DNA of 64,000 nucleotides, taken from the NCBI GenBank assembly GCA_017518185.1, contig JAFWWB010000091.1, positions 1 to 64,000 of the forward strand, read 5' to 3'. Below the pieces are notes generated by a model, which was not told the DNA's origin, did no database searches, and worked only from the letters and a program-made list of their open reading frames with translations. How positions within the stretch are numbered: position 1 is the stretch's first letter; the number at the start of each line of letters is the position of its first letter. The DNA is from Lachnospiraceae bacterium (lineage in GTDB: Bacteria > Bacillota > Clostridia > Lachnospirales > Lachnospiraceae). Positions 1-64,000 of this stretch are shown here, piece by piece. The position numbers and the translations under genes were made by a program.

Positions 1-2
1 GT

Positions 3-92
3 AAGCAGGCTTTGGGGATCGCATCGGATCTGGCAAGGATCCGGCTCGAAGCGATAGAGACGAAAGCAGTCAGTGAAAAAGGAGGCAGATAG
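3..92 (+). CDS. C-terminal end of a gene cut by the window edge
   Basis: The third reading frame is open from the window edge to a TAG at 90-92. It gives about 29 residues rich in Ala, Arg and Glu that look like a terminal helix and end in Lys-Gly-Gly-Arg. Its stop lies between the Shine-Dalgarno GGAGG (81-85) and the ATG at 94 of the next gene, so the two genes are only one base apart and are probably co-transcribed. Too little is visible to name a family. A recombinase or mobilisation protein would suit the neighbours, but that is a guess. Confidence 0.4.
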   Translation, partial: KQALGIASDLARIRLEAIETKAVSEKGGR

Positions 93-93
93 G

Positions 94-353
94 ATGGCGA
101 GAAGAATGATAACGCTCGATGAAAAGATCGAAAAAGCTGAAGCGGCGGTTATAGCAGCAAAAGAAAAATATGATGCAGCGCTTGATGAGCTGGAGAGGTT
201 TGTCACAAAACGTAAAGAACTGGATGATAAGAAAGTATTGGAAGCGTATCACCTGGTGGAAAAACTGCTGATGAGATAGTGGCATTTATCCAATCAGGAG
301 AAAGCCGAAAAGAGCCACCGATCGTGAAACGAGGACGCAAAAAGAGGCTTTGA
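94..353 (+). pseudogene. Frameshifted small coiled-coil protein of mobile-element type
   Basis: An ATG at 94, preceded by AAAGGAGG, opens 61 residues of charged helix and stops at 277-279. The frame one base back continues from about 255 to a TGA at 351-353 with a sensible sequence (GGKTADEIVAFIQSGES, then a Lys/Arg-rich tail). Joining the two at the CTGGTGG around 253-259 gives one protein of about 86 residues: a coiled coil, a short helical DEIVAF segment and a basic tail. From memory, small proteins of this shape lie beside mobilisation genes in Clostridia. Loss of one base explains the break. A sequencing error or programmed shifting cannot be excluded. Confidence 0.5.
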
Positions 354-404
354 GGGTTAAAAAAGTCAGGAAGTTAAGAAAAAAGGGAAAAGGAAGATCA
401 TTAT

Positions 405-758
405 ATGGATATTAAGGCAGGTATAAAAAACTATAATATTATAGATACAAATCATTACATTGTTCCGGAGATTGAAATGCCGTTACGTGTAGATGTATAC
501 GTAAGGAAAAAGGTCTATTATTTAGAATTTAAAATAGGTGAAGATAGTGCCAAGGGGAAGAGTATTATAGAAGATAGTGTTGTAAATAATGGTGTTGTTT
601 TTTCACTGATCAATTGGGAACTTGGAAAACAAATAACTATGAATGCCCCTACACCTTTTTTGCAACTGGATGATAAAGATATTTATATTTTTGTACGTAT
701 AGAAAAAGATCGTAGCAGATATTTTTGTATAGACATATCATTTTTGGAGAGGAAATGA
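405..758 (+). CDS. Unknown small protein, first gene of AAA-PIN cassette
   Basis: This codes for 117 residues. The ATG at 405 has GGAAG eight bases upstream. I do not recognise the family. The sequence alternates short hydrophobic and charged stretches (YYLEFKIG, IYIFVRIEKD), which suggests a compact beta-rich cytoplasmic fold; no signal peptide, membrane helix or cysteine motif is seen. Its stop overlaps the first possible ATG of the downstream ATPase (ATGA at 755-758), so the two are translationally coupled. The gene and the next two are visibly richer in A and T than those after 7.9 kb, as expected for an acquired cassette. It could be a sensor, adaptor or antitoxin for the ATPase/nuclease pair, which is inference from position only. 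Confidence 0.6.
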   Translation: MDIKAGIKNYNIIDTNHYIVPEIEMPLRVDVYVRKKVYYLEFKIGEDSAKGKSIIEDSVVNNGVVFSLINWELGKQITMNAPTPFLQLDDKDIYIFVRIEKDRSRYFCIDISFLERK

Positions 759-760
759 TA

Positions 761-2032
761 ATGGGAGAGAGGATAGTATATAAATCTGATTTTTCTTTTA
801 CACCCACAGGTGATTTTTCGAATGGAAGATTGCAAGTGGATGCAATTCGTCTTTTAGATTTTAAGGCTTTTTATGATTCCGGATGGATTGAGCTTAATAG
901 AATCACTATGCTGTTAGGCAAAAACTCTATTGGGAAGAGCAGCATCACGCAAGCTATACAGATGATAAAGCTTTGTTACGACAAATTGCAGCAGGGGCAA
1001 AAGTCTCCCGGATTGATCGCATTAGAAGATGAATTCGGTACTTTTGATGAGTTGAAGAATAACGCATCTGAAAACAGATCATTTACTGTTATATTAAGGT
1101 TAAAAAGTGATAACTCTGAATATAGTTATTCTATTATTGTTGATGGCAGCGGATTAGAATCTAGGATCAATATAAGATTATTTGATAAAGATGAATTGGT
1201 ATATGAAACCGGCAGTACGGATGAAGTGGTTAACGTCTTCTTTGTAAGTTTTTCGGAGACGGATTATAAGGATACGAATACGGATTTGTTTGTTGCAGCA
1301 GTAAATGGCGTTAAAGAGTTTGCTTCAAAGCTCGAGTATATGGAACCGATAAGATATACACCACACAGGAGGTATTCTGTTTCGGGCACAATGGCTTCGT
1401 CTGTCGGAGTGAGAGGGGATAATACCTATGATATGCTCTTTTACCTGTCACAGATAGAGCATGACGTGCCAAGTGCGGTAAAGGAATGGCTCTCTATGTT
1501 TGGCTATGAACTGGTATGGAAGCCTGAGGAAAAACGTAGGAATGAGGGGGCATTCTGGTTAAGGAATATAAAAACCAATATCATGACAAATATTATCGAT
1601 AATGGATTCGGTATTTTACAGTCGTTGCCTATAGTATTGGCTATGGCTATGAAGAAAGAAGGCTTATTGGTCATTGATACTCCGGAAGCTCATTTGCAAT
1701 CGCCTATAGAAAGCAGTTTTGCTGATATCATTGAAAGTACGATGAAAGATGGGTTGAGTATTATGCTGGAAACAGGGAGCGAACAGATTTTACTGCGCTT
1801 AAGAAAGCTGATAGCCGAGCAGAGGATTTCCCCGGAAGATGTGTCCTGTTACTTTATAGATGAATCAGAGGACGATCGTTCTATAAAGGCTATACAATTA
1901 ACTATTTCTGAAGATGGAATGATGGAGGCAGACAACACCTCATTTTATAATTTCTTTTCCGGCAGCGTGTTGGATCTTATGGAGATCAAAAAAATACAGT
2001 ATGAGAGGATCAAGGGCAGGCAGAATGAATAG
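761..2032 (+). CDS. AAA ATPase of DUF3696/OLD-like type
   Basis: The protein has 423 residues. The start at 761 is preferred because GGAGAGG (746-752) lies eight bases before it; an in-frame ATG at 755 is too close. A Walker A motif (GKNSIGKSS, about residues 54-61) follows an ABC/SMC-type N-terminus, and a Walker B region (LVIDTPEAHLQSP, about 303-315) is followed by ETGSEQILLRLRK. In DUF3696 proteins I know these segments as IEQPExHLHP and ETHSEHLLLRLRR, so the family is clear. The changes HLHP to HLQS and THSEH to TGSEQ replace usually conserved histidines. Such ATPases act in defence systems as sensors that control a nuclease, and a PIN protein follows with an eight-base overlap. Confidence 0.75.
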   Translation: MGERIVYKSDFSFTPTGDFSNGRLQVDAIRLLDFKAFYDSGWIELNRITMLLGKNSIGKSSITQAIQMIKLCYDKLQQGQKSPGLIALEDEFGTFDELKNNASENRSFTVILRLKSDNSEYSYSIIVDGSGLESRINIRLFDKDELVYETGSTDEVVNVFFVSFSETDYKDTNTDLFVAAVNGVKEFASKLEYMEPIRYTPHRRYSVSGTMASSVGVRGDNTYDMLFYLSQIEHDVPSAVKEWLSMFGYELVWKPEEKRRNEGAFWLRNIKTNIMTNIIDNGFGILQSLPIVLAMAMKKEGLLVIDTPEAHLQSPIESSFADIIESTMKDGLSIMLETGSEQILLRLRKLIAEQRISPEDVSCYFIDESEDDRSIKAIQLTISEDGMMEADNTSFYNFFSGSVLDLMEIKKIQYERIKGRQNE

Positions 2033-2504
2033 AATAGTTGTAGATGCTTGCATATGGAATCATTGGCATGACCCGTCAGAGGATGATTTATACAGTTTTG
2101 AAGTGATAAATCGTTTTGTGGAAAATACTAACGATGAAGTTTTATGTTTAGATAGTGATAATGTGATCGCTGATGAGTGTGCAAGAAATACGGCCGGAGA
2201 TTTTTACCGGATCTATAGGGATTGTTTTGACAGAGTACATTTTTTCGCATCGGAGTTACCAGAAGGGATTGAGCATAAACTAAAGGATGAGCTTGGCTTT
2301 CATGAACCTACAGATCTGTGTTATGTAGGTGTTGCTTTGCAGGCTGATAAAATGATCATTACATTTGATGGTGATTATGGAGTATTTGGAGATGATCATT
2401 ATAGATCTGCGGAGGATGCAAGGTTGAAACATCGAGTGGCTGAATATATGGCTAATATACTGTCCTTGAAAGTATATCTGCCAAGAACATATATTGAAGC
2501 TTGA
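2025..2504 (+). CDS. PIN-domain nuclease-like protein
   Basis: The protein has 159 residues. The ATG at 2025 lies inside the end of the ATPase gene, with an AGGGCAGG-like site just upstream. The acidic residues of a PIN fold are visible in order: D7 in IVVDACIW, E51 in IADECARN, D97 in HEPTDLCYVGVAL and D115/D117 in IITFDGDYG. PIN proteins are metal-dependent ribonucleases and occur as toxins of toxin-antitoxin pairs and as effectors of defence modules. No separate antitoxin is seen, so control is more likely through the ATPase upstream. Whether it cleaves RNA or another nucleic acid cannot be read from the sequence. Confidence 0.7.
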   Translation: MNRIVVDACIWNHWHDPSEDDLYSFEVINRFVENTNDEVLCLDSDNVIADECARNTAGDFYRIYRDCFDRVHFFASELPEGIEHKLKDELGFHEPTDLCYVGVALQADKMIITFDGDYGVFGDDHYRSAEDARLKHRVAEYMANILSLKVYLPRTYIEA

Positions 2505-2548
2505 GACCGCTAATAACATCCACAAGAGCTTGAAAGGAATAATGCTAT

Positions 2549-4312
2549 ATGTCTAAAAAGAAAAAAAAGAACGCATCAGCGATAGCTACAGCAAAGAGTT
2601 TAGGAGAAACATCCGATATCCGGGTAATTGGAAAAGAAGATGCCGGCAAGCAGTCCCGTGAAAGCATAAAAGGGGCTGATGCTGCAAAGAACTTTGATAT
2701 TCGCGAGCTGCTGCCGGTCGCTTTACTTCTGGCATTGGAATTGTTTTTTTGGAGAAATATCATCTTTACAGACAACCTTTTGGGAGATCTGGGGGATGGG
2801 CGCTTTACTGCACTTGTGACAGAACACTGGTGGAAGTTTTTTACAGGTAAAGAAAGCTTCGGTGTGATCCCGATCTTCCATCCCAATACGATCGCCTTGG
2901 GATATTCTGATCTTCATCTCGGGTTCGGGATATTCCACTCGGTATTCAGACTTCTTGGCATGGATCTGTATCTGGCTTTTAAATGGTCGGTGTTCATGCT
3001 TCATCTTCTTGGTTTGGTCACTATGTATATCATGTTACGCGGTACACTGAAACTGAAGGTGGTGTGGAGCCTGTTCGGGACCGTGGCATATTCGCATTGC
3101 TGCGCACTTGCTGCTGTTTCAAATCATCCCCAGCTTTTTGCAGCCGGGATGCTGCCGCTCCTGTTCATTCTGTTTGCGGGATTTGTAAGGAATTTTGAAA
3201 AACGGAAGAAGCGCAATATCTATGCTTACATTGCACTTTTCTGGTTTGTGCTCCTGACATATACGTCCTGGTATATGGCATGCTTTACCGGAATCTTCTG
3301 TCTTGTATTCATTATAGTATATCTGATCATGATGGCGAGGACGAAAAACGGAATTGTTAAGCCGGTAAAAAACTGGATAGGCACGATGAAATGGGATATT
3401 ATTGGATATATCGTATATACTGTTATTCTGTTTATACCATTCTTTTGCATTTATATTCCGGTGATGAAAGAGGGAAGTATGTATTCCTATTCAGGATATT
3501 ATCTTCCCGATCCGGTCGATCTTATCAATGTTACGGAGAATAACCTGATGTTTGGATGGTTGATGAAGTTTATAAAGATCGGGGCAAGAGGGCGTGATCA
3601 TGAAGTGGCTGAAGGTTTTTCACCGGTTGCACTTGTAATGTTTATTGTGATCATGGTGAGTATGTTTTCAAAAAAAAGAATGAAGAAAAGCATGGAGGAT
3701 ATAGTGCCAAAGGCAACGGCGATCAGCGTGCTTGTATGTATCCTGCTGCTGATCCGCTGGGATGGTGCGGATGGTTCATTATGGGCAGTTGTTTATGAAG
3801 TGCTTCCGCCGGCTAGAGCAGTACATGCTGTTGCTCGTTTTATGCTGTGGCTTTGTTTTCCTATGAGTGCGGTTACGGCTTATTGGGCTGATCGTATGCA
3901 GTTCTTTGAGAATAAAGGCCGGGGAAGGCTTGGGGCATTTGTTGTCTGCGGGCTTATGGTATTCTCAACCATATGTATCAGGGGCTTGTCTACTTCGTTT
4001 ACACATATGAGCAGACAGGAGTTTATAGATTCTGTTACGCAGGCACCGGAAGAGGCTCAGTCTTTCTACATTACGGATTCCGCTCTATCAGGTGATCCGC
4101 AGTTTGTATATCAGCTGGATGCATATGAAGTGGCTGAGAAAACAGGTATTCCCACGCTTAACGGATATTCCGGACACTTCCCAGGCGGATGGAGTGTGTG
4201 GGATGTGTGCGGCGCCGATTATGAGACATATGCGGCATATTGGGCACAGGAGCATGGACTTACAAATGTATATGCGTACGACAGGGCTACAAACAGCTGG
4301 TCGGCGCGATGA
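2549..4312 (+). CDS. Multi-pass membrane protein, probable GT-C type glycosyltransferase
   Basis: This protein has 587 residues. A hydrophilic Lys-rich N-terminus of about 55 residues precedes roughly ten membrane helices, and a soluble C-terminal part of about 130 residues ends in short Tyr-rich segments. The ATG at 2549 has AAAGGA ten bases upstream. After the first helix an acidic loop (NLLGDLGDGRFTALV) resembles the Asp-containing first outer loop of GT-C polyprenyl-phosphate glycosyltransferases. The next gene is a GT2 enzyme of the dolichyl-phosphate-mannose-synthase type, which would supply the lipid-linked sugar; such pairs decorate cell-wall polymers or proteins. The family assignment rests on topology, that loop and the neighbour, not on a catalytic signature. 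Confidence 0.5.
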   Translation: MSKKKKKNASAIATAKSLGETSDIRVIGKEDAGKQSRESIKGADAAKNFDIRELLPVALLLALELFFWRNIIFTDNLLGDLGDGRFTALVTEHWWKFFTGKESFGVIPIFHPNTIALGYSDLHLGFGIFHSVFRLLGMDLYLAFKWSVFMLHLLGLVTMYIMLRGTLKLKVVWSLFGTVAYSHCCALAAVSNHPQLFAAGMLPLLFILFAGFVRNFEKRKKRNIYAYIALFWFVLLTYTSWYMACFTGIFCLVFIIVYLIMMARTKNGIVKPVKNWIGTMKWDIIGYIVYTVILFIPFFCIYIPVMKEGSMYSYSGYYLPDPVDLINVTENNLMFGWLMKFIKIGARGRDHEVAEGFSPVALVMFIVIMVSMFSKKRMKKSMEDIVPKATAISVLVCILLLIRWDGADGSLWAVVYEVLPPARAVHAVARFMLWLCFPMSAVTAYWADRMQFFENKGRGRLGAFVVCGLMVFSTICIRGLSTSFTHMSRQEFIDSVTQAPEEAQSFYITDSALSGDPQFVYQLDAYEVAEKTGIPTLNGYSGHFPGGWSVWDVCGADYETYAAYWAQEHGLTNVYAYDRATNSWSAR

Positions 4313-4337
4313 TAGCTCCCGGCGGAGGACTTTGGTA

Positions 4338-5051
4338 ATGAGGAAAAAACTGAAAACTGATGATCTTGTGATCTCTGTGGTTATCCCCTGTTACAATGAG
4401 GCAGAGACGTTGGCTAATGTACTTGCAAGGGTGCGGGATTGCGGATTGAAGACACAGATCATCGTGGTGGATGACGGATCCACGGACGGAAGCAGGGAAC
4501 TGCTTCGGGGAGAGCTCAGAGATTCGGTTGATAAGATCCTGTTCCATAAGAAGAACATGGGAAAGGGAGCAGCTCTGAGACACGGCTTTCAGGCGGCTAC
4601 CGGGGATCTGGTGATCGTGCAGGATGCGGATCTGGAGTATGATCCGAAGGAATTCAATAAGCTTATCGAACCGTTCATCACTGGAAACTGTGATGCGGAT
4701 GTGGTGTACGGTTCCAGGTATCTTCGCGGTAACCGTTACAGAGTGGACGGCTTCTGGCATGAGTTTGGCAACAAGGTGCTGACCATTCTCTCCAATATAT
4801 TCTCGGATCTGTCGCTTACGGATATGGAGACCTGCTATAAGATGTTCCGCAGGGAAGTGATCCAGTCCATTGATCTGCGTGAGGACCGCTTCGGCTTCGA
4901 GCCCGAGGTGACGGCAAAGCTGGCCAAAGGTAAATACAGGATCTATGAGATCCCCATCACTTATCATCCCCGCACATTTGAGCAGGGCAAGAAGATTGGC
5001 TTGAAGGATGCATTCAGAGCGCTGTACTGTATCATAAGGTATAATATGTGA
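4338..5051 (+). CDS. Family 2 glycosyltransferase, DPM1-like
   Basis: The protein has 237 residues. The ATG at 4338 is chosen because GGCGGAGG lies nine bases upstream; the frame is open further back only because it overlaps the previous gene. GT2 hallmarks are in order: VVIPCYNEAE near the N-terminus, VVDDGSTDGS (nucleotide-sugar binding), QDADLEYDP (metal-binding DxD-like) and VVYGSRY followed by TDMETCYKMF. There is no C-terminal membrane helix, so this is a cytoplasmic enzyme at the membrane face. By family it transfers a sugar from a nucleotide sugar to polyprenyl phosphate. It starts 25 bases after the membrane protein and probably works with it. Confidence 0.8.
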   Translation: MRKKLKTDDLVISVVIPCYNEAETLANVLARVRDCGLKTQIIVVDDGSTDGSRELLRGELRDSVDKILFHKKNMGKGAALRHGFQAATGDLVIVQDADLEYDPKEFNKLIEPFITGNCDADVVYGSRYLRGNRYRVDGFWHEFGNKVLTILSNIFSDLSLTDMETCYKMFRREVIQSIDLREDRFGFEPEVTAKLAKGKYRIYEIPITYHPRTFEQGKKIGLKDAFRALYCIIRYNM

Positions 5052-5157
5052 AGGGATTTCGAGATCGGATGAATGAAGAGGAACCTGAGGCTTGCCGACA
5101 GCCTGCGGGTGGGAGTATAATGGGAATTAAGTTGTCGAGAAGTTGGTCATAACTCAG

Positions 5158-5186
5158 TTGACTTGAGCGAACATATGTTCTATGCT
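5158..5186 (+). promoter_or_regulatory. Promoter with LexA (SOS) operator in its spacer
   Basis: TTGACT (5158-5163) and TATGCT (5181-5186) are separated by 17 bases. The spacer contains CGAACATATGTTC (5168-5180), whose core GAACATATGTTC is a perfect 12-base palindrome that fits the Bacillus-type LexA consensus GAAC-RNRY-GTTC. LexA bound there would block the promoter until DNA damage. The start codon of the Rpn-like gene lies 35 bases after the -10. A second, unregulated promoter-like pair (TTGCCG at 5092, TATAAT at 5116, 18-base spacer) lies further upstream. Confidence 0.65.
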
Positions 5187-5221
5187 ATGCCTATAGAATT
5201 AAATGACAGGAGGTATAGAGC

Positions 5222-6229
5222 ATGGGACAAAAAGATATACTTGAGAAGAAACTGTGTGCATTCAATGATGTCTTTTCGGACATAGTGAACAATCTTCTGT
5301 TTGGCGGCAGAGACCGGGTGATGGAGGATGCACTGGATAACGCTGATGTTCATAGTGTGTATGCCGGCGAAAGTGCATTCAGAGAGCTTGAGAGGGATGT
5401 GGCGAAGTGCTGGAAGCATAATGACCTCAGGCTGGCTCTGCTGGGAACGGAAAACGAGACGCAGCCTGAGCGTGACATGCCGATAAGGGTGATAGGCTAT
5501 GACGGTGCATCATACAGGGACCAGATAAGATATGAAACCGATGAAACCGGACACAGGATAAAGACGGTTGACAGATATCCGGTCGTAACGATGGTGCTGT
5601 ATTTCGGGTATAAGCAGCATTGGGATACGGCGAGGACATTGCATGAAGCACTGGGGGATACACTTCGTGAGGATCTGAAGCCATTTGTATCGGATTATCG
5701 GATAAATGTGTTTGAGATCGCATGGCTGACTGATGAACAGCTGAAGGGCTTCAAGAGCGATTTTAAGTATGTGGCTGACTACTTTATTCAGATGCGGAGG
5801 ACCGGGGAGTATCACGGTTCGAAGGAGAAGATGAAGCATGTCAGGGAGGTGCTGCAGCTGCTGGCGAGCCTGACGGGAGATAACAGATTTACGGCGATCA
5901 TGGAAGAAGGAACAGAGTATAAGGAAGGAGGCGTTGAGAGTATGAGTGAAGCATTGGATCTGATAGAGAACAGAGGGATAGAAAAAGGGATCGAACTGGG
6001 GATAGAACAGGGAATAGAACAGGGAATAGAACAGGGAGAAGACAGGCATCTTATCGATCTGATCTGCAGGAAGCTGCGGAAGGGCAAGGATGTGGAGCGG
6101 ATAGCGGATGAACTGGAAGAGGATATCGTTCTCGTGCAGCGGATCGTTAATGTGGCTGAGGAGTTTGCGCCTGATTATGATCTTGAAACTGTGCTGGAGG
6201 CTGTAAAAGCAGAACTGCCTATGGTATGA
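5222..6229 (+). CDS. Rpn-family PD-(D/E)XK nuclease (transposase_31-like)
   Basis: This codes for 335 residues. The ATG at 5222 has AGGAGG nine bases upstream. The catalytic core reads D59 in ERDVAKCW, then LALLGTENETQ (E77, E79, Q81), corresponding to the D..ExQ active site of Rpn/PDDEXK proteins common in Lachnospiraceae; IRVIGYDGASYRDQI and VVTMVLYFG follow as in that family. Rpn proteins are DNA endonucleases that stimulate RecA-independent recombination. The C-terminus carries an IEQG run encoded by perfect 12-base tandem repeats (6002-6037), then a helical tail. A LexA box in the promoter suggests induction on DNA damage. A relic of a second copy lies at 7898-7939. Confidence 0.8.
   Translation: MGQKDILEKKLCAFNDVFSDIVNNLLFGGRDRVMEDALDNADVHSVYAGESAFRELERDVAKCWKHNDLRLALLGTENETQPERDMPIRVIGYDGASYRDQIRYETDETGHRIKTVDRYPVVTMVLYFGYKQHWDTARTLHEALGDTLREDLKPFVSDYRINVFEIAWLTDEQLKGFKSDFKYVADYFIQMRRTGEYHGSKEKMKHVREVLQLLASLTGDNRFTAIMEEGTEYKEGGVESMSEALDLIENRGIEKGIELGIEQGIEQGIEQGEDRHLIDLICRKLRKGKDVERIADELEEDIVLVQRIVNVAEEFAPDYDLETVLEAVKAELPMV
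6002..6037 (+). repeat. Three perfect 12-base tandem repeats inside the Rpn-like gene
   Basis: ATAGAACAGGGA occurs three times head to tail and encodes Ile-Glu-Gln-Gly repeats. Because the unit is a multiple of three, copy-number change keeps the frame. Runs of this kind are usual in the C-terminal part of this protein family and probably vary between strains. Confidence 0.8.
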
Positions 6230-6362
6230 GATACTCTTTTGGAGGCTGTTGAGGACAGAGTACTTTTAGTGGGAATATAAACTTCAATAAGAAGAAGGAG
6301 CCGGGAGTAAAGAAGCTTGAGATCAGAGACAAAGTGTTGTACGAGGGGATGTTGCAACGGAA

Positions 6363-6451
6363 TCCTCTTGAAAATGTCAAAATCACCGCACGAAATCCCT
6401 TTAAAAATGTCAAAATAACCCGCGGGACCCCTTGAAAAATGACAAAGACGG
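6363..6451. repeat. Three imperfect direct repeats, transposon-end-like
   Basis: The 251-base gap between the Rpn-like gene and the ATPase contains three copies of a motif of about 24-27 bases starting at 6363, 6397 and 6428, a spacing of about 33. The shared core is CTTKAAAAATGTCAAAAT, followed by A/C-rich sequence ending in CGC or CGG. Several TGTCA-containing repeats at one end are typical of IS21-like elements, where they bind transposase. No transposase is present, so this would be a solitary end or a remnant. The rest of the gap (6230-6362) shows nothing I can name. Confidence 0.5.
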
Positions 6452-6480
6452 CTGTAGAATAGCATCTGAAGGGGGAAAGG

Positions 6481-7899
6481 GTGAGCTATATGCTGAAAAG
6501 AGAAATCTGGAACCGGCTTATAGAGTGGAAAGCTGCAAGGCATCATCCGCTGATCATAAAGGGATTGCGCCAGACCGGTAAGACTTTTATTGTAAGAAGG
6601 TTTGGTGAAGAGTTTTATGAAAATACGGTATATATAGATCTGCGCGCGGAGAAGAGGGTTCATTCAGCTTTTGAAGGCGACTTTAATGTTGATAGTATGG
6701 TGATGGCGATTTCTGCTGCTATACCTTCTGCACGTTTTTTGCCGGAAAAGACTCTGATCATCCTGGATGAGATACAGGATTGCCCGAATGCGAGAAGTTC
6801 ATTGAAGTACTGGGATATAGATGGGAGATATGATGTTATAGCAACAGGCAGTTTTCTGGGAGTAAAGGGGTTCAGAGAACCTTATGTCAGAGGAATACCT
6901 GTAGGGTATGAACAGCAGCTTTCAATGTTTCCGCTTTCGTTTCGAGAATTTTTGCTTAATACAGAAATCAATCTGAAGATAATAGATTATGTTGAAGACT
7001 CAATAAAAAAACATACAGCTATTGAAAAGACGATACATGAAAGCATACGCTCTTTATATCTGCAATACCTTATCGTTGGAGGAATGCCGGAGGCAGTTAA
7101 CGCTTTTTTTGAAACGCATGATCTGAATGCTGTGAGAAGCTTGCAACGCAATATACTGCAGTCCATCCGGGATGATTTTGGCAGATATAAAGATGCGGCC
7201 GGTAACGATAAGGTTAATGAGGTGTTGAAGCTGCGAGCCGAAGCCTGTCTGGATTCGATGCCTTCGCAGCTGGCAAAAGAGTACAAGAAGTTTCAATATA
7301 GTCTTGTTAATGCAAAGGGACATTCGCCGGAAAAAGCGGAAGGTTTGCAGTATCTGGTTGATGTTGGTCTGATCGTTCGTGCATATAACGTTTCGGAAAT
7401 TTCGTATCCACTCGAAGGTATGAAGATCCCATCGGAATTTAAGGCGTATTTTATTGATACAGGTCTTCTGATATCACAGCTTGAAGATGATGTTCCGGCA
7501 AAGATATTGTCCGGCGATATCAGTTCATATAAAGGCGCTATAACAGAAAATATGGTAGCTTCTGCATTTTCGGTAAACGGGATGGGATTGTATTATTTTC
7601 ATGCCCCCAGCGGATCTCCGGAATTGGATTTCCTGTTTGAGAGGGACGGAAAAACCGTGATCGTAGAATGTAAAGCGACAAATAACAGGGCTACCAGTAT
7701 GAAATATGTGATAGCCAATCCGCAGAAATACGGACAGCACCCGGCAATCAAGCTGTCGGATACAAATATCGGAGAAGGGATCGGTTTTGACACGTATCCC
7801 TTATATGCGATAGCTTTTTTGAGAAACAGAGCTGACAAAAACATAATAGGTGCTGTAGATGTAAGATCATTAAAGATTCCGGCGGGGGATAACACTTGA
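6481..7899 (+). CDS. AAA ATPase with DUF4143 domain
   Basis: The protein has 472 residues if it starts at GTG 6481, or 469 from the in-frame ATG at 6490, which has GAAAGG nine bases upstream and is equally good. The N-terminal P-loop (GLRQTGKTF) and Walker B (LIILDEIQDC) with a following GSFLGV sensor segment define the AAA_14 ATPase. The C-terminal half carries the DUF4143 region, including ITENMVASAF and a PD-(D/E)XK-like ELDFLFERDGKTVIVECKA stretch. Proteins of this family are numerous in gut and rumen anaerobes and behave as mobile accessory genes of unclear role. The gene is flanked by transposon-end-like repeats and an Rpn scar, which supports acquisition. Confidence 0.8.
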   Translation: MSYMLKREIWNRLIEWKAARHHPLIIKGLRQTGKTFIVRRFGEEFYENTVYIDLRAEKRVHSAFEGDFNVDSMVMAISAAIPSARFLPEKTLIILDEIQDCPNARSSLKYWDIDGRYDVIATGSFLGVKGFREPYVRGIPVGYEQQLSMFPLSFREFLLNTEINLKIIDYVEDSIKKHTAIEKTIHESIRSLYLQYLIVGGMPEAVNAFFETHDLNAVRSLQRNILQSIRDDFGRYKDAAGNDKVNEVLKLRAEACLDSMPSQLAKEYKKFQYSLVNAKGHSPEKAEGLQYLVDVGLIVRAYNVSEISYPLEGMKIPSEFKAYFIDTGLLISQLEDDVPAKILSGDISSYKGAITENMVASAFSVNGMGLYYFHAPSGSPELDFLFERDGKTVIVECKATNNRATSMKYVIANPQKYGQHPAIKLSDTNIGEGIGFDTYPLYAIAFLRNRADKNIIGAVDVRSLKIPAGDNT

Positions 7900-7939
7900 G
7901 ATAACAGATTTACGGCAGTTATGAAAGAAGGAACAGAGT
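7898..7939 (+). pseudogene. Scar of a second Rpn-family gene
   Basis: These 42 bases match 5877-5918 in the Rpn-like gene at 38 positions by my count. Read in the corresponding frame they give DNRFTAVMKEGTEF against DNRFTAIMEEGTEY, so the match is a coding relic. No other part of an Rpn gene is visible. The relic begins at the ATPase stop and ends 24 bases before sodA, marking a deletion or recombination junction. Confidence 0.7.
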
Positions 7940-7963
7940 TTACGATAGGAAAGGAGAAAAAAC

Positions 7964-8575
7964 ATGTACGAACAGTATCAGTTACCTTATTCAGTAAATG
8001 CGCTGGAGCCTTATATCGACGGGCTTACGGTGGAGACCCATCATGGGAAGCATCATGCGGCATATACTGCGAATCTGAACAGGTTTGCAGCTGAGGCGGG
8101 AGTGGACGGACAGCCCATTGAAGAGCTTCTTGCAAACCTCGGGCAGATAGAAGATCCTGCCCTCAGGACTGCGGTTAAGAACAACGGCGGCGGATTCTAT
8201 AATCACAATCTGTATTTTATGACACTCTCGCCGGAGGCAAAGCATGAACCTACAGGGGAGCTGGCTGATAAGATCGTTGAGAAGTTCGGATCCTTTGAAG
8301 CCATGAAGGATGAGCTTGCAAAGAAGGCTGCGGGACAGTTCGGTTCGGGCTGGGCATGGCTGTCGGCGGATAAAGACGGGGATCTCAGGATCAGTGCAAC
8401 ATCAAACCAGGATAATCCCCTGATGGAGGGAGAAGGTTTCAGGCCCATAGTGGCTCTGGATGTTTGGGAGCATGCATATTATCTGAAGTATAAGAACCTT
8501 CGCGCAGATTATATAAAAGCCTTTTTTGAAGTGCTTGACTGGAAAAAGGTTGAGGAGCTGTATAAAGCCGGATGA
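7964..8575 (+). CDS. sodA: Superoxide dismutase, Fe/Mn type
   Basis: The protein has 203 residues, the normal length for the family. GAAAGGAG precedes the ATG. The N-terminus YQLPYSVNALEPYI and the ligand motifs are all present: H26 in ETHHGKHHAAY, a histidine in FYNHNLYF, and aspartate and histidine in DVWEHAYYLKYKN; the GSGWAWL segment is also canonical. It converts superoxide to oxygen and hydrogen peroxide in the cytoplasm. Metal choice (Fe or Mn) cannot be decided safely by eye. In an anaerobe it would protect during oxygen exposure. Its stop overlaps the next start (ATGA), so it is coupled to a glycosyltransferase gene. No promoter was recognised between the Rpn scar and the start. Confidence 0.95.
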   Translation: MYEQYQLPYSVNALEPYIDGLTVETHHGKHHAAYTANLNRFAAEAGVDGQPIEELLANLGQIEDPALRTAVKNNGGGFYNHNLYFMTLSPEAKHEPTGELADKIVEKFGSFEAMKDELAKKAAGQFGSGWAWLSADKDGDLRISATSNQDNPLMEGEGFRPIVALDVWEHAYYLKYKNLRADYIKAFFEVLDWKKVEELYKAG

Positions 8576-9555
8576 AGCATATAGAGATCGTAGTCCCCTG
8601 TTATAACGAAGAAGCCTGTGTTGCACCGCTTTTTGAGGCAGTGGAACGGGTTTTCGCGGGCATAAAGGATCATGAATGGTCGATCCTGTATGTCAATGAC
8701 GGAAGCAGGGACGGGACACTTGATGAACTGAAAAGACTGAAGGAAGTAAAAGGAGACAGGGTTCAGTACATCTCTTTCGCAAGGAATTTCGGGAAAGAAT
8801 CGGCCATTTATGCCGGCCTTTCCAACAGCACATGGGACCTGGTGGTGCTTATGGATGCGGATCTGCAGCATCCGCCGGAGCTTATCCCGGAGTTCATAAA
8901 GGGGATAGAGGAAGGCTATGACTGCTGCGGTGCCTGCCGGGTGAGCCGTAAGGGTGAACCGTTGATACGGAGCGCTATGTCGAGGATGTTTTACGGCATC
9001 ATCAACCGCGTAACCTCCATGCATCTGGTGCAGGGAGGCTCTGATTACCGTATGATGACCCGGCAGATGGTGAAGTCGATCCTGCTGCTGACGGAACGGG
9101 AACGATTTACCAAGGGCATCATGAGCTGGGTGGGGTTTGAGACCAAGTGGATACCCTATGAGAATGTGGAGCGTTATGCCGGAAAGACCAAATGGAGCTT
9201 TTTCGGTCTGGTGCGCTATGCCTGGAGCGGTTTCATCGCATTTGCCACCACGCCGCTGCGGGCTGTGACCTGGCTTGGGAGCATAATAGTCCTGGCGGCA
9301 GTTGCCTTTGCCATATATACCTTTATCGATGCCCTGAATCATCCGGAGCAGCGTACGGGCTATGCGACCATAATACTCATGCTTCTCTTCCTTGGAGGTA
9401 TCATCATAACTATCCTGGGTGTCATAGGTGAGTACATCGCGCGTATATATATGGAGTTGAAACACAGGCCTATCTACATTGAAAAGATCAACACCGTTAA
9501 GGAACGGAAAGACAGCGTACATAGTGACGGGGAGGTCAGCGATGCCGAGAACTAA
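8572..9555 (+). CDS. Bactoprenol glycosyltransferase, GtrB/YkcC-like GT2
   Basis: This protein has 327 residues. The GT2 domain shows IVVPCYNEEACV, LYVNDGSRDGT, ISFARNFGKESAIYAGL and VVLMDADLQHPPE, followed by QGGSDYRMMTR. Two membrane helices near residues 230-255 and 260-290 end in GVIGEYIARIYMELKHRPIY, the usual C-terminus of GtrB/YkcC proteins. By family it moves glucose or a similar sugar from a nucleotide sugar to undecaprenyl phosphate on the inner face of the membrane for later transfer to cell-surface polymers. It overlaps sodA by four bases and its end overlaps the next gene by 14 bases. Confidence 0.85.
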   Translation: MKHIEIVVPCYNEEACVAPLFEAVERVFAGIKDHEWSILYVNDGSRDGTLDELKRLKEVKGDRVQYISFARNFGKESAIYAGLSNSTWDLVVLMDADLQHPPELIPEFIKGIEEGYDCCGACRVSRKGEPLIRSAMSRMFYGIINRVTSMHLVQGGSDYRMMTRQMVKSILLLTERERFTKGIMSWVGFETKWIPYENVERYAGKTKWSFFGLVRYAWSGFIAFATTPLRAVTWLGSIIVLAAVAFAIYTFIDALNHPEQRTGYATIILMLLFLGGIIITILGVIGEYIARIYMELKHRPIYIEKINTVKERKDSVHSDGEVSDAEN

Positions 9556-11233
9556 AACGGCGGATGACGGAACAGTTAAGGTTGAAGGAGCCGGGCATGT
9601 TAATGACGGTGCTGCCGGCAATATTGAGATACGTGCAGCGGTGGCCAGGAGCAATCCCATGGTGATGCGGGGGATCAGCATTCCGGCCTTTTACAGCGTA
9701 AAAGAGCTTTTGATCACGATATGCGGCGCACTCGGGCTTCCACAGCTGCCGGGGCGCTGTCTTGAGGAGCCGGATGAAAACTGTGTCCTGAAGACACTTT
9801 TTGAAAGGGAGGACAGGCTTACTCTGCTGCTGGAGCAGGTTTCGGGAAAAACAGTGAGATCCGAACTCTGCGTATATGCGGACCTTTATAAGAAAAACGC
9901 TAAAGGGACGGCTATTCCGGTGGTGACGGCGGCGTCTGACCTGAATTTGCCGCAGGATGTCCGGAATATGCGTGACATAAACCATATTCTTTCGTATCTT
10001 TCGGAAACGGATGCGGTGCCATTGAACGGCAATCTGTATACACGTCACGATCTTGCTTTTCAGTCCGGGAAAGCCGAAAATGCGATGCGCAGGTTCTTTG
10101 CTCCGGATACGGCAAGAAAAGAGGTGGACCAGACGCTTAAGCTGCCGCTGAAACAGCTTCTGGAAGGCTGTACCGTTGAAAAGCTGAAGCGCATCTGTGA
10201 TGACTGCGGCATCTATTACGACAGCACGATGCGAAAGCCCGCTGTGGTCAATGCGGTATACCGTAAGGCAGACAATGCATTCTTAAAACGGCTTTTTGAT
10301 GAAATGTTCATATACGAATTTGAAAATCTCCGCGCTTTTGCGCTCGGAGAGCTGAAGGACAAAAAAGATGAAGAGCTTGAGAATGCTCTTCCGAATCTGA
10401 TCAGACTAGGGCTGCTCTGCCGCGTGAAGGGAAAAGGGTATATGGTCGCCTCTGAGGTCATGGACAGCTTTGAAGATATATACAACAGCGATAACCTGGA
10501 CGGATTTATGAAAAAAAAGAGGATGAATACTGCGATGGCGGCATGTGCCCTGTTATATGGTATCTTTGACCGGAGGATGTTCGAAAATATGCTTACAGCC
10601 CTGGAAGGAGGCAGTATAGAAGAGGAGAGCAGAAATGCGTTTTTTGACAGTATCAGGGATAGTATCAATTCTCTGAAGCTGACGAAGTATGACGCAGATA
10701 CTCTTTATCTGTTCGGCCTGCAGAGAAACGATGTCGAGAGGATAAGATCAATGCAGCTGTCCCGGGATGAGGCTTACATCCCATCGAGGGAGGAGACAGA
10801 AAAAATACTGGACAGAGGAATATTCCTGACTGAAGAAAATGACTTGGAGCTTCTGAAGCTTCTTAACCAGAACAGTGGATATTATTATTTTTATGACTAT
10901 CATAACAGCAGGGAGATCATGGGCAGGATAGCCGCTTATCTGCATTACGGAGAGGAAACGGATGTGGTTGCGGATTATTTTATGCGTTATATGCATGGAG
11001 TGAGATGGCAGTCGAAGCCGAGGATCGAAGGAATAAAAAATTCGATAAAGGCTATACTGGAAAGGGAAAAAAAGCTGATCCCGCTGGCGGAACTGAGAGG
11101 ATTTTCTCTTACAAACTGTCCCAAAGAAATGAAGAAACAATACATGGAGAAGAGGAATACTGCTAACGGGGAGAAAGTGAAAAAGGGCCCCGGAAGGAAT
11201 ATTAAAAAAACAGTTGCAGTAAAAAAGAGATAA
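9542..11233 (+). CDS. Unrecognised 563-residue protein upstream of SNF2 helicase
   Basis: The start at 9542 is set by GGGGAGG six bases upstream and overlaps the end of the glycosyltransferase gene. I do not recognise the family. The N-terminal 50 residues are low in structure. A segment near residues 195-240 (LPLKQLLEGCTVEKLKRICDDCG) resembles the small helical DNA/RNA-binding folds of SAP or Rho-N type. The remainder is mostly helical and charged, ending in a Lys-rich tail. There is no signal peptide or membrane helix. It lies 15 bases before a helicase gene, so a shared function on nucleic acid is plausible but unproved. Confidence 0.5.
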   Translation: MPRTKTADDGTVKVEGAGHVNDGAAGNIEIRAAVARSNPMVMRGISIPAFYSVKELLITICGALGLPQLPGRCLEEPDENCVLKTLFEREDRLTLLLEQVSGKTVRSELCVYADLYKKNAKGTAIPVVTAASDLNLPQDVRNMRDINHILSYLSETDAVPLNGNLYTRHDLAFQSGKAENAMRRFFAPDTARKEVDQTLKLPLKQLLEGCTVEKLKRICDDCGIYYDSTMRKPAVVNAVYRKADNAFLKRLFDEMFIYEFENLRAFALGELKDKKDEELENALPNLIRLGLLCRVKGKGYMVASEVMDSFEDIYNSDNLDGFMKKKRMNTAMAACALLYGIFDRRMFENMLTALEGGSIEEESRNAFFDSIRDSINSLKLTKYDADTLYLFGLQRNDVERIRSMQLSRDEAYIPSREETEKILDRGIFLTEENDLELLKLLNQNSGYYYFYDYHNSREIMGRIAAYLHYGEETDVVADYFMRYMHGVRWQSKPRIEGIKNSIKAILEREKKLIPLAELRGFSLTNCPKEMKKQYMEKRNTANGEKVKKGPGRNIKKTVAVKKR

Positions 11234-11248
11234 GGGGACAGGCCCGGG

Positions 11249-14200
11249 ATGGAATTAAGGGATCTTTTCAGAGCGTTTAATGAGGATGAAATTGCAAGAG
11301 GAGCAGAACTCTATTTTGCGGGAGAATTTGAAAACATAGAGATAAAGGATGTTTCGAAGGGAAAGAATGCTCCTGGGATCGGCATCAGAGCGTGCTGGAA
11401 GGAACGCAGGTATGGCAGGAACAACTCTGTGAGCATTGCACCTGTGGAGTGCGGTATAACGCTTGACAGAGAGATGATGCTGCCAAGAGCGTGTGACTGC
11501 AGCTGTGAGGAATTTGAACGCAGCGGATACGGCTGTGCGCATATGGCCGGTCTGCTGTGTGCATATATGGTGCATACAGAGGGCGCTGAGGTGTTTTCAG
11601 GGACCCGGCTGGAAACACTTCTTAAGAACATCGCCAATGTGGATGATCCCTTCATGCCCGGAGTACTGAGACGTACGGATGACCGCCTTTTGTCCATACT
11701 GGAGGAAGGCGGCGACGCGGAACTGCCTGTCTGGAATGAAGAAAAGGCGGCGCTGAAAGAAAATGAACTCCTAGGATGTGAATGCAGCGTCTGTTTTCTG
11801 CCGGACAGGAGGGCAGGCCTTGAGCTTAAGATAGGATACGGAAGAAAGTATATCGTCAAAAGGATCGCCGATCTGCTCAAGGCATATCGGGACGGAGAGA
11901 GCTATACTCTCGGGAAAGAGGAGATAATGATCTCTCCGGCGATCCTCGACACTTTTACGGAGAAGCTTCTGGATAAGCTTGTCGCCTTTCTGAACCTGAG
12001 GGAAAAGCTCAGAGCAGTTAATCCTTTTGGGACAGCAGATATCCGCCCCGAACGTTTTATGTATTTTTCCGGCAGGGAGCTGGATGAACTGATGGAGCTT
12101 CTGGACGGACAGGTTATCGGACTGAACGGCATGGAAGAAACAGCTGTCGATCTGCACCGGAAGGGACTTAAGGCCGTTCTTAAAAAGAAGGCCTATGGGG
12201 CAAGTCTTCAGATGGCACCAATGGAGGTACTGGAAGCAGAAGGCTCAAAGATATACATTCATGACGGTAAAGGTCTTTTCTGTCCGGATGCGGATACGGA
12301 AAGCGGAATGCGTGAGATCAGGATGCTGCTGGGCTGGTCTGAAGGCCTCTATATAAGGGAGGCGGACATAGGCAGGGTGCTTGAGAAGCTTATGCCTGTA
12401 TTCGAACGCTGCGGAGAACTGGTCACAAAAGGACTTGAGGCGGAGAACTATGAGAAGGAGAAGGCAGACTTTGAGTTCAGACTTGATTATTCAAAGGAAG
12501 GGCTGCTTTCCTGCGAAGCCTTTTCCCTTTACCCGCGTCAGGAACTCCGCTTTCATCTTTTTGATGACAGCACCGGAAGGGCTGTCAGGGACGGAAAGGG
12601 CGAGACAGAAGCAGCGCGGCTTCTTACGGAACTATTTGACAGGATGGACAGGGAAAGCTTTATTCTGTATTCGTACCTGAGCGAATCGGCACTGTTTGAA
12701 TTCCTTCGGAGCCGGCTTCCGGAGCTTGAAAAGCTGGGAACTGTGCTCTCCACGGATGCCATAAAGCGGAGCCGGGTACGGCGGCTTCCGACAGTAAAGA
12801 CCGGGATACGCATGGATAACGGAAGCCTTTTCCTTTCGGTAAGTGCCGGCAGCCTGAGCGATGATGAGATGGCCGGTATCCTTGGGGCCTACAGGAAGAA
12901 GAAAAGGTATTACCGTCTGAAGAGCGGGGAGTTCGTGGCACTGGAGACTGAGGAGGCTGAAGCCTGGGATGCCCTTTCCGAACTCTACGATGGATACGGG
13001 ATAAGTGAACCCGGCGTTATAAAACTGCCGCTCTACAGGGCGCTGTATCTGCAGGAGGCTCTGTCAAAACGACAGGAAGTGGTATTTGATGCGGCTGAAG
13101 ACTATATAGAGCTTATCAGCAGCATGGAGCCGGAAAGAATGGCGGAACTGGAGCCGCCCAGAAGCTTAAAGAAGATATTGCGGCCCTACCAGACTGAGGG
13201 CTTCCGCTGGATAAGCATGCTGAAGCGCTGCGGACTGGGGGGGATACTTGCGGATGACATGGGCCTGGGAAAGACACTGCAGGTGCTGTCATTCCTGCTG
13301 GCCGAAAAGAATGCCGGAAAGAAGGGGGATGAGCTCAGGACCCTGGTGGTATGTCCCGCATCCCTTGTATACAACTGGAAAAAGGAAATAGAGACATATA
13401 CGGATAAGCTTAAGGCAGCGGTCATAGCGGGAACGGCGGCTGAAAGAACGGAGATGATAAAAAAGGCCAGGAAGGCTGAGATATGGATAACCTCCTATGA
13501 CCTGCTGAAAAGGGATATACAGCTTTACGAGGGCATTCACTTTGCCAATGAGATAATAGATGAAGCACAGTATATAAAGAACAGAAATACCCAGGCTTCA
13601 CAGTCAGTGAGACTGGTGGACAGCGCCTTCAGACTGGCTCTGACAGGTACACCGATAGAGAATCATCTTGGGGAGCTGTGGAGCATCATGGATTATCTGA
13701 TGCCAGGCTTCCTGTACGATTACAGCTCGTTTCAGAAGGATTATGAGATCCCTGTAGTGCTTAATTCCGATGAGAAGGCAAGAGAAAGACTCAGGAGAAT
13801 GGTACATCCGTTTATACTCAGGCGTATGAAGCGGCAGGTACTGAAGGAGCTGCCGGAAAAGCTTGAGGAGACGGTCACAGTCAGTATGGAGAGTGCCCAG
13901 AGGAAGCTGTATGATGCGAATGTCCAGAGGCTTAAGAATGAGCTGGAAGGAGTCAGCCAGAGTGACTTTAACAGCGGCAAGCTGCAGTTCCTGGCTCAGC
14001 TTACAGCTCTGAGGCAGATATGCTGCGATCCCTCCCTTCTGTATGAGGATTATGATGGAGGAAGTGCAAAGCTGGAGGCCTGCATAGAGCTGGTGAGGCA
14101 AAGTATAGAAGGCGGACATAAGCTCCTGCTGTTCTCACAGTTTACGTCAATGCTGGATTTAATTTGCGGAAGACTGAAGAAAGAAGGTATAGAGTATCAC

Positions 14201-14572
14201 AGGATAGACGGAAGCGTCAGCAAGGAGAAAAGGATGTTCATGGTGGATTCCTTCGCCAATGATGACGTGCCGGTATTCTGTATTTCCCTGAAGGCAGGAG
14301 GGACAGGACTGAATCTCACGGCAGCAGACATAGTGATACATTATGATCCCTGGTGGAATCAGGCGGCACAGGACCAGGCCACAGACAGGACCCACAGGAT
14401 AGGTCAGACGAGAACCGTAAATGTTTATGAGCTGATAGTACAGGATACGGTGGAGGAGAAGATACAGCAGATCAAGGAGAGTAAGAGCCGGCTGGCGGAT
14501 GATATACTCTCAGGAGGGGAGATAAGCTCCGCAGGATTTGACAAGGAGGAGATGCTCCGGCTGCTGGGGTAA
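11249..14572 (+). CDS. SNF2-family helicase with SWIM zinc finger
   Basis: The protein has 1107 residues. A SWIM zinc-finger motif (CDCSCEEF...CAHMAGL) lies near residues 88-110. After a middle region of about 500 residues, the SNF2 ATPase core shows ADDMGLGKTLQVL (motif I), DEAQYIKN (motif II), LTGTPIEN (motif III), LLFSQFTSMLDLI, ISLKAGGTGLNLTAAD (motif V) and DRTHRIGQ (motif VI). Such proteins are ATP-driven translocases on double-stranded DNA that remodel protein-DNA complexes; bacterial SWIM members are widespread in Firmicutes and their targets are not well defined. A strong terminator follows about 90 bases after the stop. Confidence 0.92.
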   Translation: MELRDLFRAFNEDEIARGAELYFAGEFENIEIKDVSKGKNAPGIGIRACWKERRYGRNNSVSIAPVECGITLDREMMLPRACDCSCEEFERSGYGCAHMAGLLCAYMVHTEGAEVFSGTRLETLLKNIANVDDPFMPGVLRRTDDRLLSILEEGGDAELPVWNEEKAALKENELLGCECSVCFLPDRRAGLELKIGYGRKYIVKRIADLLKAYRDGESYTLGKEEIMISPAILDTFTEKLLDKLVAFLNLREKLRAVNPFGTADIRPERFMYFSGRELDELMELLDGQVIGLNGMEETAVDLHRKGLKAVLKKKAYGASLQMAPMEVLEAEGSKIYIHDGKGLFCPDADTESGMREIRMLLGWSEGLYIREADIGRVLEKLMPVFERCGELVTKGLEAENYEKEKADFEFRLDYSKEGLLSCEAFSLYPRQELRFHLFDDSTGRAVRDGKGETEAARLLTELFDRMDRESFILYSYLSESALFEFLRSRLPELEKLGTVLSTDAIKRSRVRRLPTVKTGIRMDNGSLFLSVSAGSLSDDEMAGILGAYRKKKRYYRLKSGEFVALETEEAEAWDALSELYDGYGISEPGVIKLPLYRALYLQEALSKRQEVVFDAAEDYIELISSMEPERMAELEPPRSLKKILRPYQTEGFRWISMLKRCGLGGILADDMGLGKTLQVLSFLLAEKNAGKKGDELRTLVVCPASLVYNWKKEIETYTDKLKAAVIAGTAAERTEMIKKARKAEIWITSYDLLKRDIQLYEGIHFANEIIDEAQYIKNRNTQASQSVRLVDSAFRLALTGTPIENHLGELWSIMDYLMPGFLYDYSSFQKDYEIPVVLNSDEKARERLRRMVHPFILRRMKRQVLKELPEKLEETVTVSMESAQRKLYDANVQRLKNELEGVSQSDFNSGKLQFLAQLTALRQICCDPSLLYEDYDGGSAKLEACIELVRQSIEGGHKLLLFSQFTSMLDLICGRLKKEGIEYHRIDGSVSKEKRMFMVDSFANDDVPVFCISLKAGGTGLNLTAADIVIHYDPWWNQAAQDQATDRTHRIGQTRTVNVYELIVQDTVEEKIQQIKESKSRLADDILSGGEISSAGFDKEEMLRLLG

Positions 14573-14661
14573 AAAAATGCGGATACGATGCCGGAAATGA
14601 CGGATAGTGTCCGGAGGTTCTGAATGATACGATGAAAAAATGAGACGGTTTTGCAGTGAAG

Positions 14662-14688
14662 ATCCCGGCGTGAGCCGGGATTTTTTTT
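14662..14688 (+). terminator. Rho-independent terminator after SNF2 helicase
   Basis: An eight-base-pair GC-rich stem (ATCCCGGC with GCCGGGAT, loop GTGA) is followed by eight T residues. It closes the sod-glycosyltransferase-helicase run. Confidence 0.9.
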
Positions 14689-15585
14689 GTCTGCGGCTGC
14701 GGAATACTTTTGTCTGTGATTTGAGTTATGTAAACCAATGGCTTGAAATGATGTTATGTAAACCAAAGTTTGCCAGGGATAGTTCTCAGAGGATGTAATG
14801 GGCAGGATTTATGTCTATCCGGAATTTATGGATCATCGGGATCATTATAGTTAAAACATAAATGTATAAAAGAAGAAAAGTGCCGGTCAATCGTGATGTG
14901 ACAGATATGATTCAGCAGTATTTTATGGCAAATAACAGGATTTTTATATTTATTTTATAAATTGCTTTTTTGATTTATGTAGACGGATCTGCATTATGCA
15001 GGATGATGTTAACCGGGAGTGAATATTAGTTTATAAATTTATGTAAACCTAACAAAATCGACGATTAGTTTACATAAATTTATAAACACGGCCTTTATGT
15101 CGAAAAATGGGGCTTATCTGCAACCCGGAGTTTACCCTTTCGGAGCCCTGGAAAGGCAGCGGTTTACAGCAGGATCTTCCTTCCTGAAGGGGGATCGGGG
15201 CCGAAATGCGTCAATTTCAGCCGGGATATCTTCAAAAACACAAAAACCCTGAAAGCCTGGAGTCAACAATAGACCGGGCGTGTTTTACGGCCATTTTCAC
15301 AGGCTTGAAAGATGTTGTTGGCTATATATTAAAAGAAGAATTGATATGAGGTGATCCGGGCCCGGGATTCCCTCTGAAACTGGCCTCTGATCATTATGTG
15401 CACAGGTTTACATAACATTGAAAATACCTCCGGATCCGGGGGAAAACATAAACTTTTTATGTTTCGCCAAAAAAGGGGTGGACAGCCGCAGCAGGATGTG
15501 GTAGAGTACGTGCACACACTGATCGGACCGTTTCTTTTGGCGAATGCCGTCGGACATCCTCCAATAATTTTCAGGAGGATAAAAT
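14689..15585. other. Gene-poor stretch with repeated GTTATGTAAACC motifs
   Basis: About 0.9 kb holds no convincing gene. GTTATGTAAACCA is found exactly at 14725-14737 and 14753-14765, and its reverse complement GGTTTACATAAC at 15405-15416. Between them lies a perfect 20-base inverted repeat (15029-15087). A hairpin AAACATAAA/TTTATGTTT is at 15444-15464, and TTCGCCAAAA at 15463-15472 is inverted at 15535-15544. No convincing promoter was found for the surface-protein gene at 15586. The arrangement could be a remnant or non-autonomous mobile element with inverted ends, or a set of regulator sites. Confidence 0.6.
15029..15087. repeat. Perfect 20-base inverted repeat
   Basis: GTTTATAAATTTATGTAAAC at 15029-15048 is matched exactly by its reverse complement at 15068-15087, with a 19-base spacer. 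The arms contain the TTATGTAAAC core seen elsewhere in this gap. It lacks a T-run and is A/T rich, so it is a poor terminator. A recombinase or repressor binding site is more likely. Confidence 0.85.
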
Positions 15586-18500
15586 ATGAAAAGAAAATCA
15601 GGATTTAAGCGAAGGGTTAAGGGTGGACTGTGCATGTTCCTGTGCTGGCTGCTCTGTTTTGGCATGCTCTCGGGGCCGGAGCTCCGGGTTCATGCAGAGG
15701 ATCTGGTACAGACAGAGGGGCCGGTCACCCTGTCGATCCGTCATGAGCATGGAGGAGAAGATTCGGGATGTTACGGACTGGTTCTGGTAAATCCCTGCGG
15801 TGGAAAGTATAATGCCATGACCGGAAACATGAGCGGTTATTACCAATGCAGCAAGTGCGGCAGGATAGTCCATGGGATCCCCAGAACCTATAACCATGAA
15901 GGTGACTACGAGGAGGGCCTGAGCTGTACGGAGAAAAATGCGGGAACCTTCTATATAGAACGCGTCAGCGATGGCAGCGATGTATGGCTGATGGCAGGGC
16001 TTAACGACAGGAACTCGAATGTTATAGGAAGCTATGATATAAGCTGGGATCATGAGGGGGCCCAGGCGAACGGATCGACAAAGATCCTCCATCTTAAGAC
16101 ACCCGGGATCTATACGGCTACTTTGAAATATAAAGACCTGAAATCAGGAGTTAACAAAACGTATACTCTTTCTTATACCGACCTTACCGTTCCGGGACGG
16201 ATCAGCTTTGTGGACAGGGGGACTCTTCTGGAGGAAAGGTCCTTTAAAAGCGGTGAACCGCTGACGGATGTGAACGTTCCGCTAAGGACGGGATATGATT
16301 TCACTGGGTTTTATTCGGGAGATGTCATGTATTACGATAGTGAAGGTCACCCGGCCGTGAGCGGAGCCATTGATATCAAAGACTATACTCTGGAGGCGGG
16401 ATGGGAGGCGAAGAGCTATGCCTTCAGCTATGAGGGAGATAACGGAGCATCGATGCAGGCAGCCATGACCTTCGACGCGCCTCCACCGGAGATCTCGCCC
16501 GTACTTCCGGAGGAAAGAGCGGGGTATACCTTTGACGGTTACAGCCTGGAGGGGATAAAGGTTTATGACAGCAGCCTGCAGCCTGTAGGTGTCTGGACCA
16601 CCGAGCTTCCTGAGGGCAGCTACAGCCTTGAACAGGAATGGATACAGAAGAAGTATAATCTTCATTATGCATGCGATGAGAATGGAGAAGGCGGCACCGA
16701 CAGAGAGCTTGTCTTTGGACAGGAGCTTCCACGGCTCTCTCTTCCGGCGGAGAGACCGGGTTACAGCTTCGATGGTTACTATTATGACGGACGCCGGATC
16801 TATGATGAGAACGGTGATCCGGTCTCGGAGCTTCCGGAGCTGTTTGAAGGCAGCGGTATAAGTCTGGTGAGCATATGGCATCCTAAGCAGTATGTCATCC
16901 ATTACGGCCCTGATGAAAACGGAGACGGGGAAGGAGACCTGGAGTTCAGCCTGGGTTACGGCGATCCCCTGCCGGAGATTTTCCCGGAGCAGCCTGAACA
17001 GAAGCCGGGATACATTTTTACCGGTTACTATATTGACGACATAAAGCTTTATGATGAGAATGGAGAACCTGCGGGAAGCTTCGACCATGACATACCGGAA
17101 GGAAACTTTGAACTGAAGCCGGTATATGTTCCCGAGACTTATACGTTCAGATACGGGAATGATTCTGACGGAGACGGTCTTCCGGACGGAGAGGGAGAGC
17201 TTACCTACGATGAAGTCCCGCCGATACTTTCACTTGATATACCGGCTCCGCGGGAGGGCTATGACTTTCTGGGATTTTTTCTTGGCGATGTTCTTGTTTA
17301 TGACAGTGACGGTGTTCCCCAGGGTGTATGGAAACAGCCTCTGGGGGATGAGATCCCGGTGCTCACTCCGTCCTTCAGCCGGATATTTTATACATTGGAT
17401 TACGGAAACGGTGACAGTGTAGTGGTGGAGTATAACGGAACGCTCCCGCCACTTCCGCTGGATACCGGAAAGACGAAAAAGGGCTACGAGCGCAGCGGTT
17501 ACTTTGCCGGAGATGTGATGCTGTATGATGCTGCGGGGAATCCTGTGGGTGACTGGCCCGGAGAGCTTAAGGAGCGAAGGTATACACTTGAGGAACGCTG
17601 GACGCCGAAAAGCTATACCCTGCGTTACGGCGGCGACAATGACGGAGACGGATTGCCGGATCGATCCGCTGAGGTGACCTACGGGGAGCAGCCGGAACCG
17701 GTACCCGTTCCCGAACTGGGAGAAGGTGAGGTGTTCGATGGCTATTTTTGCGGTGATATTATGGTTTACGATGAAAACGGTATGGCAACGGGAGCCTGGC
17801 TTGAGGACCATGATGCGCTGCTCACGCTTCGCAGTCATAAATATGTTGATCCGGAGGAAGAAGAGCGTCTGAAGGAGCAGGAGCGCCTGGAACAGGAAGA
17901 GCGAGAACGCCTGGAGAGAGAGGAGCAGGAGCGCCTTGAGCAGGAAGAACGAGAACGCCTGGAGAGAGAGGAGCAGGAACGTCTTGAACAGGAGGAACGC
18001 GAACGCCTTGAGCGGGAAGAGCAGGAACGTCTTGAACAGGAGGAACGCGAACGCCTTGAGCGGGAAGAGCAGGAGCGCCTTGAGCAGGAAGAGCGAGAAC
18101 GCCTGGAGAGAGAGGAGCAGGAGCGCCTGGAACAGGAAGAGCGAGAACGCCTTGAGCGGGAAGAGCAGGAGCGTCTGGAACAGGAAGAGAGGGAACGTCT
18201 CGAGAGAGAAGAGCAGGAGCGTCTGGAACAGGAAGAGAGGGAACGTCTCGAGAGAGAAGAGCAGGAGCGCCTGGAACAGGAAGAGCGAGAGCGTCTTGAG
18301 AGAAAAGAACAGGAGCGCCTTGAGCAGGAAGAGCGAGAACGCCTTGAGAGAGAAGAGCAGGAGCGCCTGGAACAGGAAGAGCGGGAACGCCTTGAGAGAG
18401 AAGAGCAGGAGCGCTTGGAACAGGAAGAACGTGAACGTCAGGAACGTGAACGCAGGGAGAAGGATAAGAAGCGCGGGCAGGACAATAGCTCTGCAAGTAC

Positions 18501-19428
18501 CGGGAATGAGAACGGCAGCTCCGCCCCTTCGGTAACCGGGGATGAGAGCGCGCCTACTGCGGCGGACAACGGAAACAGGAACGGATCCGGCAGCGAGAAC
18601 GCCTCTTCCGTAAGCACGGATACGGTGAGCAGCAATACCGTGAGCAATAATTCTGTAAGCGATAATTCGGCCAGTGAAAATGCCGCTTCGGGCAGCAGCA
18701 GCGAAAACCTTGCCCAGGGTAATGCAGGCGCCGGAGGCAATAACGGCGGAAGGAGCGGAAAAAACAGCCGAACGTCTGACCGTGGAGGCGCAGGGAACCG
18801 TGGGATAAGAGAAGCCGAAGCAGATGCCGGCACAGGAGTTTCTTCCTATAATAATAGAAGAAAAGCTGAAGGTGATGACGGGACCGCATTAGCTGAAGCA
18901 GCGGAGGCGGAAAGTGATGCACAGGCCGGAAGTGAGGAAAGTATGAAAACTGACCGCGCCTATGTGAAGGGAGAGAGCCCGGCAGAGATGGCGGAAGAAG
19001 AAAGTCCGGCTATGGCCGCAACGCAGACAGCGAAGACTGAGGAAGCTGCTAAGAAGTCCTCATCCCCTGTCCTTCCGCCTGCGGTACAGACAGTGGCGAA
19101 GGTCGGCGCCGTTACCGCCGGAAGTCTCGGAGGAATACTGGGACTCTACGCGGGCATAGTCTATCTGATGGCGATGGCAGAGGTCGACACCGTATGCACC
19201 AACGGCAGGAAGAAACGTCTTGGCCGCCTGACGATACATTCGGGCAAGGGGCACTCTTTTCTGCTGAGGCTTTCCAGGGAACTGCTGGAACAGTGCGAGA
19301 CCGATAAACTCTGCATAAAGCTTCCCTTCATCTTTGCCCTGAAGAACAGGAACCGTACGATGGTCATCGCGAGCAGGGGTAAGAAACGGGAAGAACCCAT
19401 AAGGAGAGTGATCAGCGTGTGTCTGTGA
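15586..19428 (+). CDS. Large surface protein with B-repeats, charged helical stalk and one C-terminal membrane helix
   Basis: The protein has 1280 residues, with AGGAGG nine bases before the ATG. A signal peptide ends near ELRVHAED. A Cys-containing domain (CSKCGRIVHG) follows, then from about residue 205 seven InlB/Listeria-Bacteroides-like repeats of the form YxFxGYYxGDxxxYDxxGxPxG, several preceded by Asp/Asn-rich loops such as DNDGDGLPD that look calcium-binding. Residues 764-955 are twelve 16-residue units (EQERLEQEERERLERE), a probable single helix or coiled-coil stalk. A Ser/Asn/Gly-rich linker, one membrane helix near 1170-1195 and a C-terminal domain of about 75 residues, predicted cytoplasmic, complete it. 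No LPXTG sorting signal is seen. Two ClpX-like genes follow. The family of the C-terminal domain is unknown to me. Confidence 0.75.
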   Translation: MKRKSGFKRRVKGGLCMFLCWLLCFGMLSGPELRVHAEDLVQTEGPVTLSIRHEHGGEDSGCYGLVLVNPCGGKYNAMTGNMSGYYQCSKCGRIVHGIPRTYNHEGDYEEGLSCTEKNAGTFYIERVSDGSDVWLMAGLNDRNSNVIGSYDISWDHEGAQANGSTKILHLKTPGIYTATLKYKDLKSGVNKTYTLSYTDLTVPGRISFVDRGTLLEERSFKSGEPLTDVNVPLRTGYDFTGFYSGDVMYYDSEGHPAVSGAIDIKDYTLEAGWEAKSYAFSYEGDNGASMQAAMTFDAPPPEISPVLPEERAGYTFDGYSLEGIKVYDSSLQPVGVWTTELPEGSYSLEQEWIQKKYNLHYACDENGEGGTDRELVFGQELPRLSLPAERPGYSFDGYYYDGRRIYDENGDPVSELPELFEGSGISLVSIWHPKQYVIHYGPDENGDGEGDLEFSLGYGDPLPEIFPEQPEQKPGYIFTGYYIDDIKLYDENGEPAGSFDHDIPEGNFELKPVYVPETYTFRYGNDSDGDGLPDGEGELTYDEVPPILSLDIPAPREGYDFLGFFLGDVLVYDSDGVPQGVWKQPLGDEIPVLTPSFSRIFYTLDYGNGDSVVVEYNGTLPPLPLDTGKTKKGYERSGYFAGDVMLYDAAGNPVGDWPGELKERRYTLEERWTPKSYTLRYGGDNDGDGLPDRSAEVTYGEQPEPVPVPELGEGEVFDGYFCGDIMVYDENGMATGAWLEDHDALLTLRSHKYVDPEEEERLKEQERLEQEERERLEREEQERLEQEERERLEREEQERLEQEERERLEREEQERLEQEERERLEREEQERLEQEERERLEREEQERLEQEERERLEREEQERLEQEERERLEREEQERLEQEERERLEREEQERLEQEERERLERKEQERLEQEERERLEREEQERLEQEERERLEREEQERLEQEERERQERERREKDKKRGQDNSSASTGNENGSSAPSVTGDESAPTAADNGNRNGSGSENASSVSTDTVSSNTVSNNSVSDNSASENAASGSSSENLAQGNAGAGGNNGGRSGKNSRTSDRGGAGNRGIREAEADAGTGVSSYNNRRKAEGDDGTALAEAAEAESDAQAGSEESMKTDRAYVKGESPAEMAEEESPAMAATQTAKTEEAAKKSSSPVLPPAVQTVAKVGAVTAGSLGGILGLYAGIVYLMAMAEVDTVCTNGRKKRLGRLTIHSGKGHSFLLRLSRELLEQCETDKLCIKLPFIFALKNRNRTMVIASRGKKREEPIRRVISVCL
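17875..18450 (+). repeat. Twelve in-frame 48-base tandem repeats (stalk)
   Basis: The region is exactly 576 bases, or twelve 48-base units, each encoding EQERLEQEERERLERE with single changes in unit 9 (last residue Lys) and unit 12 (Leu to Gln). Codons differ between units mainly at synonymous sites, so the protein repeat is maintained by selection while the DNA drifts. Copy number is likely to vary between strains. Confidence 0.9.
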
Positions 19429-19490
19429 TATCCTGACGCTTTGTCCGGAAGAGTGCAGAAGGAAAAGTTTTAGCCCTTTGCTATTGATTC

Positions 19491-19519
19491 TTGCATTGAA
19501 GCGGAAAAAAATGTAAAAT
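19491..19519 (+). promoter_or_regulatory. Promoter of ClpX-like gene, possibly leaderless
   Basis: TTGCAT (19491-19496) and TAAAAT (19514-19519) are 17 bases apart. The expected transcription start, about seven bases after the -10, falls on the ATG at 19526. There is no Shine-Dalgarno sequence before that ATG, which fits a leaderless message. Confidence 0.5.
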
Positions 19520-19525
19520 AGCCGT

Positions 19526-21031
19526 ATGATCAATATCTTCCGGGAAATATCAAGGAGGCGCGGGGGCAGCGATGAGACACAGCGGTCTGATATAGGAAAA
19601 CAGGCCACGGCGGTCTCGGAGTATATGCTGGGGCGCCTGATACTTGTATGTGATGAGATCAGCATGTCGGACGTGGATGCGCTGGGATACCTTGAGATGC
19701 TCTATTTCAGGGTTATGGATGATCACAGTATTCCTGCGGATTCACGTTCACTCCTTGATATTCTGGATAAACTTGAGGACGACCTGGAGTATTCCGTTGA
19801 GATCTTCGGAAGCCGGGCGTCCTTTATATTGGATTTCCTTGAAGCGGACGTGCTCCGGCATGCAACCGACAAGAGTACCAATGACAGGGAGCGGAGCGTG
19901 CTGGGGCGCATCCTTCGTTTGAAGTCGGAGTACTTTGAAAAGGATGATGTGGAGACTGCTGTTACCGTAAGACGGCCGGCCGACATCAAGGCCTATCTGG
20001 ACAGCCATGTCATAGGCCAGGAGATGGCGAAGAGGGCGGTGAGCACCGCCGTATACGGCCATACCAAAAGGAACAGGTATCCGGATAAATCCTTTCCGCC
20101 CAATGTGGTGCTGCTGATAGGCCCTTCCGGCTGCGGAAAGACCGAGATCATGAGAAGGATAAGGGATATCAGCGAATATCCGGTGATCTTTACGGATGTA
20201 TCCTCTCTCGGAGCCAGCCAGTACAGGGGGAGACATAAGGAGGATATACTGCTGGAGCTCTACGAGGCTTCCGGCAGAAAAAAGAGCCTTGCGGAAAAAG
20301 GCATAGTCTTCATGGACGAGTTTGACAAGCTGCTGCTCCCGGCTGTTTCGGACAGGGGCGTCAATGTGCATGACGATGTACAGGCACAGCTTCTCACCAT
20401 GCTGGAAGGCAGCGAGGTGGAGCTGAAATGTGACAACGAGCCGCTGCTCCTGGATACCACCCACATGCTCTTCGTGCTGGCGGGAGCCTTCCAGGGGATA
20501 GACGAGTTCATTAAGGCGGAGAAAAAGGAAAAGGAAAAACAGCCCGGCAGCATAGGCTTTCTTAACCCGCTGGATAAAGAGATGGATCTGGATTTCGTGA
20601 GGGATAACATCGATCATGAAGTCCTTATAAGATATGGCATGAAGAGGGAACTGGCAGGACGTATATCCGACATATGCGTTCTGGAAAGGCTGGACCGGCA
20701 GGATATGCTGCGCATACTCACGGAACCCGAAGATGCCATGATAAAGCTTTACGAACGGGAGCTGAAGCTCTCCGGGGATGCGAAGCTCATTTTTACCGAC
20801 GGAGCCCTTGAGGCCATTGCTGACGAGGCACTTAAGTCCACTTCGGGAGCAAGGGCACTTAAGAGCATACTTGGACGGACCCTTAAGGATGTGATGTATG
20901 AGGCACCCCAGATGAAGGGACTCAAGCGGGTGATCATAAATGAAGATGTGGTGGCAGGGAATGCGCTGCCGCTTTACGATACCGTGGAAGAAAGCAGCGG
21001 ACTGTATACGGAACAGGATATACTCGGATGA
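19526..21031 (+). CDS. ClpX-like AAA+ unfoldase without zinc domain, paralogue 1
   Basis: The protein has 501 residues. The first ~165 residues are a helical domain unrelated to the ClpX zinc finger. From HVIGQEMAKRAVSTAVYGHTKR on it follows ClpX: Walker A GPSGCGKTE (about 199-207), Walker B IVFMDEFDK (about 259), Arg finger in RELAGRISD and sensor 2 in SGARALKSIL. The pore-1 loop, GYVG in ClpX, reads QYRGR (about 231). An IGF tripeptide (near 343) sits where ClpX binds ClpP, so delivery to ClpP remains possible. The ATG at 19526 is the only nearby start after an in-frame stop at 19514. The stop overlaps paralogue 2 (ATGA). The substrate is unknown; the surface protein upstream is a candidate by position. 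Confidence 0.8.
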   Translation: MINIFREISRRRGGSDETQRSDIGKQATAVSEYMLGRLILVCDEISMSDVDALGYLEMLYFRVMDDHSIPADSRSLLDILDKLEDDLEYSVEIFGSRASFILDFLEADVLRHATDKSTNDRERSVLGRILRLKSEYFEKDDVETAVTVRRPADIKAYLDSHVIGQEMAKRAVSTAVYGHTKRNRYPDKSFPPNVVLLIGPSGCGKTEIMRRIRDISEYPVIFTDVSSLGASQYRGRHKEDILLELYEASGRKKSLAEKGIVFMDEFDKLLLPAVSDRGVNVHDDVQAQLLTMLEGSEVELKCDNEPLLLDTTHMLFVLAGAFQGIDEFIKAEKKEKEKQPGSIGFLNPLDKEMDLDFVRDNIDHEVLIRYGMKRELAGRISDICVLERLDRQDMLRILTEPEDAMIKLYERELKLSGDAKLIFTDGALEAIADEALKSTSGARALKSILGRTLKDVMYEAPQMKGLKRVIINEDVVAGNALPLYDTVEESSGLYTEQDILG

Positions 21032-22581
21032 AGAGGATGTTTGGCTTCGGCAGCGAGGAACGCTGCGCTGCCTATGTAAAGGACAAGATAGAGAACCGTG
21101 AAGGCAGGGGGTTTTCCAACAGTGACAGGGTCTATGCCTATCTGAGGATAGTCATCCACTATCTCTATCTCGTGCGTCCGGCGCCGGAGCGCACTCTGGA
21201 CAGCGTGCTCAAGCTCATGGGAGCCAGCTTTTCGGAGAAGGGCTACAGGACACCTTTCTGGGCCATAATCCGTGAGGCATCCGCTTCTTATCCCGGGGAT
21301 GAGATATTTTTTCAGGCCAGACTGGTTGAGAACGATATCACCAACGAGGACATAGACGAGCTCTTTGATTTTATGGAAGAACAGCTGGCGAAGCAGCGGG
21401 ACCGGGCTGAGGCGGAAAGCGACCTTGGACTGCTCTCCATCTGCAGGGTCAGATACAGGCAGAGCAGGGTGCGCAATATCCGCATGCAAAGACGCAGAAA
21501 GAATGCTGAACGCAGATCGGTACCGGCTCATTTGGAAGCCTGTCGTTCCTTTGCGGCGGAGTATTCGCCCCGGAGGATCAAGGAATACCTGGACCGTTTT
21601 GTCATAGGTCAGGAAGATTGTAAAAAGGTGCTTTCCACAGCCATATACAATCATCTCCTGAGAGTGCTCCATCCGGAGGAGAAGCTGCATAAGACGAATG
21701 TGCTGATGGTGGGGCCTTCGGGCTGCGGCAAGACCGAGATGATAAGAAGGTTCACGGATCTTCTTCCCCTGCCGGTGGTGATCACGGATTTCAGCGGCGT
21801 GGTGGCTACGCCCTGGCGCGGACGCAACAAGGAGGAAGCCCTCCTGAACCTTTATCTGAAAGCGGGAAGGGATAAGGGACTCACCGAATGCGGCATAGTA
21901 TTCTGTGATGAGTTTGACAAGATAATCCCCATGAAGGGCTATGGCAGGAACGGGGATATCAATAACGAGCTTCAGGGCCAGCTGCTGGGCATGTTCGAGG
22001 GAACGGAGCTTGAAGTCCCCCTGGGTGACAGGCAGGGCGGGCAGGAGAGCATAAGCATCAACACCGGCAATATACTTTTTATCTGCGCCGGCGCTTTTGA
22101 AGGCCTTGATAAGATAGTAAAAAAGGATGTTTTCAGATCCAATATAGGTTTTTCGGGAGACGTGGGACTGGATAAGGCTTTTGAGATGAAGACCGAAAAC
22201 CTGCGGACGAAACACCTTATAGAGTTCGGGATGAAGCCTGAACTGGCAGGAAGGCTCTCCGCCGTTTCAGTCCTCAAAGGCCTTGACAGGGAGGCACTCA
22301 AGAGAGTGCTCACGGAGCCGGAGGACAGCCTGCTCTCCCGTTATCAGAGGGAGTTTTCACTGGATGAGGACGTGAAGCTGAGCTTTACCGATGAGGCGCT
22401 GGATGTGGTCACGGAAAGGGTCGCATCCATGCGTATAGGAGCAAGAGGCCTGAATACCGTTATGCATGAGATACTTGCGCAGGCGCTTTACGATATCCCT
22501 TCACTTCCCGGAGTGCGGGAGGTGCTGGTTACCGGAAAAGCCGCGAGAATGGAGGGGGACCCTGTATATATACAGGCATAA
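21028..22581 (+). CDS. ClpX-like AAA+ unfoldase without zinc domain, paralogue 2
   Basis: The protein has 517 residues and overlaps paralogue 1 by four bases. Its N-terminal ~190 residues differ from paralogue 1 and end in a very basic segment (RMQRRRKNAERR). The ClpX core starts at RFVIGQEDCKKVLSTAIYNH and contains GPSGCGKTE (about 229), IVFCDEFDK (about 290), PELAGRLSA (Arg finger) and IGARGLNTVM (sensor 2). The pore-1 loop reads PWRGRNKEE, again with an aromatic residue followed by Arg-Gly-Arg instead of GYVG. An IGF motif (about 372) is retained. Different N-domains on a shared core suggest a mixed hexamer or two rings with different adaptors, which is inference. Confidence 0.8.
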   Translation: MKRMFGFGSEERCAAYVKDKIENREGRGFSNSDRVYAYLRIVIHYLYLVRPAPERTLDSVLKLMGASFSEKGYRTPFWAIIREASASYPGDEIFFQARLVENDITNEDIDELFDFMEEQLAKQRDRAEAESDLGLLSICRVRYRQSRVRNIRMQRRRKNAERRSVPAHLEACRSFAAEYSPRRIKEYLDRFVIGQEDCKKVLSTAIYNHLLRVLHPEEKLHKTNVLMVGPSGCGKTEMIRRFTDLLPLPVVITDFSGVVATPWRGRNKEEALLNLYLKAGRDKGLTECGIVFCDEFDKIIPMKGYGRNGDINNELQGQLLGMFEGTELEVPLGDRQGGQESISINTGNILFICAGAFEGLDKIVKKDVFRSNIGFSGDVGLDKAFEMKTENLRTKHLIEFGMKPELAGRLSAVSVLKGLDREALKRVLTEPEDSLLSRYQREFSLDEDVKLSFTDEALDVVTERVASMRIGARGLNTVMHEILAQALYDIPSLPGVREVLVTGKAARMEGDPVYIQA

Positions 22582-22587
22582 AAGGGC

Positions 22588-24039
22588 ATGAAGAAAGAGG
22601 GGGAAAAGAACGTAAAACTGCAGCTGGATATACTGCTGCGCACGGTGCTGCCGATGCTCCTTATGGCGGTGCTGATAGCGGCTGCGGCCATGTTCAGCGC
22701 CGGGGCATCCATGGAAAAGGAGCTCTTCAGTTCGCTGGATGCGGTGGCGTCCACCGTGGCGGCGGGTTATGACGAGCTCTATCCGGGAGATTACAAGGCA
22801 AGACAGGACAGCAGCACCTTTTATCTCTTCAAGGGTGATAAGGAGGTAACGGGGCGTTATGTCTACATAGACCGGATAGCGGAAGAAAGCGGAATGGAGA
22901 TATCCCTTCTGTGGCAGGATGCGCGTATCATCACCACGGTAAAGGATAAGGACGGTGTCCGCTATATCGGCAGCGGGGTGAACAGCTATGTGTACACCGA
23001 GATGAAAACGAAGCAGCGGATACTTCATTATGATAATGTGCTCATTGGAAACGAAGGGTACTTTGTCAGTTACCTGCCCCTCTTTAATCAGGATGGAAGC
23101 TTCGTGGGCATGGTGGGTACCGCCAAGCCTTCTTCCGAGGTCAAAAAGGAAAAGTGGTCCGCGGCAGGCCCCATCCTTTTCATCACCGTTCTGGGACTCC
23201 TTGTGGCGGCTTTCATCAGCATCCGTTATACCAATGCCATGGTGGCGGATATAGACAGGATACAGGCTTTCCTCAGCGGCATGGTCTCCGGTAAGCTGGA
23301 CAATGAGATGCCGGACAGCGTTTTGAAGAGGAAGGATGAGATAGGAGTGACTGCCGGAGACGTCACAAGAATGCAAAATGCCGTCAGGATACTTATTGAG
23401 TGCGATCCCTTGACAACTCTTTACAATAGACGCTCCGGTGATGCCAGGTTCAAGAAGCTCCAGAGACGTTCAGACCAGACCGGTCTGCCCTTTGCCGTTG
23501 CTCTCGGCGACATAGACTTTTTCAAGAAAGTCAATGATACCTATGGACATGATGCCGGAGATATAGTATTAAAATATGTGGCGAAGGAATTGAAGGACCT
23601 CATGGCCGGCCGCGGCTTTGCCGTGCGCTGGGGCGGTGAGGAATTCCTGCTGGTATTTGAAGAGATGACCCTGGTGGCGGCAGCGGCATCCATCGAAGAT
23701 TTCCTTGACAGGATAAGGGCGGCGACGCTGCACCATGACGGGAATGTCATAAGGATCACCATGAGCGTGGGCCTTGTTGAGGGTGCGCCCGGGCTCAGCG
23801 CTGATGATATGATCAAGGCGGCGGATGAAAAGCTCTATTATGGTAAGGAGCACGGCAGGAACCAGCTGGTGGTCACTCCGGGAGAAGAGCAGCCCGATTA
23901 CAGGGAGCTCCTGAAGCAGCAGTCCGGCAGGACCGAGACAGTGATAACCTTTGCCGAAGAGTATCTGGATTCGGAGAACCTGATGCAGCTGCTCTCCGAT
24001 AACGCTCTCAGGGATATTGAGAACGGGGATGAAGAATGA
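22588..24039 (+). CDS. Membrane diguanylate cyclase with extracellular sensor
   Basis: This protein has 483 residues and starts seven bases after the ClpX-like gene. A membrane helix (about 15-37), an extracellular Cache-like sensor of about 150 residues, a second helix (about 190-213) and a HAMP-like linker lead into a GGDEF domain. The active-site loop is RWGGEEFLLVF, which is catalytically competent, and GDIDFFKKVNDTYGHDAGD is also canonical. I see no RxxD inhibitory site before it. It should make cyclic di-GMP from GTP in response to an outside signal. A C-terminal tail of about 55 residues is extra to the domain. tRNA-Leu begins five bases after its stop. Confidence 0.88.
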   Translation: MKKEGEKNVKLQLDILLRTVLPMLLMAVLIAAAAMFSAGASMEKELFSSLDAVASTVAAGYDELYPGDYKARQDSSTFYLFKGDKEVTGRYVYIDRIAEESGMEISLLWQDARIITTVKDKDGVRYIGSGVNSYVYTEMKTKQRILHYDNVLIGNEGYFVSYLPLFNQDGSFVGMVGTAKPSSEVKKEKWSAAGPILFITVLGLLVAAFISIRYTNAMVADIDRIQAFLSGMVSGKLDNEMPDSVLKRKDEIGVTAGDVTRMQNAVRILIECDPLTTLYNRRSGDARFKKLQRRSDQTGLPFAVALGDIDFFKKVNDTYGHDAGDIVLKYVAKELKDLMAGRGFAVRWGGEEFLLVFEEMTLVAAAASIEDFLDRIRAATLHHDGNVIRITMSVGLVEGAPGLSADDMIKAADEKLYYGKEHGRNQLVVTPGEEQPDYRELLKQQSGRTETVITFAEEYLDSENLMQLLSDNALRDIENGDEE

Positions 24040-24043
24040 TAAA

Positions 24044-24122
24044 GCGGTCGTGGTGGAATGGCAGACACGCTGGATTTAGGTTCCAGTCCGCGAGGGTGGG
24101 GGTTCAAGTCCCCCCGGCCGCA
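24044..24122 (+). tRNA. tRNA-Leu (anticodon TAG)
   Basis: A seven-base-pair acceptor stem (GCGGTCG with CGGCCGC and discriminator A), the anticodon arm CTGGA-TTTAGGT-TCCAG with anticodon TAG, and a T arm GGGGG-TTCAAGT-CCCCC are all present. A short variable region fits the compact overall length; the D arm contains TGGTGGAATGGCAGACA. CCA is not encoded. It decodes CUN leucine codons. It lies between two diguanylate cyclase genes on the same strand. Confidence 0.93.
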
Positions 24123-24154
24123 TTCTGATCAAAAATCGTAAGGAAGAGGAACGG

Positions 24155-25582
24155 ATGGAAGGTAAAGAACAGAAACTGAAGCTTTCGGCAAGTCAGAAGA
24201 GATATGCCATGGCTACTGCCATCGTGGTGGTCAGCCTTGTGGTCCTCTCAACGTTTTTTATCCTTCATATCTATTTCCTTACGGAGTCAAAGTGCTATGA
24301 AGACCTGGCTGACGAGACTGCCATGGCGGTTGAAGAGCTGGAGCACAATTTCAGAAGTGACAGGATCATGCTCAGGATGATCGCGAACATGATAAGCCAG
24401 TCACCGGATCTCGATTCCATTGAGGTCAGCAGTTATCTTTCCACCTATGATGTAAACAACCTCATTTCACAGATAGGAGTTCTTCTTCCCGATAACCGGC
24501 TCATACTGGTGACGGGGCACAATTCCAATGCGGAGGGCATAGCAGATTTTGCTGTTGAGGCGGCCCGGGGTGAACATATCAGCACGCTCCAGCCGGCGGC
24601 TTCGAAACCCGGCGGGATGGTGGTGCGTAATTATGTTCCCGTGCGCAGCAACGGAAAGACCGTGGCTATGCTCTACAGCGCGGGCAAACCGTCTAATATT
24701 GCCCAGGCCTGGATACCCGCGATCTATGACGATGCCGCCGAGGTGTACGTGGTGGACAGGAAGACCGGCCAGATCATTATAAACAGCACGGATGAAAAGA
24801 TCGGCAACATCTCCGATATGGATTTCGAACAGTATGCCTCGAGCTATTCCAAGGAATACACTATAGGTGAGATAACCGGGGGTAAGAAGGGCTATTCAGT
24901 GTTCGGCAGGAGCGGCAGCACGGAGATGCTCTATATGTGCTATATGCCCTTCAGCCTTGAGGACTGGGAGATGGTGGTATTCGTTCCCGAGAGCGCGGTG
25001 TTTGAATCGGTAAGACCCGTGAGAACGGGGATGCTGATAATGCTGGTACTCGTGCTCCTCATACTCTTCGGCTTTGCCGGATGGATGTACAGGGATATGA
25101 GACGTTCTATAGAAGAAGCTTCAAAGCGGGCCAACGTGGATGCGCTGACCGGGCTTCAGAACAGGAACCGCTACGAGGAGTGCATCAGGGAGCTGAACCT
25201 GAATAAGGAGAAGCTCACCTGCCTCTATATTGATGCCAACGGGCTGCACGAGCTCAATAACAGCAGGGGACATCTTGCGGGAGACCAGATGCTCCGTTTC
25301 ATCGCGGATACCCTTAAGCTCCAGTTCGGCGAGGAGCATGTATACCGCATAGGCGGGGATGAGTTCGTGGTCTTCCAGACAGGAAAGTCGGAGGCAGAGC
25401 TTCAGGAACGTCTGGAGGAATTTAACGAATCGCTTCAGAGAAACGACTATCATGCAGCCGTGGGACTCTGTGTATACGGCTTCGGCATGAGCGTTGACGA
25501 GCTTATAAAGAATGCCGAGACGGAGATGTACGAGGCCAAGCGGAGATACTATGAACGTATCGGCAAGGTTATGAGGGTGTAA
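24155..25582 (+). CDS. Membrane diguanylate cyclase with dCache-like sensor
   Basis: The protein has 475 residues, with AAGAGGAACGG before the ATG. A helix at about 15-40, a large extracellular sensor of about 245 residues of double-Cache character, and a second helix near 290-310 precede a GGDEF domain with VDALTGLQNRNRYEE, CLYIDANGLHELNNSRGHLAGD and YRIGGDEFVVF. The signature is intact, so cyclic di-GMP synthesis is expected. The N in YIDANGL replaces the usual Asp at the first metal motif region, but the Asp of IDAN is kept. Together with the upstream cyclase it gives this locus two separate sensory inputs. The next gene is an orphan peptide-binding lipoprotein 11 bases on. Confidence 0.87.
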   Translation: MEGKEQKLKLSASQKRYAMATAIVVVSLVVLSTFFILHIYFLTESKCYEDLADETAMAVEELEHNFRSDRIMLRMIANMISQSPDLDSIEVSSYLSTYDVNNLISQIGVLLPDNRLILVTGHNSNAEGIADFAVEAARGEHISTLQPAASKPGGMVVRNYVPVRSNGKTVAMLYSAGKPSNIAQAWIPAIYDDAAEVYVVDRKTGQIIINSTDEKIGNISDMDFEQYASSYSKEYTIGEITGGKKGYSVFGRSGSTEMLYMCYMPFSLEDWEMVVFVPESAVFESVRPVRTGMLIMLVLVLLILFGFAGWMYRDMRRSIEEASKRANVDALTGLQNRNRYEECIRELNLNKEKLTCLYIDANGLHELNNSRGHLAGDQMLRFIADTLKLQFGEEHVYRIGGDEFVVFQTGKSEAELQERLEEFNESLQRNDYHAAVGLCVYGFGMSVDELIKNAETEMYEAKRRYYERIGKVMRV

Positions 25583-25593
25583 GGGGGGAAAGT

Positions 25594-27531
25594 ATGAAAA
25601 GGAAAGATCTCAGGCGTGTCCTGGGAGCAATACTGACAGCAGTGACTCTTTGCGGCTGCAGCAGGAAGCTTCCCGAGATAAAGGATACGGCAGCCGGAGA
25701 AAGCGAGAGCAGCATCTACAGGATAATGTACTATAATGAGATAACCACCCTGAACTATCTTCAGACCGGGACCCAGGTGGACTATGCCCTCTGCGCGAAC
25801 CTGGTGGACTGCCTGGTGGATTACGACAGCTACGGAAATATCATTCCCGGCCTTGCTGAGAGCTGGACCTCAAATGTATATATGACGGAATGGACCTTCA
25901 AGATACGTCCCGGAGTGATGTGGGTGGACTGCGACGGAAAGGAAGTGGCGGAGGTCACTGCCGACGACTGGGTGACTACCGCACACTATGTGAATGATGC
26001 GGCCAACGATTCTGCCAGCCAGTATATGTATGCCACGGGGGCACTGGTAAAGAATGCCCAGAAATACTACGATTATACGGATTATCTGATAAAGAGCGAC
26101 GGCGGTACCAGGACCACCGATGAAGAGGGAAATCCCATAGAAGCGGCGGAGCGGGTGAGTCCCGGGGAGATAGGGGTCGTGGCGACGGACAGATATACCC
26201 TCAAGTATACTCTTGAGCAGCCCTGCCCGTTCTTTCTGAGCGTTCTCTCTTATTCCTCCTATATGCCGGTGAACGGGGATTTTCTGAACAGTGTCGGAGA
26301 CATGTTCGGAAGGAGCAAGGAGAATATCCTGTATAACGGCGCATACCGTCTTTCCGAATACATACCCCAGGAGCGGAGGACGCTTAAAAAGAACGAGTCC
26401 TACTGGGATAAGGATAAGGTCTATCTGACGGAGATAGATGCAAGATACCGCAGTGACGTACTGGAATCCGGTCCGGAGCATTTCCTGAACGGGGATGTGG
26501 ACAAGGCCTTCATCAGTTCGGAGGTGATGAAGGAGTGGATGGAGGATCCGGAAAAGGCGGATCAGGTCCACAGCATGAGACCCGACATAGCTTACAGCTA
26601 TTTCTACTGTTTTAACTACGATCCCGAGTTCGATGCTGTCTATGAGCCGGAAAACTGGAGAAAGGCCGTGATGAACGAGAATTTCAGGAAGGCTCTGGCC
26701 CTTTCCCTGAACATGCGGGAGCTTGCGGCAGTCAATGAGCCTTATAATACCGAACTGCTGCTCCAGAAGACCATTACTCCGGCAACCTTTGTTTCCTCAG
26801 GGGGCAGGGATTATACCGACTTCGATGCTTTTGAGGACATGTCCATGCAGGGCGGACAGGATGTGGAGAAGGCCAGGGCCTTCAGGGATGCGGCCAAAGC
26901 CGAGCTTTCGGCTGAGGGCGTTACCTTCCCGGTAAAGGTTCTGATGCCCTATAATCCCACCACCGTGAACTGGGATACCGAATGTGCAATGGCGGGAAAG
27001 ATGCTGGAGGATATACTCGGAAAGGATTTCGTGGAAGTGCAGGTGGTCCGCGGTCCTGACAGCGGCTTTCTGGCGGCAGTCCGCCGCAGCGGAAAATATG
27101 CCTTCATGCTCTGTAACTGGGGAGCGGATTACGCCGATCCCGAGACCTACACGGAGCCTTTTTCAGAGGGAAATACCTATATGTTCTGGGATACGGTCAG
27201 CGATCCGGCCATAAAGGAGATCTTTGAAGAGTACGTGAGCATACTGGCCATGGCAAGGACCACTTATGATACCGAAGAGAGATACGAGCTCTTCTCACAG
27301 GCGGAGGCGCTGCTGATAGAGCATGCCATAATCGTGCCTTACAGGGTCAGCAACGGTGAAGGCTATGTGGCGGACCGGCTCAGCCAGTTTGAGGGCGAGT
27401 TCGCGCCCTACGGTCTTGCGAGGGAGCGCTATAAAGGCAAGATGCTTCATGAGAAATCCATGAGCATAGAGGAATTCAATGAAGCATATGAGAAGTGGGA
27501 GCTTGAAAGAGCAGCTTCCATGTCGGAATAA
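25594..27531 (+). CDS. ABC-type oligopeptide-binding lipoprotein (family 5)
   Basis: The protein has 645 residues. The N-terminus MKRKDLRRVLGAILTAVTLCGC ends in a lipobox (LCGC), so it is anchored on the outer face of the membrane. The body is an SBP_bac_5 domain: ITTLNYLQTGTQVDYALCANL, VDYDSYGNIIPGLAESW, WTFKIRPGVMW and later FRKALALSLNMRELA are typical. No permease or ATPase genes are adjacent, and it sits directly after two sensor cyclases. It may feed a distant Opp transporter, or act as a ligand-binding partner of the cyclases; the second is speculation from the order of genes. It is about 100 residues longer than classical OppA. Confidence 0.88.
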   Translation: MKRKDLRRVLGAILTAVTLCGCSRKLPEIKDTAAGESESSIYRIMYYNEITTLNYLQTGTQVDYALCANLVDCLVDYDSYGNIIPGLAESWTSNVYMTEWTFKIRPGVMWVDCDGKEVAEVTADDWVTTAHYVNDAANDSASQYMYATGALVKNAQKYYDYTDYLIKSDGGTRTTDEEGNPIEAAERVSPGEIGVVATDRYTLKYTLEQPCPFFLSVLSYSSYMPVNGDFLNSVGDMFGRSKENILYNGAYRLSEYIPQERRTLKKNESYWDKDKVYLTEIDARYRSDVLESGPEHFLNGDVDKAFISSEVMKEWMEDPEKADQVHSMRPDIAYSYFYCFNYDPEFDAVYEPENWRKAVMNENFRKALALSLNMRELAAVNEPYNTELLLQKTITPATFVSSGGRDYTDFDAFEDMSMQGGQDVEKARAFRDAAKAELSAEGVTFPVKVLMPYNPTTVNWDTECAMAGKMLEDILGKDFVEVQVVRGPDSGFLAAVRRSGKYAFMLCNWGADYADPETYTEPFSEGNTYMFWDTVSDPAIKEIFEEYVSILAMARTTYDTEERYELFSQAEALLIEHAIIVPYRVSNGEGYVADRLSQFEGEFAPYGLARERYKGKMLHEKSMSIEEFNEAYEKWELERAASMSE

Positions 27532-27558
27532 AAAAATGATAAGGGGCGCAGGGCTTCG

Positions 27559-29775
27559 ATGAAAAAGATCTTGAAAAAAAGGGATCTCAGCGCCCTTTTG
27601 TACTTTATATTTTTCCTGGCGGCACTTGCATTCTGGGAGATCTTCCTCCGGGTCACGGTATCCGGGGGGCTGGACAGCCATAATGCGGTGCTCTTTGTAT
27701 TCCTGCCGGCGGAGGCGGCTTTTTTCACGGCCTTCTGCGGCTTTCACAAAAAGCTGAGGCCTGTTAACGGCGTCGTGATGACGCTGCTGCAGGCACTTAT
27801 AGCAGTTTACTATTATGCGCAGTACATCTATTTTTCCACTTTCGGTTCCCTTTTTTCCATAAGCATGGCAGGCATGGGCGCCGAGGCTCTCGGTAATTTC
27901 GGCTGGACCATACGTGAGACCATAGAGGAATCGGTGCCGGTCATGTTCCTGCTTCTGATACCGGCTTTTCTGGCAGCTCTTTTCTCTTTTACCGCATATA
28001 AAAAGAGAAAAGAAAAGGAAGGGCTTATGTCCCCCTGCGGCGGATATGCGCTGTGGCTCCACGGGGCTGTGCTGGTGCTCTCTGCCGCGTTATGGTTCGG
28101 GACGGTCTTTTCCCTGGGGGCCTTCGGTAAGGAGAAGGGCAGCGCATGGTACGTTTTCCACGATGCCACTTCGGATACGGATATGAGCTCCAGCAGACTG
28201 GGGGCTCTTGCTACATCGGTTGTGGAGAGCGGCGCGCGCTTCCTGAATACCGGAGATGACAAGTCCGCGTCCCTTGCGGAGGCGGTGGACAGTGAGGCGC
28301 TGAAGGCAGTGAAAAAGCCTGCACCCACTGCTGCTCCGGCAGCAGCAATAGTTTCTGAGGATACGTTATCCGAAAACGAGCCGGAACCGGTAAGGAGACA
28401 CGAATTTGAAGAGATTGATTTTGCCGCTCTTAAGAACGAGAGCAATGACGAGATAGTAAAGGCTCTCTGCGATTACTTCGGCGCTAAAGAGAGCATGGAG
28501 GTAAATGAGTATACCGGATTATTCAAGGACTATAACCTGATCTATATCTGCGCGGAGGCCTTTTCAGATTACGGCATCGATCCCGAGATAACACCGGTGC
28601 TCTGGGATATGGCCCACAGCGGCATAGTGCTCCATAACTATTACAATTCATACATCAACACCACCACGAACGGGGAGTTCTCACTGGATCTTTCACTGTG
28701 GCCCGATGTATCCAGAACGGCGGACAGGGGAGCGGCAGCAGGCTCCTTCCCCCAGTCGGCAGCTCTTTATATGCCCTTCGGCCTCGGAAAGCTTTTTACT
28801 GCTGAAGGCGCTGTGGCATACGGCTATCACGATTATCTGGGGGATTATTACAAGAGAAGGCTTTCCTGGGCCAACCTCGGCTATGAACAGCTCAAGTTCA
28901 TGGACGAAGGCATGACCTTCTCATCATACTGGCCGGCATCTGATCTGGAGATGTTTGAGCAGTCCATGGAGGATTACGTAAATGAGGACAGGTTTCATGC
29001 CAATTACATGACCTTCAGCGGCCACGGTCCCTACCGGCCCTCCAACGAGATGTATGTGCGGAATATTGCCGAAGTGACGAACAGGGGCATCTATGATAAG
29101 TACAGCGACATTACCGTGATAGGTTATTTCTGCGGTGAGTTCGAGCTTGAGAGGGCCATGGAATACATGCTGAAGCGTCTTGAGGAGGCGGGAAAGCTCG
29201 AGAATACCGTGATAGTCCTTTCCGGAGACCACTTCCCCTATCAGGTGCCTGAGAGCGCAAGGAAGGATCTGAACCACGGAGAAGAGCTTGATACCGTGTT
29301 TGAACAGTACCATTCCACCTGCATAATCTACAATGCGGGACTTAAGGAGCCCATCGACTGCTACGAGTACTGCTGCAACGTGGACATACTCCCTACGGTG
29401 CTGAACCTGATGGACATACCCTATGATTCCAGGCTCCTTATGGGGACTGACGTGTTCTCCGACGGTGTCCACAGGGCAAGGCTCTATAACGGAAGCTTCC
29501 TTACGGACTACGTATATTATGACAAAAACTCCGGCGAGGCCAGATATGTATACGAAGGGGATGAGCTGGGAGAAGAAGAGCTGGAGGCCTATTTTGAGGC
29601 CATGCGGGATTATACGGAAAAGGAATACGTGGCTTCCATCAACATGCTGAAAACGGATTTCTATCTCTACGTATGGGAGCATTCGGGACTGATGACCCAT
29701 GAGGAAGCGGATATGGAAAGGGCAAGACAGGACGTGGCCAGAAAGAAACTGGCCGAGGGAGGTAACGGGCAGTGA
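27559..29775 (+). CDS. LtaS-like phosphoglycerol transferase / sulfatase-fold membrane enzyme
   Basis: This protein has 738 residues. Five or so membrane helices occupy residues 10-200, a Glu/Pro-rich linker follows, and from about residue 320 there is an extracellular alkaline-phosphatase-fold domain. The motifs LIYICAEAFSDYG, the probable nucleophile threonine in NTTTNGEFSL, YMTFSGHGPY and VLSGDHFPY match LtaS/MdoB enzymes. By family it transfers phosphoglycerol from phosphatidylglycerol to a lipoteichoic acid or other surface glycan. The product polymer cannot be inferred. Its stop overlaps the GTG start of pyrC. No strong ribosome-binding site precedes the ATG at 27559. Confidence 0.82.
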   Translation: MKKILKKRDLSALLYFIFFLAALAFWEIFLRVTVSGGLDSHNAVLFVFLPAEAAFFTAFCGFHKKLRPVNGVVMTLLQALIAVYYYAQYIYFSTFGSLFSISMAGMGAEALGNFGWTIRETIEESVPVMFLLLIPAFLAALFSFTAYKKRKEKEGLMSPCGGYALWLHGAVLVLSAALWFGTVFSLGAFGKEKGSAWYVFHDATSDTDMSSSRLGALATSVVESGARFLNTGDDKSASLAEAVDSEALKAVKKPAPTAAPAAAIVSEDTLSENEPEPVRRHEFEEIDFAALKNESNDEIVKALCDYFGAKESMEVNEYTGLFKDYNLIYICAEAFSDYGIDPEITPVLWDMAHSGIVLHNYYNSYINTTTNGEFSLDLSLWPDVSRTADRGAAAGSFPQSAALYMPFGLGKLFTAEGAVAYGYHDYLGDYYKRRLSWANLGYEQLKFMDEGMTFSSYWPASDLEMFEQSMEDYVNEDRFHANYMTFSGHGPYRPSNEMYVRNIAEVTNRGIYDKYSDITVIGYFCGEFELERAMEYMLKRLEEAGKLENTVIVLSGDHFPYQVPESARKDLNHGEELDTVFEQYHSTCIIYNAGLKEPIDCYEYCCNVDILPTVLNLMDIPYDSRLLMGTDVFSDGVHRARLYNGSFLTDYVYYDKNSGEARYVYEGDELGEEELEAYFEAMRDYTEKEYVASINMLKTDFYLYVWEHSGLMTHEEADMERARQDVARKKLAEGGNGQ

Positions 29776-31043
29776 AGAGCATACTGATAAAAAATGTGAA
29801 GCTGGTAAATCCGCGGGGCACCGGCGGTGAGCTTGATATACTTATGGCAGAGGGGCGGATCGTCAAGCTTTCTCCGGCTATCGATGCCGGGGAAGGCATG
29901 GAAGTGATCGACGGACGCGGTCTTATGGCGGCCCCGGGCTTTGTGGATGTGCACGTGCATTTCCGGGATCCCGGACAGACCCATAAGGAGGACATCTTTA
30001 CCGGGGCAAAGGCGGCGGCAAAGGGAGGCGTGACCACGGTGGTGCTGATGGCCAATACCGTTCCTGCGGTGGATAACGAAGAGACCCTTGCCTATGTCCT
30101 GGAAAAGGGAAGACAGACAGGCATAAACGTGCTGTCCTGCACGACGGTGACAAAAGGCATGAAAGGAGAAGAGCTCTGCGACCTCGAAGGACTTAAGGCT
30201 GCCGGGGCTGCGGGCTTTACTGATGACGGTAAGCCCATCATGAACGAAGCGCTGGTACGGGAAGCGATGGAGAGGGCGGCTGCCCTGGGACTGCCCATAA
30301 GCTTTCACGAAGAGGATCCGGCCTTTATCGACGGCCCCGGCTTTAACAGGGGAGCCGCATCGGAGCATTTCGGCATAGGAGGGGCAGACAGGCAGGCTGA
30401 GATATCCATGATAGAGAGGGATATAAAGCTTGCCCTGGAGACCGGAGCCGTTATCGACATACAGCACATAAGCACAAAGGAAGGTGTGGAGCTGGTAAGA
30501 CAGGCACGGAAGAAGTCCGGGAAGATACATGCGGAAGCAACGCCCCATCATTTTTCTCTGACCGAGAAGGATGCGATCGTCCACGGCGTTATGGCCAAGA
30601 TGAACCCGCCGCTTCGCACGGAGGAGGACAGGCTTGCCATTATAGAGGGCCTGAAGGACGGCACCATCGACATGATAGCGACCGACCATGCGCCCCATGC
30701 CGCGGCAGAGAAGGCTAAGGGGATAAAGGAAGCGCCCAGCGGCATAACCGGACTGGAGACCTCTTTTGCGCTGGGGATAACGAAGCTGGTGGAGCCGGGA
30801 TACCTGAGCCTTGAGACGCTGATAGAGAGAATGAGCTGCGGACCTGCAGAGGTTTACGGCCTCAACACGGGCGTGATCAGGGAGGGAGGACCGGCGGACC
30901 TGGTGCTCTTCGATCCCGATGAAAAATGGATCTTTGATGATCATGCATCAAAATCCTCCAATTCACCCTTTGCGGGAAGTGAACTTAAGGGCCGCGTAAA
31001 GTGTACTGTCTGGGGCGGGAAGGTAGTTTACAGTAACATGTAA
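29772..31043 (+). CDS. pyrC: Dihydroorotase
   Basis: The protein has 423 residues, the length of class I bacterial dihydroorotases. It starts with GTG overlapping the previous stop (GTGA). Zinc ligands appear in DVHVHFRDPGQTHKEDI, the histidines in IDIQHIS and ATPHHFSL, and the catalytic aspartate in IATDHAPH. It cyclises N-carbamoyl-L-aspartate to dihydroorotate in pyrimidine synthesis. No other pyr gene is near, so it has been recruited to the end of a surface/signalling operon. The end of the gene contains the promoter of the next gene. Confidence 0.95.
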   Translation: MKSILIKNVKLVNPRGTGGELDILMAEGRIVKLSPAIDAGEGMEVIDGRGLMAAPGFVDVHVHFRDPGQTHKEDIFTGAKAAAKGGVTTVVLMANTVPAVDNEETLAYVLEKGRQTGINVLSCTTVTKGMKGEELCDLEGLKAAGAAGFTDDGKPIMNEALVREAMERAAALGLPISFHEEDPAFIDGPGFNRGAASEHFGIGGADRQAEISMIERDIKLALETGAVIDIQHISTKEGVELVRQARKKSGKIHAEATPHHFSLTEKDAIVHGVMAKMNPPLRTEEDRLAIIEGLKDGTIDMIATDHAPHAAAEKAKGIKEAPSGITGLETSFALGITKLVEPGYLSLETLIERMSCGPAEVYGLNTGVIREGGPADLVLFDPDEKWIFDDHASKSSNSPFAGSELKGRVKCTVWGGKVVYSNM

Positions 31044-31055
31044 CAGTGGTATAAT
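31027..31055 (+). promoter_or_regulatory. Promoter of the Lys/Glu-rich protein gene
   Basis: TTTACA (31027-31032) and TATAAT (31050-31055) are separated by 17 bases, and TGG directly before the -10 makes it an extended -10. It starts within the last codons of pyrC. It is one of the best sigma-A-type promoters in the window. Confidence 0.75.
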
Positions 31056-31100
31056 ATATGCAGTAGTGTACCTTGTAGTTTTTTGCGGGAGGTAACGGAT

Positions 31101-31790
31101 ATGGCAGAAGTAAACGGAATTGCATCGGTCGGGGCTTCCTCCGGGGCAGCAGGCGCATTATACAGCACTCCCCGTGTTAAGAGCGCGGATACTGTAAAGC
31201 AGCCCGATGCGGCGCAGGATAAAAAGGCCTCTGAGGCCGGTAAAAAAACTGAAGAGAAACAGCTTGAAAACGTGATCAGCACCTCACAGGACGGCGATAC
31301 TGTACAGGCCGGAAAGGAAGCGCTGGATAAGCTTAAGGAGGATGAAGAGTACGGAAGGGTGGTTGACAAGGGCAGCCTTCTTGCGGCTAAGGATCCTTCC
31401 GCAGAGCGCAGGGCAGAGCTGAGGGAAGAGGCCGAGAAGAAGGCCGAGGAAAAAGAGGAGGAGAAAGAGGAAGAAAAGAACGTTACCTCTTTCAACGGAT
31501 ACACCGACGCGCAGCTTAAGCAGATGTACCTGAAGGGCGATATCTCCAGGCAGGATTACGATAAGGAGATCGAGGACAGGGAGAGCAAGAAGGAGGCCCG
31601 CGGCGAGGAAGAAGAAAAGTTCATGAAGGAAGGGGCTCAGAATGTCGGGAAGCAGAAGGAGAACGAAAGGGATGCCGATATCATTAAGAATATCGGCTCG
31701 GAAGATTCCTCCGATGCGCCCGATGCCATGATGAGAGCGCAGATCATGCAGGCGCTGGATGCGAACTCGGTATTCGAGAGCGAGACCTGA
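31101..31790 (+). CDS. Unrecognised highly charged 229-residue protein
   Basis: The ATG at 31101 is chosen because GGGAGG lies eight bases upstream. The N-terminal ~25 residues are Ala/Gly/Ser-rich, followed by a long Glu/Lys-rich helical region with a run of about 25 acidic and basic residues near 110-132 (EKKAEEKEEEKEEEK), and a segment FNGYTDAQLKQMYLKGDISRQDYDKEI that looks like a short helical hairpin. There is no signal peptide, membrane helix or cysteine. It has its own strong promoter and terminator, so it is a monocistronic, probably well-expressed cytoplasmic protein. The family is unknown to me. Confidence 0.65.
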   Translation: MAEVNGIASVGASSGAAGALYSTPRVKSADTVKQPDAAQDKKASEAGKKTEEKQLENVISTSQDGDTVQAGKEALDKLKEDEEYGRVVDKGSLLAAKDPSAERRAELREEAEKKAEEKEEEKEEEKNVTSFNGYTDAQLKQMYLKGDISRQDYDKEIEDRESKKEARGEEEEKFMKEGAQNVGKQKENERDADIIKNIGSEDSSDAPDAMMRAQIMQALDANSVFESET

Positions 31791-31812
31791 AAAAAGACAA
31801 CGGATATCAAAA

Positions 31813-31840
31813 GGAGCTGCCGCGGGGCAGCTCCTTTTTT
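31813..31840 (+). terminator. Rho-independent terminator, partly bidirectional
   Basis: GGAGCTGCC pairs with GGCAGCTCC around a GCGG loop and is followed by six T residues. Four A residues on the left give a weaker T-run on the other strand, so it may also stop the convergent CAP gene. Confidence 0.9.
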
Positions 31841-31870
31841 GGTTTGTGCGCCATGGGCGCGCTCTAACGG

Positions 31871-31898
31871 CAGGCCGGAAAGATACCGGCCTGTTTTT
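31871..31898. terminator. Second hairpin with T-run between convergent genes
   Basis: CAGGCCGG and CCGGCCTG pair around a seven-base loop, with TTTTT on the + strand side. It lies ten bases from the stop codon of the minus-strand CAP gene and backs up the terminator at 31813. Confidence 0.65.
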
Positions 31899-31907
31899 CA
31901 GTCTTTA

Positions 31908-32804
31908 TCAGGGGCAGTAGAAGATCTGCACCCAGTAAGTTTTGTAGGCGGTAGAGCCGTCATAGTAGTAGCCGACTGCCATCTTGGTGTACTTTGAATT
32001 GAGGATGTTGTTCCTGTGTCCCTCGCTGTTCATCCAGCCGTTCATGGCAGCCTCGGGAGTGGAATAGCCGGCAGCGATGTTCTCGCCGTAGTGGTAGTTG
32101 GGGCCGGAGTCAAGCACGGTATAGAAGGAAGTACCGTCCGGTCTTGTGTGCGAGAAGCTCTGCGCTATCTCCTTTGAACGGATATTCACTGCGTTGGTAA
32201 GTCCGTCGCCCCAGACGAGGGGAGCGATGCCGCGGCTCGTACGCTCGTTATTGGTGAGCTCGAGAACTTTCTTTGCGTAGGCTTCGGCATTGGTGTCGGT
32301 AAGGTTGGTCAGATCAACGGCTCTTACGTTGAAGCCGTCGGTATTGCTGTTGGCGTTGTTGTCATAAATTCTGGAAGCGGCCCTTGCGGCACTGAGCTCC
32401 TGATCCTTGTTGGCAAAACGGCCTTCCTTCTGACCAAACTTAACGTAGTGAAGCTTTAATATCGCAGGATCCTTTCCAAGTACAGAGACCACATCGGGAT
32501 ACTTCTGTGCGTAATAGACGGCGTCAAAATCAGGCGCCTCATCGTTATTTGAAGCAGTGTCGGTACCCGGAGCCACGGGACGGCGTCCTTCGGCTTTTCC
32601 GAATTTTACATAGTGAAGATACATCATGTCGGGCGAACTGCCAAGCGCGGCTACCACGTCGGGGTTTGACTGCGCGTAGTATTCGGCATCGAAAAGCGTG
32701 CCGTCCGGCATGGTCTTCGGAGCGGCCTGGGCATTTATGCTGATGCCGCCGAAGCAGAGCGCCGCGGCAGCGGCGGACATGGCGATAAGTCTTGAAAGTC
32801 TCAT
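31908..32804 (-). CDS. Secreted CAP-domain protein with two FDAxYYA repeats
   Basis: The protein has 298 residues. The ATG ending at 32804 is preferred to a GTG nine bases earlier because GGAGG is eight bases from it. A signal peptide ends at NAQAA. Two modules of about 45 residues follow, each FDAxYYAxxxPDVVxxLGxxPxxxxLHYVKFGxxEGR. The C-terminal ~130 residues are a CAP/SCP domain with FSHTRPDG, GENIAAG and SEGHRNNIL, which keeps the His-Glu-His set of the family. Bacterial CAP proteins are secreted and of mostly unknown function. The repeated module also occurs in the secreted protein at 50989, so it is probably a wall-binding or targeting unit. Confidence 0.88.
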   Translation of the reverse strand: MRLSRLIAMSAAAAALCFGGISINAQAAPKTMPDGTLFDAEYYAQSNPDVVAALGSSPDMMYLHYVKFGKAEGRRPVAPGTDTASNNDEAPDFDAVYYAQKYPDVVSVLGKDPAILKLHYVKFGQKEGRFANKDQELSAARAASRIYDNNANSNTDGFNVRAVDLTNLTDTNAEAYAKKVLELTNNERTSRGIAPLVWGDGLTNAVNIRSKEIAQSFSHTRPDGTSFYTVLDSGPNYHYGENIAAGYSTPEAAMNGWMNSEGHRNNILNSKYTKMAVGYYYDGSTAYKTYWVQIFYCP

Positions 32805-32841
32805 GTCTTTCACCTCCCTGGTAAGTGTTTAGTTGGATTCA

Positions 32842-32870
32842 ATTATACGGGCAACGGTATTTCTGTACAA
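32842..32870 (-). promoter_or_regulatory. Promoter of the CAP-domain gene
   Basis: On the minus strand TTGTAC (32870-32865) and TATAAT (32847-32842) are 17 bases apart. The -35 overlaps one copy of a direct repeat shared with the upstream half of this divergent region. Confidence 0.5.
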
Positions 32871-32919
32871 GATATGAGCACATAAATGATGTACAAAAAA
32901 CGAACGGTATTTTGTGCAA
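32853..32919. repeat. Direct repeats 50 bases apart in a divergent promoter region
   Basis: AACGGTATTTCTGTACAA (32853-32870) recurs as AACGGTATTTTGTGCAA (32903-32919). The start-to-start distance is 50 bases, close to five helical turns. The first copy covers the -35 of the CAP promoter. They are probable sites for one regulator acting on the divergent pair. Confidence 0.5.
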
Positions 32920-32940
32920 AATGAGGGGAGCAACTTATAC

Positions 32941-32969
32941 TTGTAATTATGAAAAGATGTATATATAAT
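32941..32969 (+). promoter_or_regulatory. Promoter of the OFA-type transporter gene
   Basis: TTGTAA (32941-32946) and TATAAT (32964-32969) are separated by 17 bases. The leader to the start codon is about 55 bases. Confidence 0.65.
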
Positions 32970-33030
32970 AGTGTGTCGGCTGCGGGCGCAGCACGGGAAG
33001 TTTATACAAAAAATGAAAGGAACTGAAAAA

Positions 33031-34338
33031 ATGAGCGAGAGTACTACCAAGAGCGGAGGCTGGCGTGAGAACAAGTGGGTACGCGCAGCAATCCCTGCAT
33101 TATTACTGCACTGCAGCATCGGTACGGTTTACTGCTGGTCGCTGTTCAGCCAGGAGATAGCAGATTACATCGGCTTCTCCAAGGGCGCTACGGAATGGGC
33201 ATTTTCCTTTGCCATCTTCTTTCTGGGCATGAGCGCCGCATTCCTCGGAAACATAGTTGAAAAGGACATCCATAAGTCCTCTCTTATAGCGACGATCTGT
33301 TTTGCTTCGGGTATGGCGCTCACCGGCTTCTTTATCTGGTGGGGCGGAAATCATCCCGGCAATGCGATAGCGCTGGTTGGTATCTATCTCAGCTACGGCT
33401 TTATCATGGGCGTGGGCCTTGGTACCGGTTACCTCTCCCCCGTGAAGACGCTGATGCTCTGGTTCCAGGACCGTAAGGGCCTTGCGACCGGACTGGCAGT
33501 GGCAGGCTTCGGCGCAGCAAAGGCTATCGCCAGCCCTATCATGACTTCCATGCTCAAGGGCCTGGGTGACGGCGGCATATATAAGATGTTCCTTATCCTT
33601 GCAGCTGTATATTTTGTGATGATGTTCGTGGGACATCTCCTTCTTGCAAAACCCGCAGGCTGGCATGAGCCCCAGGGCAAGGGAGAAAAGCCCAGCATCA
33701 TGGCTACCCTTAAGACCAAGCCCATTACCAATTACATAGGTATCTGGCTTATGTTCTACATCAACATCACCTGCGGTCTTGCGCTGATCTCCCAGGAGAA
33801 GATGATCTTCAAGTGCCTGGGCTTTGCAGGGATAGCAGGTATCCTTTCAACCATTTCCGCAGTGTTTAACGCAGGCGGACGTCTTGGCTTCTCTTCCTGG
33901 GCTGATACCATGAAGGACCGCAATACGATCTACAAGCTGATATTTGTGCTTTCAATAGTCTTTACCGCACTGGTCATGGTCACCAACGGTATCAAGACGG
34001 GATCCGCTTCCATCGGTCTGGCAGTGCTGGTGCTGGCCCTTATCTACGTCGTGAACGCAGGCTACGGCGGAGGCTTCTCCAACGTTCCTACCCTGCTTTC
34101 CGACCACTACGGCATGGGCAGCATCTCCGCCATCCACGGCATCACCCTTTCAGCCTGGGCTTTTGCAGGCCTTACCGGAAACCAGGTTGCCAGCCTGATA
34201 GTTAAGAATACCGGAAAGGTCCAGTATATCTACAATAAGGTGATCTACGATAGCAAGGAAGCCATCGCGGCTACCGGCGCGGATGTGGATGCTCTTCTGG
34301 CAAACCATGACATAAACGAGGTCAACCCCACCGGTTAA
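33031..34338 (+). CDS. OFA-type MFS transporter, last helix cut off by an in-frame stop
   Basis: The ATG at 33031 is preferred (AAAGGA nine bases upstream); an ATG at 33013 is in frame. The 435 residues give eleven membrane helices with MFS features (GIYLSYGFIMGVGLGTGYLSPVKT, WFQDRKGLATGLAVAGFGAAKAI) typical of the oxalate/formate antiporter family, whose substrates are mostly unknown carboxylates. Translation stops at TAA 34336-34338. The same frame then continues for 39 codons to TAA 34456-34458, giving QNVLIFTVILYIVALLACLL and a Lys/Ala-rich tail, clearly a twelfth helix. A Tyr codon changed to TAA explains this. The protein is therefore shortened, read through, or misread at one base. Confidence 0.8.
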   Translation: MSESTTKSGGWRENKWVRAAIPALLLHCSIGTVYCWSLFSQEIADYIGFSKGATEWAFSFAIFFLGMSAAFLGNIVEKDIHKSSLIATICFASGMALTGFFIWWGGNHPGNAIALVGIYLSYGFIMGVGLGTGYLSPVKTLMLWFQDRKGLATGLAVAGFGAAKAIASPIMTSMLKGLGDGGIYKMFLILAAVYFVMMFVGHLLLAKPAGWHEPQGKGEKPSIMATLKTKPITNYIGIWLMFYINITCGLALISQEKMIFKCLGFAGIAGILSTISAVFNAGGRLGFSSWADTMKDRNTIYKLIFVLSIVFTALVMVTNGIKTGSASIGLAVLVLALIYVVNAGYGGGFSNVPTLLSDHYGMGSISAIHGITLSAWAFAGLTGNQVASLIVKNTGKVQYIYNKVIYDSKEAIAATGADVDALLANHDINEVNPTG

Positions 34339-34458
34339 CAGAACGTGCTCATCTTTACCGTGATCCTTTATATCGTTGCCCTCCTTGCCTGCCTGCTGCT
34401 GGTGAAGCCCACCGACAAGGCTCTTGAGGCAAAGGCTGCAAAGAAGGCGGCAAAGTAA
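34339..34458 (+). pseudogene. Detached twelfth helix of the transporter
   Basis: This stretch continues the reading frame of the transporter after its TAA and encodes one hydrophobic helix with a basic tail. It has no start codon or ribosome-binding site of its own. Confidence 0.7.
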
Positions 34459-34495
34459 TAAAATTAAACAAAAGCTCAAAAGAATATGATATAAT

Positions 34496-34519
34496 AAAGA
34501 CCTGCTCCGGCAGGTCTTT
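34496..34519 (+). terminator. Probable terminator hairpin before galK
   Basis: AAAGACCTGC pairs with GCAGGTCTTT around TCCG. The T-run is short (TTTATCTTT), so termination may be partial and galK could receive read-through. Confidence 0.55.
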
Positions 34520-34546
34520 ATCTTTACGAATAAAAGGAGGACGGTC

Positions 34547-35827
34547 ATGGAAATAAACGCGTTGAGAGAACTCATATCAGGGGACGGGCTGAGGGAAAAG
34601 TTCCTGGAGATATACAGGGATGCGGCGGCTCCGGAAGAGCAGAAAAAGAGATATCTCAGGACTCTGGATGAATTTGAGAAGGCCTTCGGCGAAGCTGATG
34701 TGAGCATATATTCCGCTCCCGGGCGTACCGAGATCGGCGGCAACCACACCGACCACCAGCACGGCGAAGTGCTGGCCGCTTCCATAAACAGGGATGCGAT
34801 AGCCGTAGTGGCAAAGCGTGACGGCGGCACGGTGCGTCTCATATCTGACGGCTATCCGATGATCACGGTGGACAGCTCAGATACCGCGTACCGCAATAAT
34901 GAAGAGGGCACTACGACAGGCCTTATCAGGGGAGTGCTGGCAGGTACGGCGGAACGCGGTTACAAGACCGGAGGCTTCGATGCCTGGGTCACCAGCAGCG
35001 TCCTGGTGGGAGCGGGCCTTTCCTCGTCGGCGGCGTTCGAGACGCTTGTGGGCACTGTGGTCTCCGGCCTCTATAATGAAGGACGTATCACGGCAACTGA
35101 GATCGCCATGATGGGACAGATGGCGGAGAATAAATATTTCGGCAAACCCTGCGGGCTAATGGACCAGATGGCATGCTCCGTGGGAAGCCTGGTGCATATA
35201 GATTTCAACGATCCCGGGAAACCGGTCACCGAAAGGCTGGACCTTCCTGCGGCAGCGGACGGCTACCGGCTCTGCATCACGGATACCAGGGGGTCGCATG
35301 CGGATCTTACTCCGGATTATGCCGCGGTGCCGGCGGAGATGTGCGCGGTGGCGGAGTATTTCGGAAAGAAGGTGCTGCGTGAAGTCCCTTCTGAAAAGGT
35401 AAGGGAAGCCATACCGGAACTCAGGAAGAAGCTGGGGGACCGGGCGGTGCTGAGAGCCCTGCATTTCTATGCCGAGAATGAGAGGGTGCGAAAGGAGGCT
35501 GCTGCGATAAAGGCCGGCGATATGGACGCGTTCCTGAAGGAGGTACGTTCTTCCGGGGATTCCTCCTTCAAGTACCTTCAGAATGTTTATACTAACCATG
35601 ACGTGGCGCACCAGAACGTTTCACTCTCCCTCTGCGTTGCTGAACAGGCTCTGGGCGGGAGAGGCGCCTGCCGTGTACACGGAGGCGGCTTCGCAGGCAC
35701 CATGCAGGCCTGGGTGCCCGAAGAACTGGTGGATGAGTACAGGAAGGCGGAGGATGCGGTGTTCGGTGAAGGCGCCTGCGCAGTGCTCTCCATAAGGGGC
35801 TGCGGAGGCGTGCAGATGTGCGGATGA
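34547..35827 (+). CDS. galK: Galactokinase
   Basis: The protein has 426 residues, with AAAGGAGG before the ATG. The three GHMP-kinase galactokinase motifs are clear: GRTEIGGNHTDHQHG near residue 62, VGAGLSSSAAFE near 150 and VHGGGFAGTMQAW near 375. It phosphorylates galactose to galactose 1-phosphate with ATP. It is slightly longer at the N-terminus than the classical enzyme. The following symporter and alpha-galactosidase supply its substrate. A repeat element of about 135 bases separates it from the symporter gene. No galT or galE is seen in the window, so the rest of the Leloir pathway is elsewhere. Confidence 0.95.
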   Translation: MEINALRELISGDGLREKFLEIYRDAAAPEEQKKRYLRTLDEFEKAFGEADVSIYSAPGRTEIGGNHTDHQHGEVLAASINRDAIAVVAKRDGGTVRLISDGYPMITVDSSDTAYRNNEEGTTTGLIRGVLAGTAERGYKTGGFDAWVTSSVLVGAGLSSSAAFETLVGTVVSGLYNEGRITATEIAMMGQMAENKYFGKPCGLMDQMACSVGSLVHIDFNDPGKPVTERLDLPAAADGYRLCITDTRGSHADLTPDYAAVPAEMCAVAEYFGKKVLREVPSEKVREAIPELRKKLGDRAVLRALHFYAENERVRKEAAAIKAGDMDAFLKEVRSSGDSSFKYLQNVYTNHDVAHQNVSLSLCVAEQALGGRGACRVHGGGFAGTMQAWVPEELVDEYRKAEDAVFGEGACAVLSIRGCGGVQMCG

Positions 35828-35893
35828 GAGCGGCGCGGACGTTGTAAAACGCGGGCACGTATGATACAATAACGGGAATATACTTGCAGAAAA

Positions 35894-36028
35894 GATCCAT
35901 CGACTCCGTTCGCTGCGCTCACTACGCTCGGGATGACATAAAGTGAAACGCTTTGCTCTGCATTGTCATTCCGAGCGAGCGGAGCTCTGCATTGTCATTC
36001 CGAGCGAGCGGAGCGAGTCGAGGAATCC
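35894..36028. repeat. REP-like palindromic repeat with 29-base tandem duplication
   Basis: The right part carries the widespread palindromic intergenic repeat type with TGTCATTCCGAGCGAGCGGA. Its first 29 bases are duplicated exactly (35955-35983 and 35984-36012). The left part (35894-35938) is a diverged inverted copy beginning GATCCATCGACTCC. Transcribed, it would form a long hairpin between galK and the symporter gene and could reduce read-through or stabilise mRNA ends. Confidence 0.75.
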
Positions 36029-36056
36029 TGTTGTTTCAAATATAGGGGGTTACGAT

Positions 36057-37556
36057 ATGAGACTTTCTTTCAGGGAAAAGGCGGCATACGGTCTCGGGGC
36101 GGTAGGCAAGGACATGGTCTACATGCTCTCGGCAAGCTATATCCTGTATTATTACCAGGATCTTCTCGGTATAAAGGGAACGGTCATGGGAGCCATTATG
36201 ATGGCAGCCCGTGTGTTCGATGCTTTCAACGATCCCATAATGGGCGTTGTGGTGGCGAAGACCAGGACAAAGTGGGGCAAGTTCCGTCCCTGGCTGCTGA
36301 TCGGCACCATCACCAATGCGGTGATGCTGTATATGGTCTTCTCCGTGCCGCCGGCACTTAACGGCGCGGGACTGGCGGCATACGCCGCGATATTCTATAT
36401 ACTCTGGGGCGTGACCTACACTATGATGGACATACCCTACTGGTCAATGATACCTGCCTTTACGGAAGGCGGCAGGGAGAGGGAAGGCCTCACCGCCATG
36501 GCCAGGTCCTGCGCGGGCCTGGGCAGCGCACTCATCACAGTTATCACCATGCTGGTGGTGCCCGCACTGGGCGGCATAGCCCATCCGGAAGAACAGCAGC
36601 AGGTCTCGGAGATATCCGGGCAGCTGAAGACCGTTACCGATACGGCGGAGGCCGCTGCGCTGCAGGCAAGGATAACAGAGCTTTCAAATCCCATAGAACG
36701 CAGCGGCTTGTCGGCTTTTGCGCTTATCGTGGCAGTCATATTCATCGTGTTCATAAGCATCACCTGCATAGCGATAAAGGAGAAGTCCAGCGTCGATATG
36801 GAATCGCCTTCACTGGGCGCCATGTTCAAGGCGCTGGTCACCAACGACCAGGCAATGACCGTGGTGGTGACCATAGTGCTGGTGAACGCTTCGCTCTATA
36901 TCACCTCAAACCTGCTGATATATTTCTTTAAGTACGATATAGGCGGATCGGACTGGAACGGCGCATACGTCCTCTTTAATACCTTCGGCGGCGCGATGCA
37001 GATACTCTCCATGATGATCATATATCCGCTGGTGAGAAGATTTTTCAGTGTGACAAAGGTCTGCTACATGAGCTTCGGATTTGCCATCACGGGATACGCA
37101 GTGCTCCTTGTCATGATGATGGCTGGTATAAAATCGGTCGGCCTGCTGCTGGTCCCGGCCTTCTTCGTATTCGTGGCCTTCGGCCTGCTGACGGTGCTCA
37201 CCACGGTGTTCCTTGCAAATACGGTGGATTACGGGGAACTGAAGAATAACAGGCGTGACGAGTCCGTTATCTTTTCCATGCAGACCTTCGTGGTCAAGCT
37301 CGCCAGCGGCGTCGCCGTTTTCATCACAGGTATAGCACTTGACATCTTTAACATAAGCAGCGATACGGAAGAGGCTGTCCAGGCGGCAGAGCTTACCACG
37401 GCAAACCTTCCGGGACTGAGGCTTACCATGACGGTGCTTCCCATAGCGGGCATGCTGGTCGCAGTGCTGATATTCGCGAAGCGCTTTATCTTAAGTGAGA
37501 CAAAAATGGCCGAGATAAATGCGGAGCTTTCAAAGAGGGGGAAGACTGAGGGATGA
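36057..37556 (+). CDS. GPH-family sugar:cation symporter
   Basis: The protein has 499 residues. The ATG at 36057 is set by AGGGGG seven bases upstream; the frame is open earlier only through the repeat element. Twelve membrane helices are predicted. MelB-type signatures include FDAFNDPIMG near the N-terminus, WGKFRPWLL, and MDIPYWSMIPAF near residue 125. GPH symporters import melibiose, raffinose, lactose or similar sugars with Na+ or H+. The downstream alpha-galactosidase overlaps it (ATGA) and points to alpha-galactosides as cargo. Confidence 0.9.
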   Translation: MRLSFREKAAYGLGAVGKDMVYMLSASYILYYYQDLLGIKGTVMGAIMMAARVFDAFNDPIMGVVVAKTRTKWGKFRPWLLIGTITNAVMLYMVFSVPPALNGAGLAAYAAIFYILWGVTYTMMDIPYWSMIPAFTEGGREREGLTAMARSCAGLGSALITVITMLVVPALGGIAHPEEQQQVSEISGQLKTVTDTAEAAALQARITELSNPIERSGLSAFALIVAVIFIVFISITCIAIKEKSSVDMESPSLGAMFKALVTNDQAMTVVVTIVLVNASLYITSNLLIYFFKYDIGGSDWNGAYVLFNTFGGAMQILSMMIIYPLVRRFFSVTKVCYMSFGFAITGYAVLLVMMMAGIKSVGLLLVPAFFVFVAFGLLTVLTTVFLANTVDYGELKNNRRDESVIFSMQTFVVKLASGVAVFITGIALDIFNISSDTEEAVQAAELTTANLPGLRLTMTVLPIAGMLVAVLIFAKRFILSETKMAEINAELSKRGKTEG

Positions 37557-40027
37557 TCGAGATAAAGGAGAGTGAAAGCGGGAGACCCCTCTTTGTCCTT
37601 TCTTCCAGGAATATAACCTATGCCTGCAAGGTGCTTGATAACGGGCAGCTGGAGCATCTGTATTTCGGACCGAGGATCAGCGTGATCAGCTCGGACGGGC
37701 TCAGCGAGACGCATGAATTCCCTCCGGGGAACAGCAGCGTATACAGCAGGGAATGCTCCTCCTTTTCGCCCGAGGATATGAGATACGAATATTCTGCTCC
37801 CGGAAAGGGTGACGTGCGGGAGCCCATGATCGAGGCTGTGTATGCCGACGGGAGTTCCACACTTGATCTTGTATACAGGTCACATGTGATAAGCAGAGGC
37901 AAGCCTAAGCTGGACGGCCTGCCTTCGTCCTATGCTGCGCAGGAGGATGTGGAGAGCCTTGTCATAAGCCTTAAGGATAATAACGGCGGGCTTGAGCTGG
38001 TGCTGATCTACAGCATCTTTCCCAGGGCGGATATCATCACAAGAAGCGCATGTCTCCGCAACAGGGGAACTGATATAGTAAAGATCGGACGGATCATGTC
38101 CATGCAGCTGGATCTGGATCCGGGCTCCTGGGAGTTCCATAGCTTTACCGGGGCCTGGGCCAGGGAGATGAGAAAGAACGTTACTCCGCTCGGGGGCGGA
38201 CGGATCTCTATCGGTTCACTTACCGGCAGCAGCTCCAACAGGGCAAATCCCTTTTTCATGATATCGGAAGAGGGCGCGACGGAGGACGCCGGCCTTGTCT
38301 ACGGTTTTAATCTGGTCTACAGCGGAAACCATTATGCTTCCGCGGAAACTTCGGCTTACGGAAAACTCAGGGTTATGAACGGGATACAGCCCGACGGTTT
38401 TTCCTGGACTCTGAAGTCGGGGGAGAGCTTCCAGACACCTGAAGCGGTGCTGGCCGTAAGCGACGGCGGCTTTGATATGCTGAGCCGGAGGCTTCACCGT
38501 TTTGTACGCGAACATATAGTAAGAGGAGAATGGAAGCACAGGGAAAGACCCGTGCTCTTAAACAGCTGGGAAGCCTGCTATTTCGGGATCTCGGAGAGCA
38601 GGCTCTATCGTCTTGCCAGAGTGGCAAAGTCCGCAGGCATAGAGCTTTTTGTCATGGATGACGGCTGGTTCGGGGAAAGGAATGACGATACTTCATCCCT
38701 GGGTGACTGGACCGTGAACAAAAAGAAGCTGCCTCACGGCATAAAGGGCATAGCCGATAAAGTACGCGCGCTGGGAATGCAGTTCGGCATCTGGGTGGAA
38801 CCGGAGATGGTGAGTGAAAACAGCGCACTCTACCGGTCGCATCCTGAGTGGGCAATGCGCATACCCGGAAAAGATCATTCCGAAGGCAGGAACCAGATGA
38901 TACTGGATCTGGCATCGGAGGAAGTCCGCGAATACATAGTCGAAGAGATGAGCCGCGTTTTTTCCTCCGCCGATATATCCTATGTCAAATGGGATATGAA
39001 CAGGAACTTTACCGACGTGTATTCCCCTTCACTTCCCGAAGACAGGCAGGGAGAAACGGCGCACAGGTATATACTCGGACTGTACGATATAATGGACAGG
39101 CTGACTAAGAAGTTCCCGGACATACTTTTCGAAGGCTGCGCTTCAGGCGGCAACCGTTTTGACCTGGGCATACTTTCGTATTTCCCGCAGATCTGGGCGA
39201 GCGATGATACCGATGCGCTATGCAGGGCGCAGATACAGGAGGGCTACAGCTACGGTTATCCCATGAGCTGTCTTACCTCCCATGTTTCTGATGTGCCCAA
39301 TCACCAGACACTCAGGCGCACACCTCTTGAGACCCGGTTCAATGTTGCCACTGCAGGCATACTCGGATACGAATGCAATCTTGCAGACATGACGGCAGAG
39401 GAACTTGACGCGGTAAAGGAACAGGTTAAGGTATATAAGCAGTGGAGAAAAGTACTGCAGTTCGGCGATTACCACAGGGTCCGGGGATTTTTCAGAAAAA
39501 ATTACGCGGATGCTCTTGTAACACCGGAGGGTAAAGATATAGAATGGACTGTGGTGTCGCGGGACGGCATGAAGGCCGTGTCCGTGGTGATGCAGATCCT
39601 GGTGAAACCGAATACCCAGTATCTGTGCCTGAAACCGAAGGGACTCCGGCTGGCAGGGGTCTACAGGGTTTATACCAGAACGCTGAAGAACAACCTCAAG
39701 GATTTCGGAAGCCTGGTAAATGCAGTTGCTCCCGTGCATGTAAAGCAGGACGGAGTGGTGCATAATATACTTTCCAAATTTGTAAGACCGGAAACGGAAA
39801 AGGAGGAGCATCTCATGACGGGTTCCGCCCTCATGCACGCGGGACTCAGGCTAAAGAGCGCTTTTGCGGGCGTTGGCTATGATGAGAACGTTCGCTTCTA
39901 TCCTGACTTTGCATCAAGGCTCTTCTTTATCGAAGCAGAGGGTGAACCGTTGCCCGCTCTGCCGATGAAGGGAGAAGAAGAAAATAAAGAAAAAAAAGAT
40001 ACAACGATAAATAATGAAGGAGAGTAA
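37553..40027 (+). CDS. Alpha-galactosidase, GH36
   Basis: The protein has 824 residues. The GH36 core is intact: [37 protein letters not shown] with the nucleophile Asp, [12 protein letters not shown] and WASDDTDA with the acid/base Asp. An N-terminal beta domain of about 330 residues precedes it. There is no signal peptide, so it acts in the cytoplasm on sugars brought in by the symporter. It is nearly 100 residues longer than the commonest bacterial enzymes, and the last ~20 residues are a Lys/Glu-rich tail. Galactose released would feed galK upstream. A glycogen phosphorylase follows at once. Confidence 0.95.
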
Positions 40028-40031
40028 TGTG

Positions 40032-42353
40032 ATGAACGAATTGAATCTGCAGAGAAGGGTGCTGGAAGACAAGCTTGACGAGCGGCTGGAAGAACTGGCC
40101 CGTTCTTCTTTCAAAAGAAGCATCACGGACTGTACCGACGCACAGGTCTATGACTGCCTGCTGCAGCTCACCAAATGCCTTATGCAGACCACCGACCGCA
40201 TCCAGGGCGAGAAGAAGCTGTATTACATCTCGGCCGAATTCCTTATCGGAAAGCTTCTTTCCAACAACCTTATCAATCTCGGTATCTATGACAGGGTAGA
40301 GAAGATACTTAAGGAGAAGGGACACGAGCTTGCCAGGATCGAAGAGGCTGAGCCGGAACCTTCCCTCGGAAACGGCGGACTGGGCAGACTTGCGGCCTGC
40401 TTCATGGATTCAATTTCAACACTGGGTCTTCCCGGAGAGGGCGTGGGTCTCTGCTATCATCTGGGACTCTTTAAGCAGGTATTCAGGGAGAGACTGCAGA
40501 ACGCCGAAAAGAATGACTGGATCGAAGAAGATTCATGGCTCACAAAGACCGACACCACATTCACAGTAAACTTCGGAAAGAAGCAGGTGACCTCAAGGCT
40601 TTACCAGCTGGACGTTACCGGTTACGGAAGCGGCATCAACAAGCTCAATCTTTTTGACCTTGAGAGCATCGATGAAGGGCTGGTGAAGAAGGGCATAGAT
40701 TTCAATAAGAAGAGCGTCGATAAGAACCTTACGCTTTTCCTGTATCCCGATGATTCGGATGAGGCCGGAAATCTCCTGCGCATATACCAGCAGTATTTCA
40801 TGGTGAGCAATGCGGCCCAGCTGATCCTTTCCGAGATGAAGGCCTGCGATTACGATCTCCGCAGACTTTATGATCATGCGGTGATACAGATAAACGATAC
40901 CCATCCCACGCTGATCATTCCCGAACTCATCCGCATACTCGTGAATGACAAGGCATTCACCATGGATGAGGCGATCGAGGTCGTGAGCAGGACCTGCGCA
41001 TACACAAACCACACCATACTTGCGGAAGCGCTGGAGAAGTGGCCCCTCAGGTATCTTAACAGAGTCGTGCCCCAGCTGGTGCCTATCATTAAGGAACTCG
41101 ATAAGAGAGTTAAGAAGCAGTACAGCGATCCCGCGGTCCATATCATCGATGCCGACAAGCGTGTGCATATGGCGCATATCGACATACATTACGGTTTCTC
41201 CGTAAACGGCGTTGCGCAGATACATACGGACATACTGAAGAACACGGAGCTTCATCCCTTCTACGAGATCTATCCGGAGAAGTTCAACAACAAGACCAAC
41301 GGCATCACCTTCAGACGCTGGCTCCTTTCCTGCAACAGGCTCCTGTCCTCGTATCTCGACGAGCTTATCGGAGAGGATTACAAGTTCGATGCGGATAAGC
41401 TGGAAGAGCTGCTGAAGTATAAGGATGACAAAAAAGTGCTGGAGCGTCTTGAGGGCATCAAGCGTCTCAACAAGCAGGCGCTTTCGGATCATATACTCAG
41501 AAATGAAGGAGTGTACCTTGATCCTTCATCCATCTTTGACGTGCAGATAAAGAGACTGCATGAGTACAAGAGACAGCAGATGAACGCGCTCTACATCATC
41601 CACAAGTACCTGGAGATAAAGGGCGGCAAGAAACCTCTTCGTCCCATCAGCTTTATCTTCGGTGCAAAGGCCGCGCCTGCATATGTCATCGCGCAGGACA
41701 TCATCCATCTTCTTCTGGTGATGCAGGAGATAGTGAACAACGATCCCGAAGTGAGTCCTTACATGAAGGTCGTGATGGTGGAGAATTACAACGTGACCTA
41801 TGCGGAGAAGCTCATACCTGCAGCAGATATCTCCGAGCAGATATCGCTTGCGAGCAAGGAAGCTTCCGGTACGGGCAACATGAAGATGATGCTCAACGGA
41901 GCAGTGACTCTTGGTACCGCGGACGGCGCAAATGTTGAGATCCGCGATCTTGTGGGACAGGATAACATCTATGAATTCGGCATGGATGCCGACACTGTCA
42001 TCAAGCATTATGAAAAAGCGGATTATGTTTCAAAGGATTATTATAAGAACAACGCGATGATAAAAGAGGCCGTTGATTTCATAACCGGAAGGCAGGCACT
42101 CAAGGCAGGACACAGGGAGAATCTGGACAGACTGAAGAAAGAGCTTATCAATAAGGACTGGTTCATGACCCTTGCCGATCTTGAAGAATACATCAGGGTC
42201 AAGGATAAGATGCTGTCCGATTATGAGGACAGGGAGAAGTGGATGAAGATGAGTCTGATCAACATCGCGAAGGCCGGCTTCTTCTCATCCGACAGGACCA
42301 TCAGGCAGTACAATGAAGATATCTGGAAATTAAAAAACGCTGACGAAGCGTGA
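40032..42353 (+). CDS. glgP: Glycogen/maltodextrin phosphorylase
   Basis: The protein has 773 residues from the ATG at 40032, chosen because GGAGAG lies about nine bases upstream; an in-frame ATG at 40014 lies inside the previous gene and has no such site. GT35 motifs are present: [26 protein letters not shown], the pyridoxal-phosphate lysine in [15 protein letters not shown], and [10 protein letters not shown]. It cleaves alpha-1,4-glucans with phosphate to glucose 1-phosphate. It works naturally with the 4-alpha-glucanotransferase at 45246. The stop overlaps the upstream part of the acyl-CoA ligase region. Confidence 0.94.
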
Positions 42354-42367
42354 GGAGGAAATACAAA

Positions 42368-44002
42368 ATGCCCATCATTGATTATCTTGAAAGAAACCAC
42401 AAACTCTACGGGGACGAGGTCGCGCTCATAGAACTGAATCCCGAAGAGAAGGAGACCAGACGCATCACCTGGAAGGAGTACTCGCTGATACAGCAGACTG
42501 AGGACAGGCCTTACCGCAGGGAGATAAGCTGGAAGGTCTTTGACGAAAAAGCAAACCGCTGCGCAAACATGCTGCTGGAAAGAGGTATAAAGCGCGGGGA
42601 CAAGGTCGCGATACTTATGATGAACTGTCTCGAGTGGCTGCCCATCTACATGGGAATACTGAAGACAGGCGCCCTTGCGGTTCCTTTTAATTTCCGTTAT
42701 TCCGCAGACGAGATACTCTACTGCGCGGATCTTGCGGAAGTGGATATACTGCTCTTCGGTCCGGAGTTCATCGGACGTATCGAATCAATAGTTGATAAGC
42801 TTTCCAGGAACAGACTGCTCATGTATGTGGGTGAGAACTGTCCTACCTTTGCGGAGAGCTACCGTGAACTGGTTGCCGACTGCTCAAGCGAAAAGCCGGA
42901 TATAAAGATCAGCGACGATGATTACGCTGCGATCTATTTTTCATCGGGAACAACAGGTTTCCCCAAGGCTATACTGCATAAGCATTTAAGTCTTATGACT
43001 GCTGCAGAGGTGGAGCAGAAGCATCATTCAACGGGACGCGACGACTGCTTCTTATGCATCCCTCCCCTGTATCACACCGGAGCAAAGATGCACTGGATGG
43101 GAAGTCTTGTTGCGGGATCAAAGGCAGTGCTCCTGAAAGGAACAAAACCGAAGTACATCTTTGATGCGGTATCGAGAGAACACTGCACCATAGTCTGGCT
43201 TTTGGTTCCCTGGGCGCAGGATATACTTGATGAGCTTGATGCGGGAACCTTAAAGAAAGAGGATTACGAGCTTTCACAGTGGAGACTGATGCACATCGGT
43301 GCACAGCCTGTTCCTCCTTCACTTATAAAAAGATGGAAGACATACTTCCCGGATCACCAGTATGATACCAACTACGGTCTCAGCGAATCCATAGGACCCG
43401 GCTGTGTGCATCTCGGCGTCGAGAACATTCACAAGGTTGGAGCCATCGGCGTTCCCGGTTACGGCTGGCAGTGTAAGATCGTTGACGAAAACGGAAACGA
43501 AGTCACGAGGGGAGAAGCCGGAGAACTCTGCGTTAAGGGCAACGGCGTGATGGAATGTTATTACCGTAACGAAGAAGCAACAAAGGAAGTATTGAAGGAC
43601 GGCTGGTTATTTACCGGAGATGTCGCCATGCAGGATGAAGACGGTTTCATCTTCCTTGTGGACAGAAAAAAAGATGTCATCGTTTCCGGCGGAGAAAATC
43701 TCTATCCCGTGCAGATAGAAGATTTCTTAAGGCAGTATGATAAGATAAGCGACGTTGCAGTAATAGGACTTCCGGATCCCAGACTCGGCGAGATCGCAGG
43801 CGCCGTTATCCAGATCAAGGAAGGAATGGAATGCAGCGAAGAAGAGATAAATGAATTCTGCCAGGGAATGCCCAGATACAAGAGACCCCGGAAGATAATA
43901 TTCGCAGACGTTCCCAGGAATCCTACAGGAAAGATAGAAAAGCCTCTGCTCAGAAAACGCTACAGTGTTGAACGCCTTGTGGAGCGGGAGAACGAGGGGT
44001 GA
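42368..44002 (+). CDS. AMP-forming acyl-CoA ligase
   Basis: This protein has 544 residues, with GAGGAGG eight bases before the ATG at 42368. The adenylation motifs are in order: YFSSGTTGFPKAIL (P-loop), NYGLSESIGPG, GWLFTGDVAMQDEDGF, DRKKDVIVSGGENLYP and the catalytic lysine in PRNPTGKIEKPLLRK. By family it activates a carboxylic or fatty acid to acyl-AMP and then acyl-CoA. The chain length cannot be told. An insertion of about 20 residues after residue 30 is unusual. It is followed at once by a hot-dog thioesterase, which suggests a paired make-and-release function on one acyl group. Confidence 0.88.
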   Translation: MPIIDYLERNHKLYGDEVALIELNPEEKETRRITWKEYSLIQQTEDRPYRREISWKVFDEKANRCANMLLERGIKRGDKVAILMMNCLEWLPIYMGILKTGALAVPFNFRYSADEILYCADLAEVDILLFGPEFIGRIESIVDKLSRNRLLMYVGENCPTFAESYRELVADCSSEKPDIKISDDDYAAIYFSSGTTGFPKAILHKHLSLMTAAEVEQKHHSTGRDDCFLCIPPLYHTGAKMHWMGSLVAGSKAVLLKGTKPKYIFDAVSREHCTIVWLLVPWAQDILDELDAGTLKKEDYELSQWRLMHIGAQPVPPSLIKRWKTYFPDHQYDTNYGLSESIGPGCVHLGVENIHKVGAIGVPGYGWQCKIVDENGNEVTRGEAGELCVKGNGVMECYYRNEEATKEVLKDGWLFTGDVAMQDEDGFIFLVDRKKDVIVSGGENLYPVQIEDFLRQYDKISDVAVIGLPDPRLGEIAGAVIQIKEGMECSEEEINEFCQGMPRYKRPRKIIFADVPRNPTGKIEKPLLRKRYSVERLVERENEG

Positions 44003-44003
44003 T

Positions 44004-44420
44004 ATGAAAACTCTAGAAGAACTCAGGGAATTTTTTGCAAAGGATAATTTCGCAACGCAGCAGACAGGCATAGTGATAGAAGATGCGGCACCGGGATACG
44101 CAAAGGTAAGTATTGAGATCGACGACCGTCACATTAACGGCATAGGAAGAGTGATGGGCGGTGTGTATTTTACTCTTGCGGACTTTGCCGCATCCGTTGC
44201 AAAGAATCAGGATTTCGATGAAGAGATGAGTGTGGCGATGAACGGACAGATGGATTTCATCTCCTCCGCCAGCGAAGGAAAACTTTTCGCGGAAGCCCGT
44301 ATTATAAAGGACGGAAGGAAGATATCTTTCTGTGAGATAAAGATATTTGATGAAAAAGAAAAACTCATCGCAAGGTCGAATATAACTTCCTATAAGGTGA
44401 AAGAAAAAACCAACGTTTGA
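44004..44420 (+). CDS. Hot-dog fold thioesterase, PaaI-like
   Basis: The protein has 138 residues. The ATG at 44004 follows GAGGGGTGAT at the end of the ligase gene, one base after its stop. The motif INGIGRVMGGVYFTLADFAAS is the hot-dog helix with the active-site Gly-Gly and acidic residue, and MNGQMDFISSASEGKLFAEA is the following strand pair. Such enzymes hydrolyse aromatic or short acyl-CoA thioesters. The likely partner is the ligase upstream. Confidence 0.85.
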   Translation: MKTLEELREFFAKDNFATQQTGIVIEDAAPGYAKVSIEIDDRHINGIGRVMGGVYFTLADFAASVAKNQDFDEEMSVAMNGQMDFISSASEGKLFAEARIIKDGRKISFCEIKIFDEKEKLIARSNITSYKVKEKTNV

Positions 44421-44526
44421 GAAATGTGCTTAAAAATCACTGAAATAGCTTGCATTTGAAAAAAATATAATGTAAACTGTTTTTCGAATAATGATTTCAA
44501 GCATTTCCAAAACGGAGGAGAAGAAA

Positions 44527-45150
44527 ATGGAAGCTGAAGAAAAGAAGGCTGTTAAGAAGCCTGCTGCAAAAAAGGCTGCAACGAAGAAGGCCGAGGAGAA
44601 GAAGCCTGCTGCAAAGAAAGCTTCTGCAGTAAAGAGTACTACCGCAAAGAAGACTACCGCAGCAAAGAAGGCTACTGCTACAAAGAGCACCACTGCTAAG
44701 AAGGCCGCTGCTACAAAGGCAGCTGCAGAAAAGAAGACCACTGCTGCAAAGGCAACAACCGCAAAGAAGGCAACCGCAGCAAAGAAGACCACTGCTGCAA
44801 AGGCAACAACCGCGAAGAAGGCAACCGCAGCAAAGAAGACTACTGCAAAGGCTGCTACCGCAAAGAAGGCAACCGCAGCAAAGAAGACTACCGCTGCAAA
44901 GGCAACGACCGCGAAGAAGGAAACTGCAGCGAAGAAGACTACTGCAAAGGCTGCTACCGCAAAGAAGGCAACCGCAGCAAAGAAGACCACTGCTGCAAAG
45001 AGCACTGCAAAGAAGGCTACAGCTGCTAAGACTACTGCAGCAAAGAAGCCCGCAGCAAAGAAGGCAACCGCTGCAAAGGCAACAAGCGCAAAGAAGACCA
45101 CCGCGGCAAAGAAGCCTGCAGCAAAGAAGACTACAAAGAAAGAGAACTGA
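44527..45150 (+). CDS. Histone H1-like Lys/Ala/Thr-rich protein
   Basis: The protein has 207 residues, with GGAGGAG six bases before the ATG at 44527. After a short acidic N-terminus (MEAEEKK) it is almost only Lys, Ala and Thr in repeats such as KKTTAAKATTAKKATAAKK. This is the composition of the H1 C-terminal tail and of bacterial H1-like proteins such as chlamydial HctB and Pseudomonas AlgP, which bind DNA or RNA through charge. It should be a disordered nucleoid-associated protein. A TATAAT (44466-44471) lies upstream without a clear -35. A terminator follows, so it is a single-gene unit between metabolic genes. Confidence 0.85.
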   Translation: MEAEEKKAVKKPAAKKAATKKAEEKKPAAKKASAVKSTTAKKTTAAKKATATKSTTAKKAAATKAAAEKKTTAAKATTAKKATAAKKTTAAKATTAKKATAAKKTTAKAATAKKATAAKKTTAAKATTAKKETAAKKTTAKAATAKKATAAKKTTAAKSTAKKATAAKTTAAKKPAAKKATAAKATSAKKTTAAKKPAAKKTTKKEN

Positions 45151-45182
45151 ATCAACGATCGGTTTTTGATCTGAGTTTAGCA

Positions 45183-45217
45183 AAAAACACCGGAGCCGAA
45201 AGTGCTTCGGTGTTTTT
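45183..45217 (+). terminator. Rho-independent terminator after H1-like gene
   Basis: AAACACCGGAGC pairs with GCTTCGGTGTTT (one G-T pair) around CGAAAGT, with A residues before and T residues after. The A-run before it makes it partly bidirectional. Confidence 0.85.
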
Positions 45218-45245
45218 GCAAAATTTATTGGAGAGAAAAGCATAA

Positions 45246-46754
45246 ATGAGAAGCAGCGGAATACTTCTTCCGGTAGCAAGTCTTGCATCGTCTTACGGTA
45301 TCGGAAGTTTTTCTAAGGAAGCATACGAGCTTATAGATTTTCTTAAGAGCGCAAAGCAGGGCTGGTGGCAGGTACTGCCCCTCGGACCGACGGGTTACGG
45401 CGATTCGCCTTACCAGTCTTTTTCCACTTTCGCGGGGAATCCTTATTTCATCGATCTTGATGAGCTGATCAAAAACGGCTGGCTCAAAAAAGAAGAAGTG
45501 GTGAAAGCAGACTGGGGAAAGGATCCCCATTACGTTGATTATGAAAAAGTATATCATTCGCGTTTTGAGCTTTTAAGAAAGGCATATAAGAACAGCGGGA
45601 TAGAAAACGATAAAGCTTACCAAAAATTCAAAAAGGAAAATGCATTCTGGCTTGACGACTATGCCCTCTTCATGGCATTGAAGAAAAAGTTCAGGGGAAG
45701 AAGTTTTCTTTTCTGGGATGAGCCGCTGAGGCTCCATGATAAGAAAGCGATAAAGAAAGCACTGGCTGAAAAAGAAGTTTCGGAAGAAACCGAAGTCTTA
45801 CGCTTCACTCAGTTCATGTTCTTTAAACAGTGGCATGCGCTGAAAAAATATGCAAACGAAAACGGCATAGGGATAATAGGTGACATACCTATCTATGTTG
45901 CTACAGACAGCGCCGACCGCTGGGGTAATCCCGAACTTTTCCAGCTGGATGAAAAAGGTTTTCCCAGGGCAGTGGCAGGCTGTCCTCCCGATTATTTTTC
46001 AGCAACGGGACAGCTATGGGGCAATCCGCTCTACGACTGGGAAGCTCATAAGAAGAGTGGTTTCGAATGGTGGCTTAAGAGACTGGCCTTCTGCTTTGAT
46101 ATGTATGATACCGTGCGAATAGATCATTTCCGCGGTTTCGATGAATACTATTCCATACCTTACGGCGATCCCACAGCGGAATTCGGACACTGGGAAAAGG
46201 GACCGGGCTTTGCGCTCTTTAAGACCATGAAGGAAAAACTCGGTGAAAAGAGTATCATCGCAGAGGATCTGGGATACCTTACGGAGAGTGTCAAAAAGCT
46301 GGTGAAGCGTACGGGTTATCCGGGAATGAAGATACTTGAATTCGCATTCGACAGCGCGGAGGATAATGATTATCTTCCCCACAATTTTGATAAGAACTGC
46401 ATCGTTTATACAGGCACCCATGACAATGATACTGCGGCAGGCTGGTACGAAAAACTGAAGAGGAAGGACCAGCAGTTTGCAAGGCATTATCTCGGGATCA
46501 AGAGCGGCGGACATATCGCCAGGGAACTGGTGAGACTTGCGATGGCAAGCGTGGCGGATACCTGTATCATACCGCTGCAGGATCATCTTGAACTGGGAAG
46601 CGAAGCACGGATCAATACACCCTCGACTCTGGGAGGAAACTGGAACTGGCGTATGGAAGCCGGGTCCCTTACCCCCGGCCTGGCAGATGAGATAAGAAGC
46701 CTCACCGAGCTCTATGCCAGGGAAGGAAACCATGCTTCCCCGAAGGAAAAGTGA
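45246..46754 (+). CDS. malQ: 4-alpha-glucanotransferase
   Basis: The protein has 502 residues, the standard GH77 length. MRSSGILLPVASLASSYGIGSFS is the typical N-terminus. The catalytic segments are VRIDHFRGFDEYYSIP (nucleophile Asp), IIAEDLGYLTESV (acid/base Glu) and YTGTHDNDTAAGWY (third Asp). It transfers alpha-1,4-glucan chains and releases glucose (amylomaltase), complementing glycogen phosphorylase. GGAGAG lies ten bases before the start. Its stop is eight bases from the end of the convergent CYTH gene. Confidence 0.95.
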   Translation: MRSSGILLPVASLASSYGIGSFSKEAYELIDFLKSAKQGWWQVLPLGPTGYGDSPYQSFSTFAGNPYFIDLDELIKNGWLKKEEVVKADWGKDPHYVDYEKVYHSRFELLRKAYKNSGIENDKAYQKFKKENAFWLDDYALFMALKKKFRGRSFLFWDEPLRLHDKKAIKKALAEKEVSEETEVLRFTQFMFFKQWHALKKYANENGIGIIGDIPIYVATDSADRWGNPELFQLDEKGFPRAVAGCPPDYFSATGQLWGNPLYDWEAHKKSGFEWWLKRLAFCFDMYDTVRIDHFRGFDEYYSIPYGDPTAEFGHWEKGPGFALFKTMKEKLGEKSIIAEDLGYLTESVKKLVKRTGYPGMKILEFAFDSAEDNDYLPHNFDKNCIVYTGTHDNDTAAGWYEKLKRKDQQFARHYLGIKSGGHIARELVRLAMASVADTCIIPLQDHLELGSEARINTPSTLGGNWNWRMEAGSLTPGLADEIRSLTELYAREGNHASPKEK

Positions 46755-46761
46755 AAACCGC

Positions 46762-47220
46762 TCAGAACTTTTTTGAGGAAAGGTAACTGTTGCTGTAGTT
46801 TTTGTCGAAGGTGACTTCCTCGCCGAACCATTCGGGAGGAACGAAGGAGGCGGCATCCTCTTCGGAATCAAACTCCACTTCAACAAAACGGAGGGGAGCA
46901 AAGGGAGCATCGAAGATATCCAGCTCCGCAGTGAGCCCCTTATCAAGGGGGATGAGATAACGGGTCTTTGAAATGATGTTGCCGTCAGCCTTTTCGAGGA
47001 GATGGGCGTAGGCTTCCCCGGTCAGGGACAGATTATATTCCTCATGGCTCAGGACACCGCTGCCCTTATAGGTGAGGTAATACTCGTCATCCGACCTGCG
47101 GACCCGGATCACGGGGGAAGTGTTCAGATAGCCCTGCTCTATCTTATGTTTTGCATAAGCATCAAGATCTCCCGGCAGGCTGCGGATAAGATATTTTTTC
47201 TCTATCTCCATGTTTTCCAT
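46762..47220 (-). CDS. CYTH-domain protein
   Basis: The protein has 152 residues. The start at 47220 is set by AAGGAG seven bases upstream; the frame is open further only by chance. The N-terminal ExExK motif (MEIEKKYLI) is the metal-triphosphate site of CYTH enzymes, and RVRRSDDEYYLTYKG, FVEVEFDSEEDA give the conserved basic and acidic strands. Family members are inorganic triphosphatases, adenylate cyclases or thiamine triphosphatases; short bacterial versions like this are usually tripolyphosphatases. The substrate cannot be told here. Confidence 0.85.
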   Translation of the reverse strand: MENMEIEKKYLIRSLPGDLDAYAKHKIEQGYLNTSPVIRVRRSDDEYYLTYKGSGVLSHEEYNLSLTGEAYAHLLEKADGNIISKTRYLIPLDKGLTAELDIFDAPFAPLRFVEVEFDSEEDAASFVPPEWFGEEVTFDKNYSNSYLSSKKF

Positions 47221-47257
47221 TATAAGGCTCCTTCCCGAATAACAGTATGACAGCAAC

Positions 47258-47286
47258 ATAGTAATACATGAAAATATTTTTTTCAA
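47258..47286 (-). promoter_or_regulatory. Probable promoter of the CYTH gene
   Basis: On the minus strand TTGAAA (47286-47281) and TACTAT (47263-47258) are 17 bases apart, about 40 bases before the start codon. Confidence 0.4.
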
Positions 47287-47344
47287 TATACATAAAAAAT
47301 GAAAGGACGGTTCGTATCTATTACAGATACACCGGGGGAGAGAC

Positions 47345-47893
47345 GTGAGCGAAGAACAATTTGAACAATGCATCCGCGCCATCACCGAAGGTAACAGGGA
47401 CGGTCTCCGGCAGATCTACGAGGAGTATCATCCATGGCTTTACTCGGTCATATACGGTGTGCTGAGACACAGGGAACGGGCTGAAGACGTAGCCGCGGAG
47501 CTGTTCCTCAGGATATGGCGGACGGCCTCGCAGTATAAGCCCGGGAAAGGGCATAAGGGCTATCTTGCCACCATTGCCAGGAATATGGCCATAGACGAGC
47601 TCCGGAAATACCGGCATGAGGTATACGCCCCGCCGGGAGACGAGGGGGATGAGGATACGGCGGAGTTCGAACATGCGGATGACGGCCCCGGGCCGGAAGC
47701 GCAGACGGTGCAGAACATAAGCGTTTCCGAAGCTTTGTCGAAGCTGAACGAAAAGGAACGTGACGTAGTCAGCATGAAGATACTTTCCGATATGACCTTC
47801 CAGGAGATATCGGATGCCACGGGGATCCCGATGGGAACAGTAACCTGGAGATATCAGGCGGCTATGCGAAAGCTGAAAAAATATAATTATTGA
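47345..47893 (+). CDS. ECF-type RNA polymerase sigma factor
   Basis: The protein has 182 residues and starts with GTG after GGGGGAG. Region 2 is visible as YEEYHPWLYSVIYGVLRHRERAEDVAAELFLRIW followed by the DNA-melting segment KGYLATIARNMAIDELRK. Region 4 is SVSEALSKLNEKERDVVSMKIL with the helix-turn-helix SDMTFQEISDATGIPMGTVTWR. A small inverted repeat, GTATCT/AGATAC (47314-47330), lies just upstream of the start. The next gene encodes a membrane protein that is probably its anti-sigma factor. Confidence 0.9.
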   Translation: MSEEQFEQCIRAITEGNRDGLRQIYEEYHPWLYSVIYGVLRHRERAEDVAAELFLRIWRTASQYKPGKGHKGYLATIARNMAIDELRKYRHEVYAPPGDEGDEDTAEFEHADDGPGPEAQTVQNISVSEALSKLNEKERDVVSMKILSDMTFQEISDATGIPMGTVTWRYQAAMRKLKKYNY

Positions 47894-47933
47894 GAAAGTC
47901 GCGAGGGTGAGCTTGCGAATCCCGAGAACAGCG

Positions 47934-47977
47934 GCAATTTGGCCATCGGCGAAGCCGATTCTGCATGGACAAATTGC
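47934..47977. repeat. Nested inverted repeats between sigma and anti-sigma genes
   Basis: GCAATTTG (47934-47941) is inverted at 47970-47977 and encloses ATCGGC-GAA-GCCGAT (47945-47959). The whole 133-base gap is rich in such palindromes, including AGCGAAGCGAGCT near 47991-48003. It may be a REP-like element or an mRNA structure that sets the ratio of the two proteins. Confidence 0.5.
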
Positions 47978-48026
47978 ATGTCTGTCAGGGAGCGAAGCGA
48001 GCTGAACAGACTGAAGAGGTACGGAT

Positions 48027-48845
48027 ATGGAAATGACAAGAGATCTTGAAAAAGAATATCGCGAATATGTACAGGCCTCTGCTCCGGATATCTGGGACAG
48101 GATAGAACAGAAGCTGGATGCTGAGGCACAGGCGCCTGCAGAGAGCAGGGTCATAAGGAAGAAGGTCTTCCGCTGGCAGAGACTGGTGCTGCCTATAGCA
48201 GCTGCGGCCTGCGTGGCAGTGGCGATCCCGGCGCTTTTCATGAACAGGGAAGCTGCGAACATGACAGCGGCAGAACCCAGAGGCAGCTACGACGCTGCGG
48301 CGGGAGACGCGGCACCTAAGGCGAAGCAGATGAGATCGGAAACCGTGGCGGAATGCGAGGAGGCAGAGTATGATGCGGCAGCTGACGAAGCGGCATCGTA
48401 TAAGACCGACAGCAGCCTTAGCTTCACAGCCAACTATGATACGGAGGTGCAGAGCGCACTAAACTCAGGTGCCGCAATGGAGACTGAAGACTTCAGGGGT
48501 GCAGCCGCAGCGGGATCCTCCGAAGCGGCAGCGGCGGAAAGCGAAGAGGCATATTATGAAGAAGCAGAGGAGGATGAGGAGGCATGCGATGCGGAAGGGG
48601 CAGAGCCGGGCGGAAGCGTGCTGCTCATAAGCCTGAAGGAAGGAGTGAGCTCCAAAGAGATATACAAGCTGGCTGAAAAATATTCGCTGGAAGTCGTGAC
48701 CACATATGAAGGCTACGGGACCTGTGAGCTTAAACCCACGGAAGAACCTGGAGAGAAAGAGCTGCAGGAACTGATAGATAAGCTGGCTGAAGAGCCCGGG
48801 GTGCTCAGCGTAGATAAGAAAGTCATAGAGTGCGACCCGGAGTAA
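48027..48845 (+). CDS. Probable anti-sigma factor with extracellular propeptide-like domain
   Basis: The protein has 272 residues, with AGAGG before the ATG. The cytoplasmic N-terminus (about 55 residues) contains PDIWDRIEQKLDAEA, similar to the start of clostridial anti-sigma proteins, followed by one membrane helix (LVLPIAAAACVAVAIPALFM). The outer part is an Ala/Glu/acidic linker of about 120 residues, then a C-terminal domain (VLLISLKEGVSSKEIYKLAEKY to LAEEPGVLSVDKKV) that resembles the ferredoxin-like prodomains of subtilases. The position after a sigma factor and the topology support anti-sigma function. No zinc-binding HxxxCxxC motif is seen. Confidence 0.65.
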   Translation: MEMTRDLEKEYREYVQASAPDIWDRIEQKLDAEAQAPAESRVIRKKVFRWQRLVLPIAAAACVAVAIPALFMNREAANMTAAEPRGSYDAAAGDAAPKAKQMRSETVAECEEAEYDAAADEAASYKTDSSLSFTANYDTEVQSALNSGAAMETEDFRGAAAAGSSEAAAAESEEAYYEEAEEDEEACDAEGAEPGGSVLLISLKEGVSSKEIYKLAEKYSLEVVTTYEGYGTCELKPTEEPGEKELQELIDKLAEEPGVLSVDKKVIECDPE

Positions 48846-48909
48846 GCAGGAAAAGCCGTTCCCGTTTACCATAAAACCTTGAAAATAAGGAAAGGTTGTG
48901 ATAAAGTAT

Positions 48910-48939
48910 ACAACGCCGTGTTTCTGCGGCGTTGTTTTT
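48910..48939 (+). terminator. Rho-independent terminator before aspS
   Basis: ACAACGCCG pairs with CGGCGTTGT around an eight-base loop and is followed by TTTT. It closes the sigma/anti-sigma unit; attenuation of aspS is possible, but no T-box motif is present. Confidence 0.75.
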
Positions 48940-48969
48940 CGTTATGCAGGTACAGAGGAGAACGTGGAA

Positions 48970-50715
48970 ATGAGCAATAAATACAGAAGTTTTGACCTTG
49001 GACAGATAAGTGAGGAAAGGATAGGAGAAAACGTCCGTATCGCAGGCTGGATAGAGAATATCCGCGATCACGGCGGCGTTTCCTTTATAGATCTCCGTGA
49101 TATGTACGGAGTGGTGCAGGTGGTCATGAGGGACACTTCCCTGCTGGAAGGCCTTAACCGTGAGGACTGTGTTTCCATAGAAGGCCCGGTGGAAAAGAGG
49201 GACGAGGATACCTATAATCCGAAGATCCCTTCCGGAACCGTAGAAGTGGAGGCAAAGAGCGTGGAGGTGCTGGGCAAGGTTTACAGGCAGCTCCCCTTCG
49301 AGATCATGACCTCAAAGGAGACCAGGGAGGAAGTAAGGCTTAAGTACCGTTACCTGGATCTCCGTAACGCAAAGGTTAAGGACAATATCATTTTCCGTTC
49401 GAAGGTCATCGCATATCTCAGGCAGAAGATGACGGAGCTGGGCTTTATGGAGATCCAGACTCCCATACTCTGCGCATCCTCGCCCGAAGGAGCCAGGGAC
49501 TATATCGTTCCCTCCAGAAGATATAAGGGAAAGTTCTACGCTCTTCCCCAGGCGCCCCAGCAGTACAAGCAGCTGCTTATGGTGTCGGGCTTTGACAAGT
49601 ATTTCCAGATAGCGCCCTGCTTCCGTGATGAGGACGCAAGAGCAGACCGTTCTCCCGGCGAGTTCTACCAGCTTGATTTCGAGATGAGCTTTGCGACCCA
49701 GGAGGATGTGTTCAGGGTGGGTGAGGAAGTACTCAGCGAGTGCTTTAAGAAGTTTGCACCTGAGGGCTATGCGGTGAGCGATGCTCCTTTCCCCATCATT
49801 TCTTATAAAGAAGCGATGCTGAAGTACGGTACCGACAAGCCGGATCTCCGTAATCCCCTGGAGATAATCGACGTATCCGAGTTCTTCCAGCGCTGCAGCT
49901 TCAAGCCCTTCCACGGCAAGTGTGTAAGGGCGATAAACGTCCACAGCCAGATGTCCAAGGGCTTCCATGAAAAGCTCCTTAAGTTCGCACAGGGCATAGG
50001 CATGGGCGGTCTGGGCTATCTTGAGGTCCAGGAGGATATGAGCTATAAGGGGCCCATCGACAAGTTCATCCCCGATGACATGAAGGGCGAGATAAAGGAT
50101 ATCGCTGGGCTTCAGGCAGGCGATACCATCTTCTTCATCGCGGATAAGGAGAAGCAGGCCAGCCTTTTTGCGGGACAGATCAGAACGGAGCTCGGAGAAA
50201 AGCTGGAGCTCATCGAGAAGAACGCTTACAGGTTCTGCTATATAAATGATTTCCCCATGTATGAGTATGACGAGACGGAGAAGAAGATAGCCTTCACGCA
50301 CAATCCCTTCTCCATGCCCCAGGGCGGCCTTAAGGCTCTGGAGGAGGAGGATCCCCTCACCATACTTGCATGGCAGTATGACATCGTCTGCAACGGCGTG
50401 GAGCTTTCTTCCGGCGCCGTGAGAAACCATGACATGAAGATAATGGAGAAGGCCTTCGAGATCGCTGGCTACGATAAGGAAGTGCTGGCTGCAAAGTTCG
50501 GAGCCCTCTACAATGCCTTCCAGTTCGGAGCGCCCCCTCACGCAGGCATGGCTCCCGGCGTGGACAGGATGATAATGCTGCTCAGGGGCGAGGAGAACAT
50601 CCGCGAAGTCATTGCTTTCCCCATGAGCGGGACCGCCCAGGATCTTATGTGCGGAGCGCCTTCGGAGGTCACGGAGCTTCAGCTGCGTGAGACCCATATA
50701 AAGATCAGGGACTGA
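48970..50715 (+). CDS. aspS: Aspartyl-tRNA synthetase
   Basis: The protein has 581 residues, the usual bacterial length with the GAD insertion. The ATG at 48970 has GAGGAG about nine bases upstream. The N-terminal OB domain (VRIAGWIENIRDHGGVSFIDLRDMYGVVQVV) and class II motifs (FMEIQTPILCASSPEGARDY, CFRDEDARADRSPGEFYQLDFEMSF and GMAPGVDRMIMLL) are present. It charges tRNA-Asp. Because GatCAB is encoded nearby, it may also charge tRNA-Asn for transamidation; that depends on residues I cannot judge here and on whether asnS exists elsewhere. Confidence 0.95.
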   Translation: MSNKYRSFDLGQISEERIGENVRIAGWIENIRDHGGVSFIDLRDMYGVVQVVMRDTSLLEGLNREDCVSIEGPVEKRDEDTYNPKIPSGTVEVEAKSVEVLGKVYRQLPFEIMTSKETREEVRLKYRYLDLRNAKVKDNIIFRSKVIAYLRQKMTELGFMEIQTPILCASSPEGARDYIVPSRRYKGKFYALPQAPQQYKQLLMVSGFDKYFQIAPCFRDEDARADRSPGEFYQLDFEMSFATQEDVFRVGEEVLSECFKKFAPEGYAVSDAPFPIISYKEAMLKYGTDKPDLRNPLEIIDVSEFFQRCSFKPFHGKCVRAINVHSQMSKGFHEKLLKFAQGIGMGGLGYLEVQEDMSYKGPIDKFIPDDMKGEIKDIAGLQAGDTIFFIADKEKQASLFAGQIRTELGEKLELIEKNAYRFCYINDFPMYEYDETEKKIAFTHNPFSMPQGGLKALEEEDPLTILAWQYDIVCNGVELSSGAVRNHDMKIMEKAFEIAGYDKEVLAAKFGALYNAFQFGAPPHAGMAPGVDRMIMLLRGEENIREVIAFPMSGTAQDLMCGAPSEVTELQLRETHIKIRD

Positions 50716-50729
50716 TAAGGAGACAGATC

Positions 50730-51023
50730 ATGGCTAACGTTATAAGCGATGAAACCATAGAATATGTAGGCATACTTTCCAAGCTTAAGCTGAGCGATGA
50801 GGAAAAGGAAAGCGCCAAGAAGGATCTGGCAGAGATGCTGGATTATATAGATATGCTTGGAGAACTGGACACCGAGGGCGTGGAGCCCATGAGCCACGTG
50901 CATGATGTCAGCAACCGTTTCAGAGAGGATGAGGTCACAAATGGGGACTGCCGTGACATGATCCTTGCCAACGCACCGGAGGAAAGAGATGGAGCATTCG
51001 TTGTACCCAGGACATTCGATTAA
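50730..51023 (+). CDS. gatC: Asp/Glu-tRNA amidotransferase subunit C
   Basis: The protein has 97 residues, with AAGGAGA before the ATG. It has the standard GatC features: an N-terminal helix (VISDETIEYVGILSKLKLSDEEK), LAEMLDYIDMLGELDTEGVEPMSHV, and the C-terminal RDMILANAPEERDGAFVVPRTFD. GatC stabilises the GatA-GatB complex that converts Asp-tRNA-Asn or Glu-tRNA-Gln to the amide. Here it is separated from gatA by four genes, while aspS lies just upstream. A secreted-protein gene starts within its last 35 bases. Confidence 0.93.
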   Translation: MANVISDETIEYVGILSKLKLSDEEKESAKKDLAEMLDYIDMLGELDTEGVEPMSHVHDVSNRFREDEVTNGDCRDMILANAPEERDGAFVVPRTFD

Positions 51024-52311
51024 GAAAAGGACGGCCGAAAGGGCAGTCCGGCTGCTGCTTACGGCAGTACTTCTTGTTTCCGCACTGAAGCCCCTTAAGG
51101 TTGAGGCTGCGGGTAACTATTACAGCATTTTTGATGCAAAGTTCTATGCATCAAAGTATCCCGATCTGGCGGCGGCTTTCGGGACCAATTTTTCCAGGCT
51201 CTACAACCACTATGCCACCATCGGTGTCATAGAGGGGAGGCAGCCCGGCCCCAGGTTCAATCCCGTTTATTACAAGGTGAACTATCCCGAGCTGGCAGCG
51301 GCCTACGGCAACAACTGGCAGGCTTATGCCCAGCACTATATAACCACCGGCCGTGCGGAAGGCAGGGTGGCGGGCTATCTTCTCAGTGAGGGCAAGCCCG
51401 AGGATTATGTTGAAGAGACCGGGCCCAATGTCATTGCCACACCGGTGGCTCCCAATCCTGCGGGTTACATGACGACTACGGACCAGCAGGACGTACAGAA
51501 TGTTATCGACAGCGCCCAGCCCTTCCTGAACGGAAGGAATCTGGCTTATCACCAGGCAGTGGTGGTACCCGGCAGCAGGATGATGACCTATTATGACGGG
51601 AGCATCTTCTGCGTAGGCTGGAAGGAGAGGAGAGGAGCCCATCTCTGCACCTTTACCGAGGTCATAGTTGCGGACGGTTCCCAGTTCAGGCGCAAGATCT
51701 GCGATGACACCTTCGGTTCCAGGAATTACCGCTTTGCATCACAGCTGGCGGCACAGGCCGGAGCTGTTGTGGCATCCACTTCGGATTTCTACATGTTCAG
51801 GGGAGTGGGCACCGTAGTACATGACGGCGTGCTCTACCGTTTTACTCCCGGACTTGATACCTGCTATGTCACCTACGACGGGGACATGCTCTTCAGCTAT
51901 GCATACCAGCTGAATACAAGGGAGGAGTGCGAGGCCTTTATCGCTCAGAACAACGTGAACTTCGCCATGACCTTCGGCCCTGTCATAATCGACGACGGCA
52001 TGGCAAGAAAGATAAGCAGCTACCAGCTTGGAGAGATCAACGGCACCTATTCCAGGGGAAGCGTGGGAATGCTGGAGCCCAGGCACTATCTCCTTATGAC
52101 CATGAACTACGAATACGGCGGGACCGGAGCGACCCTCCAGGCCGAGATAGACGCCATGTCCGCATACGGCTGCCTTAAGGCCTATGCCCTGGACGGAGGC
52201 GGAACCTGCGAGATAATGTTCGGGAACACAATGTACAACAGGCCCGACCATAATAAAGAAAGGGCAGTGAGCGATATCATCTATTTCGCTTCATATCCCC
52301 TGGCACAGTAG
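50989..52311 (+). CDS. Secreted phosphodiester glycosidase (NAGPA-like) with FDAxYYA repeats
   Basis: The protein has 440 residues. The ATG at 50989 lies inside gatC in another frame and has GGAGG six bases upstream. A signal peptide ends near KVEAAG. Two modules like those of the CAP protein (FDAKFYASKYPDLAAAFG and FNPVYYKVNYPELAAAYG, each ending in HYxxxGxxEGR) are followed by a NAGPA/DUF2233 domain: FAMTFGPVIIDDG, RHYLLMTMNYE and LKAYALDGGGTCEIMFGN. NAGPA-fold enzymes cleave sugar phosphodiester bonds. A role in wall-polymer turnover is plausible. The shared repeats suggest that both secreted proteins bind the same surface structure. Confidence 0.85.
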   Translation: MEHSLYPGHSIKKRTAERAVRLLLTAVLLVSALKPLKVEAAGNYYSIFDAKFYASKYPDLAAAFGTNFSRLYNHYATIGVIEGRQPGPRFNPVYYKVNYPELAAAYGNNWQAYAQHYITTGRAEGRVAGYLLSEGKPEDYVEETGPNVIATPVAPNPAGYMTTTDQQDVQNVIDSAQPFLNGRNLAYHQAVVVPGSRMMTYYDGSIFCVGWKERRGAHLCTFTEVIVADGSQFRRKICDDTFGSRNYRFASQLAAQAGAVVASTSDFYMFRGVGTVVHDGVLYRFTPGLDTCYVTYDGDMLFSYAYQLNTREECEAFIAQNNVNFAMTFGPVIIDDGMARKISSYQLGEINGTYSRGSVGMLEPRHYLLMTMNYEYGGTGATLQAEIDAMSAYGCLKAYALDGGGTCEIMFGNTMYNRPDHNKERAVSDIIYFASYPLAQ

Positions 52312-52350
52312 TATCTAAAGTTTCATACAGTCCGTGTATAAGGAGGCATT

Positions 52351-53766
52351 ATGGGTGGATATTTCGCAACAGCGGAAAAGGAAGACTGCGTATTCGATCT
52401 GTATTTCGGAACTGACTACCACTCCCACCTGGGAACCCGCAGGGCGGGTATGGTGGTGTACGGAAAGAACGGCTTCAACCGCGCCATACACAATATCGAG
52501 AGCGCGCCTTTCAGGACCAAGTTCGACAAGGATACCCACGAGATGGAGGGTTACCTGGGCATAGGCTGTATCTCCGATTATGAGCCCCAGCCTCTTATAG
52601 TACGTTCACACCACGGCACCTACGCCATAACGACCGTAGGAAAGATCAACAACGCGGAAGCGTTATCGGATAAGATAATCAAAGGCGGCAGCGCCCACTT
52701 CATGGAGCTGTCGGGAGGGACCATAAATGCCACTGAGCTGGTGGCCACCCTCATAAACCAGAAGGACAACATAATAGAAGGCATACAGTACGCCCAGCAG
52801 GAGATAGACGGATCCATGTCCATAATGCTGCTGACCCATCAGGGTGTGTACTGCGCCAGGGACAGACAGGGCAGGACTCCTGTCATCATAGGAAAAAAGC
52901 CGGAGGGCTACTGCGCCTCCTTTGAGTCTTTTGCCTATCAGAATCTGGGCTTCACCACCTACAGGGAGCTGGGCCCCGGCGAGATAGTGATAATGACGCC
53001 GGAGGAAGTCCGCACCCTTGCCGCACCCGGCAGCAATATGAAGATCTGTACCTTCCTCTGGGTCTACTACGGCTATCCCTCATCTGTTTACGAGGGGATG
53101 TCCGTGGAACAGATGCGCTACAACTGCGGCGCAAAGATGGCGGAGAGGGACAGCGTGAACAAGCCCGATGCGGATATCGTAGCCGGAGTGCCGGATTCCG
53201 GTACCGCCCATGCAGTAGGCTATGCAAATGCTTCCGGCATACCTTTTTCCAGGCCTTTCGTTAAATACACTCCTACCTGGCCCAGATCCTTTATGCCTAC
53301 CATACAGTCCAAAAGGAACCTGATAGCCAGGATGAAGCTCCTGCCTGTGCATGAGCTCATCGACGGGCACAGCATACTGCTCATCGACGATTCCATCGTC
53401 AGGGGAACCCAGCTGCGCGAGACCACGGAATTCCTCTATAAGAGCGGGGCTGAAGCGGTGCATGTGCGTCCTGCCTGCCCGCCCATAATGTTCGGCTGCA
53501 AGTACATCAATTTCTCCCGTTCCAATTCCGAGATGGAGCTGATCACCCGGCAGGTGATAAGCGCTCAGGAGGGAGACAATGTGGAGCGCAGCGTCCTTGC
53601 GGATTACTGTGATCCCGATTCCGACAGATACCATCTGATGCTGGATAAGATAAAGGAGAAGATGGGCTTTACCAGCCTTGCCTACAACCGTCTTGACGAT
53701 ATGATGGATGCCGTGGGCATAGACAGGGATAAGCTCTGTACCTACTGCTGGGACGGCAGGGAATGA
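52351..53766 (+). CDS. PurF paralogue without the N-terminal catalytic cysteine
   Basis: The protein has 471 residues. The overall course is that of glutamine PRPP amidotransferase: an N-terminal Ntn-fold glutaminase region (YHSHLGTRRAGMVVYG, DGSMSIMLLT, CARDRQGRTPVIIG) and a PRTase domain (ILLIDDSIVRGTQLRETTEFL). However it begins MGGYFATAEKEDC, whereas PurF needs Cys directly after the removed Met as nucleophile. Glutamine-dependent transfer by the known mechanism is thus excluded; ammonia use or another PRPP reaction remains possible. Its start has AAGGAGG upstream. It overlaps the EamA transporter gene, and nadE follows that, which hints at nicotinamide or purine-related metabolism. Confidence 0.85.
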   Translation: MGGYFATAEKEDCVFDLYFGTDYHSHLGTRRAGMVVYGKNGFNRAIHNIESAPFRTKFDKDTHEMEGYLGIGCISDYEPQPLIVRSHHGTYAITTVGKINNAEALSDKIIKGGSAHFMELSGGTINATELVATLINQKDNIIEGIQYAQQEIDGSMSIMLLTHQGVYCARDRQGRTPVIIGKKPEGYCASFESFAYQNLGFTTYRELGPGEIVIMTPEEVRTLAAPGSNMKICTFLWVYYGYPSSVYEGMSVEQMRYNCGAKMAERDSVNKPDADIVAGVPDSGTAHAVGYANASGIPFSRPFVKYTPTWPRSFMPTIQSKRNLIARMKLLPVHELIDGHSILLIDDSIVRGTQLRETTEFLYKSGAEAVHVRPACPPIMFGCKYINFSRSNSEMELITRQVISAQEGDNVERSVLADYCDPDSDRYHLMLDKIKEKMGFTSLAYNRLDDMMDAVGIDRDKLCTYCWDGRE

Positions 53767-54644
53767 GCACGGCCCAGGCCCCCAAAGACGATCATTTAAA
53801 GGGCTTTCTCTGCATACTTTCCGCTGCCCTGGGTTTCTCTCTCATGACCTTTTTCGTAAGGCTCTCGGGAGAGCTGCCCACCATGCAGAAGGCCTTCTTC
53901 AGAAATATTGTGGCGGCGGTGGTGGCTTCCGTTCTTATCCTACGTTCGGAGGATAAGTTCAGGATAAAGAAAGGCAGTGCCGGAGATATCTTCTGGCGTT
54001 GCGCCTTCGGTACCAGCGGTCTCATAGCAAATTTCTACGCCATCGACAGGCTGGGGCTGAGTGATGCCAACATTCTTAACAAGCTTTCCCCTTTTTTTGC
54101 CATACTGGTCTCCATTCCCGTCATGAAGGAAGTGCCAGGGACGGTAGACATTATCGCAACGGTAGTCGCCTTTATAGGGGCGGTCTTTATAATACGTCCG
54201 GGACAGGGCCTCAGCACCATACCTGCGCTGATCGGCCTTTACGGAGGCTTCGGCGCAGGCACGGCCTATGCCTTCGTGAGAAGGCTGGGGAAGAAAGGTG
54301 AGCGGACGGAGATCATAGTTTTCTGCTTTTCGGCCTTTTCCTGTCTTGTGACGGCGCCTTTTCTCATATTCGGATACGTTCATATGGAAGCCTGGCAGCT
54401 GCTGTCCCTGATAGCGGCAGGAGTGGCGGCCAGTCTGGGACAGTTTTCCATAACCACGGCCTACAGATTTGCACCTGCCAGGGAGCTGTCGGTATTTGAC
54501 TATACCCAGGTGATCTTCGCGGCAGTATGGGGCATGATCTTTTTTGATGAAAAACCGGTGATGCTCAGCATCATCGGATATGTTATAATAATCGGTACGG
54601 CAGTAGTCAGATGGTGGCTTAACCTTCGAAAGGAGAAAAAGTGA
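53763..54644 (+). CDS. EamA/DMT-family transporter
   Basis: The protein has 293 residues with ten predicted membrane helices in two EamA repeats. Typical segments are GFSLMTFFVRLSGELPTMQKAFFRN at the start of the first repeat and the second-repeat end FAPARELSVFDYTQVIFAAVWGMIFFDE. Family members export or import amino acids, nucleotide bases or other small metabolites; the substrate cannot be inferred. It overlaps the PurF paralogue (ATGA) and abuts nadE (TGATG), so the three are translated together. Confidence 0.88.
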   Translation: MSTAQAPKDDHLKGFLCILSAALGFSLMTFFVRLSGELPTMQKAFFRNIVAAVVASVLILRSEDKFRIKKGSAGDIFWRCAFGTSGLIANFYAIDRLGLSDANILNKLSPFFAILVSIPVMKEVPGTVDIIATVVAFIGAVFIIRPGQGLSTIPALIGLYGGFGAGTAYAFVRRLGKKGERTEIIVFCFSAFSCLVTAPFLIFGYVHMEAWQLLSLIAAGVAASLGQFSITTAYRFAPARELSVFDYTQVIFAAVWGMIFFDEKPVMLSIIGYVIIIGTAVVRWWLNLRKEKK

Positions 54645-55396
54645 TGGGATACGTTTTTGATGCGGCAGCGAAGAGGGACGAGCTGGTAAGCCTTATACGC
54701 AGGCATGCGGAGGACACCGGCTTTTCAAAGGTAGTGCTCGGTATCTCCGGCGGAAAGGACAGTACAGTGGCGGCTGCTCTCTGCGCAAGAGCGCTGGGAA
54801 AGCATAATGTATACGGCGTGATGCTGCCGGACAGGGTACAGAGCGATATCGCTGATTCGGTGAGGGTCTGCGAGGTGCTGGGCATAAACAGAAAGGTGGT
54901 GAACATCGGCGCGATGCATGAGGCGCTGCTGGGCGAGGTCTCCATGGAAGAAGAGGGAGATTTCCGGGTGGAGTATTCAAAGGAGAGCGATATAAATGTG
55001 GGGCCCAGGCTCCGCATGACAACCCTTCGCTATATCGCCCAGGCTCTGGGAGCGAGGCTCTGCGGAACGGGCAACCTTTCCGAGGCAACGGTGGGCTACT
55101 GCACAAAGGACGGAGACACCAGCTGCGACTTCAATCCCATGGGGACCATGACCAGCGTGGAGGTGGTGCAGGTGGGCCTCACCATGGAGGAACTGCCGAA
55201 GGAGCTGGTGCAGAAGACGCCCACAGACGGGCTTTCGGGAATGAGCGACGAGGAAAAGCTGGGGCTTAAGTACAGCCAGATCCACGACTATATACGTCTG
55301 GGAAGCTGCGGGGACGAGGCCGTGGATAAGGAGATCGCCCGCAGGGAGGCGGCCAATATGCATAAGAGACGCATGCCGCTGATACTGGGAGCTTAA
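54644..55396 (+). CDS. nadE: NAD synthase, ammonia-dependent type
   Basis: The protein has 250 residues. The ATG at 54644 shares one base with the previous stop and has AAAGGAG about eight bases upstream. The N-type ATP pyrophosphatase loop SGGKDSTVAAALCARALG, the LCGTGNLSEATVGYCTKDGD segment and the C-terminal MHKRRMP are characteristic. There is no nitrilase domain, so ammonia is the nitrogen donor. It amidates nicotinate adenine dinucleotide to NAD+. No other NAD gene is near. Confidence 0.92.
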   Translation: MGYVFDAAAKRDELVSLIRRHAEDTGFSKVVLGISGGKDSTVAAALCARALGKHNVYGVMLPDRVQSDIADSVRVCEVLGINRKVVNIGAMHEALLGEVSMEEEGDFRVEYSKESDINVGPRLRMTTLRYIAQALGARLCGTGNLSEATVGYCTKDGDTSCDFNPMGTMTSVEVVQVGLTMEELPKELVQKTPTDGLSGMSDEEKLGLKYSQIHDYIRLGSCGDEAVDKEIARREAANMHKRRMPLILGA

Positions 55397-55398
55397 AC

Positions 55399-55427
55399 TT
55401 GATATTTATACCGAAACAATGTATCAT
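55399..55427 (+). promoter_or_regulatory. Promoter of the gatA-gatB-addB-addA run
   Basis: TTGATA (55399-55404) and TATCAT (55422-55427) are 17 bases apart, each with five of six consensus bases. The leader to the gatA start is about 40 bases, with AAAGG before the ATG. Confidence 0.65.
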
Positions 55428-55473
55428 ATTGTAGTCTGTTTTTTGAAATATTTTTCTGAAAGGTATAACGGAA

Positions 55474-56916
55474 ATGGCATTGCTTGATATGACGGCCCTT
55501 GAGCTGGGCCGGGAGATAGCTTCCGGAAAGGCCGGGGTGAAGGAAGCCCTGGACGAAGTCTTCGGACGCATCGATGAGAAAGAAGAGGAGTACAACTGCT
55601 ATATTACCCTGGATAAGGAAGGGGCTTATAAGCAGGCGGAAGAGGTACAGAAGAAGATAGACGCGGGAGAGCTTAAGAGCCCTCTTGCCGGCGTGCCCGT
55701 GGCCATAAAGGACAATATGTGCACCGTGGGCCTGCGTACCACCTGTGCTTCAAAGATACTCGGGAATTTCGTGCCGGGCTACGGCTCCACTGCGGTGGAG
55801 AGGCTGGAGAACGCCGGCGCGGTGATCATAGGAAAGACCAATATGGACGAGTTCGCCATGGGTTCAACCACCGAGACCTCAGCCTTCGGGGTGACTAAGA
55901 ATCCCGCTGATCCCACCAGGGTACCCGGCGGTTCTTCGGGCGGTTCTGCAGCGGCTGTGGCGGCCGGAGAGTGCTTCTATGCACTGGGCAGCGATACCGG
56001 CGGATCCATACGCCAGCCGGCATCCTACTGCGGCGTAGTGGGCATAAAGCCTACTTACGGAACGGTATCCCGTTACGGTCTTGTGGCCTACGGTTCTTCG
56101 CTGGACCAGATCGGCCCCCTGGCAAAGGATGTATCCGATGCAGCCTGCGCCCTTGAGCTGATCGCGGGCTACGATGAGAAGGATTCCACCTCCGTTAAGA
56201 GGGAGGATACGGCCTTTACCGGAGCCCTCCGTGAGGATGTTTCCGATATAAGGATAGGAATACCTAAGGATTATTTCGGTGAGGGACTTGATCCTCAGGT
56301 AGCTGAGGCGGTGCGCGCAGCGGCTTCCGCGCTTGAGAAGGCCGGAGCGAAGGTGGAGGAATTCGACCTTTCACTGGTGGGCTATGCCATCCCTACCTAT
56401 TACACCATAGCCGATGCGGAGGCCAGCTCCAATCTGGAACGTTTCGACGGCGTGAAGTACGGCTACCGTACCGGGGATTTCGACGACATGCACGACATGT
56501 ACAAGAAGACCAGGTCCGAGGGCTTCGGGGCAGAGGTGAAGCGCCGCATAATGCTGGGAAGCTTTGTGCTCAGCTCCGGTTATTACGATGCTTACTATCT
56601 TAAGGCACTGAAGGTAAAGGCACTGATCAAGCGTTCCTTTGATGAGGCCTTTAAGAAATATGATGTGATCCTGGGACCCGTGGCGCCTTCCACGGCGCCG
56701 AAGCTGGGAGAGAGCCTCTCGGATCCCATGAAGATGTATCTCGGGGATATATACACCATCTCCGCCAACCTCGCGGGCCTGCCGGGCATAAGCCTGCCCT
56801 GCGGACGTGACGGCAGCGGGATGCCCATAGGGCTGCAGCTCATGGGTGACTGCTTCAATGAGGCGGCTATCATACGTACCGCCTATACCTGGGAAAAGAT
56901 AAGGGGGAGCTTCTGA
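55474..56916 (+). CDS. gatA: Asp/Glu-tRNA amidotransferase subunit A
   Basis: The protein has 480 residues. The amidase-signature catalytic set is present: Lys in GVPVAIKDNMC, the cis-Ser in PGGSSGGSAAAVAAG and the nucleophile Ser in ALGSDTGGSIRQPASYCG. GatA releases ammonia from glutamine for GatB. It has its own promoter and overlaps gatB by one base (TGATG). Confidence 0.96.
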   Translation: MALLDMTALELGREIASGKAGVKEALDEVFGRIDEKEEEYNCYITLDKEGAYKQAEEVQKKIDAGELKSPLAGVPVAIKDNMCTVGLRTTCASKILGNFVPGYGSTAVERLENAGAVIIGKTNMDEFAMGSTTETSAFGVTKNPADPTRVPGGSSGGSAAAVAAGECFYALGSDTGGSIRQPASYCGVVGIKPTYGTVSRYGLVAYGSSLDQIGPLAKDVSDAACALELIAGYDEKDSTSVKREDTAFTGALREDVSDIRIGIPKDYFGEGLDPQVAEAVRAAASALEKAGAKVEEFDLSLVGYAIPTYYTIADAEASSNLERFDGVKYGYRTGDFDDMHDMYKKTRSEGFGAEVKRRIMLGSFVLSSGYYDAYYLKALKVKALIKRSFDEAFKKYDVILGPVAPSTAPKLGESLSDPMKMYLGDIYTISANLAGLPGISLPCGRDGSGMPIGLQLMGDCFNEAAIIRTAYTWEKIRGSF

Positions 56917-58352
56917 TGGCAAGGGAATACGAGACCGTCATAGGTCTGGAAGTACATGTGGAGCTGGCAACGAAGACGAAGATCTTCTGCGGCTGTTCCA
57001 CAAAATTCGGAGGAGAGGTCAATACCCACACCTGTCCCGTCTGTACCGGCATGCCCGGTTCGCTTCCGGTGCTCAATAAGCAGGTGGTGGAATGTGCGAT
57101 AGCGGTAGGTCTGGCCACTAACTGCGAGATCACAAGATACGGCAAGTTCGACAGGAAGAATTATTTCTATCCCGACAACCCGCAGAACTACCAGATCTCC
57201 CAGCTCTATCTGCCCATATGCCGTAACGGATACGTAGAGATAGAGACTGAGAACGGATCAAAGAAGGTGGGCATACACGAGATCCATATGGAAGAGGATG
57301 CGGGAAAGCTGATCCATGACGAGTGGGGACAGGTATCCCTGGTGGATTACAACCGTTCGGGCGTGCCCCTTATAGAGATAGTTTCGGAGCCCGACATGCG
57401 CAGCGCCGAAGAGGTCATCGCATATCTGGAGAAGCTCCGCATGTTCATACAGTACCTGGGAGCTTCGGACTGCAAGCTGCAGGAGGGCTCCATGAGAGCC
57501 GACGTGAACCTTTCCGTAAGGCCGGTGGGCAGCACGGAGTTCGGCACAAGGACGGAGATGAAGAACCTGAATTCCTTCACCTCCATAACCCATGCCATAG
57601 AGAGTGAAAGAGAGAGGCAGATAGACATCATCGAGGCAGGCGGCAGTGTGGTACAGGAGACCAGACGCTTTGATGACAGCAAGGGCGAATCCTATGCAAT
57701 GAGGAGCAAAGAGGATGCCCAGGATTACAGATACTTCCCGGATCCCGACCTGGTGCCTCTTAAGGTGTCGGAGGAGTGGATAGAGAAGATCAGGAGCGCC
57801 CAGCCCGAATTCAGGGATGCGAAGGTAAAACGCTACAAGGAAGAGTATGCGATACCGGAATATGACATTGGCATAATCACCGCCAGCAAGCGTATGGCAG
57901 ATATCTTTGAGGAGGCCAGCGCCATCTGCGGCCAGCCCAAGAAGGTGTCCAACTGGCTCATGGTGGAGACACTGAGGCTCCTTAAGGAGAAGTCAATGGA
58001 TCCGGAGGATATAGTATATTCACCGGCCCATCTGGCTAAGCTCATCGAGCTGGTGGATAAGAAGGTGATCAACTCCTCCGTGGCTAAGGAAGTCTTCGAG
58101 CAGATGTTTGCGGACGATACGGATCCGGAGGAATATGTAAACAGCCACGGCCTGAAGCAGGAGACGGACAGCGGGGCCATAGAGGCCATCTGCAGGCAGG
58201 TGATAGAGGAGAATCCCAAATCCGTGGAGGACTTCAGGGCAGGAAAGGACAAGGCTATAGGCTTCCTTGTGGGTCAGACCATGAAGGCCGCAAAAGGCAA
58301 GGCCGATCCGGGGACGGTAAACGAGATACTGCGGAAGTTATTAGGGGGGTAA
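56916..58352 (+). CDS. gatB: Asp/Glu-tRNA amidotransferase subunit B
   Basis: The protein has 478 residues. The GatB signature is clear: YETVIGLEVHVELATKTKIFCGC, NTHTCPVCTGMPGSLPVLN, FYPDNPQNYQISQ, EEDAGKLIHD and DYNRSGVPLIEIVSEPD, followed by the helical and YqeY-like C-terminal tail. It phosphorylates the aminoacyl-tRNA side chain and amidates it. The addB gene starts four bases after its stop, a link between translation and repair genes that seems accidental. Confidence 0.96.
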   Translation: MAREYETVIGLEVHVELATKTKIFCGCSTKFGGEVNTHTCPVCTGMPGSLPVLNKQVVECAIAVGLATNCEITRYGKFDRKNYFYPDNPQNYQISQLYLPICRNGYVEIETENGSKKVGIHEIHMEEDAGKLIHDEWGQVSLVDYNRSGVPLIEIVSEPDMRSAEEVIAYLEKLRMFIQYLGASDCKLQEGSMRADVNLSVRPVGSTEFGTRTEMKNLNSFTSITHAIESERERQIDIIEAGGSVVQETRRFDDSKGESYAMRSKEDAQDYRYFPDPDLVPLKVSEEWIEKIRSAQPEFRDAKVKRYKEEYAIPEYDIGIITASKRMADIFEEASAICGQPKKVSNWLMVETLRLLKEKSMDPEDIVYSPAHLAKLIELVDKKVINSSVAKEVFEQMFADDTDPEEYVNSHGLKQETDSGAIEAICRQVIEENPKSVEDFRAGKDKAIGFLVGQTMKAAKGKADPGTVNEILRKLLGG

Positions 58353-58355
58353 TAT

Positions 58356-61300
58356 ATGTCACTCAGATTTGTTTTCGGAGGTTCGGGCTCAGGCAAGAGC
58401 AGTTTCATCCAGAATGAATTCATAAAGAGGGCAGCAGAAGATCGGGAACGGCAATTCATCATTGTCGTTCCCGATCAGTCTACTATGCAGACCCAGAAGG
58501 AGATGGTGGACAGGCACCCGGACGGGGGCATAATGAACATCGATATCCAGAGCTTCGGAAGGCTCTGCCATCTGGTGGCGGATGAGACGGGGGAAGCGGA
58601 GAGAAAGGTGCTGGATGACACCGGAAAGAACCTGGTGCTGCGTTCGCTTGCAGGCAGGCTGGAAAAAGAGCTGCCCGTCATCGGAGGCAACATAAAGAAG
58701 AACGGATACATAAAGCAGATAAAGAGCGTGATCTCCGAGTTCATGCAGTACGGGATCGGGCCGGAGGACGTGGACAGGCTGGTATCCTATGCTTCGGAAA
58801 AGAAGCTGCTGGCGGGAAAGCTTAAGGATATAAGAAAGCTTTATACGGCTTTCAACGAATATCTCGGAGAGCATTTCATCACCAAAGAAGAGAAGCTGGA
58901 TATACTGGCAGGGAATATAGAAAAGTCGGAGCTCCTGAAAGGGGCGGTGGTGGCCTTTGACGGCTTCACGGGTTTTACCCCGGTACAGAACGGTGTGATA
59001 CTTGCGATGCTTAAGCACTGCAGCGAGGTCATAGTGTCAGTGATACTCCCGCCTTCGGAGCTGGAGCTGTATTTAAACGGGGCTGATGACCATATGCTCT
59101 TCGCCCTGAGCGCAAAGACCGTAGGCTCCCTTAAGCAGCTGGCAGCAGAAGCGGGCTGCGGCCGGGGAGAGGATGCGCTTCTTTCGGACAGTCCGGTATA
59201 CCGTTATGAGCATCAGCCGGTGCTGTCACATCTGGAACAGAACATATTCCGGCACAGGGAGGTCTTTAGCGGGGATCCGGGAAAGGAGCTTCAGCTTTTT
59301 GCCGCCTCCAGTCCGGAGAATGAGCTTAAGGAGATCTTTAAGCGCATATGGGAGCTTACCAGGCACGAGGGCCTGGCCTACAGGGACATAGCCGTGATAA
59401 CCGGAGACCTGGAGCGCTACGCACCCTATGTCTGCGAAGCGGAGAATTACGGCATTCCGGTTTTCCTGGACAATAACCGAAAGCTGGAGAACGATCCCTG
59501 CGCGGAATTCCTATTAAGCGCCCTGAAAGCCGTTTCGGGAAATATGCGTTACGAGGATGTGATGCACTATCTGCGCTGCGGCTTTGCGGATATCAGCGAT
59601 GAGGAAGCAGATCTTCTGGATGATTATCTGCTGGCCACGGGCATAAGAGGGCTTAATCGTTACGAAAGCGTCTTTACATACAGGCCCGGGGCTTTTTCCG
59701 ATGAGGAAAGCCTTGCGGAGGTGAACGGGATACGGGAGAAGCTGGTACAGGGTCTCAGTCCCTTATGCGCATACAGAAAGGGAGGGACTGCGGCCGAGTA
59801 TTCGAAGGCCTGCTATGATTTCCTTACGGGCAGCAGTATCTTTGAGAAGCTGGAGGCCTGTGCCGCTTATTTCCGTGAACAGGGAGATGCGGGAAGGGCA
59901 AGGGAGTATGAAGAGGTATTTGAGTCCATATGCCGCCTCCTGGAGCAGACAGCGGCACTTCTCGGTGAGGAGAAGCTTGGCTGTGACGAATACCTGGAGA
60001 TACTTAAGTCGGGGATAGCGGAGCTGAAAGTGGGAGTTCTCCCGCCGGATACCGACAGGGTGGTCATAGGTGATATGGAGCGCACCCGTCTTAAGCCGGT
60101 GAAGGTACTCTTCTTTGCGGGAGTCAATGACGGGATCATCCCTGCAGCCACAGGCACGGGCGGCATGATATCCGACATAGACAGGGAGTTCCTGGAGGGC
60201 TCAGGCTACGCCCTTGCCCCCACTCCGAGACAGAAGATGTTCATACAGCAGCTCTATCTCTACCATGTGCTCAGCAGGCCTTCGGAGAGGCTCATCATAT
60301 CTTATTCACGTATGGACCAGAAGGCTGATTCCATAAGGCCTTCATACCTCATCAGCCGGATAAAGGAGCTCTTTCCCGCTCTTAAGTGCGGGGAATCCTC
60401 GGAGGGCAGGATGCCCGTTCCGGGACCGGCAGACCTTGCGGAGGGGCTGAGGGCCTTTGCAGCGGGACAGCTTGCTGATGAGGAGAAGATAAAAAAGCTC
60501 CTGACTGAGTTCTATTCCTACAGGAGTGTTGAACCGGTAAATGCAGTGAAGCTTGCGGATGCGGCCTTTTACAGCTACAGTCCCTTAAGGCTTTCGGAAA
60601 AAGCGGCACAGGGGCTGTACGGCAAAGTGCTGGAGGGCAGCGTAAGCCGCATGGAGAGCTTTGCCTCCTGTGCCTATGCCCACTACCTTTCATACGGGCT
60701 GAAGCTTAAGGAACGCGCGGTGGCGGGCTTTAACAGCGTTGACCAGGGAACTGTTTTCCACCGGGTACTGGAAGGCTTCGGTAAAAGGCTCCGGGCTGAA
60801 GGGATATCCTGGGATGAGGTGAGTGATGAAAAAGCCGTGGCCCTGGTAAAGGAGCTGCTGTCGCAGGCCCTTGAGCCCGTAAGGGAAGGCGGCATGATAG
60901 AAGACGCGAGAACAGCCTACCGCTGGGGACGGATGGAGAGGATACTTATAAGGAGCGTGCTGACCATACGTTACCAGCTTGCAAAGGGCGGCTTTAAGCC
61001 GGCGCATTATGAGAAGCATTTCGAAAGGATGATAGAACTTGATAAGGGCCGCATGATACTTTCGGGAAAGATAGACAGGGTTGATATCCTGCGGGAAGAT
61101 GACAGGCTTTACGTCAAGATAACCGATTATAAATCAGGCAGGCATGATACCGATGTGACGGAGATAAGAGAGGGAAGGCAGCTCCAGCTCCCGGTATATC
61201 TCAGCGAGGCCTGCAGGCTTTACGAGGGGGAAGAAGGGGCGACTGAAGTGAGACCGGCCGCGCTTTTCTATTACACCGTTTCGGATCCCATCATCAAGTC

Positions 61301-61724
61301 CGACAGCGCTGCCTATGAGCCTGCAGAGCTTGAGAAAAAACGTCTGGAGGAGCTCAGGCTTACCGGCATGATAGCCGATGACGATGTGGTGACCCGCGGT
61401 CTTGACGGAAGCGGGGATCCGAAATCGGACGTGGTAAAGCTTACCAGGAACAAGGACGGCGGTTTCCAGAAATCCTCGGAAACCGTTCCGCCTCCGGACC
61501 TGCGGGCCGTGCTGGATTATGCCGAGAGAAAGCTCATAAGCCTGGGAGAGCAGATCTACGGAGGTGAGGCCTCGGCCCTTCCGCTGGATGAAGGCAGCTG
61601 TGAGTACTGCAGCTTTAAGGAAAGCTGTCCCTTTGACCTGAAGCTGCCGGGCTGCGGCTACAGGAAGGAGAAGGATGACAGTGAGGCCGCATGGGCTGCC
61701 ATAAGGGGTGAGAACAATGGCTAA
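58356..61724 (+). CDS. addB: AddB subunit of the AddAB helicase-nuclease
   Basis: The protein has 1122 residues. The P-loop FGGSGSGKSSFI lies at the N-terminus. The C-terminal RecB-type nuclease has ITDYKSGRHDTD with the catalytic Asp and Lys. Four cysteines for the 4Fe-4S cluster are visible: one in SFASCAYAHYLS near residue 772, and three in SCEYCSFKESCPFD near the end. AddAB resects double-strand breaks and generates 3' ends for RecA at Chi-like sites. The stop overlaps the start of addA. Confidence 0.95.
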   Translation: MSLRFVFGGSGSGKSSFIQNEFIKRAAEDRERQFIIVVPDQSTMQTQKEMVDRHPDGGIMNIDIQSFGRLCHLVADETGEAERKVLDDTGKNLVLRSLAGRLEKELPVIGGNIKKNGYIKQIKSVISEFMQYGIGPEDVDRLVSYASEKKLLAGKLKDIRKLYTAFNEYLGEHFITKEEKLDILAGNIEKSELLKGAVVAFDGFTGFTPVQNGVILAMLKHCSEVIVSVILPPSELELYLNGADDHMLFALSAKTVGSLKQLAAEAGCGRGEDALLSDSPVYRYEHQPVLSHLEQNIFRHREVFSGDPGKELQLFAASSPENELKEIFKRIWELTRHEGLAYRDIAVITGDLERYAPYVCEAENYGIPVFLDNNRKLENDPCAEFLLSALKAVSGNMRYEDVMHYLRCGFADISDEEADLLDDYLLATGIRGLNRYESVFTYRPGAFSDEESLAEVNGIREKLVQGLSPLCAYRKGGTAAEYSKACYDFLTGSSIFEKLEACAAYFREQGDAGRAREYEEVFESICRLLEQTAALLGEEKLGCDEYLEILKSGIAELKVGVLPPDTDRVVIGDMERTRLKPVKVLFFAGVNDGIIPAATGTGGMISDIDREFLEGSGYALAPTPRQKMFIQQLYLYHVLSRPSERLIISYSRMDQKADSIRPSYLISRIKELFPALKCGESSEGRMPVPGPADLAEGLRAFAAGQLADEEKIKKLLTEFYSYRSVEPVNAVKLADAAFYSYSPLRLSEKAAQGLYGKVLEGSVSRMESFASCAYAHYLSYGLKLKERAVAGFNSVDQGTVFHRVLEGFGKRLRAEGISWDEVSDEKAVALVKELLSQALEPVREGGMIEDARTAYRWGRMERILIRSVLTIRYQLAKGGFKPAHYEKHFERMIELDKGRMILSGKIDRVDILREDDRLYVKITDYKSGRHDTDVTEIREGRQLQLPVYLSEACRLYEGEEGATEVRPAALFYYTVSDPIIKSDSAAYEPAELEKKRLEELRLTGMIADDDVVTRGLDGSGDPKSDVVKLTRNKDGGFQKSSETVPPPDLRAVLDYAERKLISLGEQIYGGEASALPLDEGSCEYCSFKESCPFDLKLPGCGYRKEKDDSEAAWAAIRGENNG

Positions 61725-64000
61725 GATAGAATATACACCGGAACAGAAGACAGTTATCGACAGCAGGGACTGCCAGATGCTGGTCAGCGCGGCTGCAGGC
61801 AGCGGAAAGACCGCAGTGCTGACCCAGAGGATCATCTCCCTCATATCCGATAAGGAGAGGCCGGCGGATATAGACCGCTTTCTCATTGTGACCTTTACAA
61901 AGGCCGCAGCGGCCGAGATGAGGGAAAGGATAGGTTCCGCCATTGCAGCATATTTAGCTGAGCATCCCGGGGACCGGAGGATGAGCAGACAGGCGGTACT
62001 GCTCAACAATGCCCAGATAAGCACCATCGACAGCTTCTGTAATTTTGTGGTAAAGAATAACTTTGCGGATATAGATCTTGAGCCGGGCTTCCGTACCATG
62101 GAAGAAGGTGAAGGCAAGCTGCTGCTCCAGGATGCGCTGGACGAGATCCTGGAAGAGGAATATGCCGCCGGAAGTGAAGGCTTCATCAATCTGGTGGACA
62201 GCTATGTCACGGGCGGTAATGAAAGCACGCTGGAGAAGATGATAAAAAAGCTGCTGAACCAGGTCCGCAGCTATCCGGATCCGGAAGCAAAGCTCAGGGC
62301 CTCTCTGGAGGAAGAGAGTGTGCTGGGGGAGGAGTGGTACGGTTTCCTGAAAAAACGGAGCCTCCTGCTCATAAAAGAGATCTATGCCCTGGTCACGGAG
62401 GCAGAGAAGCTCTGCCGTGAGCCGGACGGACCCGACAAGTACCTTCCCACGGTGGAGGAATACAAGCTGCTGACGGAGCGCTTAAGCGCCGCGGAGGAGC
62501 ATAACGAGAGGGTGAGGCTGCTTGGCGCCTTCTCTCCCAAGCTGACTCCGGTGAGGACCGCGAAAGTGGATCCCGAATTGAAGGAGAGAGCTCAGGCTCT
62601 GATCAATAAGGCTAAAGACTATGTGGGTAAACTCAGGAAGTATTTTTCCCGGGATGAGGAGAGTGAATGTGCGGCCCTTGAGCAGGCGGTAAATAACATA
62701 CATGAGCTGGCAAGGCTTGCCTTAAGGCTCCTGGAGCGTTTCGGTGAAAAGAAGCGGGAGCGCCAGGTGGTAGACTTCAACGATATGGAGCATTTCGCCC
62801 TGAAGATACTGACCCGTGAGGAAGACGGCAGGCTTGTGCCCTCAAAGGCAGCGCTGGAATACAGGGACTATTTTGAATATATCTTTATCGACGAATACCA
62901 GGACAGCAACTATCTGCAGGAATACGTGCTCTCTGCCATAGCAAGGGAGAATAACCGGTTTATGGTGGGAGATGTGAAGCAGAGCATCTACCGTTTCAGG
63001 CAGGCCAGACCCGAGATCTTCATGGATAAGTATGACAGCTTCTCTGAGGAGGGCAGCAGCCGGCGTATAGACTTAAGCAGCAATTTCCGGAGCAGGAAAG
63101 AGGTGCTGGATTTTGTGAACGATGTGTTCGAGGTCATCATGACCCGGGAAAGCTGCGGCATAGAATATGATATGAGCGCCAGGCTGAAACCCGAAGCCCG
63201 GTATCCCGGGCCTGAAGGTGATGAGTACATCACCGAGATAGAAACGCTGGTCTATGATGAAGAGGCAGAGGAGGTAAAGGACAAGACCGAGCTGGAAGCG
63301 CTCATGGCAGCCCGGAGGATCAGCTCCCTCATGCGGGAAGGCTTTAAGGTCTATGACAGGGACCTGGACGCCCTGAGACCCGTAAGGTATTCCGATATAG
63401 TTGTGCTGGCCCGTTCTGCCTCCTCCTATGATAAAGCGATGACGAAGGTATTTGCGGCCAATGATATCCCGCTGTACTGCGGAAAGGGCAAAGGGTATCT
63501 GTCTGCGGCCGAGGTGCGCCGCGTACTCGATGCCCTCAGGCTCATAGATAATCCCAGGCAGGATGAGGCGCTTTACGGCACTCTGGTGCATTTCCTTGAG
63601 CTTATGGACGATGAGGATATGGTAAAGCTGAGGAAAGGGGATACAGGCCGCCCTCTTATAGAGAGCATAAGGTCCTATCCGGATTCCGAAGGGGCTGAAG
63701 GAGAGACCGCGGCGAAATGCCGGAAGGCTCTGGAATGGCTGGCTGAGTACAGGAAATACGCCGGATATATGACCGTAAGGGAGCTTACGGTGAGGCTGAT
63801 CGAAAAAAGCGGCTATCTGGACAGGGCCTCCGCCATGCCGGGAGGAGTACAGAGAAGGGCAAATCTCAAGCTGCTGCTGGAACGCGCCGATGAATTCGAG
63901 AAATCCAGCTACCGGGGGCTCTTTCATTTCATCAGGTATATCGGCCAGCTGAAAGAAATAGATGCGGATCCCGGCGAGGCGGACACCATAAGCGAAGATG
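61717..64000 (+). CDS. addA: AddA subunit of AddAB, cut by the window end
   Basis: The frame is open from the ATG at 61717, which has AAGGGGTG upstream and overlaps the addB stop, to the window end, giving about 761 residues of a protein normally near 1200. UvrD/Rep motifs are present: VSAAAGSGKTAVLTQRI (motif I), LIVTFTKAAAAEMRERI (motif Ia), YIFIDEYQDSNYLQE (motif II) and MVGDVKQSIYRFRQA (motif III). It is the 3'-5' helicase and second nuclease subunit; the nuclease domain lies beyond the window. Confidence 0.95.
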   Translation, partial: MAKIEYTPEQKTVIDSRDCQMLVSAAAGSGKTAVLTQRIISLISDKERPADIDRFLIVTFTKAAAAEMRERIGSAIAAYLAEHPGDRRMSRQAVLLNNAQISTIDSFCNFVVKNNFADIDLEPGFRTMEEGEGKLLLQDALDEILEEEYAAGSEGFINLVDSYVTGGNESTLEKMIKKLLNQVRSYPDPEAKLRASLEEESVLGEEWYGFLKKRSLLLIKEIYALVTEAEKLCREPDGPDKYLPTVEEYKLLTERLSAAEEHNERVRLLGAFSPKLTPVRTAKVDPELKERAQALINKAKDYVGKLRKYFSRDEESECAALEQAVNNIHELARLALRLLERFGEKKRERQVVDFNDMEHFALKILTREEDGRLVPSKAALEYRDYFEYIFIDEYQDSNYLQEYVLSAIARENNRFMVGDVKQSIYRFRQARPEIFMDKYDSFSEEGSSRRIDLSSNFRSRKEVLDFVNDVFEVIMTRESCGIEYDMSARLKPEARYPGPEGDEYITEIETLVYDEEAEEVKDKTELEALMAARRISSLMREGFKVYDRDLDALRPVRYSDIVVLARSASSYDKAMTKVFAANDIPLYCGKGKGYLSAAEVRRVLDALRLIDNPRQDEALYGTLVHFLELMDDEDMVKLRKGDTGRPLIESIRSYPDSEGAEGETAAKCRKALEWLAEYRKYAGYMTVRELTVRLIEKSGYLDRASAMPGGVQRRANLKLLLERADEFEKSSYRGLFHFIRYIGQLKEIDADPGEADTISED

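Follow-up and report, generated by a model that had tools for sequence, protein, structure and literature searches.

ClpX is regarded as a homohexamer, and the presence of two overlapping genes for ClpX-like proteins, here called CX1 and CX2, in a Lachnospiraceae bacterium raises the question of whether they encode one unfoldase or two, and whether the product works with ClpP. The genes were analysed within a window of 64,000 nucleotides (contig JAFWWB010000091.1, positions 1 to 64,000 of the forward strand). Both open reading frames were found where an earlier note on this DNA had placed them, the start of CX2 and the stop of CX1 overlapping by 4 nt. Features of the locus are collected in Table 1.

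Table 1. Features of the CX1/CX2 locus, with positions in the window
Feature	Positions	Strand	Basis
Sec, protein with Listeria-Bacteroides-type repeats (Pfam match under cut-off), 5' of the pair	15586-19428	+	19/29 main loci
CX1, first of the pair, 501 aa ClpX-type AAA+ protein	19526-21031	+	ORF, Pfam, NCBIfam; 32 homologues aligned
CX1 N-domain, about 150 aa, no known family	19526-19981	+	Homologue alignment, Pfam
CX1 Walker A, GPSGCGKT	20120-20143	+	
CX1 pore-1 loop QYRGR, aligned to GYVGE of ClpX	20219-20233	+	
CX1 IGF at ClpP-docking loop position	20552-20560	+	Alignment
CX2, second of the pair, 517 aa ClpX-type AAA+ protein	21028-22581	+	ORF, Pfam, NCBIfam; 31 homologues aligned
CX2 N-domain, about 180 aa, no known family	21028-21567	+	Homologue alignment, Pfam
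CX2 Walker A, GPSGCGKT	21712-21735	+	
CX2 pore-1 loop PWRGR, aligned to GYVGE of ClpX	21811-21825	+	
CX2 IGF at ClpP-docking loop position	22144-22152	+	Alignment
DGC1, sCache_3_3 + GGDEF (GGEEF) diguanylate cyclase, 3' of the pair	22588-24039	+	Pfam; 29/29 main loci

Kinship with ClpX was evident for both proteins. Each displayed one AAA_2 and one D2-small stretch in Pfam, and the top NCBIfam model was ClpX in both cases (NF003745 / TIGR00382), with strong scores (241.8 / 220.9 bits for CX1 and 272.7 / 243.1 bits for CX2) that yet lay under the curated equivalog cut-offs (359 / 370.75). The nearest solved structures were likewise ClpX chains (comparators PDB 6vfs, 8yd0 and 6wr2), the top alignment beginning at residue 147 of CX1 and at residue 181 of CX2. 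A Pfam search of the window's CX1 and CX2 gave no zf-C4_ClpX match up to E 0.1. The earlier description of the locus as two overlapping genes for ClpX cores without the zinc-binding domain (ZBD) is therefore in agreement with the reading frames, the model matches and this missing domain. Motifs were counted over 33 CX1 rows and 32 CX2 rows, the window's proteins included in both, the homologues showing 34-68% identity to them. The Walker A Lys, Walker B Asp-Glu, Arg finger and sensor-2 Arg were invariant in 33/33 CX1 and 32/32 CX2, so that ClpX-core homology and intact Walker A/B, Arg finger and sensor 2 place both proteins in the wider group of ClpX-type AAA+ cores. Since features of the pair are kept across all these rows, chance or sequencing error is not their cause. 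To judge from the intact residues, both subunits would bind and hydrolyse ATP. In the whole genome, four places gave strong ClpX-type matches, namely canonical ClpX (C89), a third ClpX-like protein termed ClpX3 (C46), CX2 and CX1, and two more gave weak ones. Canonical ClpX and ClpX3 both scored over the ClpX cut-off, and ClpX3 matched zf-C4_ClpX (E 3.7e-6; 27.2 bits, the cut-off being 27).

The pore-1 loops could be aligned with solved ClpX without gaps, which put QYRGR and PWRGR at the GYVG position. Instead of GYVG, most rows carried Q[YF]RGR in CX1 and PW[KR]GR in CX2. The CX1 loop consisted of Gln, an aromatic residue (32/33; Y 18, F 13, W 1 and S 1 at this position), Arg (30/33), Gly (32/33) and then Arg/Lys (33/33); that of CX2 began with Pro or Gln and continued in all 32 rows with Trp/Tyr, Lys/Arg, Gly and Arg/Lys, the residue after Trp being usually Lys (K 28, R 4). 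Of the five residues of GYVGE, two were kept, namely the aromatic one and the second Gly, and the other three (first Gly, Val and Glu) had changed. Replacement of GYVG by an aromatic residue plus Arg-Gly-Arg, as previously proposed, was thus correct as to position, but the aromatic residue was retained rather than introduced, it is its neighbours that were changed, and CX2 mostly has Lys, not Arg. As substrate is contacted by both Tyr153 and Val154 in E. coli ClpX according to PMC7112951, the change from Val to Arg/Lys falls at a contact.

A comparable arrangement occurs in the first AAA+ rings of HSP100 proteins (ClpA/ClpB/ClpC-type), whose aromatic-basic-Gly pore loops (KYRG, RYRG, QYRG) resemble those of CX1 and CX2. 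Three such proteins of the same genome displayed the first-ring loops AKYRGEFEERL (ClpB, over the ClpB cut-off), SRYRGEFEERL and TQYRGDFEKRL, the last two belonging to proteins that we read as ClpC- and ClpA-like. HSP100 chains possess two AAA+ modules, in contrast to the single ClpX-type module of CX1 and CX2, and the likeness of the loops is likely a convergence. Substrate would be pulled by these loops in the style of an HSP100 first ring, as suggested by their sequence. The earlier idea of a common altered grip is less well supported: the basic-aromatic loops of the two copies are not unique, resembling those of HSP100 proteins, nor uniform, the three most diverged CX1 proteins showing QYAGG, QWGYK and QSAGK. 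The same resemblance can also be read in favour of the main rival explanation, in which a mixed or single-type ring would need no ClpP and would remodel or extract proteins in the manner of ClpX by itself or of HSP100 disaggregases, YRG-type pore loops being part of this remodelling style.

The docking loops bear most directly on this rival. Retention of IGF at the ClpP-docking position, noted earlier for both proteins, was confirmed by alignment with the IGF loop of ClpX, and the tripeptide was conserved as [IMF]G[FY] in 33/33 CX1 and as [IML]GF in 28/32 CX2, the four others showing DSF (L027), GGF (L030), QGF (L031) and GSF (L032). Conservation of an IGF-type tripeptide despite 34-68% identity argues against a ClpP-free ring, as does the third ClpP contact (Val274 in E. 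coli), which is mostly aliphatic: mostly Leu in CX1 and mostly Val/Leu/Ile in CX2, a rough estimate since an earlier tripeptide was taken in five CX1 rows. However, the position equal to E. coli 268 was Met/Leu/Phe in 17/65 rows and Gly/Asp/Gln in 4/65, and the docking loop measured 47 residues in 32/33 CX1 and 41-43 in 31/32 CX2, compared with 44 in the genome's ClpX. ClpP binding of E. coli ClpX is reported in PMC7112951 to be harmed by I268L and by changes in loop length, and the variable residue and differing lengths found here therefore count against docking of CX1 and CX2 on ClpP. The loss of the tripeptide in 4/32 CX2 points in the same direction, as does the location of the genome's only detected ClpP, which was found just before canonical ClpX, on another contig than the pair. 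With evidence on both sides, we consider a ring working without ClpP rather unlikely; a ring docking on the only ClpP detected, by means of its IGF-type loops, would better account for the conserved tripeptide.

On the input side, nothing of the canonical apparatus was recognised. The RKH motif was absent from the RKH-loop region in 33/33 CX1 and 32/32 CX2, and the stretch around its position, counted by eye, comprised 24-25 residues in CX1, where it is clearly shortened, 29 in the window's CX2 and 31 in the genome's ClpX. This loop is described as unique to ClpX-family enzymes (PMC7112951) and, in E. coli, as indispensable for recognising ssrA (PMC7112952). The place of the zinc domain is taken by N-domains for which Pfam offered little: no match up to E 1 for that of the window's CX1, and a single sub-threshold one, DUF4240 (E 0.12), for that of its CX2. 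Among homologues the matches were weak and scattered, the commonest being Ribosomal_S7e in 8/33 CX1 (best E 0.0035) and DUF4240 in 6/32 CX2 (best E 0.002). Both N-domains nevertheless displayed conserved positions across the main clade. Profile-profile comparison of the two gave a probability of 5.5% (P-value 0.007), hence they are not clearly related; together with the weak Pfam matches, this supports the earlier view that CX1 and CX2 carry different N-domains.

Taken against canonical ClpX, the pair shares the AAA+ core, the catalytic residues, an IGF-type docking loop and the ungapped pore-1 position, whereas it differs by its sub-cut-off scores, its altered pore-1 loops and its organisation as two co-occurring genes. 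Three features that define ClpX (zinc domain, RKH motif and GYVG) are missing and the curated cut-offs are not reached; the core and the docking tripeptide are present. As new N-domains stand in place of the zinc domain and the RKH motif has also disappeared, the input side is the strongest departure from ClpX. Client choice would have shifted from the lost zinc domain and RKH loop to the two new N-domains and, in this case, ssrA-tagged clients or those of ZBD adaptors should not be taken.

The pair is carried by some rumen bacteria. A scan of genome contigs with CX1 as query yielded 38 loci; a CX2 occurring alone would be detectable only by the genus search and the class sample. CX1 adjoined CX2 in all 32 close relatives (L001-L032; the CX2 of L020 is interrupted by Ns), and L033-L038 were remoter ClpX-like proteins. 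With start codons assigned by a script, overlapping or abutting genes were seen at 27 of 32 measured loci, the window being one of them. In the genus, the pair was present in 31 of 35 genomes and neither gene was met without the other; several assemblies figure both here and among the scanned loci, so that the two counts are not independent. Two candidates for a lone member, weak extra matches in G409 (C47) and G401 (C116), were nearest to ClpX (52% and 78% identity) and hence of ClpX type. The search for paired ZBD-less ClpX genes and their neighbours, which the earlier note had proposed as a check, thus gave pairs in 32/32 close relatives and in 31/31 pair-bearing genomes of the genus, and the homologues never occurred singly in unrelated contexts: the pair was not once found split. 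Two genomes, G403 (= L032) and G407 (= L031), even contained a second, diverged pair beside a main one. No tandem ZBD-less ClpX pair was listed by searches of the open-access PMC literature, which is no proof of its absence in print.

Outside the genus the N-domains appeared to be rare. That of CX1 was present in two of 397 sampled genomes of the family (334 genera), both from the window's genus, a third sampled genome of this genus, G335, being without it; it was not found in the 394 sampled Lachnospiraceae genomes outside the genus. That of CX2 occurred in one of 391 sampled genomes of the class, which was the window's own. This near confinement to one genus, as sampled, and the absence of the pair from the near-complete genomes G335 (99%) and G423 (94%) could be expected of lineage-specific ClpX duplicates under relaxed constraint and with no dedicated new function; the two other genomes of the genus without the pair, G398 and G399, are 77% and 67% complete. 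Such duplicates would hardly have kept invariant catalytic residues over deep divergence and conserved positions in their N-domains, nor would the pair be retained in 31/35 genomes, and we regard this explanation as very improbable. Origin from a phage or another mobile element was considered and rejected. Although 74 phage records matched CX2, none did so over 80% of its length, and the matches listed (the best 8) started at residue 153 or later, covering the core only; those listed for viral contigs (at least 56) started at residue 122 or later. Both cores were matched by PHROG 4339, to which no function is assigned, and the PADLOC matches on CX1 and CX2 look like generic AAA matches.

In a tree of 57 cores, CX1 (100/99), CX2 (96/84), ClpX3 (98/97) and ClpX (100/97) each formed a clade, and the union of CX1 with CX2 was weak (79/51). 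Derivation of the pair from ClpX3 was not retained, for ClpX and ClpX3 formed a group (99/97) from which CX1 and CX2 were excluded, a result made less certain by long branches and by the way the tree was rooted. Each of the diverged pairs L030-L032 had one member in the CX1 clade and one in the CX2 clade and, as L031 and L032 are second pairs beside a main pair, pairs must have been copied or moved as units. In a separate tree of ClpX3, pair-less G335 stood beside L028 (86/77) and G423 near the base, where the branching was not settled.

The evolutionary distances of CX1 and CX2 were correlated at 0.97, and over 19 loci the partial correlation given DGC1 and ClpX3 was still 0.71 (permutation p 0.001). 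With the adjacent DGC1, partial correlation over the same 19 loci was 0.21 (p 0.07) for CX1 and 0.18 (p 0.10) for CX2. That of CX2 with ClpX3 was 0.08, while CX1-ClpX3 (0.32, p 0.006) and DGC1-ClpX3 (0.38, p 0.001) retained residual values, indicating that some correlation arises without a shared ring. A shared fold can by itself bring about correlated distances between proteins that do not touch. Loop decay was also distributed in a particular manner between partners: in all four cases where CX2 had lost the docking tripeptide, the partner CX1 kept it, and the sole CX1 without the pore aromatic (L032) was accompanied by a CX2 that kept its Trp. Such cases are few and partly related, perhaps amounting to two or three events, and may represent a complementary decay as expected of shared rings.

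These data also bear on another possible explanation, according to which CX1 and CX2 would be two separate homohexameric unfoldases of one pathway, held together by operon selection. Complete active sites in both proteins and the difference between their N-domains would suit it. In that case, however, four CX2 without the tripeptide and one CX1 without the pore aromatic would be expected to form crippled ClpP-dependent homohexamers, and neither the lack of a lone member in 35 genomes nor the strong co-variation of distances would be readily understood, which makes two homohexamers improbable. The lack of a lone member, the co-variation and the complementary loop decay, all of them indirect evidence, rather suggest an obligate pair and, in line with what the earlier note had suggested, most likely a ring built from both proteins, which would probably work on the one ClpP that was detected.

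Neighbouring genes were inspected for indications of possible clients. DGC1, downstream of the pair at all main loci (L001-L029), followed it by at most 118 nt in 26 of the 28 loci measured (L020 left out), the exceptions being L028 (185 nt) and L012 (1768 nt). Its GGEEF motif was present in 30/30 rows, and no I-site was found with a simple pattern. Inspection of Sec by eye pointed to a signal peptide, a membrane segment in the C-terminal part and conservation of the tail. Of the 31 genomes with the pair, 25 had ClpX3 on the same contig at a distance of no more than about 20 kb, and to these comes G402, with a fragmented ClpX3; the window's genome has ClpX3 and the pair on different contigs. 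In pair-less G335, a row HtrA-ClpX3-Sec-DGC1-MATE could be read by eye, and no DGC1 adjoined the two diverged pairs whose flanks were long enough to tell (L031, L032). The pair thus sits within an older neighbourhood of envelope, proteolysis and c-di-GMP genes, but this row can exist without the pair and the pair is not always part of it, and since DGC1 and Sec occur without the pair and the pair without an adjacent DGC1, the neighbours are weak guides to its clients. Past its GGDEF domain, DGC1 has a short conserved stretch of helix-like character; this tail was considered as a docking site for the pair and discarded, a similar one being found in the DGC1 of G335, where the pair is absent. 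At most, clients might conceivably include membrane or c-di-GMP components of this neighbourhood. For Caulobacter ClpXP, c-di-GMP control of substrate choice by the PopA-RcdA-CpdR adaptors is described in PMC8973945; there, a c-di-GMP-binding adaptor is concerned, whereas here an active-looking cyclase lies beside putative unfoldase genes, and no indication of contact between the two was found.

Two related subunits share one ring in Pex1/Pex6 and other natural AAA+ heterohexamers, which are type II AAA+ proteins of eukaryotes. Pex1/Pex6 offers a working analogy for a mixed CX1/CX2 ring, although from another family. For ClpX itself, structural work on the roles of subunits has used artificially linked single-chain ClpX (PMC7112951). 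The closest precedent for CX1 and CX2 is ClpX3 of Myxococcus xanthus, described in PMC11423568 as an extra ClpX without the zinc N-domain and without the RKH motif, the deletion of which inhibits growth at high temperature. In contrast to the pair, it is presented there as an isolated gene, without an N-terminal domain.

Our preferred reading, to which we give a probability of about one half, is that of a ClpX-type ring made up of both CX1 and CX2, which would dock on ClpP and select its clients in a new way. On this reading, neither protein would be dispensable: both, probably translated together, would be subunits of a single unfoldase that is specific to the lineage and belongs to the ClpX branch, most likely assembled as a mixed hexamer. 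A further division of labour within the mixed ring is possible, though less likely than not: CX1 would mainly provide the docking loops and CX2 mainly the Trp pulling loops, both N-domains would select clients jointly, and the whole would constitute a second, independent ClpP specificity. A natural two-gene ClpX, if that is what the pair represents, would make the division of docking, gripping and client choice readable from sequence, and it would show how a bacterium that has one ClpP can give it a second specificity while dispensing with zinc domain and RKH loop.

ClpX3, the third ClpX-like protein of the window's genome, is encoded on a different contig from the CX1–CX2 pair of ClpX-type genes and possesses both a zinc domain and a GYIGD pore loop. 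Its Walker A motif reads GCGKA in this genome, whereas GKT was found in 20 of 21 aligned rows. An HtrA-like protease adjoins this copy; ClpX3 was also present in seven fetched loci from other Lachnospiraceae genera, four of which displayed HtrA or a subtilase as its neighbour. In genome G414, ClpX3 is adjoined by a relative of Sec, the repeat protein encoded upstream of the pair, at about 13 kb from the pair. Sec itself combines Listeria-Bacteroides-type repeats with a long EERERLEREEQERLEQ repeat, a membrane segment at the C-terminal end and a conserved tail. In UBA7480, CX2 and ClpX3 were each broken into ORF pieces. Because the locus contains six two-base N runs, one of them within CX2, this splitting may reflect an assembly gap rather than decay.

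Coordinates of the features described in this section
Feature	Position	Remarks
ClpX3	L040:1000-2577	G000 (window's genome), contig C46; ClpX-like, over the cut-off
DGC1	window 22588-24039; L087:4184-5662	homologues in L001-L029
Short ClpX-type protein	L151 (G409:C47:138500-143500)	363-residue open stretch; one genome of the window's genus
Sec	window 15586-19428	
219-aa protein	window 44491-45150	
CX2 and ClpX3 pieces, UBA7480	L020:9415-10973; L066	
Remote ClpX-like row	L036:6988-12637	Eubacterium sp. MSJ-21

The additional short ClpX-type protein (L151) carries a GYVG pore loop, has RKN in place of the RKH loop motif, and shares 52% identity over 339 residues with the ClpX of its genome. Elsewhere in the window, a 219-aa protein rich in Lys, Ala and Thr resembles, as judged by eye, DNA-binding proteins of the histone H1 type.

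In DGC1, the diguanylate cyclase encoded downstream of the pair, the GGDEF domain is followed by a variable tail holding a short conserved helix-like stretch of the E.LM..LS.N type, which also occurs in a genome devoid of the CX pair (G335).

Remote ClpX-like proteins from five loci of Lachnospiraceae and Eubacterium (L034 to L038) formed a separate clade in the tree (support 100/100). In two of these (L034 and L038), reading by eye placed the gene next to one for a small helix-turn-helix protein. In L036, the gene for the remote ClpX-like ATPase stands in a row with those for another AAA+ protein and for what by eye resembles a GGDEF-EAL protein; this is perhaps an independent case of AAA+ pairs being linked to c-di-GMP genes.
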